Virus record (IMG/VR): IMGVR_UViG_3300025141_000536
Span: 1-29,078 of that record
Direction: 5' to 3' (one strand)
DNA length: 29,078 nucleotides
From: a virus
A program made the translations under genes and the position numbers. Shown here one piece after another: positions 1-29,078 of the stretch (its first letter is position 1; every line of letters starts with the position of its first letter). Below the pieces are notes generated by a model. The model saw only the letters and a list, made by a program, of their open reading frames with translations. It was not told where the DNA came from and searched no databases.

Positions 1-41
1 TTTAAGCTTGACATTTCCCTTATTGCGATCCAGTCTCAACA
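1..41 (+). promoter_or_regulatory. Repeated late regulatory element, copy A
   Basis: TTTAAGCTTGACA (1-13) is followed by CTTATTG (19-25) and AGTCTCAACA (32-41). The same two blocks recur at 3601 and 15769, with the second block alone at 15523. CTTAWTG-N6-WGTCTCAA spacing is identical in all four copies. Here the gap after TTGACA is 2 bases shorter than in the other two full copies. TTGACA looks like a sigma70 -35 box, but no -10 box lies 16-18 bases downstream, so a phage-specific promoter or operator is more likely. The element ends 3 bases before the ATG at 45. It is truncated at its left edge by the window. Confidence 0.6.
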
Positions 42-44
42 AAT

Positions 45-254
45 ATGGGAGATTTATTTGATTTTCACCAAAGTGCCATCGACAAAGTTCGCGGCAAAGG
101 GGCACCCTTACCACCAATAGCAGCACCAGCCAAGGCGGAAACCGTTAGTTCGATTTCATCAGCGTCGGGGTCTTTGCGAGCCAAAAAGAGAAAAGGACTC
201 GCGGCGAGTATTCTAGCGGGGCAAGAAGGCACCAAGAAGCAAACATTAGGCTAA
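45..254 (+). CDS. Small head-region protein upstream of portal
   Basis: A 69-residue protein with a Pro/Ala-rich middle and a basic C-terminal end reading RAKKRKGLAASILAG and finishing in TLG. Small genes with a similar R-R-G-x-A-S-x-I-L-x-G ... LG tail are, as I recall, common directly before the portal gene of podoviruses; their function is unknown. The stop overlaps the portal start in a TAATG junction, supporting co-translation. There is no Shine-Dalgarno sequence and the ATG lies just after regulatory element A, so either the transcript is nearly leaderless here or transcription starts further upstream. It is probably a minor head or packaging-associated protein; confidence in function is low. 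Confidence 0.6.
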   Translation: MGDLFDFHQSAIDKVRGKGAPLPPIAAPAKAETVSSISSASGSLRAKKRKGLAASILAGQEGTKKQTLG

Positions 255-1906
255 TGGCAAACGACACAAGAGCTAGAAAAATCATCCAAGACTTCGAGGC
301 GTTCCCCGAATTCGATAATTGGAAGTCCTTTGGGGAAAACATTGCCATTTATGGGGAAGAGCGCAAGGGTGGCTTGCTGGGCGGGAGGACCGCTGGGCAA
401 ATAGACAACACTAGGATATTCGACACAACCTTTAGGGAAGCCCTAGAGATTTACTCCGCTGGGGTTGTTTCGGATTTAACGCCCCCGAATGAAGCGTGGC
501 TAGAGCTAGAGAGCCAAAGCTTTACCGCCGAGGAGTCAGAGAAAGAATTTTACAATGAAGCATCCGATAGAGTTCGCACCCGTATTGGGCAATCGAACTT
601 CTATCGGGGCTTCCACGAGGCCGTTCATTCGGGCGGGATGTTTGGGACTATGTGCATAGCTATGTTGCCCCGTCCTTCTAAGTTGTTTAACTTTGAGGAA
701 ATCCCCTATGGCTTATATCGCTTCCGCGAGGACGGAGACGGGATGCCCGATGTTGTATTTAGGGAATACGAGGGAAAGACCGCCTCTCAGCTAGAGGATA
801 TGTTTAGGGAAGAGCTAGCGGATGGGAGGGCAACGTTCTCCGAGAAGATGACGGAATGCCTAAACTCCGATGTAGCCGACAAAAGGAACGAGAAGTTCAC
901 ATTGATTCACAGAGTTCAACCAAGAAAGAACGCATCCAAGGAGCCATTGGCTAGGCCCGAAGATCGCCCCTACGAGTCAGTGTACGTAATCAAAGAAGAA
1001 AACCACACGTTGTTAGACAACGACGGGTTCTTCTATCAGGTTTACATAGTGGCTCGCACGTTGAAGTCTCGGCACGATGGCGGCATGGGTCGTAGCCCTG
1101 GTACGCAAATTTACCCATCAACTCGAATGATTAACCGAGCCATGCGCGATGCTGGCGTAGCGGTAGAGAAAACGGTAAACCCCCCAATACTAGAACCCAA
1201 GGACTCTTCGTACCAAATGGACACTCGGCCTCACGGGAGGATTCCGTTTGATCCGCACGTACCCAATGGGAAGCCCGAACCCTTTTACGAGAATCCAAAC
1301 ATTCCGTTCTTGGAGTTTTACATCAATCGCCTAGAGCGTCAGATTAAATCCGCGTTCTTTAACGATCTTTTTAAGTTCTTCACGGACCACGATGTCGCCA
1401 CGACGGAAAAGACAGCATTCGAGTCTCAGCTACAAGCCGAGGAGCAATTGCGTTTATTTACCCCGATCTTCTTAAACATAACCGACGAATGCCTAAATCG
1501 AGTAATCGAGAACGTTTTCAAGGAAATGTTTATTCGAGGCGAGTTCAATGACTTGCTAGATAAAGTAGGCGGGTCGGAAGCAATCTCTAATTTCTCGGTT
1601 GTTTACAACTCTAGGATTGCCCTAGCGGTTAAATCCCAACGCACCCAAGGGCTATTGCGAGTGGCTAATCTAGCCAACGTAGTAGAGCAATTCGTTCCAG
1701 GGGCGGGCGCGCGAGCAATTGACTGGGAAAGCGGGTTAGCGCAAGCGGCCCTAGACAGCACAATATCCGCCAAGATAGTGAATGACGCGGATACTATAGA
1801 CCAATTGAAGCAAAAAGACAATCAAATAAGCGAGTTAATGCAAGCCCTAGAAGCCGCTCAAATGGCGGGTCAGGCGGCATCCCAATTCGCATCAGCACAA
1901 GGATAA
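254..1906 (+). CDS. Portal protein (podovirus head-to-tail connector)
   Basis: At 550 residues this is the usual size for the podovirus head-to-tail connecting protein family. The portal forms the dodecameric ring at one capsid vertex through which DNA is packaged and ejected, and it binds the terminase and the tail tube. Supporting features are the acidic N-terminal half with aromatic-rich segments (for example GMFGTMCIAMLPRPSK near residues 130-145), the mid-protein segment GRSPGTQIYPSTRMINRAMR near 278-297, typical of these connectors, and a C-terminal Gln/Ala-rich helix (DQLKQKDNQISELMQALEAA near 516-535). It starts inside the TAA of the preceding gene (TAATG) and is followed 3 bases later by the Bbp19-like gene. 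The gene order portal, Bbp19-like, scaffold, capsid supports the call. Confidence 0.93.
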   Translation: MANDTRARKIIQDFEAFPEFDNWKSFGENIAIYGEERKGGLLGGRTAGQIDNTRIFDTTFREALEIYSAGVVSDLTPPNEAWLELESQSFTAEESEKEFYNEASDRVRTRIGQSNFYRGFHEAVHSGGMFGTMCIAMLPRPSKLFNFEEIPYGLYRFREDGDGMPDVVFREYEGKTASQLEDMFREELADGRATFSEKMTECLNSDVADKRNEKFTLIHRVQPRKNASKEPLARPEDRPYESVYVIKEENHTLLDNDGFFYQVYIVARTLKSRHDGGMGRSPGTQIYPSTRMINRAMRDAGVAVEKTVNPPILEPKDSSYQMDTRPHGRIPFDPHVPNGKPEPFYENPNIPFLEFYINRLERQIKSAFFNDLFKFFTDHDVATTEKTAFESQLQAEEQLRLFTPIFLNITDECLNRVIENVFKEMFIRGEFNDLLDKVGGSEAISNFSVVYNSRIALAVKSQRTQGLLRVANLANVVEQFVPGAGARAIDWESGLAQAALDSTISAKIVNDADTIDQLKQKDNQISELMQALEAAQMAGQAASQFASAQG

Positions 1907-1909
1907 ACA

Positions 1910-2182
1910 ATGAAAGAGGACAAGCCAGGAGACTGGGAGATTGTGACCGCATATAAGCGATTGCTTAACTCAGAGGACGGAGTGAAGGTACTTGACCACC
2001 TAAAGGCCATTTGCCGATTCAACGACCACGCCTTCAACTATGACATAGGCATGGAACGAATGAGTGCCATGCACTACACTACTCGCATAATTAACTACAT
2101 GGAATACATGCGAGATAGGGAACCGCTCAAAACCCCAACGGATAAAGACCCATTGGATCTAGGAATAAAAAACGAACTATAA
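1910..2182 (+). CDS. Bbp19-like phage protein
   Basis: A 90-residue protein resembling the Bbp19 family first named in Bordetella phage BPP-1. The segment KRLLNSEDGVKVLDHLKAIC is followed by RFNDHAFNYDIGMERM and a helical C-terminus (TTRIINYMEYMRD), matching the family pattern of a helical N-terminus, a short F/N loop and a GxR/GxE-rich helix. Members sit between portal and scaffold or capsid genes in podoviruses; their molecular role is not established. The start has a good ribosome site (AAGGA, 6 bases before the ATG). The next gene begins one base after its stop. Confidence 0.72.
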   Translation: MKEDKPGDWEIVTAYKRLLNSEDGVKVLDHLKAICRFNDHAFNYDIGMERMSAMHYTTRIINYMEYMRDREPLKTPTDKDPLDLGIKNEL

Positions 2183-2183
2183 T

Positions 2184-2657
2184 ATGTACACAAGAGAAGG
2201 AAGCAGGATACTAAGGGATGGCGAGCACGTAGCCACTCTAACCGACGGAAAGGTTAAATACGAAAAGGGATGCAGCAAGTACCGCTTGCCAATAGCCAAA
2301 TTGCTAAAGGCTCCGGCGGCACCCAAAGCCAAGGCCGTTAACACTTGGGACATGCCTGTTCACAAGGCTTTCCCTGATGCCCCAGGTAAGCATTCCCCTA
2401 TGGGAGACAAAGACTCCGACTTGGTTCGGTGGATCTATGAAAACCACAGGGAGGACTTTGACAATAGATACAAAGGCCGGAAGACTTGCATTGGGCACAA
2501 CCAACGCAAAAACGAAGAAAGCCCCACCAGGAAAGCGGTGCGAGCACAAGCCCTTGGGTTTGCGGATAAAAGGAACAGAGTCGGGAGTAACCCCGAAAGT
2601 CATGGATTCACGGGTGTATTTGCCCGCGAGTACGAAGTAGGATTTAACAACGGATAA
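2184..2657 (+). CDS. Hypothetical head-region protein
   Basis: I do not recognise a family for this 157-residue protein. The first 30 residues look like a small beta unit (EGSRILRDGEHVATLTDGKV). A Lys/Ala/Pro linker follows near residues 37-53, then a charged, Arg/Lys-rich C-terminal half with one Cys-Ile-Gly-His segment. It lies between the Bbp19-like gene and the scaffold gene, all on the same strand with almost no spacing, so it should be co-expressed with head assembly genes. Long reading frames on the opposite strand here are shadows caused by Gly/Ala/Pro-rich coding. Confidence 0.65.
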   Translation: MYTREGSRILRDGEHVATLTDGKVKYEKGCSKYRLPIAKLLKAPAAPKAKAVNTWDMPVHKAFPDAPGKHSPMGDKDSDLVRWIYENHREDFDNRYKGRKTCIGHNQRKNEESPTRKAVRAQALGFADKRNRVGSNPESHGFTGVFAREYEVGFNNG

Positions 2658-2661
2658 GGAT

Positions 2662-3576
2662 ATGTCAGAAAACCCATTAGCCCAACCACCCGTCAAAGCT
2701 CCGGCGGCACCCGAAACTCCACCTCCGGCACCGGATGCTGCTCCCGCGACACCCGCTCCCGCCGTGTCTGATGCTGCGGCGTTCCACACCATGTTCGATG
2801 ATTCGGGCGCGTTTAAAGAGGGAGCATGGGACTCGTTCCCCGTCATAGAGGGTGAAGACATCTCTAAGTTCCAAAAGCTAGGGGCAAAGACCCCCGACTT
2901 GCAAACATTGGTTAGGAACACCGTTCAACTAGAGAACATGCTAAGTAACGATAAGTTACCCCTACCAAAACCAGGTGACGGACCAGAGGCGTGGGATAGG
3001 GTGCACGATGCCTTGGGCCGACCAGAAGAAGCCAAGTACGTGCTGCCAGATGGGTTAGAGATGCCCGAGGACCAACAAGCCCCCATAGATGCCGTCTTCC
3101 ACAAGGCGGGCGTATCTCAGCGTCAAGCGGATAGCATGTACCAAGACATTGCCCAAATCATGCAAGGGCAAATTGCGTCTGATGGGGATGCTCAATCGGC
3201 CCAAGTAGAGGCCGCTGTAGCGTCGCTAGAGGCAGAGGTCGGCCCAAGGAACACAGAGGCTTATTCGGCGGCATTGCGCAAAGCCGATGTTGTGGCCGAG
3301 CACTTGGGACTAAATGACTCAGCGTTCTTCGAGACGCCTGGTTTCGCGGCAAAGCTAGCGAGTATGCACGATACCCTAATTGACAGCAAGGTAAAGGGCG
3401 ACCCAAATTCGACCATTTCCCAATCCCAAGGGGCACAGGCCATCATCGACAGCATCCAAAATAATCCACAAGACCCAAGATATGCGGATTATCGCCGCTC
3501 TGACTGGAATAATACACATCAATACGTAATGGATTTAATGGATCAAATCGCCGCCAGCAAGGTCGCAGAGGGCTAA
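2662..3576 (+). CDS. Capsid assembly scaffolding protein
   Basis: A 304-residue, acidic protein placed directly before the major capsid gene. It has a Pro/Ala-rich disordered N-terminus (about residues 5-40, with runs such as PAAPETPPPAPDAAPATPAP) and is then predicted to be mostly helical and Gln/Asp/Ala-rich. The central stretch GRPEEAKYVLPDG near residues 119-131 is a hallmark of podovirus scaffold proteins of the T7 gp9 type and relatives. Scaffolds guide prohead assembly and then leave or are cut. A ribosome-site-like AAGGA lies very close to the ATG. A hairpin terminator follows within 2 bases of the stop codon. Confidence 0.85.
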   Translation: MSENPLAQPPVKAPAAPETPPPAPDAAPATPAPAVSDAAAFHTMFDDSGAFKEGAWDSFPVIEGEDISKFQKLGAKTPDLQTLVRNTVQLENMLSNDKLPLPKPGDGPEAWDRVHDALGRPEEAKYVLPDGLEMPEDQQAPIDAVFHKAGVSQRQADSMYQDIAQIMQGQIASDGDAQSAQVEAAVASLEAEVGPRNTEAYSAALRKADVVAEHLGLNDSAFFETPGFAAKLASMHDTLIDSKVKGDPNSTISQSQGAQAIIDSIQNNPQDPRYADYRRSDWNNTHQYVMDLMDQIAASKVAEG

Positions 3577-3577
3577 G

Positions 3578-3599
3578 AGTGAATTATTTTCACTTTTTT
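3578..3599 (+). terminator. Rho-independent terminator after scaffold gene
   Basis: AGTGAA (3578-3583) pairs perfectly with TTCACT (3589-3594) around a 5-base loop, followed by a run of T to 3599. It begins immediately after the scaffold stop codon and just before regulatory element B, so it separates the portal-scaffold transcript from the capsid transcript. The stem is AT-rich and therefore moderate in strength. Confidence 0.7.
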
Positions 3600-3600
3600 G

Positions 3601-3647
3601 CATTTTAAGCTTGACATGTCGGGCTTATTGATATTGAGTCTCAATAA
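3601..3647 (+). promoter_or_regulatory. Repeated late regulatory element, copy B
   Basis: CATTTTAAGCTTGACA (3601-3616) is identical over 16 bases to the copy at 15769. CTTATTG lies at 3624-3630 and AGTCTCAATA at 3637-3646. The second block contains a perfect palindrome, ATTGAG-T-CTCAAT (3633-3645). It stands between a terminator and the capsid gene, the expected position for a promoter driving the most abundant virion protein. Confidence 0.65.
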
Positions 3648-3666
3648 CAGCGGATAATTCGTCGTT

Positions 3667-3694
3667 TTGACAAACCCCCTGGAGTTAGTATTCT
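3667..3694 (+). promoter_or_regulatory. Possible sigma70-type promoter in capsid leader
   Basis: TTGACA (3667-3672), a 16-base spacer and TATTCT (3689-3694) form a plausible host sigma70 promoter upstream of the capsid gene, separate from element B. The -10 box matches only 4 of 6 consensus positions, so this is tentative. Confidence 0.3.
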
Positions 3695-3777
3695 TTTCCA
3701 AAAAAGTACTGCCCAAGCGGGGAACAGGAAATTGAGGAACTCGGCCCAAGCCTGGGCAAACCTTAATTAAAAATTAA
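3695..3777 (+). other. Untranslated leader of the capsid gene
   Basis: This stretch holds no gene. It contains a short GC hairpin, GCCCA (3744-3748) with TGGGC (3753-3757), followed by the A/T-only tract TTAATTAAAAATTAA up to the ATG at 3778. There is no Shine-Dalgarno sequence near the start, so the capsid gene appears to start translation from an unstructured A-rich leader downstream of a hairpin. Confidence 0.45.
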
Positions 3778-4671
3778 ATGTCATCACAATATCCTAATGC
3801 ATTCGCTCAGAAGTTTGCGTCGGATGTGCACATCCAGTACCAACAGAACGGGTCTCGCCTAAAAGGCAAGGTCAACGAACGTTCTTTGGTTGGTGGTGAG
3901 ACCCTGTGGTTGCCTCAAATCGGTTCCGTTAACACGGTAAACGCATATGAGCGCCACGCGACAACTCAACACAACGATACTCCGCACACGACTCGCAAGC
4001 TCACAGCGAACCCAGAACGCCAGTCCGATCTTATCGACGTACCAGATAAGAATCGCTCTGTGGCCCAATTTATGGGTCCATACGCAACCAACTTCGCCCA
4101 CACTTTCGGACGTCGTTACGATACTATCGTCCTAGAGGCGGCAGTCGGAACGAACTACGAAAAGGTAGACGGAGCAACCACAGAAACAAGCATTGCGCTT
4201 CCATCAACCCAACAGGTTGCAGTTGACCTAGGTGGTTCCACCGAAGGATTGACCCTCGCAAAGCTTATCGAAATGAAGTCTATTCTTGGTCAGAATGAAA
4301 CTCCAATGGGGGAAGCCCTCATTTATGTTCATCGCCAAGAGCAACTAGACGATCTCTTGAACAATGTAAGTCAGGTATCCGATGCCGACTTCGCCGCTGT
4401 TAAAGCGTTGGTTCAGGGTGACGTTAACTACTTCATGGGCTTTGAGTTCCTAAAGACTCAAACCGTGGCAGTTAGCGCTGGCGACATCGCTTCGACCGTT
4501 GGTTATACAAAATCTGCACTCGTTGCGGGTATCACTGAAGGATTCAACACTCGCGTTGAGCAACTCGCTAGCCATAATTACTCATGGCAAGTGTGGGCTG
4601 AACAAGACATTGGTGCAACCCGCATCCAAGAAGAAGGTGTTGTTGAAAACCTCTGCGACCAAAGCCCTTAA
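3778..4671 (+). CDS. Major capsid protein
   Basis: A 297-residue protein that fits the HK97-fold capsid proteins of podoviruses in position (after the scaffold gene), length and composition. Segments typical of the family are RSLVGGETLWLPQIGS near residues 35-50, the DVPDKNRSVAQF segment near 89-100 and HRQEQLDDLLNNVSQVSDAD near 181-200. It assembles around the scaffold into the icosahedral shell. It has its own terminator-isolated transcription unit with a structured leader, consistent with high expression. The following gene starts 16 bases later behind an AGGAG ribosome site. No signal or cleavage site was evident. Confidence 0.9.
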   Translation: MSSQYPNAFAQKFASDVHIQYQQNGSRLKGKVNERSLVGGETLWLPQIGSVNTVNAYERHATTQHNDTPHTTRKLTANPERQSDLIDVPDKNRSVAQFMGPYATNFAHTFGRRYDTIVLEAAVGTNYEKVDGATTETSIALPSTQQVAVDLGGSTEGLTLAKLIEMKSILGQNETPMGEALIYVHRQEQLDDLLNNVSQVSDADFAAVKALVQGDVNYFMGFEFLKTQTVAVSAGDIASTVGYTKSALVAGITEGFNTRVEQLASHNYSWQVWAEQDIGATRIQEEGVVENLCDQSP

Positions 4672-4687
4672 TAGGAGATAAATAATC

Positions 4688-5155
4688 ATGGCAGCAGTAA
4701 CAGATGCAACATATTACACTAATCAAGTCGGTGGTACTAATGGCGATTCTCGCGTAAAGACGTACCCACGGGCTCAGAACTATCGCATGGTTCGCATTCG
4801 TCGCGACCTAGCTGGTACGGAGTCAGCACTTGACACCTTCAACTTGTTTAAGTTGTCGGTTGGTCAAACGTTGATTCCTGGCCTTTCCTTCGTTGTTCAC
4901 GATGACGCAGGAACGACCCTAACGCTAGATATTGGCGATAGCACAGACGGAGACCGTTACGCAAACGGGATTGATCTTGCAGCAGCAGCAGGCAAAACGG
5001 AATTTACTTCCATTGCAGCAGCAGGCGAAGATACCCCATTCCAAGCGACTTCGGCCCTTGAGGATGTCGTAGTTACAATCGCAACCTCCGGCACACCCGC
5101 CGCAGCTTCGTGCGTATTCTACTTGGCAATAATCGACGAGTATTCGGAACAGTAG
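4688..5155 (+). CDS. Hypothetical decoration-like head protein
   Basis: A 155-residue, Ala/Thr/Gly-rich, probably beta-rich protein with no family that I can name. It follows the major capsid gene behind a good ribosome site (AGGAG at 4673-4677). Small beta-rich proteins right after the capsid gene are often head decoration or cement proteins; this is inference from position and composition. The sequence includes two Ala runs (LAAAAGKTEFTSIAAAGE near residues 97-114). It ends before a 79-base gap with a strong hairpin that may end or process the transcript. Confidence 0.65.
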   Translation: MAAVTDATYYTNQVGGTNGDSRVKTYPRAQNYRMVRIRRDLAGTESALDTFNLFKLSVGQTLIPGLSFVVHDDAGTTLTLDIGDSTDGDRYANGIDLAAAAGKTEFTSIAAAGEDTPFQATSALEDVVVTIATSGTPAAASCVFYLAIIDEYSEQ

Positions 5156-5200
5156 TTTCCTTGTCCTAGTATCGCAATAGCGGTACGTTCTTCATAAAGT

Positions 5201-5222
5201 CCTCCCGCCTTCGGGTGGGGGG
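5201..5222 (+). terminator. Strong UUCG-tetraloop hairpin before the HNH gene
   Basis: CCTCCCGCC (5201-5209), loop TTCG (5210-5213) and GGTGGGGGG (5214-5222) form a 9-base-pair stem with two G-T pairs, capped by the very stable C(UUCG)G tetraloop. There is no T run after it, so it may be a weak terminator, an RNA processing or stability element, or a structure limiting translation of the HNH gene that starts 12 bases downstream. Confidence 0.55.
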
Positions 5223-5234
5223 CACCTTTAAAGT

Positions 5235-5261
5235 ATGGCCGATTCTAAAACCGACATTATC
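5235..5261 (+). repeat. N-terminal coding repeat, HNH copy (MADSKTDII)
   Basis: The first nine codons of the HNH endonuclease encode MADSKTDII, identical to the first nine residues of tail tubular protein A at 5692-5718. Six of the eight codons after ATG differ synonymously, including TCT versus AGC for serine, so the two copies have long been separate at the DNA level. See the paired entry. Confidence 0.9.
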
Positions 5262-5702
5262 AGAGAGGACTATCTCAAAAGACATAGAGAAGCCTCTGCT
5301 AGAGACCATGCCAAGCACATTGACGCAAGAAGGAAAAAGAAAAGAGAATATCAACAAGCGCACAGAGAGAAGATGCTTGAAACATCAATAGCTTGGAATA
5401 AAGAGAATTACAGTAAGGTTAAGTGCGCTTCGAGGAAGCACCAAGCAAAAATAAGAGCAATAAAAAGAAAGTCCATTGTGCTTTTAAACAAATTAGAAAA
5501 GCAGTTTATAGATGGGATCTATAGGGACTGTAGTAGATTAAATGAAATATTTGGAATGCAGGTTTTTGAAATAGATCACACAATTCCAATGACTAAGGGG
5601 GGTCTTCATTCCCCTAATAATTTACAGATTGTTCCTAAGAGCTGGAATAGATCTAAGCACAATAGTCATAGCAATAGATGGGAGGTTCCTTATGGCGGAT
5701 AG
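5235..5702 (+). CDS. HNH endonuclease inserted before tail tubular protein A
   Basis: A 155-residue protein with a Lys/Arg-rich N-terminal half (about residues 14-80), likely DNA-binding, and a C-terminal HNH nuclease motif: FEIDHTIPMTKGGLHSPNN near residues 111-129 (catalytic His after Asp114, central Asn128/129), then WNRSKHN near 137-143. HNH enzymes nick or cut DNA and act as free-standing homing endonucleases in phages. Its first nine residues copy the start of the downstream tail gene, suggesting insertion at that start. The coding sequence is visibly more A/T-rich than its neighbours. Its last 11 bases overlap the tail gene and contain that gene's ribosome site. No Cys zinc-binding pairs were seen. 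Confidence 0.9.
   Translation: MADSKTDIIREDYLKRHREASARDHAKHIDARRKKKREYQQAHREKMLETSIAWNKENYSKVKCASRKHQAKIRAIKRKSIVLLNKLEKQFIDGIYRDCSRLNEIFGMQVFEIDHTIPMTKGGLHSPNNLQIVPKSWNRSKHNSHSNRWEVPYGG
5680..5685 (+). promoter_or_regulatory. Strong ribosome binding site for tail tubular protein A
   Basis: GGGAGG lies 6 bases before the ATG at 5692, inside the last codons of the HNH gene. It fixes the tail tubular protein A start at 5692 rather than at the upstream in-frame ATG at 5629. Confidence 0.75.
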
Positions 5703-5718
5703 CAAGACGGACATCATA
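5692..5718 (+). repeat. N-terminal coding repeat, tail tubular A copy
   Basis: These codons encode MADSKTDII, identical in protein but not in DNA to the first nine codons of the HNH gene at 5235-5261. The sequences diverge completely after Ile9 (REDY versus NLAA). Confidence 0.9.
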
Positions 5719-6300
5719 AATCTCGCGGCAACGTATATTTCCGAAGCTAGGGCAATTGACCCAGAGACGGATACGGGAGAAACGCCACGCACACTTAACT
5801 TTTTATACGATCACGCTCGCAAGAAGGTGCTTAGGGCACATACTTGGGGTTGCGCGAAAGTAGACGTACAGATTTCATCGGATAGCACCGCACCGTTATT
5901 CAAATGGGCGAGAGCATATACGCTCCCCGTGGAATGGGTACGCAATGTTAGTATCTCTGAAACGGACATAGACTTCATCGAGTGTCCGAGATACGAAATC
6001 AAGGGTAGAAAGCTTCTAACAGACGAAGCATCCCCACTTAATTTAACTTACATCCAAGATCTTACAAATGTAGGAGATATGGATGACATGCTAATAGAGG
6101 GCATTGCACGTCGCTTGGCGGCAGATGCTTGCTTGGCTAGAACGGATTGGCTCCCCCTCTTGGACTTCTTGGAGCAAAAGTACGAAGTCTATATAGAAGA
6201 AGCGAAGTTCACCGACACAATGGAGCGCAGACGGGCACTACCGGATGGATATGTTCATTCTGGTTGGGATACGGCGCACTTTGGGGGAGGGTCTCCTTAA
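5692..6300 (+). CDS. Tail tubular protein A (T7 gp11-like)
   Basis: A 202-residue protein matching the gp11-like family that forms the dodecameric gatekeeper ring between portal and tail nozzle. Typical features are the N-terminal helix DIINLAATYISEARAI, the segment RTLNFLYDHARKKVLRAHTW near residues 33-52, the aromatic KWARAYTLPVEW near 69-80, and a C-terminal helix beginning IEGIARRLAADACLARTD. The start at 5692 is chosen because GGGAGG precedes it by 6 bases and its N-terminus matches the copied one in the HNH gene. Its stop overlaps the next start (TAATG). Confidence 0.9.
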   Translation: MADSKTDIINLAATYISEARAIDPETDTGETPRTLNFLYDHARKKVLRAHTWGCAKVDVQISSDSTAPLFKWARAYTLPVEWVRNVSISETDIDFIECPRYEIKGRKLLTDEASPLNLTYIQDLTNVGDMDDMLIEGIARRLAADACLARTDWLPLLDFLEQKYEVYIEEAKFTDTMERRRALPDGYVHSGWDTAHFGGGSP

Positions 6301-8822
6301 TGTCTCTTTGGCCGAACATCAATCGCTTCAACGCGGGTGAGTGGAGCCCTAAGCTAGATGGCAGATGGGACTTGGATGATTATTCTGCCGCGCTAAGAAA
6401 GTGCGATGGATTCATTCCGCTCAAATATGGTCCCGCAGAAAGAACCACGGGTACGGAGTACGTAGCCGAAACCAAGGACAGCACTAAGTCTAGTCGCTTG
6501 GTTCGCTTTCGGTTTGACTCTACTACGAACTACATCATGGAGTTCGGGCAGCTTTACATCCGTTGGTACGAAGGAGGGGACACGCCTTCTCAACTATCAG
6601 CGGGAACACCCTCGGCGTGGGCAACAACCACGGCATACGTAATTGGGGATCTCGTAGAAGAAAGCGGGACTAACTACTATTGCCTAGAGGCCCATACTAG
6701 CGGCACCTTCGCCACAGACTTAGCCGCAAACAAGTGGTACACCCTAACCGGATCTATTTATGAAATTCCAACGACTTACACAGCACCCGATGTTTTTGAC
6801 TTGCAATTCGTTCAAATCAACGACATTGTTTACATTGTACACAAAGATTATCCAGTTAGAAAGTTATCTCGCGTTGGAGCAACTAATTGGCAAATAGCCG
6901 ATGTCGAGTGGGACTTCCCGCCGTTGCTAGATCCAAATGCAACAACCGATACCCTTACCTATACGGGCACAACAACCGTTGGGGCAAGTGGAACGCTAGC
7001 GAACTCTAACACGCTATTCGCCGGAACCTCTGATGATGTTGGGCGTTACTATGCCATCACGCACACCCGCGAGGCACAAAAGATTGTCTTCGATGACGCT
7101 GGTGGTGCTGGCGTGGCGGATGACGGACTAGATGCCGACATATCAGAGGGCGCCCATGCTGTTCCCGTTAAGGGCGCTTGGTCGTTAGTTACCGCTGGGG
7201 TGTGGGACGGGGAGTTAACCATAAGCAAGAGAGAGGTTGGAACGACTCCTTGGTTTGAGGTTTGGACCGGAACCAGTCGATACACTTCCTCTGGCGGCGC
7301 GAATTTTGCCATAAGTGGAACAGAAGACTTAGAAAATTACGAATATACGGTTTGGTTTCAACACGACACAACGGCTCCGGCTGATGCGTCCGTAAATTTC
7401 AATGTAGATTCGGTGGACATAACCGGAGTTGTCAAGATCACCACGCACAGCACTACATCATCGGCAACCGCTGAAGTCATAGTTGCCCTTGAGGCGTCTT
7501 CTTCCACGGTGGCGACCAAACTATGGACAGAGGGGGCATTTAGTGCAGTGCGCGGGTATCCGTCTGCTGTCACCTTCTTTGAAACACGCCTTATCTTTGG
7601 CGGGACGGACTACAGGAAGCAACAGATTTGGTTATCCCAAACGGACAACTTCGAGCATTTTGGGGTTTCAACTCCAGATATACTAGCAACGGATTCGATT
7701 ACGTATCAATTATCCGCAGTCGAGCAAAACCGCATCAAGTGGATTCGGGCGCAAAAGTTCTTGTTAATTGGCACTGAGGGCGAGGAGTATTCCTTACGAG
7801 GTGCAGATGGAAATGCACTTAGTCCAACCACGCAACCACTAGCGACAATTGAAAGCACCGAGGGGAGCAAAGGCATACGTCCTACAATTGTAGGAGATTC
7901 GCTTTTGTTTTGGAGTCGAGACGGTAGAAAGCTCCACGAACTTTTATTCACAATTAGCGATGACGGATTTGGCACTTCGGATTTAACAAAGTTGGCCGAG
8001 CACATTACCGACCCAACGGTAGTGCAAAGCGCGTACACTCAAGACCCCTATCGGATTTTGTGGAGTGTTCGCTCGAACGGAACCCTTTTGGGCTTGGTGT
8101 ACAACCGCTTAGACGAAGTAATTGCTTGGTTTACTCGCAACACGCTTGGCACCTTTGAGAGCGTTGAGTCGATTTACGGCGACCCAGAGGACGAAGTTTG
8201 GTTTGTAGTGAATCGCACCATCAACGGGGCAACCGTTAGGTACGTCGAGCGTTTTAGTTTCCGCCAAACCGCCAAAGAGGACATGCGGTACAGCGATTGC
8301 GGTACGGTTTATTCTGGCGTGTCAACAACGACCATAGGGGGACTTACTCACCTAGAGGGCGAAGAGGTTGTCGTATTGGCAGACGGAAACGTAGAGACTA
8401 ACAAAACGGTTTCTAGTGGGCAAATCACCCTAGACAACGCATCAACCAAAGCAGCAGTTGGATTGGCATACGATTCGGAAATCGAAACCACCAAGATTGA
8501 CGCTCCTGCGGGTGACGGTGTTAGCCGAGGAAAGCCCAAGCGCAGTACGCATGTAGTAATTGGATTCGACAACACCCTAGGGGGAGAGGTCGGCACTAGG
8601 TGGAATGAACCCAGTGGCGAAGAAAAGGAACAACTTAATGAAATTACATTTAGGGACACCGCAGATGTAATGGATTCATCCCCCGATTTGTTCTCCGGCG
8701 AGAAGATTTGGGAACTCCCAGCGGGCCACCAAAAGAACCCTCGCATAGTCTACAAGCAAACCCAACCTCTACCTAGTACAGTTTTGTACACAATCCCACA
8801 AATTACACCAAAGGGTCAATAA
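6300..8822 (+). CDS. Tail tubular protein B / tail nozzle (T7 gp12-like)
   Basis: An 840-residue protein with the family N-terminus NRFNAGEWSPKLDGRWDLDD, then GFIPLKYGPAERTTGTEYVA and FGQLYIRWY. Six copies form the nozzle at the end of the podovirus tail, through which DNA leaves. ATG 6300 is chosen because it starts the conserved N-terminus, sits in a TAATG junction with the preceding stop and follows GGGGGAGG (6282-6289). The upstream in-frame extension overlaps tail tubular A. An inserted 42-residue module (about residues 105-146, SAWATTTAY ... TFATDLAA) is closely related to one in the tailspike at 22290 and resembles small chitin-binding-like (CBM5/12) modules. Confidence 0.92.
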   Translation: MSLWPNINRFNAGEWSPKLDGRWDLDDYSAALRKCDGFIPLKYGPAERTTGTEYVAETKDSTKSSRLVRFRFDSTTNYIMEFGQLYIRWYEGGDTPSQLSAGTPSAWATTTAYVIGDLVEESGTNYYCLEAHTSGTFATDLAANKWYTLTGSIYEIPTTYTAPDVFDLQFVQINDIVYIVHKDYPVRKLSRVGATNWQIADVEWDFPPLLDPNATTDTLTYTGTTTVGASGTLANSNTLFAGTSDDVGRYYAITHTREAQKIVFDDAGGAGVADDGLDADISEGAHAVPVKGAWSLVTAGVWDGELTISKREVGTTPWFEVWTGTSRYTSSGGANFAISGTEDLENYEYTVWFQHDTTAPADASVNFNVDSVDITGVVKITTHSTTSSATAEVIVALEASSSTVATKLWTEGAFSAVRGYPSAVTFFETRLIFGGTDYRKQQIWLSQTDNFEHFGVSTPDILATDSITYQLSAVEQNRIKWIRAQKFLLIGTEGEEYSLRGADGNALSPTTQPLATIESTEGSKGIRPTIVGDSLLFWSRDGRKLHELLFTISDDGFGTSDLTKLAEHITDPTVVQSAYTQDPYRILWSVRSNGTLLGLVYNRLDEVIAWFTRNTLGTFESVESIYGDPEDEVWFVVNRTINGATVRYVERFSFRQTAKEDMRYSDCGTVYSGVSTTTIGGLTHLEGEEVVVLADGNVETNKTVSSGQITLDNASTKAAVGLAYDSEIETTKIDAPAGDGVSRGKPKRSTHVVIGFDNTLGGEVGTRWNEPSGEEKEQLNEITFRDTADVMDSSPDLFSGEKIWELPAGHQKNPRIVYKQTQPLPSTVLYTIPQITPKGQ
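6612..6737 (+). repeat. Shared 42-residue module, copy in tail nozzle protein
   Basis: This segment encodes SAWATTTAYVIGDLVEES and ends AHTSGTFATDLAANKW. Thirty of its 42 residues are identical to the segment at 23883-24008 in the first tailspike, with no gaps. The Trp/Tyr/Gly-Asp-Val pattern resembles CBM5/12-type carbohydrate-binding modules; binding is inferred. Confidence 0.8.
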
Positions 8823-9289
8823 TGTCCATACTTCAATCAATTTCATCCATAGGTCAAGGACAAGAGGCGGATAGGTTAGCTAAGCGCAACGCTTTAATTG
8901 ATGAAGCGGATGCAAAGATAGCGATTGAAGATGCGCGCTCTGAAGCGTCAATAGAGCTACGACGGAGTTCGCGTATTCGTGCCGAGCAATCAGCTAGATT
9001 TGCGGGTAGCGGCATAGCCCCTGGAACTGGAACCCCACTACAATTAGCGGCCCAAGAGGTCGTGAATGCGGAGTTAAGGGCATCGAGCGAACTAAGGGCC
9101 GGAGCAATGGAAGCAAGTCGCCGGAAGCAATCCGCTGCGCTACACAGGCAACGAGGGAAGGCAGCCAAACGCGCGGGATTCATTGGGGCATTGACCCCAT
9201 TTGCGGGAGACCTAAGAGCACTTGGCTCCAAGGCGTCTAAGGGGGCGCTTAGTTTACAATCAAATAGGGCATTAAGGAGCATCGAATAA
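8822..9289 (+). CDS. Internal virion protein (T7 gp14-like)
   Basis: A 155-residue, Ala/Arg-rich, helical protein in the gp14 slot, directly after the nozzle gene and before two larger ejection proteins. It shows the usual pattern of gp14-like proteins: a helical region (EADAKIAIEDARSEASIELR near residues 28-47), then GSGIAPGTGTPLQLAAQEVV near 61-80, then a basic helical end. In T7, gp14 is ejected first and makes the outer-membrane pore. Unlike T7 gp14, no clear transmembrane segment is visible. Both ends are TAATG overlaps. Confidence 0.72.
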   Translation: MSILQSISSIGQGQEADRLAKRNALIDEADAKIAIEDARSEASIELRRSSRIRAEQSARFAGSGIAPGTGTPLQLAAQEVVNAELRASSELRAGAMEASRRKQSAALHRQRGKAAKRAGFIGALTPFAGDLRALGSKASKGALSLQSNRALRSIE

Positions 9290-10872
9290 TGGCTATACCA
9301 ACATCAGAACCACAGGCAGTATCGAAAGCCGGATCGGTTGGAGTACAACCGGACATAAACCTAGGGAGCAATGTCTTTAGGGCAATTAGCGGATTGGGCA
9401 CCGCGATCAAGGCAAGTGCTGAAGAGGATAGGGTTGCTAGGGCAAAACGAGAAGCCGCGAATTTAAAGCTTGAAGAAGAGGCACAAAAGACGATTGATAA
9501 AACAGTTGGTTATCAAACCGATAGCGTTAATGAAGACTTGCGAGTGCGAATTGATGAAATCGTTAGAGACCCCGAAATAATGCACAAGCCCGACTTGTGG
9601 TTGGAGGCGGTCAACAAAGCAATAGAGGGTGATGAAGCGGCCTTTAATTCAGCGAAAGAGGGTGGTTCTAGGGATTCTATTGAAGCCGCTGACTTCGAGC
9701 GATTGGCAACCATTAGGGATATTAGATCAGAACTAAAGGGGCGTGTTGCCGAGCAAATAAACGAAAACAACAAATTAGCCGCAATACAAAGATATAATCA
9801 ATTGGGTGAAACCCACCCTGACGCAGCAAAACACTTAATCAATGAAAACGATAGATTTTCCCCGAAGGAAAAGCAAGAACTCATTGAAGACCTAGATAAG
9901 AAAACATCCGATAGGGCTGCGATTCGAATAGAAAACACCCTAGAAACCCTAACCATTGACAACAATATAGAGGGATTAAGCGAACAAGCCGAGGCCATAG
10001 AGTCTGGTTCTGGGGAATACGCCAACCTAACGCCAGAAGAACTAGACAATCAGCGGAATATTGTTCAAAACAAGATAAACACTATTGAGACCAAGCAAGC
10101 CAAGGCATATTCTAGCTTTCTAGAAGGCATTGTCCAAACGGGCACATACAGTCAATTTGACTTCAATCAAGCAGTTGATGCGGGATTACTTACCGAAGAA
10201 GCGGCGGATTCATTGCAGAAAATGGTTTCAGGTCCAACGGGCGCCAAGGGTCAAATCGAGCTAAAAGACAGGCTCAACCGTCACAAAGAGGATAAGGCCA
10301 ATGCACTTTCCTACGGAGTCCTAGAGGCTAAGATTAACAAGAATTGGCTAACGCCGTTTTCTGAAGGCGACAACCCCGCTATGTCGAAAAAGGATTTAAC
10401 GGACATGGTTGCCGAAATTAGGGCAAGCACCGAATTAGGGATTGTCTCCAAGAACGTGTTAATCGCTAGAGCTATACAAGCATTTTCTCAATCATCTCTA
10501 CAACAAGATAAAGAGGGTAATTTTTGGATTCCTACGGCATTTGAGGATGACCTATTAGGGGAAAGGTGGAACAAGCTAGATGAACCCGCGCGAAAAAAGC
10601 TAAGTGATTTTGGCGTAAAGGCGTCTAAACTCTTGAGCAAGTCCATACATACTCAATTATCTCTTGTTGGATTTGACGAAGAGGGCAAGCCGCTCAAGCA
10701 GGGATTCGATAGCGTAGAAGTGTTCTTTGATGACCTCGACGGCATTTTAGATGAAATGGAGTCGGGAAATCCAGCGAAGGCGAATCAAGAAATAGAAACT
10801 AGATTGGAATTTTACAAAACGGGCTTTCAGTCAGCAATGATACGGCAAGCGCTGGCTGGCCCATCTGAATAA
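9289..10872 (+). CDS. Internal virion protein (T7 gp15-like)
   Basis: A 527-residue, strongly charged and helical protein with long Glu/Lys/Asn-rich stretches, for example residues about 40-70 and 160-270. It holds the middle position of the three ejection-protein genes, where T7 has gp15, the periplasmic tunnel component. I see no enzymatic motif. An AAGGAG ribosome site about 11 bases upstream and a TAATG junction support the start. The assignment rests on gene order, length and coiled-coil-like composition rather than on a recognised domain. Confidence 0.68.
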   Translation: MAIPTSEPQAVSKAGSVGVQPDINLGSNVFRAISGLGTAIKASAEEDRVARAKREAANLKLEEEAQKTIDKTVGYQTDSVNEDLRVRIDEIVRDPEIMHKPDLWLEAVNKAIEGDEAAFNSAKEGGSRDSIEAADFERLATIRDIRSELKGRVAEQINENNKLAAIQRYNQLGETHPDAAKHLINENDRFSPKEKQELIEDLDKKTSDRAAIRIENTLETLTIDNNIEGLSEQAEAIESGSGEYANLTPEELDNQRNIVQNKINTIETKQAKAYSSFLEGIVQTGTYSQFDFNQAVDAGLLTEEAADSLQKMVSGPTGAKGQIELKDRLNRHKEDKANALSYGVLEAKINKNWLTPFSEGDNPAMSKKDLTDMVAEIRASTELGIVSKNVLIARAIQAFSQSSLQQDKEGNFWIPTAFEDDLLGERWNKLDEPARKKLSDFGVKASKLLSKSIHTQLSLVGFDEEGKPLKQGFDSVEVFFDDLDGILDEMESGNPAKANQEIETRLEFYKTGFQSAMIRQALAGPSE

Positions 10873-13800
10873 TGGGATTGGACATAGACAAGTTTTATAC
10901 GAGCAAAGGAGAGCAAAACGACGTTCGTATTGATGACATTGAAGATAAAGACTTCCTTGCGGCACTCAACAAGGAACGCCTTCTTCAAAGCTACTCAACC
11001 CAAGATACGCTAGGGGACCAAGATTACGGCACCCTTTCGGCTTCGATGGGGTACAGTAGCAACGAAGAAGCCGACTTCGCTGCGATACAGGCCAACATTC
11101 AGGCCCGCAAGGAGTCCGAGGAAATGGCCCGCAATCGTTATGAAGAAAGCGGTCGTGCAAAGTCTTGGGCGGCAATGACATCCAACACTAAAGACATACC
11201 CGTTGTTGGAACAGCGGTTAGGCTCTTAGAGAAGTTTGACAAAATGGCAACCCTAATGGCTAGCTCTAGTGCGTCTATGGTGGCATCGGGTGCGATTGGT
11301 TTAACCGAACAAGTTGCGGCAAGCGGGTCGGTTGGAACTGGTGCCCCTGGGATTATTCGCAAAGACGGGAAAACCGCGCCAGAGGGAGCCAAGGAATTAG
11401 TGGCCCCGCTTCGGGCAATGGCCGATGACATTCCAGAGAACCTAGGGATAGACCCAGATTTAGCGGCAACTGCGCTAGGACAAACCCTTCAAGTTGCATC
11501 CTCTTTGGGTACTGGCTTCGTGGGGATTGCCACAAATCCCGCGTTGGGGTTTTCAATGTTTGAGGGGTTGGCCTTTGATGAAGCGGTTCGGGAGTACGAT
11601 GCCCACGCGAAGAATCCAAACGCCGCCGATAGGTTGAAGTTCGGTCTTAGTGTAGCCCTTCCTCAATCGGCATTAGACTTTGCTATTGGAGGTGAAGCAA
11701 CCTTCGCTAGAATTATTGCGGGCGCCAACCCAACAGTTCGCAAAGAACTCCTAAAGCGCTTAGCCTTTGGTATTCCCAAGGAAGGGTTCACGGAGGGGGC
11801 GCAAAAGGAAATAATGACTTTCATGGCGAACCGAGAGTTTGACCAAGACAGGGAGCACTTTGATGATGAATTTTTCCATTCTGTTTTATTAGGGATGGCG
11901 GGTGCTGGCGTAATTGGACCCATTGTGTCGCTGCCAACCATCGCTAATGCTAACACAAACCAAGTGCTCGACAATGAGAATTTTGGCAAGCAAGCGTTTA
12001 ATACCATAGCAAAGACGCTCACCAAGGAAGAGTTCGTAGCAAACGCCGGAGACAACCCAGCGGCAAAGACAATACTAGAGGCTGCATATGATGGCGATGA
12101 AGGGGCTCAAAAGGCCGTCATGGACATCTTTGAGCAAGGCAAGGCCGAGGCAGAGACCAAGACCCCACCCAAGGCAGACAAAGAAGTTAAGCGATTGGTT
12201 GAGTCTATTGAAAAAATAGACGATGAGATCGCCGCTGCTACTTCTGAAATCGAACCCAATTTGGATGTTGTTGAGGATCAATTTGACATGCCATTGGCTA
12301 CGAGTAACCCTAGAGATCCAAATGTAGATATTACGCAAGCCAATCAAGCTAATCGTAAAGTCGCAAAAGTTCATGCAGATTTACAGGCGGAACTCAGGGA
12401 AGTTTTAGATCAACTTGAAATATCAACAGAACCAAATGCTAAATTTGAAAAGGAAGCAGAGCTAACAGACGCCCAAGAGAGAACTGTTTCTAAAATACTA
12501 AATCACATTAGTGGTCAGGGCAAAAAACTTACCCCCAAGCAGTTTGCTGTCTTGAAGGAGCGCGTCCGTGGAGACAAGCGAGTGGAAGCCGCAATTGCTA
12601 AAGGTGCCCAAAAGGTCGAGCGCGCAGTTGCAAAAAAAGAAAGGGAGTTATTTGCCAAAGAAGAAAAGATTGCCAACCTCAAGGAAGCTAAGGTTGAAGC
12701 AATCAATAATCTCAAACACAACTTCGGCAAGAAGATCGACAAGTTACGGGATAACTTCGCCAAGAGGGTTGAGAAACTAAAAGAAGAAGCCAAACGCCGT
12801 AAAGTTGCCGATAAGGAAAAGTTCGTAGAAGAACGCCTAGATCTCATTGAGGCATCGCGTCAACTCCAAGAAATGGTTGATTCTCTGCCCGTGTCTATTC
12901 GCGGCAAGTTTAAGGGATTCGCCAATTTAAGCAAAGTAAAGACCCTCAAGGGCAAAGAGTCCTTCTTGGAACGCGCCGCCGAACGGGTTAACAAGTTATT
13001 CGATGCTGAGTTTCGCCGTAACAAGAGGTCTAAGCTAAACGACACGATACGCCGCAACACCAAGGGCTCCTTTGAGAAGAGGACAAAACGCATTGGTAAC
13101 GAAGCAGCAGACATTTTTACGGAGATTAAGGCCATTGGCAAGCGTGATTCTCTTGATAATCTCCAACGCCTAGAAGAGTTGTTGGAAGAACCCAACATGA
13201 GCGAAGAGAAGGCATTGGCTCTCAAGACCATCTTTAGCGTGTTCAACAACATTAAGGGCGCGGATGCGAAACGACTCAATCAAGCCCTTGCTATTGCCGC
13301 TCAAATAGAGCAAAGTGGATTAGATTTCCGCAAGAAGTTTAAGAAAAAAGAAGCCAAGAGGTTAGAAGGAAAGCGACAGGTTGTGATTGATGCAACGGTT
13401 GGAGATAAGGGAATCCTAACCGAGAAGGAACTCAAGGCCAAGGAAGAGAAAAAGGGCTTCGTTAAGAAGGCAATAAGCAATGCAAATGATTGGGCGTTCA
13501 ACCGCAATGACGCCCTAGAACAACTTTTAGAGAACATCCGAACCGACAAGGGTGAGCGTTTTGAGGGGGATTTACACGATGCATTTACGAAAATGGCGTT
13601 CGATGCAACCCAAGAGTTTCACACTCGACAAGGTAAAGATTTCCAAGAACTAGGGGATGCCATGTTTGAGATATTCGAACGTGATGGGAAAACCAAGAAG
13701 CAAGCTCAAAAAGCAATGGGCGACTTCGAAACCACGAATGACAACCACGGCATAAAGTTCGCGCCCGAAGGCGGGCAAGTAATTGATGTTCCCCTTACTA

Positions 13801-15515
13801 GATGGGAAGCCGTTCAGCTTTGGATGTGGCGTCAAGACCCAACTCTTCAACCCTCCTTCGAAACTATGAAGTGGGGGGAAGACACGGATGCCAAAGTAGA
13901 GGATTACATAGGCGATGCCGGAATAGCCGCTGGGGAGAAAATGCTCGAAACCTACAAACGCATAGGGCTAGAGGTTAACGAAGTCCTCTTCGGTATTGAA
14001 GGCCGCAAGCTCGCCTTGGTGGATAATTACTCTCCCGCATTCAAACACGCGAAAGGAAAAGAAATCGACCTTGACGAAGCCCTTGACATGGACACTTTAA
14101 TTCCCGCATGGGAGGGCAACAACTCGCTTAAAGAGCGCACTAAAAACAAAAACGCCCTACGGATAAACGGTGCCCATCGAGCATTCGAGAAGCACGTTTC
14201 CGATATGAACCACTACATGGCATTCGCCCGTATAGCCAAGGACATGCGCAACACCTTTAAGGATGCAGATGTTCGCAAGGCCATAAGACAAGTCACTGGT
14301 GGAACATCCGTCTTGAACCTCCTAGATGGGCAAATAGATGACATCATTCGGGGAAGCCTAGATCGCGTAAAGGTTGACACTATGATGAATCAAATAATAG
14401 GCAATCTCGCGGTGTCCAAGATAGCACTCAATCTTTCCTCTGCCCTAAAGCAATTGGGTAGTGTTCCCGCCTATGCTGACGGTATGCCCGCTGGGGTGTG
14501 GCTTGCCGAGTTTTCTAAATTCTTCTTAGACGTTCCAGGAAACTCGAAAGTATTACTAGAGTCGGAGTACATGAAAAACCGCCTTCGGACCTCTCACGAC
14601 AGGGATTTGCGGGCAGTTGTTTCATCCAAGAGCTTCGCTAACGAAATAGCAGGTGTTCGTAACATTCGGGACAAGCTAATGGTTCTTACTCGAATGGGGG
14701 ATGCTGGAGCAATTCTCGCTGGGGGATACCCTGTTTATGCCCACACTAAGGCGGAGGCGCTTAAAGCGGGCATGTCTCCCGAAGCGGCCCACGCCGAAGG
14801 GTTGCGGAAGTTCAGCAGAGCAACCGATAGGGCACAGCAATCCGCAGAGATTATGTCTAGGGGGTACTGGCAACGCGGTGGGTCTACTCACAAGCTGTTC
14901 ACAATGTACATGACCTCCCCTATCCAGTATAACCGCATAATGATTGGGGCCATTAAAGCCGCTGCCAAGGGAAGAATTTCCAAGAAGCAAGCCCTTAAAA
15001 GCGTGTTTATTTACCACGTCCTGTTGCCGCAAGTATTTACCGCAATGGCATCTATGGGAATCGGGGCGTTTAGCGAAGCGGAAGACGATGACAAGCTCAA
15101 CAAGTTTTGGAAAAGACAGCGAAGCGCGTTGGCGATTGGTAACTTCAATTCCGTCTTTCTTGTTGGAGATGCCTATGAGGCCATAGTTAAAGTCTTTAGT
15201 CAAAACGCATCCGTTTTCGAGCAAGAGGTTTCTCTCCCGATTATGGATCAATTTCAAGACTTCGTTAAGGCGGCGCAACACATAGACGATGGCGAGGTTT
15301 TGGAATCCGCCGACGATCTAATGAGCGCTCTTATGTCTTTTGGTGGATTGCCCTATGATCCAGTTAGGGAAAACATTGAGGGGGCATGGGAAGCCGCTAC
15401 CGGAGAAACGGACAATCCAGTTATGCGCATGATGGGATTCTCTGATTGGGCACTTTTAGAAGAAAAGGAAACCAAGGGAACATCCACCCGTAAACGTCGT
15501 AGAAATTACAAATGA
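10872..15515 (+). CDS. Large internal virion / DNA ejection protein (gp16-like)
   Basis: A 1547-residue protein in the position of T7 gp16, the inner-membrane part of the ejection channel. An N-terminal region with small-residue helices (about 110-310) is followed by a Lys/Glu-rich coiled-coil block (about 540-730, for example KKERELFAKEEKIANLKEAK). A C-terminal region (about 1180-1420) resembles that of other giant phage ejection proteins: KIALNLSSALKQLGSVPAY, FSRATDRAQQSAEIMSRGYW, then KLFTMYMTSPIQYNR and a hydrophobic helix. I see no lytic transglycosylase or peptidase motif, unlike T7 gp16. The basic end is STRKRRRNYK. It starts in a TAATG junction; regulatory element D begins 8 bases after the stop. 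Confidence 0.8.
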   Translation: MGLDIDKFYTSKGEQNDVRIDDIEDKDFLAALNKERLLQSYSTQDTLGDQDYGTLSASMGYSSNEEADFAAIQANIQARKESEEMARNRYEESGRAKSWAAMTSNTKDIPVVGTAVRLLEKFDKMATLMASSSASMVASGAIGLTEQVAASGSVGTGAPGIIRKDGKTAPEGAKELVAPLRAMADDIPENLGIDPDLAATALGQTLQVASSLGTGFVGIATNPALGFSMFEGLAFDEAVREYDAHAKNPNAADRLKFGLSVALPQSALDFAIGGEATFARIIAGANPTVRKELLKRLAFGIPKEGFTEGAQKEIMTFMANREFDQDREHFDDEFFHSVLLGMAGAGVIGPIVSLPTIANANTNQVLDNENFGKQAFNTIAKTLTKEEFVANAGDNPAAKTILEAAYDGDEGAQKAVMDIFEQGKAEAETKTPPKADKEVKRLVESIEKIDDEIAAATSEIEPNLDVVEDQFDMPLATSNPRDPNVDITQANQANRKVAKVHADLQAELREVLDQLEISTEPNAKFEKEAELTDAQERTVSKILNHISGQGKKLTPKQFAVLKERVRGDKRVEAAIAKGAQKVERAVAKKERELFAKEEKIANLKEAKVEAINNLKHNFGKKIDKLRDNFAKRVEKLKEEAKRRKVADKEKFVEERLDLIEASRQLQEMVDSLPVSIRGKFKGFANLSKVKTLKGKESFLERAAERVNKLFDAEFRRNKRSKLNDTIRRNTKGSFEKRTKRIGNEAADIFTEIKAIGKRDSLDNLQRLEELLEEPNMSEEKALALKTIFSVFNNIKGADAKRLNQALAIAAQIEQSGLDFRKKFKKKEAKRLEGKRQVVIDATVGDKGILTEKELKAKEEKKGFVKKAISNANDWAFNRNDALEQLLENIRTDKGERFEGDLHDAFTKMAFDATQEFHTRQGKDFQELGDAMFEIFERDGKTKKQAQKAMGDFETTNDNHGIKFAPEGGQVIDVPLTRWEAVQLWMWRQDPTLQPSFETMKWGEDTDAKVEDYIGDAGIAAGEKMLETYKRIGLEVNEVLFGIEGRKLALVDNYSPAFKHAKGKEIDLDEALDMDTLIPAWEGNNSLKERTKNKNALRINGAHRAFEKHVSDMNHYMAFARIAKDMRNTFKDADVRKAIRQVTGGTSVLNLLDGQIDDIIRGSLDRVKVDTMMNQIIGNLAVSKIALNLSSALKQLGSVPAYADGMPAGVWLAEFSKFFLDVPGNSKVLLESEYMKNRLRTSHDRDLRAVVSSKSFANEIAGVRNIRDKLMVLTRMGDAGAILAGGYPVYAHTKAEALKAGMSPEAAHAEGLRKFSRATDRAQQSAEIMSRGYWQRGGSTHKLFTMYMTSPIQYNRIMIGAIKAAAKGRISKKQALKSVFIYHVLLPQVFTAMASMGIGAFSEAEDDDKLNKFWKRQRSALAIGNFNSVFLVGDAYEAIVKVFSQNASVFEQEVSLPIMDQFQDFVKAAQHIDDGEVLESADDLMSALMSFGGLPYDPVRENIEGAWEAATGETDNPVMRMMGFSDWALLEEKETKGTSTRKRRRNYK

Positions 15516-15522
15516 TCTAATC

Positions 15523-15546
15523 CTTAATGAGACTCGTTCTCAATAA
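15523..15546 (+). promoter_or_regulatory. Repeated late regulatory element, partial copy D
   Basis: CTTAATG (15523-15529), six bases, then GTTCTCAATAA (15536-15546) reproduces the second block of elements A-C with identical internal spacing. The CATTTTAAGCTTGACA block is absent because coding sequence occupies that position. It contains an imperfect GAGAC/TTCTC inverted repeat. It lies between the large ejection protein and the holin-like gene. Confidence 0.5.
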
Positions 15547-15557
15547 CCCCAACTAAA

Positions 15558-15761
15558 ATGACCCCCGAAGAATCGAAAATGCTAAAAGGACTCCACGACG
15601 CAGTTTGCGGCGATGACGAGTATAACAATCCAGGTTTAATTGCCAATCAAAACGAACTCAAAAGAAAGGTTCATGCTTTGGCGACTTGGCGCACTTGGAT
15701 GACGGGCGTTTTCGTGGGGGTAATGGGGGCTCTTTCGACCTATTTGAAAGTTAAACATTAA
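15558..15761 (+). CDS. Holin-like small membrane protein
   Basis: A 67-residue protein with an acidic-to-basic soluble N-terminus, a helix near ELKRKVHALATWRTW, and one membrane segment at about residues 47-63 (WMTGVFVGVMGALSTYL), then a short basic tail (KVKH). This layout resembles XhlA/holin-type phage membrane proteins that help make the inner-membrane lesion for lysis. No endolysin gene sits beside it, so the role is inferred. The gene is flanked on both sides by copies of the repeated regulatory element, suggesting separate timing. No Shine-Dalgarno sequence is visible. Confidence 0.6.
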   Translation: MTPEESKMLKGLHDAVCGDDEYNNPGLIANQNELKRKVHALATWRTWMTGVFVGVMGALSTYLKVKH

Positions 15762-15768
15762 AATAGTT

Positions 15769-15814
15769 CATTTTAAGCTTGACAAAGACAGCTTAATGAG
15801 ACAGTGTCTCAATA
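15769..15814 (+). promoter_or_regulatory. Repeated late regulatory element, copy C
   Basis: CATTTTAAGCTTGACA (15769-15784) is identical to copy B. CTTAATG lies at 15792-15798 and TGTCTCAATA at 15805-15814, with the same spacing as copy B. The second block forms the perfect palindrome GAGAC-AGT-GTCTC (15798-15810). It precedes the tail and accessory gene block. Confidence 0.65.
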
Positions 15815-15818
15815 GTTT

Positions 15819-15896
15819 ATGAAAATATATCCCATTGTACGACTCGCTAGAGCACAATGGAGCCCTTGCTCTGTTGTTGTAAGGGGGTGCCCGTGA
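15819..15896 (+). CDS. Possible 25-residue leader peptide
   Basis: A short frame (MKIYPIVRLARAQWSPCSVV ...) starts 5 bases after element C. It ends with a TGA that overlaps a GTG start of the next gene (GTGA at 15893-15896). Ending exactly at a start with a G-rich ribosome site suggests translational coupling. It may equally be chance, since no ribosome site is seen for its own ATG. Confidence 0.25.
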   Translation: MKIYPIVRLARAQWSPCSVVVRGCP

Positions 15897-17161
15897 TACA
15901 CGATGCAGTAATTTCACCTAGTTCTTTAGTGGACAAGAACGGGGTTCCGCTTGACACAACGGGTGGCGGAATAAACATAGGGAACACTCCGTTAACCGTT
16001 TTTGGTGAAGCACTTGTGGGGCAACTAACCCCCGTTTTCCAAGGCACGTTTGAGTACACGGTAGACAACGAGGAGTTAACCACGACCACGGTTGCCAATG
16101 GCGGCACAGTAACCCAAGCAACGGGGCTGGCCCTTGTGGGAACCTCAACGACTACGGCGAGTACGGCCCTCTTGCAATCGAAGCGACACGCGCGTTACCG
16201 AAGCGGGGAAGGCGGGATGTCTCGCTTTACGGCAATCTTCACTACTCCGGTTGCCGCAACGGAACAACTCATAGGGCTAGCCGGAGAGTTAGGCAGTTCG
16301 GTTGCGTTCAAAAACGGGTACATGATTGGTTACATTGGGACAACTTTTGGGTTCCATCGCTTTCAAAATGACACGATTACCACTACCCCCCTCGCTAGTT
16401 GGGATGACCCCCTAGACGGAACGGGCGCGAGTGGAATGACCCTAGACAATACTAAGGGCAATGTGTGGCAGATTCAATTTCAGTATTTGGGGTTTGGAGC
16501 AATGGTTGTTGGCGTGGAAGACGATTCTACTGGGGCATTTGTGGAGGTCCACAGGGAGAACTACGCTAACCAAAACACAACGCCTACGGTTTACAACCCG
16601 AACTTTCACCACACCATTTGGACTAACAACAAGGCTACGTCGAGCGACTTGGTTCTTAAGTCGGCTAGTTACGCATTCTTTATAGAGGGTAAAACTAAGT
16701 ATCAAGAAATCCACCAACCCCAACAGGTAACGGGCGAACAACAAAAGACAAGCGTTACTACCGAAACTGCGATTTTCACAATTAGGAACAAAGCCACGTA
16801 TGCGTCTCAAACTAATTACGTTGACTTAATAGTAGAAGCGGTATCGGCATCAATTGAGTCTAGTAGCGCTAACAACTTAGGCAAGGTTCGGTTGGTAAGA
16901 AACGCTACCCTAGGCGGCAGTCCGTCATACTCGGACATAAACGCCTCGGATTCAATTGTGGATATTGACACGTCGGGCACTACGGTTACGAGCGGGAAAG
17001 AGTTGTTTTCTCTTCCGTTGGCCGGAAAGAACGACAGAGACAACCTAAACCTAATTCCTTACGAAATCATTTTAGCGCCAGGGGAGACGATAACCCTAGC
17101 TGGCAGTAGCGCGAACTCCTCAACCATTAACGCTGCCTTGCTATGGAAGGAACTCTTTTAA
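15893..17161 (+). CDS. Virion structural protein, possible fibre or minor tail
   Basis: A 422-residue Thr/Ser/Gly-rich, beta-rich protein of a type I associate with phage structural genes, without a certain function. The N-terminus after the start reads IHDAVISPSSLVDKNG; a middle region (about residues 95-220) looks like a beta-sandwich (MSRFTAIFTTPVAATEQLIG, then NGYMIGYIGTTFGFHRFQ). GTG 15893 is preferred because AAGGGGG ends 5 bases upstream and the peptide reads like a normal start. An in-frame ATG at 15857 would add 12 residues including a Cys triplet and lacks a ribosome site. Placed just after element C, it leads the tail-fibre and accessory block. Confidence 0.65.
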   Translation: MIHDAVISPSSLVDKNGVPLDTTGGGINIGNTPLTVFGEALVGQLTPVFQGTFEYTVDNEELTTTTVANGGTVTQATGLALVGTSTTTASTALLQSKRHARYRSGEGGMSRFTAIFTTPVAATEQLIGLAGELGSSVAFKNGYMIGYIGTTFGFHRFQNDTITTTPLASWDDPLDGTGASGMTLDNTKGNVWQIQFQYLGFGAMVVGVEDDSTGAFVEVHRENYANQNTTPTVYNPNFHHTIWTNNKATSSDLVLKSASYAFFIEGKTKYQEIHQPQQVTGEQQKTSVTTETAIFTIRNKATYASQTNYVDLIVEAVSASIESSSANNLGKVRLVRNATLGGSPSYSDINASDSIVDIDTSGTTVTSGKELFSLPLAGKNDRDNLNLIPYEIILAPGETITLAGSSANSSTINAALLWKELF

Positions 17162-17178
17162 TCTAACAATCAATCAAC

Positions 17179-17496
17179 ATGGGAACAAAAAAAGCATATA
17201 CATTACTAAGCGGGGCAACCGGAACTGGTGCTGGTTCAGCGGTTAACGTAGGACAATATCAAAAGGCGGGATACTTCGAGGTGAATACCACTTCGGGAAC
17301 AGCGGCCTTTACGATTGCCCTCCAATACAAGAGCCCAACTTCGGGGTCGTGGGAGTCATTCCATTCCGAAGCGGTAACAACTAGCACCGATGATCCGTTA
17401 ATTGTCAAGCTCGCGGAGTTCCCTTGGGACAACGTTCGGGCAAACATTACGGCCTATACTTCTGGTACGGTTTCCGTTTGGGCGCAATTCGTTTAG
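17179..17496 (+). CDS. Small beta-rich structural protein
   Basis: A 105-residue protein rich in Thr, Ser and Ala with alternating hydrophobic residues and the segment FTIALQYKSPTSGSWESF near residues 44-61. It looks like a compact beta-sandwich. No family is recognised with certainty. It follows the previous structural gene after 17 bases behind an A/C-rich leader without a Shine-Dalgarno sequence. Its place among fibre-like genes suggests a minor virion or fibre-associated component. Confidence 0.55.
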   Translation: MGTKKAYTLLSGATGTGAGSAVNVGQYQKAGYFEVNTTSGTAAFTIALQYKSPTSGSWESFHSEAVTTSTDDPLIVKLAEFPWDNVRANITAYTSGTVSVWAQFV

Positions 17497-17501
17497 TTTA
17501 G

Positions 17502-17807
17502 ATGGCAACTGTAGTCGCAAACAGAATCACTAGTGCGAGCAGAATCACGAACGCCAATAGGATTACTAGCGCTTCGTCTGTTCCCGTTAGTGGGCTTTAT
17601 CTAACTTGGGCAAATGTAAACTCCGAGTTGGTTCGAGCGGCTACAGAGAACGGTCACTTGGCCGACATGAACGGCATGAGCAATTACATATTCCACGACG
17701 CAGCGGCCTTTAATCTCGCGGATGGGGCGGCATACAATGCGGCAATATCGGCAGAAACCCTTGCTATATCCGACATGGACACTTACGCAGCAGCATACAC
17801 ACCATAA
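17502..17807 (+). CDS. Small protein with N-terminal hexapeptide repeats
   Basis: A 101-residue protein of unknown function. Residues 8-25 are three tandem hexapeptides, RITSAS-RITNAN-RITSAS. The remainder is Ala/Asn-rich (NSELVRAATENGHLADMNGM, then YNAAISAETLAISDMDTYAA). It lies in the late block between a structural gene and the first exported-type gene, which begins one base after its stop. Confidence 0.5.
   Translation: MATVVANRITSASRITNANRITSASSVPVSGLYLTWANVNSELVRAATENGHLADMNGMSNYIFHDAAAFNLADGAAYNAAISAETLAISDMDTYAAAYTP
17523..17576 (+). repeat. Tandem hexapeptide-coding repeat (x3)
   Basis: Three 18-base units encode RITSAS, RITNAN and RITSAS. Codons differ between units (AGA, AGA, AGG for Arg; ATC, ATC, ATT for Ile; ACT, ACG, ACT for Thr), so the peptide repeat is better kept than the DNA. 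Confidence 0.7.
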
Positions 17808-17808
17808 A

Positions 17809-18987
17809 ATGAAAAAAACACTACCATTCTTGGCGTTATTGCTAGCGCCTTATACCTTTAGCCAAACCCCCACGCAGGACCAAACCTACGACAGCGAGTG
17901 GGTTGGGGCCGTAACGACGGAGTTAACCATCGCAACTGGTGCCGTTACCCTAACGGCAAGGCTAAACGTCTTCAAGATAGACACCGAGGGTGATGCGGCG
18001 AGCGATGACCTAGACACGATTACCCAAAGTGCTACGGTTCAATCAATCCTTCTCATTACCTCGGAGAACTCAGCTAGAGATGTTGTCTTAAAGGACGGAA
18101 CCGGAAACCTAAACCTAGGCGGAACAGACATTACCCTTGGGGTATCCGAGGATGATTGGGTGGAATTGTTTTACGATGGCACCGAGTGGAATCTTTATTC
18201 AACGCCTCAGTGGTTGTTAGACAGTCACGGGACAAGCATTAGCACCAACACTACGGACATTGCGACGAACGTTAGCAGTATTTCGACCCTTGATACAGAC
18301 AAGATGGAAGAATACGGCAACAAGGGATTGATGACGGTTGACCCCGATAACCTCAATTCTCCGGCAATGACTGCTGATATTACGTTGACTAATACCACAG
18401 TTGACACTGCACCTGGGGCACTCTCTAAGGGCAGACAATACGTTACTTCAGATGCGGATACCTGGGCAGTAATCCTTCCGAGTTCGTCTACTTATCCTAG
18501 GTTCATTTGGAATAAGGACTCAACCAATTCGGTAGACATAGAAATTTCCGGTTCAGGTACGGTTCAAGCGGTTTTAGAACCCGATGCGATTGCGTATTGC
18601 GAGTACATCTTAGCCGATGCAGCTTGGGATATTGAGGTAATCGAGCCCTATGCTAAATCGAACGTCATTACCAAATCTGCAAATTACACCATCGGAACCG
18701 ACACGACAGAGGAAATGTACGGTGGTTACTTCCGAGTTACTTCTGCGGCAACAATTACAGCTCCGGCGGTTCTTGACGGAATGCACTTTACTATTAAAAC
18801 CATAGGAGCAATTGCGGTGTCAGCAGACGTTAACGCATCAGACTTGCAAGTGCTTGACGGAGTTGTCTTGGACGATGGGGATAAGGCAACCAATACTTCA
18901 ACAGCTGGTGACGTTATCACATTCGTTTCATTGGATGATGGGACAGGATGGGATTCTACTTCGAACTCTTGGACAGACGATAGTTAA
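17809..18987 (+). CDS. Exported fibre-like protein with signal peptide
   Basis: A 392-residue protein starting MKKTLPFLALLLAPYTFS: a Lys-Lys n-region, a Leu/Ala core and a likely cleavage site near residues 18-20, as in Sec signal peptides. ATG 17809 is chosen because the upstream in-frame extension lies inside the previous gene and would bury the signal. The mature part is Thr/Ser/Asp-rich with fibre-like motifs (DDWVELFYDGTEWNLYS near 116-132), a short heptad-like region (NTTDIATNVSSISTLDTDK near 146-164) and beta-rich C-terminal segments. Phage fibres normally lack signal peptides, so this is odd. The next gene starts inside its stop (TAATG). Confidence 0.68.
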   Translation: MKKTLPFLALLLAPYTFSQTPTQDQTYDSEWVGAVTTELTIATGAVTLTARLNVFKIDTEGDAASDDLDTITQSATVQSILLITSENSARDVVLKDGTGNLNLGGTDITLGVSEDDWVELFYDGTEWNLYSTPQWLLDSHGTSISTNTTDIATNVSSISTLDTDKMEEYGNKGLMTVDPDNLNSPAMTADITLTNTTVDTAPGALSKGRQYVTSDADTWAVILPSSSTYPRFIWNKDSTNSVDIEISGSGTVQAVLEPDAIAYCEYILADAAWDIEVIEPYAKSNVITKSANYTIGTDTTEEMYGGYFRVTSAATITAPAVLDGMHFTIKTIGAIAVSADVNASDLQVLDGVVLDDGDKATNTSTAGDVITFVSLDDGTGWDSTSNSWTDDS

Positions 18988-19742
18988 TGAAAAGGCTTTT
19001 TGCATTTCTACTTCTATTGGCAATCCCGTTTAATTGCGGGAATGTAACGATAGACATTACACGAGTCATTGCTCGAAAGAATGCGATTACTACTACGCCT
19101 CCTTCGTGGTCCGATGGGCAAAAGGACGTTGCCTCGAACTCAACCAGTTGGGACACGACTTATCCAGCAGCCGTAGAGAATAACGACATTGCTCTTGCGT
19201 ATTTCCAAACGGAAACTCCAGGCAACGCTACGGGAACGCCTCCTAGCGGTTGGACAAAGCTAGATGAAACAGATACTAGCGATGCCACCACGGTTATTTA
19301 TTGGCGTCGATGCGACGGTACAGAGGATGCGCAAGTAGACACTTGGACTAGTCTTTGGGATGCCGGAGAGCGAGGGGTGTCTTTTATTGCTACGTTTAGC
19401 GGATGCGTTACTTCGGGTTCGCCCATTGATGCTTCTGATTATTCGTCTTCGGCAAGCGGAACCTCCAAGAGCCTAGGGGCAATCACAACGACTACGGCGA
19501 ATACGCTTATTGTTGCAGCGATGGGAACAGACCCAGGATCTTCGGGGCAAACTTGCGCTTGGGATAGTCCGGCTACCGAAAGAGTAGATAGCGACATTAC
19601 GCCTTCGGGTGACAATGGAACGCTTGGTATCGTTTGGATAGCAACAGCCCCAAAGGTAGCGGCTGGCTCGCAAACAATCACGGCAACGCTTTCGGCTTCT
19701 GAAGTCGTTGCGGAATCTCTAATAGCTCTTTTACCGGAATGA
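18987..19742 (+). CDS. Exported beta-sandwich protein, function unknown
   Basis: A 251-residue protein starting MKRLFAFLLLLAIPFNCGN, a signal-peptide-like segment. Its Cys does not sit in a standard lipobox. The mature part is Ser/Thr-rich with TPPSGWTKLDETDTSDATTV near residues 82-101 and a late segment TTANTLIVAAMGTDPGSSG, a pattern seen in beta-sandwich adhesin-like proteins of phages and bacteria. It has four or more Cys residues, unusual among its neighbours and compatible with disulphides in an exported protein. It overlaps the previous gene by one base (TAATG) and the next by four (ATGA). No catalytic motif was seen. Confidence 0.62.
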   Translation: MKRLFAFLLLLAIPFNCGNVTIDITRVIARKNAITTTPPSWSDGQKDVASNSTSWDTTYPAAVENNDIALAYFQTETPGNATGTPPSGWTKLDETDTSDATTVIYWRRCDGTEDAQVDTWTSLWDAGERGVSFIATFSGCVTSGSPIDASDYSSSASGTSKSLGAITTTTANTLIVAAMGTDPGSSGQTCAWDSPATERVDSDITPSGDNGTLGIVWIATAPKVAAGSQTITATLSASEVVAESLIALLPE

Positions 19743-21733
19743 GATCAATAATTTTAGTCATACTTTTTTCAACTGCCCAGTTGTTTGGAGCAACCGGAGA
19801 GTTGCCAACAAGCGTTGGAACACCCCTTGAGGCCGCTAACGATACTCAGTTAACGACCGAGCTAGGCAATGCAACTGCGGGTCAACATATCTTACTTACT
19901 GGCTCAAGTTATAGCACTCACCGAACATTAGCCGATGGCATAATGATAATTGGAGATCCGGCGAGCGCCCCAGACATCAATGGGGTTTACACGCTTTCGG
20001 GTGATGACTCTTGGGTGTGGGGTTTAGATTTCGATCACAACACGGGCTCGGTCATTGTTTCGGGTGATAGGGCGAATGTCCAAAGATGTTATTTTTCAAA
20101 CGCTACCAATCGCTCTCCGGTTCGGGTGCAAGATGGTGATGATGTAGTTATTGCCTACAATGAGATTGATAATTGGGGTTCCACTGGGACGTGTGGAGCT
20201 TATCAAGGGATCACTGTTACAACTCCTTCATTGGGTTCAACTGATGGGGCAATCCGAATCGAGGTAGCGTATAATTACCTACACGATCAAGTTGGATATA
20301 ATCCAGAGTCGTGCTCAAATGATGCTGAGTTTATTCAGATTGGACAAACGGGCACAGGTGGCAGGGCGCAAAGCAATGCAGGGGCATACGTGCATCATAA
20401 TTATGTCGTGAATTGTTTAGGCGACAATGAAGGGATGGGGGTTAAGTCTTCAAATGGAGCATTCGAGTACAACCACTTTGACAATGTTCGAGGATTCAAT
20501 AACCGCTTCGGGAATGATAATACATTTACTGGCAACCGAATGGAAAATGTTCTAGGGGGTGGACGCACAAATCGAGGCGGATTGAGAAACCTATCGTTGG
20601 GTGAAGTAACGGATGGGCCTATGCAGGCCGAAGGCGGGACAATGGAAGGCGATGACACTTGGCCTGGAGGGACTCAATACTTTCGTTCTGATACTACCAA
20701 ATTTATAGGAACAGAGGCCACCGGAGGCATTCATGTTGGTGTAACGACAAGCGCAACTTGGACACTAAACGCCCTTGATACGTTGGTTCAAGATACGTCT
20801 TCGACTGTAACGACAGGAACAATGGAGACCAATACTACCGACGATTCCGCCGGAGCCCCATCCCAGTCCGTTCCTACGGCTATAACGCTTACGACGGCAG
20901 ACGTTGGCCCATTGGCGGATAATGAATCGTCTAGTGGCAGCGTATCGCTAACAGGAGAGACGAACTTCGGCTACGCGATCAAGTCTAGCGAGACGGTAGA
21001 TTCGACCATTACAATTTCAAACAACTCAGGGGTTGCGGTATCCGGTTCGATAACTGGGGTATCGGCTCCGTTCTCAATCATCTCAGGCGGGACTATAACT
21101 AGTCTTGCGGATGGTGCCAGTCAAGAGCTTGTTCTTAGATTTACGCCTACGACGGCAGCTCAATCCAATCAAACGATAACGGCAGACATTACAGCTGGAA
21201 CCGATTCGACTTTAGATATAACGGGTGTCGGAGTGACTCTCTTGGTAGGGCTTGGACCTCACGATGCAGACGTAGGAGTGATTGTATCTCCGTTGGTCGA
21301 TCAAGGCGATTACATCAATCAGCCAGCTTATACCCATCTATCTAAAGATGGAGGGATAGCGGCATACGCTGTAACCATAGCGACTTCCGGTTACTACACG
21401 ATCACGCTTAACGTAGATGCTGCCGATACGTCTACCAATTCATATTGGATTTCATTCGATGGAGATCCGGCGGAAACCGACATCTCGGATATTACTAGCT
21501 TCACAACTGGATTCGAGAACAGAACGGCGAACATTAGGGGAACCGGAACCTTCGATGCGCCAGAGTTTGTCCCCAACGAGTGGTTCTTATCAGCGGGAAC
21601 CCACACCTTAGTCTTTAGGGGCAGGGAAAGAGAGTGTGACCTAGACCATTGGACAATCGTTTTGGACGCTGCCCAACAAACTTCTACCTCTGCGAATCGG
21701 GGCCAATCAGTGAGGGCAATAGTTGCGCAATGA
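19739..21733 (+). CDS. Secreted PL6-like polysaccharide lyase
   Basis: A 664-residue multidomain protein. Residues 1-17 (MRSIILVILFSTAQLFG) form a signal peptide. About 20-345 is a right-handed beta-helix resembling polysaccharide lyase family 6 (alginate lyase / chondroitinase B): GMGVKSSNGAFEYN carries a Lys at 236 and NNRFGN an Arg at 256, close to the Lys-Arg spacing of the catalytic pair in that family. Asp229 and Glu231 lie where calcium ligands are expected, and GGGRTNRGGLRN follows at 273-284. About 395-500 resembles an ASH/HYDIN-type immunoglobulin fold; about 505-643 looks like a carbohydrate-binding beta-sandwich. The usual His after Arg is Phe here. This domain order is typical of secreted bacterial enzymes rather than of phage tails. 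It is coupled by ATGA overlaps at both ends. Confidence 0.65.
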   Translation: MRSIILVILFSTAQLFGATGELPTSVGTPLEAANDTQLTTELGNATAGQHILLTGSSYSTHRTLADGIMIIGDPASAPDINGVYTLSGDDSWVWGLDFDHNTGSVIVSGDRANVQRCYFSNATNRSPVRVQDGDDVVIAYNEIDNWGSTGTCGAYQGITVTTPSLGSTDGAIRIEVAYNYLHDQVGYNPESCSNDAEFIQIGQTGTGGRAQSNAGAYVHHNYVVNCLGDNEGMGVKSSNGAFEYNHFDNVRGFNNRFGNDNTFTGNRMENVLGGGRTNRGGLRNLSLGEVTDGPMQAEGGTMEGDDTWPGGTQYFRSDTTKFIGTEATGGIHVGVTTSATWTLNALDTLVQDTSSTVTTGTMETNTTDDSAGAPSQSVPTAITLTTADVGPLADNESSSGSVSLTGETNFGYAIKSSETVDSTITISNNSGVAVSGSITGVSAPFSIISGGTITSLADGASQELVLRFTPTTAAQSNQTITADITAGTDSTLDITGVGVTLLVGLGPHDADVGVIVSPLVDQGDYINQPAYTHLSKDGGIAAYAVTIATSGYYTITLNVDAADTSTNSYWISFDGDPAETDISDITSFTTGFENRTANIRGTGTFDAPEFVPNEWFLSAGTHTLVFRGRERECDLDHWTIVLDAAQQTSTSANRGQSVRAIVAQ

Positions 21734-22065
21734 AGTGGTTGGTCGTATTTCTTTTTACCTCCATTGCGTTAGGCGCCCCATCGTTGGAGGTCTTTTGGAC
21801 GGACAACTCTGACAACGAAAACGCCTTCTTGGTTGAACGTAAGGTGGGTACGGGGAGGTTTGTGTTATTGGACGCCGTAAATAGAAACGTCACCAAGTAC
21901 GTAGATAAAGGAGTGAAGTACAACGTGTTATACACTTACCGCATACGTGCTCGCAGGGAAGAAAGGTTTAGTCCTTATTCGAACGAAGCCAAGGCAACCG
22001 TTAGCGAAGACGGCGAAGACAAAATAAACGCTCCAACGGGGCTAGGAATTAGAATAATCAAATGA
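21730..22065 (+). CDS. Secreted fibronectin type III protein
   Basis: A 111-residue protein starting MKWLVVFLFTSIALGAPS, with a typical signal peptide and an A-x-A-like site near residues 13-16. The mature part is a single fibronectin type III domain: SLEVFWTDNSDNENAFLVER near 18-37, then a Tyr-x-Tyr-Arg-x-Arg-Ala strand (TYRIRARREE) and PYSNEAKATV. FnIII domains mediate protein or polysaccharide contacts. ATG 21730 is chosen because it overlaps the preceding TGA (ATGA) and gives the signal peptide directly; the longer in-frame upstream start lies within the lyase gene. The next gene starts in another ATGA overlap. Confidence 0.72.
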   Translation: MKWLVVFLFTSIALGAPSLEVFWTDNSDNENAFLVERKVGTGRFVLLDAVNRNVTKYVDKGVKYNVLYTYRIRARREERFSPYSNEAKATVSEDGEDKINAPTGLGIRIIK

Positions 22066-22274
22066 AAAATCCACTAAACGATAATAAGGGAAACTTCTCT
22101 AGCACTAGAGTGGGCATGATGCTTTGCGTTATGTCGGGGTGTTACATTGCAATTGCTGGCCTGCACTTGGGGTCGAACCTACTAGAGTTAGCCCCTATGT
22201 CTTTGGGGTTAATCGGGGCGGGCTTTACGGCTAAGGTTTCGCAGAAACACGCAGAAAACAATTCGTCTGAATAA
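22062..22274 (+). CDS. Small two-helix membrane protein, holin-like
   Basis: A 70-residue protein with two hydrophobic segments at about residues 17-37 (VGMMLCVMSGCYIAIAGLHL) and 42-56 (ELAPMSLGLIGAGFTA), a polar N-terminus with NDNKGNFSSTR, and a charged tail (KVSQKHAENNSSE). This small two-helix pattern ending in a Lys/Gln/His/Glu tail is common among phage holin-like proteins. It is the second holin candidate here; the other is at 15558. It is coupled by ATGA overlap to the FnIII gene, so it would be made together with the exported proteins. No endolysin was found nearby. Confidence 0.6.
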   Translation: MKNPLNDNKGNFSSTRVGMMLCVMSGCYIAIAGLHLGSNLLELAPMSLGLIGAGFTAKVSQKHAENNSSE

Positions 22275-22289
22275 TCAACCAATCATCGC

Positions 22290-24878
22290 ATGTCAACAGG
22301 AACTAGTTTAAATAGAGCGCAAGTCAATGGGGCTGGAGCCGCAACGCCGATTGCATTTAACCGCAAGGTCTTTGCCGCAACGGACATCGTTGGCGAAGAG
22401 GAAATTGTTGCCACGGGGGTTGTTCGGGACTTAGTGCAAGGAACAGACTTTAGCGTTACGGGAGCCGGAAACACAAGTACGGGTGTTACAATAACGCCCC
22501 TTATCGTTATACCCTCTGGCAATAGGTGGACATTTTGGAGCGAGCAAGCCAACACGCAAAACTCTGTTTACACGGAAAACGATAGGTTCCCCGCTAAGAC
22601 CACGGAGTATGCGTTAGACAAAGTAACCATTGGGGTGCAAGATAACGAGCGCGTGGGAGAGCTAGCCTTGCGCTATCCCGATACCGAAGAAATCGGAACC
22701 AATACGCAGCTTCCAACTAAAAGCGTTCGGGCAAATACCGCGCTTACTTTTGACGCAAACGGGGAGCCTAGCTTTTCACCCGTTGGTAGTTCTGCAACCT
22801 CTGCGGTTCGTCTTGCCGAAAGCGTGGCAACTGCGGGGCAAACAGTAATTGCCACACCGTCACATACAACGGGGATAAACAACGTTTCTATTTATATAAA
22901 TGGGGCCAAGCTGTTAGCGACTGATTTCGTTGACAGTACAAGCACGACCGTTACCCTAGACGAACCCCTTTTCTTGGGTGACACGATTAGAGTCGAAGTA
23001 AATGAAGTCCAAGATGTGCTTTCTAGTGTTGCCGCTGGGTCGGTTTCCTTTACTCAAACCGGAACGGGTGCCGTTGCAACCAACCTTCAAGCAAGGAACG
23101 AAGAAAGGGTTTCCGTAAAAGACTTCGGAGCAACTGGTGATGGGACCACGGATGACTCAGTGGCGATACAGCTCGCTATAGATGCCGCTAATTACGGTGA
23201 ACGTAGCTTACGCATACCAGCGGGCGAGTATTACATCGGCACGACCTCATTGGTTATTAACGGCCCAATCCGCATTTATGGTGAAGGAATGGGGCAAGCG
23301 TATGCTGATAGCTTTGGAGCGCTTTGCACGACTATTAGATATGTAGGAAGCGATGCAGCAGTAAAGATAAACACGGGCATTAGCAAGAGTACCCTTGGAT
23401 TTGTGCTAGAAAACATTTCTGTTAGCGGTTACGCCACTGGTACGGCTACTGCCACGGGTTCTTACGGTATTCGTTGCGGTGCTGATACGGGAAGCAACCT
23501 CGCGGCACAGGGGCAAATGAGAAATGTACGCTGCGAGGGATTCACGGTTGCTAACTTGCACTACATTAATGCACAAGGGATTGAGTGCTATGATTGTCGT
23601 TGCCAATTTGGAACCGGATCTGGCTTGCTCATTGAGGGAGGGGCAACCAGTGGCGGTGGCAACCGTTCGAATGGATTTACCCATTGCTTATTCAAGCAAA
23701 ACAAAATCGGTGTTTCGCTCCATGAGGGGGGAAATATTCGATTTTCCTTGTGTCACTTTGAACAAAACGACGAAGAGGGAGTGCATATTCAGCGGCAAGC
23801 TTCAAGCGGTTCGTATTCCTTTAATGATTTTTACTTCGACCGTTGCCACATTGAGAATAATCAAGACGACCCCAATACGGGTAGTGCTTGGGCTACATCT
23901 ACAGCTTATGTTCGTGGGGATTTTGTTAATGAATCTAGCTTGCTTTATAAGTGCGTAACCGCCCATACCTCAGGAACCTTCGCGACGGATCTCGCTGCGG
24001 GCGATTGGATTTTAGTCAAGTATGCGGCACAGTTTTTGATCGACACATCCCTTAATACGTCAACGGGTGGGGCTCGCGTTTTTATTGATGGGGGGCGCTG
24101 GATTGCCCAAGGAACCGAGGCAAACGGAATTAGGAGCAATAGACTTTGGGTTTGCAATCACGGTACATTGGTAAAGACTCACGCTCGACCTAATTTGTTT
24201 TCTTATCCAGAGGGTGCCGTTGAACCTTCCGAGGACAATCAAAGCGCAGTCATTCGGGTTGTTGACAATTTTGATCCTTGGACAACTGCGGCGACTCCCA
24301 CCGCTGGCAACAAGCGTCCAATCACGGGTGCTAGTGTTGAGGATTTTTGGTCTATGCCATACGGGGGGGCGGATACTGGCGTTGGGAACGCTTCGGTTCT
24401 TACTGATTCCGGCCAATCTTGGACAACCGATGAATTGGTTGGGTACACCGTTAGAAATATAACCGATGGTTCCGAGGGGTTAATTACCGCGAATACAGCT
24501 ACGGTGGTTACTGCCACTCTTTCGGGCGGAACCGATGACGATTGGGATGTAGATGACTCATATGTTATTATTACATCCGGTGGCGCGATGACATATGAGC
24601 ACGAAAACATTGGAACGGGGGACCGCTATTGGGGCACTAACGAAGATGTTTACCTGGTTAATTCCTCCAATGCTTCAAACATCTTTCGTGGTGGGTTTTC
24701 TTCTTACACCGATGCCGCTGCGGTTGGATTTTCCATAGACGGTGACGGAAAGATATTAAACAACCAAATGAGCGCCAACACAAACACCCCATCTGGAGCA
24801 ACGGCATACGAAATGCCCCTATACAACGTAAATGGCACACTATTGGGGTACGTCCCTATTTACGGATCTCAGTGGTAA
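22290..24878 (+). CDS. Tailspike with pectate-lyase-like beta-helix
   Basis: An 862-residue protein. The N-terminal ~165 residues resemble the virion-binding head of podovirus fibres (FNRKVFAATDIVGEEE, VQGTDFSVTGAG, then DRFPAKTTEYALDKVTIGVQ). A small beta domain follows (about 185-250). From about 272 the sequence VSVKDFGATGDGTTDDSVAI is the signature start of pectate-lyase-superfamily beta-helices, which cut or bind surface polysaccharides. A carbohydrate-binding-like module sits at about 532-573 and is shared with the nozzle protein; a module with LTDSGQSWTTDELVGYTVRN lies near 710-729. Unlike the four genes upstream of 22062, it has no signal peptide. It follows the holin-like gene by 15 bases with no Shine-Dalgarno sequence. 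Confidence 0.85.
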   Translation: MSTGTSLNRAQVNGAGAATPIAFNRKVFAATDIVGEEEIVATGVVRDLVQGTDFSVTGAGNTSTGVTITPLIVIPSGNRWTFWSEQANTQNSVYTENDRFPAKTTEYALDKVTIGVQDNERVGELALRYPDTEEIGTNTQLPTKSVRANTALTFDANGEPSFSPVGSSATSAVRLAESVATAGQTVIATPSHTTGINNVSIYINGAKLLATDFVDSTSTTVTLDEPLFLGDTIRVEVNEVQDVLSSVAAGSVSFTQTGTGAVATNLQARNEERVSVKDFGATGDGTTDDSVAIQLAIDAANYGERSLRIPAGEYYIGTTSLVINGPIRIYGEGMGQAYADSFGALCTTIRYVGSDAAVKINTGISKSTLGFVLENISVSGYATGTATATGSYGIRCGADTGSNLAAQGQMRNVRCEGFTVANLHYINAQGIECYDCRCQFGTGSGLLIEGGATSGGGNRSNGFTHCLFKQNKIGVSLHEGGNIRFSLCHFEQNDEEGVHIQRQASSGSYSFNDFYFDRCHIENNQDDPNTGSAWATSTAYVRGDFVNESSLLYKCVTAHTSGTFATDLAAGDWILVKYAAQFLIDTSLNTSTGGARVFIDGGRWIAQGTEANGIRSNRLWVCNHGTLVKTHARPNLFSYPEGAVEPSEDNQSAVIRVVDNFDPWTTAATPTAGNKRPITGASVEDFWSMPYGGADTGVGNASVLTDSGQSWTTDELVGYTVRNITDGSEGLITANTATVVTATLSGGTDDDWDVDDSYVIITSGGAMTYEHENIGTGDRYWGTNEDVYLVNSSNASNIFRGGFSSYTDAAAVGFSIDGDGKILNNQMSANTNTPSGATAYEMPLYNVNGTLLGYVPIYGSQW
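23883..24008 (+). repeat. Shared 42-residue module, copy in tailspike
   Basis: This segment encodes SAWATSTAYVRGDFVNESS and ends AHTSGTFATDLAAGDW, matching 30 of 42 residues of the module at 6612-6737 in the tail nozzle gene. It interrupts or caps the beta-helix region of the tailspike. Confidence 0.8.
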
Positions 24879-24896
24879 TAATTTAACCCAATAACA

Positions 24897-26261
24897 ATGG
24901 CAGAACAATCCAACAACAGAAAACTAGGCAACAAAGCAACCGAATGGGTTAGTGTTAAGTCATTTGGGGCCACTGGTGATGGGGTCACAGACGACTCAGC
25001 GGCGATACAGGCAGCCCTAGACGCCCACGATCATGTTTATATCCCCAATGGAACCTATTTGGTTAAAGACCTTTCATTAAACTCTTTCCAAATATTAGAG
25101 TTTGAGTCTGAAAACGCTATATTCAAGGGCGTTATCTCAACCGACGATGTTTTTTCAACAACGGGATCTTTGGCTAGAATTAGAATTTTCGGGGGCACTA
25201 TAAGGGATTGCGGGAAAGGTTGGTATCACACTGGAAACTCAGCCCTTGCTTCTTGCTCTATTCATAGAACCGTTTTCCGTGACTGCACGTATGGGAACGA
25301 CTTATCCACTGCGGTAAACTGCATTTGGGATAACGTCCAATTCGGAACCAATGGAGGGGCGGATAACATAGATTACGGCCTTTACTTCCGAAGCGACGGT
25401 AGTGGACAAACCAATGCCAACCACATCCGAGAGTGTGTTTTCTTTTTCTTCAAAGAAAAGGGGATAACCTTTGAGGATTCTACCATTTCTAAGGGTGGAA
25501 ATGATATTAGTGGTTGTTGGTTTGAGGATAGTACGGGTATCCCTATTTATGTGGGGGGCGGAACCAAGCAGTTAAATATTCACAACACTTGCTACTTTGA
25601 AACCAACGGGGGAACATCTAAACCTGATATTAAAATCGAAGCGGTTTTAGCTGCAATAAATGAAATACATATTGATGGCAATGAGTTCGCCACTCCCAAC
25701 ACCGACCAAACCGAACGCATTGAGTGTATAGGAAATGCCTATTTTGATGCTAGAGACAACTCTGTAACGCTCTCTACGGGTGATGTTTTTGCAACATTTG
25801 CGGGTGCGTTTGGAAATCACTCTAAGCTATTTGATAACTACCTTAATGCCACTGGAGCGGGTAGTTATGAGTCTCGGTTGTTTACTAGTTCGGGAAGCGA
25901 TTTAGTTTCTTGGTCGGTTAGTGTGGGTTCTGGTTTCGTAACAGAAGACACTAGACCTCACTCTCACCTAGAGGGTGGTGAGTCGTTTGCAGTTTACACC
26001 CTAGCTAACGACGCCACCCCAAGCGTCGAGGGAATGAAGCTCTGCAAGACTGGGGGCACCACAACTATTACCGACTTCGATGATGGAAGGGTTGGCCAAA
26101 CTATATCAATTTTATCTGAACACGCCGTTACAATAACGGATGGAGCGCCAATAATCCTAAACGGGTCTGCTAACTTCGTAATGGCTGCGGCTGACACCCT
26201 CACACTTACTATGTTTAACGACCAAATATGGCAAGAGGTTTCAAGAACGGTTAACCTCTAA
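24897..26261 (+). CDS. Second tailspike-like protein, no virion anchor
   Basis: A 454-residue protein whose beta-helix begins almost at once: WVSVKSFGATGDGVTDDSAA near residues 17-36, then repeating coils with NTCYFETNGG and similar Asn/Gly turns to about 340. The C-terminus (about 350-454) ends in a hydrophobic beta region (TISILSEHAVTITDG, then LTLTMFNDQIWQEVSRTV) typical of the end of phage spike proteins. It lacks the head-binding N-terminus of the tailspike before it, so it may attach to that spike or act free. The leader CCCAATAACA has no ribosome site. It ends 12 bases before a convergent minus-strand gene. Confidence 0.8.
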   Translation: MAEQSNNRKLGNKATEWVSVKSFGATGDGVTDDSAAIQAALDAHDHVYIPNGTYLVKDLSLNSFQILEFESENAIFKGVISTDDVFSTTGSLARIRIFGGTIRDCGKGWYHTGNSALASCSIHRTVFRDCTYGNDLSTAVNCIWDNVQFGTNGGADNIDYGLYFRSDGSGQTNANHIRECVFFFFKEKGITFEDSTISKGGNDISGCWFEDSTGIPIYVGGGTKQLNIHNTCYFETNGGTSKPDIKIEAVLAAINEIHIDGNEFATPNTDQTERIECIGNAYFDARDNSVTLSTGDVFATFAGAFGNHSKLFDNYLNATGAGSYESRLFTSSGSDLVSWSVSVGSGFVTEDTRPHSHLEGGESFAVYTLANDATPSVEGMKLCKTGGTTTITDFDDGRVGQTISILSEHAVTITDGAPIILNGSANFVMAAADTLTLTMFNDQIWQEVSRTVNL

Positions 26262-26273
26262 GTCTTATCGTAA

Positions 26274-26570
26274 TCATGTCCTAACGTACACGCCGCTATT
26301 GTCCCTCACTGAGACCTTCTCTATGAGGGAATCGCGCTTGAGTTCTGTGAATCTACCTGAGATGTTGTTTAGGCCCGTGTCCAAAATGGAGGCGGCCTCT
26401 CTGCAACTTAATCCCCATTTGCTTTCCCCAATCATGTAAAGGATTTCTTCACGCATCCTTGCTTTGGCTCCAGACTCTTCTATTCTCCTATTGGCCTCTT
26501 GGCTTTGTTCGTTCCCTCCATGTCGAGAGCTGCAAACATCCCATAGGCCCATTTGTATAGATTTGTTCAT
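26274..26570 (-). CDS. Winged-helix DNA-binding protein
   Basis: A 98-residue protein with a C-terminal winged helix at about residues 40-98: EEILYMIGESKWGLSCREAA, then NNISGRFTELKRDSLIEKVS as recognition helix and wing. The pattern ISGRFxELxRDxLIEK is common in small phage DNA-binding proteins. It could regulate phage genes or help DNA processing; I cannot tell which. The N-terminal 35 residues are polar and probably flexible. It starts in a TAATG overlap with the endonuclease VII gene on the same strand, so the two are co-translated. Its 3' part contains a strong inverted repeat. Confidence 0.7.
   Translation of the reverse strand: MNKSIQMGLWDVCSSRHGGNEQSQEANRRIEESGAKARMREEILYMIGESKWGLSCREAASILDTGLNNISGRFTELKRDSLIEKVSVRDNSGVYVRT
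26302..26330. terminator. Inverted repeat at the convergent gene junction
   Basis: TCCCTCA (26302-26308) pairs with TGAGGGA (26324-26330), and inside it GAGA (26311-26314) pairs with TCTC (26318-26321) around a 3-base loop. The two stems are separated by a 2x2 mismatch. It lies 41 bases past the tailspike stop, inside the 3' end of the convergent winged-helix gene. No T run follows on either strand, so a terminator role is only possible. Confidence 0.35.
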
Positions 26571-27055
26571 TATGTTTTGTTGTTTAGCTTCTTAAATAAC
26601 TTAATCCTTTGTTCTTCGTTTCGGGGAGCAAAGGCTAGTGGTATCCCCAAGTCGTGCTCCATTTGTTCAAGGCGTTCCTTTTGCTCCTTGGCGTTGAGCT
26701 TCTTAAACTCAATTAGTTCGCTCTTGCGCTTGGATGGGTGCCAGTCTGCGTTTCTGTATTTCTCTAGCTGCTCTAGTGAAGCATCCCCCCAAACGTAATC
26801 TGATACCGCTGGAAATGAAAAATGAAAATCAGTCCAACTCGTACCCGTTCGCACCCTCGCATTCTCTAGTTTACCAATGGCTATATTGCACCAATTGCAA
26901 ATGACGCCACGCACTTTGTCCTTGTAGGGCTTCATGTGGGCGTGGTCGAGGCATGGCTTCTTGCAATCTTGTCCACAGAATGCGCATTTCCCGCCCTGTG
27001 CTTTTAACATCTCCTCTCTGTATTGTTTTAATTCACTTTGTTTTAATTTCCTCAT
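26570..27055 (-). CDS. Recombination endonuclease VII-like nuclease
   Basis: A 161-residue protein of the endonuclease VII family (T4 gp49 type), which resolves branched DNA such as Holliday junctions and clears it for packaging. Zinc-binding and catalytic residues are visible: CAFC at 24-27, LDHAH at 36-40 (His-rich ββα-metal core), VRGVICNWCN at 48-57 with the second Cys pair, then GKLEN. A charged C-terminal helical region follows (about 95-161). ATG 27055 is chosen because the family sequence begins there; an earlier frame start at 27121 only reads through sequence that encodes a different, truncated copy in another frame. The gene is more A/T-rich than the structural genes. Confidence 0.87.
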   Translation of the reverse strand: MRKLKQSELKQYREEMLKAQGGKCAFCGQDCKKPCLDHAHMKPYKDKVRGVICNWCNIAIGKLENARVRTGTSWTDFHFSFPAVSDYVWGDASLEQLEKYRNADWHPSKRKSELIEFKKLNAKEQKERLEQMEHDLGIPLAFAPRNEEQRIKLFKKLNNKT

Positions 27056-27062
27056 AAGACAT

Positions 27063-27215
27063 TCAGGGTTTTGTAATGAATTTGTATATGTTTTTCTTAC
27101 AATCTTGCCCACAAAACGCACACTTGCCCCCTTGTTTTTCCAGCACTTCCTCGCGATACTTGGCTATTTGGGGTTGTTTAAGTTTTTCATATCCTATCGT
27201 ACTTAATTGCTCCAT
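27063..27215 (-). pseudogene. Truncated endonuclease VII N-terminal fragment
   Basis: A 50-residue frame directly upstream of endonuclease VII. It reads EKLKQPQIAKYREEVLEKQG and then GKCAFCGQDCKK, and ends abruptly NIYKFITKP. Over 30 residues (LKQ to CKK) 22 match the N-terminus of the intact gene, including the first Cys pair. The DHxH core and second Cys pair are missing, so it cannot be an active nuclease alone. Within the 14 identical residues QGGKCAFCGQDCKK, 10 codons differ, so it is not a recent duplication. It is probably a relic of a second endonuclease VII allele left by recombination. Confidence 0.7.
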
Positions 27216-27271
27216 ATACCCTATCGGCAATCAACCACCCGCATCAAGGGGCTACGTCCTTGTGCTCTGCG

Positions 27272-27466
27272 TTAATTTTTATCATTTTCTTCCTCAGATA
27301 GGTTGTGTAGGGCCGTCTCTGAGAACCCTCGCAGAACAGACACGTCGCCCTTGGCAAAGTAAACTATCTCCGACACCCCATCTTGCTCTTTGGTTATCCC
27401 CATGATTAGCAAGTGGTCATGTAGCTCGCTTGCCGTTGCTATTGTGTGTTGCAATAAATCATTCAT
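27272..27466 (-). CDS. Small hypothetical protein
   Basis: A 64-residue protein from the start at 27466 (MNDLLQHTIATASELHDHLL), with no recognised family. It is soluble, with a helical N-terminus, a short beta-like middle (SEIVYFAKGDVSVLRG) and an acidic end (SEEENDKN). ATG 27466 is preferred to the frame's earlier start at 27490 because it overlaps the stop of the 57-residue membrane protein gene (ATGA) and has AAAGGA about 9 bases upstream. It is part of a right-to-left chain of overlapping small genes behind the helicase. Confidence 0.55.
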   Translation of the reverse strand: MNDLLQHTIATASELHDHLLIMGITKEQDGVSEIVYFAKGDVSVLRGFSETALHNLSEEENDKN

Positions 27467-27636
27467 AAATCCATTTCCTTTTGTATGCACATTCCCGCCG
27501 CCACTCCTAGGAATATAAGAATAAAGAAAAGCGGAAACAATTCCCTTGGTCCGTGTTTTTTAAAGGAACCGTCATCAAAAATAGCAACGACTCCTAGCAT
27601 TGTTGTATATATCGTTAGTAATAATAATGGCATCAT
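27463..27636 (-). CDS. 57-residue two-helix membrane protein
   Basis: A short frame with two hydrophobic segments: MMPLLLLTIYTTMLGVVAIF (residues 1-20) and LFPLFFILIFLGVAAGM (33-49), joined by a polar loop (DDGSFKKHGPRE). Both ends are ATGA overlaps with its minus-strand neighbours, strong support that it is translated. It could be a small membrane-active phage protein of holin or exclusion type; no family is recognised. CIQKEMDL is the C-terminus. Confidence 0.6.
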   Translation of the reverse strand: MMPLLLLTIYTTMLGVVAIFDDGSFKKHGPRELFPLFFILIFLGVAAGMCIQKEMDL

Positions 27637-27866
27637 AAATCCCTTTCCCTTTCGGCTTCACTGACTAATTCTTCAACGGTTTGCCACCCGTCTTTTATGC
27701 GTTCAATCATGTCGGTTAGGTCTAAATCGGGGTATTTTGCAGAAACCGCCCCGTTTATTTCGGTTCCCGCAGGCCAACTTGGGTCGGTCCTTCCCCCGTT
27801 TTGAGCAGGGTATGGGTCGTGGTTTACTTCAATTTCTAAACCCCATGCTTCGATTTTCGTTAACAT
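27633..27866 (-). CDS. Small acidic hypothetical protein
   Basis: A 77-residue acidic protein (LTKIEAWGLEIEVNHDPYPA, ending VEELVSEAERERDL) with no recognised family. Its start overlaps the end of the helicase C-terminal gene, and its stop overlaps the membrane protein start in ATGA, so it belongs to the same minus-strand unit. Nothing indicates a function. Confidence 0.55.
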   Translation of the reverse strand: MLTKIEAWGLEIEVNHDPYPAQNGGRTDPSWPAGTEINGAVSAKYPDLDLTDMIERIKDGWQTVEELVSEAERERDL

Positions 27867-28645
27867 AATTCGTATTGTTCCTCCTTGGGTATTTGTATTC
27901 GGTCTTGTACTAAGTTATCCGAGTGAAGCAGATTCCTACTCAATGTCAAGCGTTTTAGTGATTTAATTCGAGAAAGTGCAACGTATAGCAATCCAGGCGC
28001 GAAGGGTTTCCCGTTCCCTAGCATCAAATGAACCCTCTCTAGGGTGCTTCCTTGCGAGCTATGCACCGTCATGCAATACCCCAAGCGAACCGGATATTGC
28101 TTGAAAGATCCCGTAACGACATCTATTGTGTTGCCGTCTTCGTCTATGTCCTTGCGAATGGCCTCGGACTTTTTGGGCTTAATGTAAACCTCTACCCCGT
28201 CATCCAACTGGACTATGAGGCGACTGTATTTGTCTAGCCCCCAAAACGTACCCGCTTGGCCATTGACTAGGGTTTGCATGTACCCCGCTACGGTTCGCTT
28301 GTCGTTGGTCTTAATGACTATTCTACACCCTTCTTTTAGCCTAAGCGTGTCAGGAAATGGGGGGTCTTTGTCGTATTTCTTATACGAACCCACTCTAGTT
28401 GATGTAAAAACGTACTCCTTTGAGTCCAATCGGTTTAGCATTTCGTCATTGACTTTGTGCATTACTCGCCGCCAAGGGGTCAAGACCGTCGCCTTAGGGT
28501 GGCATTTAACCGTAACGTTATGGTTTAATGCTTCTAGGTCTTTGTCCGTTTGCGTACCCACACGAATGCGAGAGAGGATTAACCCGTCAATTTTGTCCTC
28601 TTGACGGTAAATCTTGGACATTGTGTATCGTTTAAAGGTTGTCAT
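27860..28645 (-). CDS. PIF1-like helicase, C-terminal part (split)
   Basis: A 261-residue protein carrying the second RecA-like half of a superfamily 1B PIF1-like DNA helicase: SKIYRQEDK at about 10-18 (the conserved Arg-Gln), a 2B/SH3-like insert (LRLKEGCRIVIKTND, then LVNGQAGTF near 126-134), FKQYPVRLGYCMTVHSSQGS at 181-200 (motif V region) and LLYVALSRIKSLKRL at 219-233 (motif VI with the arginine finger). The ATP-binding half is in the adjacent upstream frame. Sequence runs smoothly from one frame into the other across an ATGA overlap, so this is either a split helicase, a -1 frameshift gene or a recent mutation. It likely works in phage DNA replication or recombination. Confidence 0.8.
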   Translation of the reverse strand: MTTFKRYTMSKIYRQEDKIDGLILSRIRVGTQTDKDLEALNHNVTVKCHPKATVLTPWRRVMHKVNDEMLNRLDSKEYVFTSTRVGSYKKYDKDPPFPDTLRLKEGCRIVIKTNDKRTVAGYMQTLVNGQAGTFWGLDKYSRLIVQLDDGVEVYIKPKKSEAIRKDIDEDGNTIDVVTGSFKQYPVRLGYCMTVHSSQGSTLERVHLMLGNGKPFAPGLLYVALSRIKSLKRLTLSRNLLHSDNLVQDRIQIPKEEQYELC

Positions 28646-29078
28646 GCCGGAAGATCCCGCAGTATTGCGGATTCGTTGAACCCAAATGGCTCGGTGTATC
28701 CTAGTTTCTTTAAAGATGCGGTTTGTTTGTCATCGGCTATTGATGAAAGTTGCCCGCAATCGCCAAAGAGTGCCACTTGTACTCCCCCAAAGGCCAATCG
28801 GGGTTGTTTTAAGGCATCTCGGAGGGCTTTATCTATGAAGTCGAAATGATCGCACCTAATCATTCCCACTTCGTCTAAAATGAGCAACCGAATCGCCTTG
28901 AGGGTTTCAATTTTGGGACGAATCTCTGTGCCTTTTTGTCTCCTAGCGAAAAACCTAGTCTCTTTCTGTCGGGCTCGGATTGTCCCCACGGAAACGTCCC
29001 TAGCTGGGTCGATTGTCCCCAAGGTGGGTATCCCAAACAAAGAATGAATGGTTACGCCGCCTACAATGCTAGCGGCTT
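28642..29078 (-). CDS. PIF1-like helicase, N-terminal part (partial)
   Basis: The first half of the PIF1-like helicase, continuing past the right edge of the window with its Walker A motif and start outside. Visible are GGVTIHSLFGIP, reading from about 29061 down (motif Ia region), LLILDEVGM near 28861-28887 (Walker B / motif II) and VALFGDCGQLSSI near 28738-28776 (motif III). The frame stops at TGA 28642-28644 after ILRDLPA, just where the next frame begins with ATG 28643-28645. A TTG at 29038-29040 should not be read as the start, since homologous sequence continues upstream. It would supply ATP binding to the C-terminal part if they act together. Confidence 0.8.
   Translation of the reverse strand, partial: AASIVGGVTIHSLFGIPTLGTIDPARDVSVGTIRARQKETRFFARRQKGTEIRPKIETLKAIRLLILDEVGMIRCDHFDFIDKALRDALKQPRLAFGGVQVALFGDCGQLSSIADDKQTASLKKLGYTEPFGFNESAILRDLPA

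Follow-up and report, generated by a model that had tools for sequence, protein, structure and literature searches.

A phage gene module for a putative spike, lectin and enzyme that occurs with and without predicted signal peptides

In tailed phages, spikes and fibres are regarded as cytoplasmic components of the virion. Some described systems resemble individual components of the locus analysed here. In the two-component branched adhesins of DT57C (LtfA/LtfB) and G7C (gp66/gp63.1), a fibre is combined with a partner that has its own binding domain (PMC4728585). The lipoprotein Llp of phage T5 keeps phage from the receptor and, in addition, reduces how much phage adsorbs to cell fragments, and superinfection-exclusion proteins are described as being made early (PMC9586334). 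For the isolated verrucophage P8625, no signal peptide at all was reported (PMC4642752). A search of the open-access literature, preprints excluded, found no description of a phage with exported spikes or exported spike modules.

Here we analysed a stretch of 29,078 bases from an IMG/VR virus record (the window), which is part of a podovirus genome and has PHROG matches to a head-tail adaptor, a major head protein, tail proteins and an internal virion protein. Flanked by virion structural genes on one side and a tailspike gene on the other are four genes, A to D, that appear to encode a spike, a lectin-like partner and an enzyme together with a small fourth protein, each beginning with a predicted signal peptide. 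As in the branched adhesins, the fibre and its partner are encoded by adjacent genes, and the partner B of this family has a short conserved N-terminal peptide that could serve in docking; unlike here, the DT57C and G7C proteins are virion parts without signal peptides, and A-B binding in the present family is a prediction. Similarly, Llp is an exported phage-made protein able to keep phage off the receptor, but it is a small lipoprotein, whereas the window encodes a multi-gene, virion-type set of spike, lectin and enzyme without a lipobox. Llp and the branched adhesins are precedents for parts of this module, and neither matches the whole.

All four genes lie on the plus strand and are real, translationally coupled genes with exact coordinates. 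Gene A (17809..18987; 392 aa) encodes a signal peptide and a spike- or fibre-like protein that ends in a conserved C-terminal domain (A-CTD), and its ATG at 17809 is separated by a single base from the preceding stop, which ends at 17807. Gene B (18987..19742; 251 aa) starts within a TAATG overlap and encodes a signal peptide, a docking-like motif and a beta-sandwich of a kind shared with the B protein of the signal-less locus L065 (E 2.6e-20). Gene C (19739..21733; 664 aa) encodes a signal peptide, a beta-helix-type, PL6-like region, a choice-of-anchor-D/ASH-like domain and a C-terminal beta domain, and is followed by gene D (21730..22065; 111 aa), with a signal peptide and an FnIII-like domain, and by a gene for a 70-aa membrane protein (22062..22274, plus strand) that is coupled to D. 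The starts of C, D and the 22062 gene each fall within an ATGA overlap. The 1-4 base stop-start junctions from which a reading of the sequence alone (the sequence-only reading) had proposed one operon-like cassette were confirmed. Downstream, also on the plus strand, are tailspike S1 (22290..24878), which has a homologue in the same place in the signal-less relatives L075 and L063, and a second tailspike, S2 (24897..26261). The L075 locus has the same gene order. The GC content of the cassette matches that of the phage, and tRNA and Rfam scans of the window gave no match.

Signal peptides were called with a home-made, heuristic rule for n-, h- and c-regions. By this rule the Sec-type pattern is present on A, B, C and D, as had been proposed for the genes starting at 17809, 18987, 19739 and 21730, with an n-region charge of +1 or +2, a best 8-residue hydropathy of 2.6-3.4 and small residues at -3 and -1. 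The predicted peptides are MKKTLPFLALLLAPYTFS followed by Q in A (17809..17862), MKRLFAFLLLLAIPFNCG followed by N in B (18987..19040) and MRSIILVILFSTAQLFGA followed by T in C (19739..19792), all on the plus strand with inferred cleavage sites, while D begins with MKWLVVFLFTSIALG followed by AP. No other virion-block gene of the window shows the pattern, including S1 and S2, which had been read as tailspikes without a signal peptide and indeed prove to be so. The one other hydrophobic N-terminus, at ORF 5629, is uncharged and stems from a wrong start, since that gene really begins at 5692. The rule called 25 of 416 (6%) other genes of the same loci and, when the N-termini of the window were shuffled with their composition kept, 0.3% of the shuffles of A, 12% of those of B and 2% of those of C; given this low background, four signal peptides in a row are far beyond chance. 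A lipobox is absent from the cleavage sites of window A, B and C. Among A to C of the family, only the A protein of L004 carries a canonical one (LTAC), so that the spike there would be envelope-tethered.

Comparison with relatives makes a much stronger case for these signal peptides than a prediction on any one protein. Gene A and alignments of the A-CTD, used as queries, gathered some 40 independent contigs from phages plus a single bacterial genome that carry the A-CTD, and the module is present in podoviruses as well as in several phage backgrounds unrelated to one another. In nearly all loci that reach past A, A is followed by B, and many also have a third gene C. About half of the relatives have the signal-peptide version of the module; in the family, the A proteins that carry a signal peptide number 24, that of the window included, and the run of signal-peptide genes that was to be sought in related phages was found in these loci. 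When A carries a signal peptide, so does B in 20 of 21 loci and C in all 19; when A lacks one, it is found on none of 17 B and none of 8 C proteins. Three of the C proteins were counted as positive by eye, their n-region being uncharged, and by the strict rule the C counts become 16 of 19 and 0 of 8. Fisher values of 6e-10 (A/B) and 5e-7 (A/C) are descriptive, because the loci are related by descent and independence is overstated. On the A-CTD tree the signal-peptide state changes about five times, with at least three changes forced by strong branches, and in the two to four independent pairs that the tree offers, B and C almost always switch together with A. The sole exception is L009 (6230-7997), with a signal peptide on A and on the preceding gene and none on B. 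Two phages, those of L022 and L025, have two complete A-B-C cassettes each, and in the second one (L083:2611-7684 and L085:873-4500) every gene again has a signal peptide. That dozens of related phages have these signals either on the whole block or not at all suggests that some phages have the infected cell export proteins that others keep inside.

Two further arrangements were seen among these loci. The longest run of signal-peptide genes comprises six in a row (L070:5032-11067), and in L028 a 387-aa ORF with a signal peptide lies directly behind the head genes (12476-13639) of a phage that is otherwise free of signal peptides.

The two versions of the module also occur at the same locus. 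The window, L059, L063 and L075 have internal virion proteins and tailspike S1 in common, and the last three carry A-B-C in the same place as the window without signal peptides. Conversely, the same podovirus family and locus have signal peptides in the window, in L070 and in L068/L069, which share the podovirus background of the window and have them on A, B and C. Spikes and fibres are expected to lack a signal peptide; the signal-less relatives do lack it, whereas window A to D have one. In alignments of window B with L065 B, of L068 C with L062/L067 C and of L068 A with L067 A, the signal peptide is a pure N-terminal extension. A start-codon artefact was considered and dropped, as the starts of B and C in the signal-less loci lie in, or close to, the last part of the gene before them, which leaves no room for a hidden signal peptide upstream.

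In principle the hydrophobic N-termini might not be signal peptides at all; cytoplasmic fibres could use them as uncleaved anchors or to attach to the virion. The calls are heuristic, and a strict [AVSG]xA cleavage site is absent from 22 of the 63 proteins called positive; the other 41 do contain it, homologues at the same locus lack the segment and are complete, and the B motif described next begins at the expected mature N-terminus. We therefore consider uncleaved anchors very unlikely.

A short motif of the approximate form hhxVIARKxA-GG (~VIARKxA) is common to the B proteins. In proteins without a signal peptide it lies 1-8 residues after the initiator Met, and in those with one it lies directly behind the predicted cleavage site (NVTIDITRVIARKNA in the window). 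In window B this mature N-terminal motif, TRVIARKNA (19059..19085, plus strand), is common to the signal-less homologues, where it follows the Met. The motif block scores 502, compared with 348 +/- 11 for shuffled N-termini, or 14 SD above. The simplest reading of these sequences would be that the signal peptide is removed and that the motif has one and the same function in B proteins made with or without it, probably docking to a partner such as A. This conserved N-terminal motif is described here as new. The B proteins of relatives are mostly lectin-like beta-sandwiches, such as the LamG domain in L002 (1.9e-36), and no relatives of window B were found among isolate phages or in a pattern scan. 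As a separate observation, the B protein of L009 keeps a SIARKKA motif at its start although it has no signal peptide.

The hallmark of the module is the A-CTD (112 aa; 18649..18984, plus strand), for which an AF2 model built from 41 sequences reached pLDDT 92. Among PDB structures, Foldseek ranked the capsid spike of Pseudomonas phage Pa223 first (9ny6; E 1.2e-5, prob 1.00, TMq 0.65), ahead of a baseplate chain of phage KP1. Among predicted viral proteins, 186 match the model at E < 1e-3, several of them named tail fibre, so the fold likeness to Pa223 is one that many predicted phage fibre proteins share. The Pa223 spike differs in that A of the window and of 23 relatives bears a signal peptide and that virion attachment is only putative here. 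Judged by this modelled fold, A is a virion-type spike or fibre protein that bears a predicted export signal.

This fold also bears on the suggestion, made in the sequence-only reading, that bacterial exported proteins had been acquired as cargo or lysogenic-conversion genes. The enzyme-plus-Ig architecture of C does look like that of bacterial secreted lyases, but the virion-spike fold of A removes most of the support for a bacterial source, the gene order is common to the signal-less relatives, the GC content is that of the phage, and the A domain is almost confined to phage contigs. For example, a first scan of bacterial genomes with the A1 query gave no match, and a wider alignment of the A domain had a single matching genome in the bacterial collection, where the domain lies in a phage-like region and has no signal peptide. 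The same genome was again the only match among 388 genomes of the phylum of Cerasicoccus frondis. No A-B pair with signal peptides was found on bacterial chromosomes outside prophages in the genomes scanned, and no A-CTD was found in isolate phages. Bacterial cargo thus becomes a highly improbable origin. Beyond the sequence-only reading, what is new is the signal-less version at the same locus, the docking-like motif of B and the virion-spike fold of A; because of these the proteins look re-targeted, not foreign.

The main rival is that A, B and C are exported to fold with disulphides or Ca2+ in the periplasm and join virions once the inner membrane collapses at lysis. It would fit the capsid-spike-like fold of the A-CTD, the signal-less versions in the same virion-gene locus and the spike-like domains kept in A, which are also compatible with later attachment to virions; in T4, fibres are able to join complete particles when lysates are mixed. 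Cysteines point the same way. A Cys pair on neighbouring strands of the A-CTD (CxY...GWYC) occurs in 13 of 24 proteins with a signal peptide and in 0 of 18 without, mostly in one clade plus a few others, and mature A has more Cys when a signal peptide is present (p 0.013), with a trend only for B and C (p ~0.09). Moreover, the L068 C homologue in mycobacteriophage Halley, which adjoins lysin A, is annotated as a minor tail protein. Against this, close relatives manage without a signal peptide, so export is not required for the fold, the A protein of L004 carries a lipobox, and the literature search found no phage that builds spikes in this way. We regard periplasmic maturation as rather unlikely. 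The Cys pair, the Cys enrichment and the L004 lipobox also fit a real envelope address, in favour of the re-targeting proposed below.

The remaining genes encode C, a variable candidate enzyme, and two small proteins. The single PDB match of C is to the PL6 structure 6qps (20291..20587, plus strand; E 1.8, weak), and the alignment places a Lys (GVKSS) and an Arg (NNRFG) at the positions of the known catalytic pair. C differs from PL6 lyases in that it has no match to the Pfam PL6 profile, has extra Ig-like and beta domains and lies in a phage. The earlier assignment of C as a PL6-like lyase thus keeps the Lys/Arg alignment and lacks a profile match, leaving a PL6-like nature weakly supported. 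An Ig-like domain of choice-of-anchor D or ASH type follows (20936..21232, plus strand; E 0.0018 and E 9e-5, both below curated cut-offs). As a query, window C found no relative in viral contigs or isolate phages, and its AF2 model, built from it alone (pLDDT 33), was left out of the analysis. The C proteins of relatives are variable and include beta-helix proteins, one pectate-lyase-like protein, heparinase-type and PcRGLX-like traces and phrog_34846, a family that occurs also among mycobacteriophage minor tail proteins. D had been called an FnIII protein, and while it matches PHROG structural families (E ~3e-5), its Pfam fn3 match (E 0.066, 13.9 bits) does not reach the gathering score of 25; the L026 cassette also ends with a D-like gene that bears a signal peptide and is FnIII-like by eye. 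The 22062 gene had been read as holin-like and coupled to the cassette. The ATGA coupling is present, but family searches including Pfam and PHROG found no holin family and no family at all, and its product has one clear TM segment. Homologues of this gene sit after C in the signal-peptide-bearing relatives L068/L069 and L070. The make-up of binding plus degrading proteins that had been proposed for the cassette is supported, with a matrix as the putative target.

We propose that in this phage and about half of its relatives Sec signal peptides redirect the spike-lectin-enzyme surface module out of the cytoplasm, either into the periplasm or to the exterior of the infected cell, where it would act on host surface glycans, a reading for which we judge the chances to be evenly balanced. 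By inference, the patterns above support export well; from them we also infer signal-peptide cleavage, a complex of A with B, a target that is probably host surface glycans, and a benefit to the phage. A would be the spike or fibre, B a lectin-like partner with a docking-like peptide, C a variable glycan-cleaving enzyme and D a small adhesin-like domain. Produced late alongside the virion genes, A to D would be exported, lose their signal peptides and fold in an oxidising compartment, and A and B, probably with C, would jointly act on host surface glycans. The phage's own receptor would be masked or destroyed on the dying cell and its debris, the surrounding matrix would be loosened, and progeny would be spared loss to self-adsorption. 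In diderm cells, Sec export alone ends at the periplasm; to act at the cell surface, the proteins would require lysis or an additional step.

A narrower possibility is pure superinfection exclusion, in which the exported spike or lectin only plugs or masks the receptor of a still living cell and has no role in release. T5 Llp, an exported lipoprotein, does this (PMC9586334), and the A protein of L004 is a predicted lipoprotein; however, the genes lie in the late virion block, whereas exclusion proteins are described as made early (PMC9586334), and an enzyme belongs to the set. We consider exclusion alone quite unlikely. More broadly than the re-targeting proposed for this locus, and more tentatively, at somewhat less than an even chance, in tailed phages a modular spike-lectin-enzyme operon may change its cellular address all at once, through gain or loss of signal peptides on every gene; in the exported state the infected cell would display or secrete receptor-binding and receptor-destroying proteins before lysis, a prokaryotic counterpart of influenza neuraminidase.

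A conserved module in which all genes gain or lose export signals together implies phage surface machinery deployed outside the virion. It would add a predicted new layer to phage-host interaction, whether receptor masking, debris clearance, matrix clearing or virion assembly after export. Near relatives with and without export form a ready test system, which makes the question testable and the finding of high interest. It also calls for caution with viromes, where carbohydrate enzymes bearing signal peptides need not be auxiliary metabolic genes.

Hosts of the loci are mixed, and a single one is named, Cerasicoccus frondis (Puniceicoccales). Its locus, a signal-less A-B pair in a phage-like region (L030:7159-10672), is the sole named bacterial host clue for the family. 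In the same phylum, 25 of 289 genomes encode distant homologues (~30% identity) of the window major head protein.

Three further features of the window lie outside the cassette. An ORF at 26570-27121 (minus strand) resembles, by eye, an HNH/endonuclease VII recombination endonuclease (CxxC...DHxH pattern). An HNH-like ORF at 5235-5702 and tail protein A (5692-6300) have identical first nine residues, MADSKTDII, with differing codons, and this ORF looks like a homing-type insertion in which the start of tail protein A was copied or mimicked. Tail protein B (6297-8822) and S1 (22290-24878) have in common an inserted module of ~50 residues, AWATTTAYVIGDLV...AHTSGTFATDL (phmmer 1e-13), which probably functions in glycan binding.
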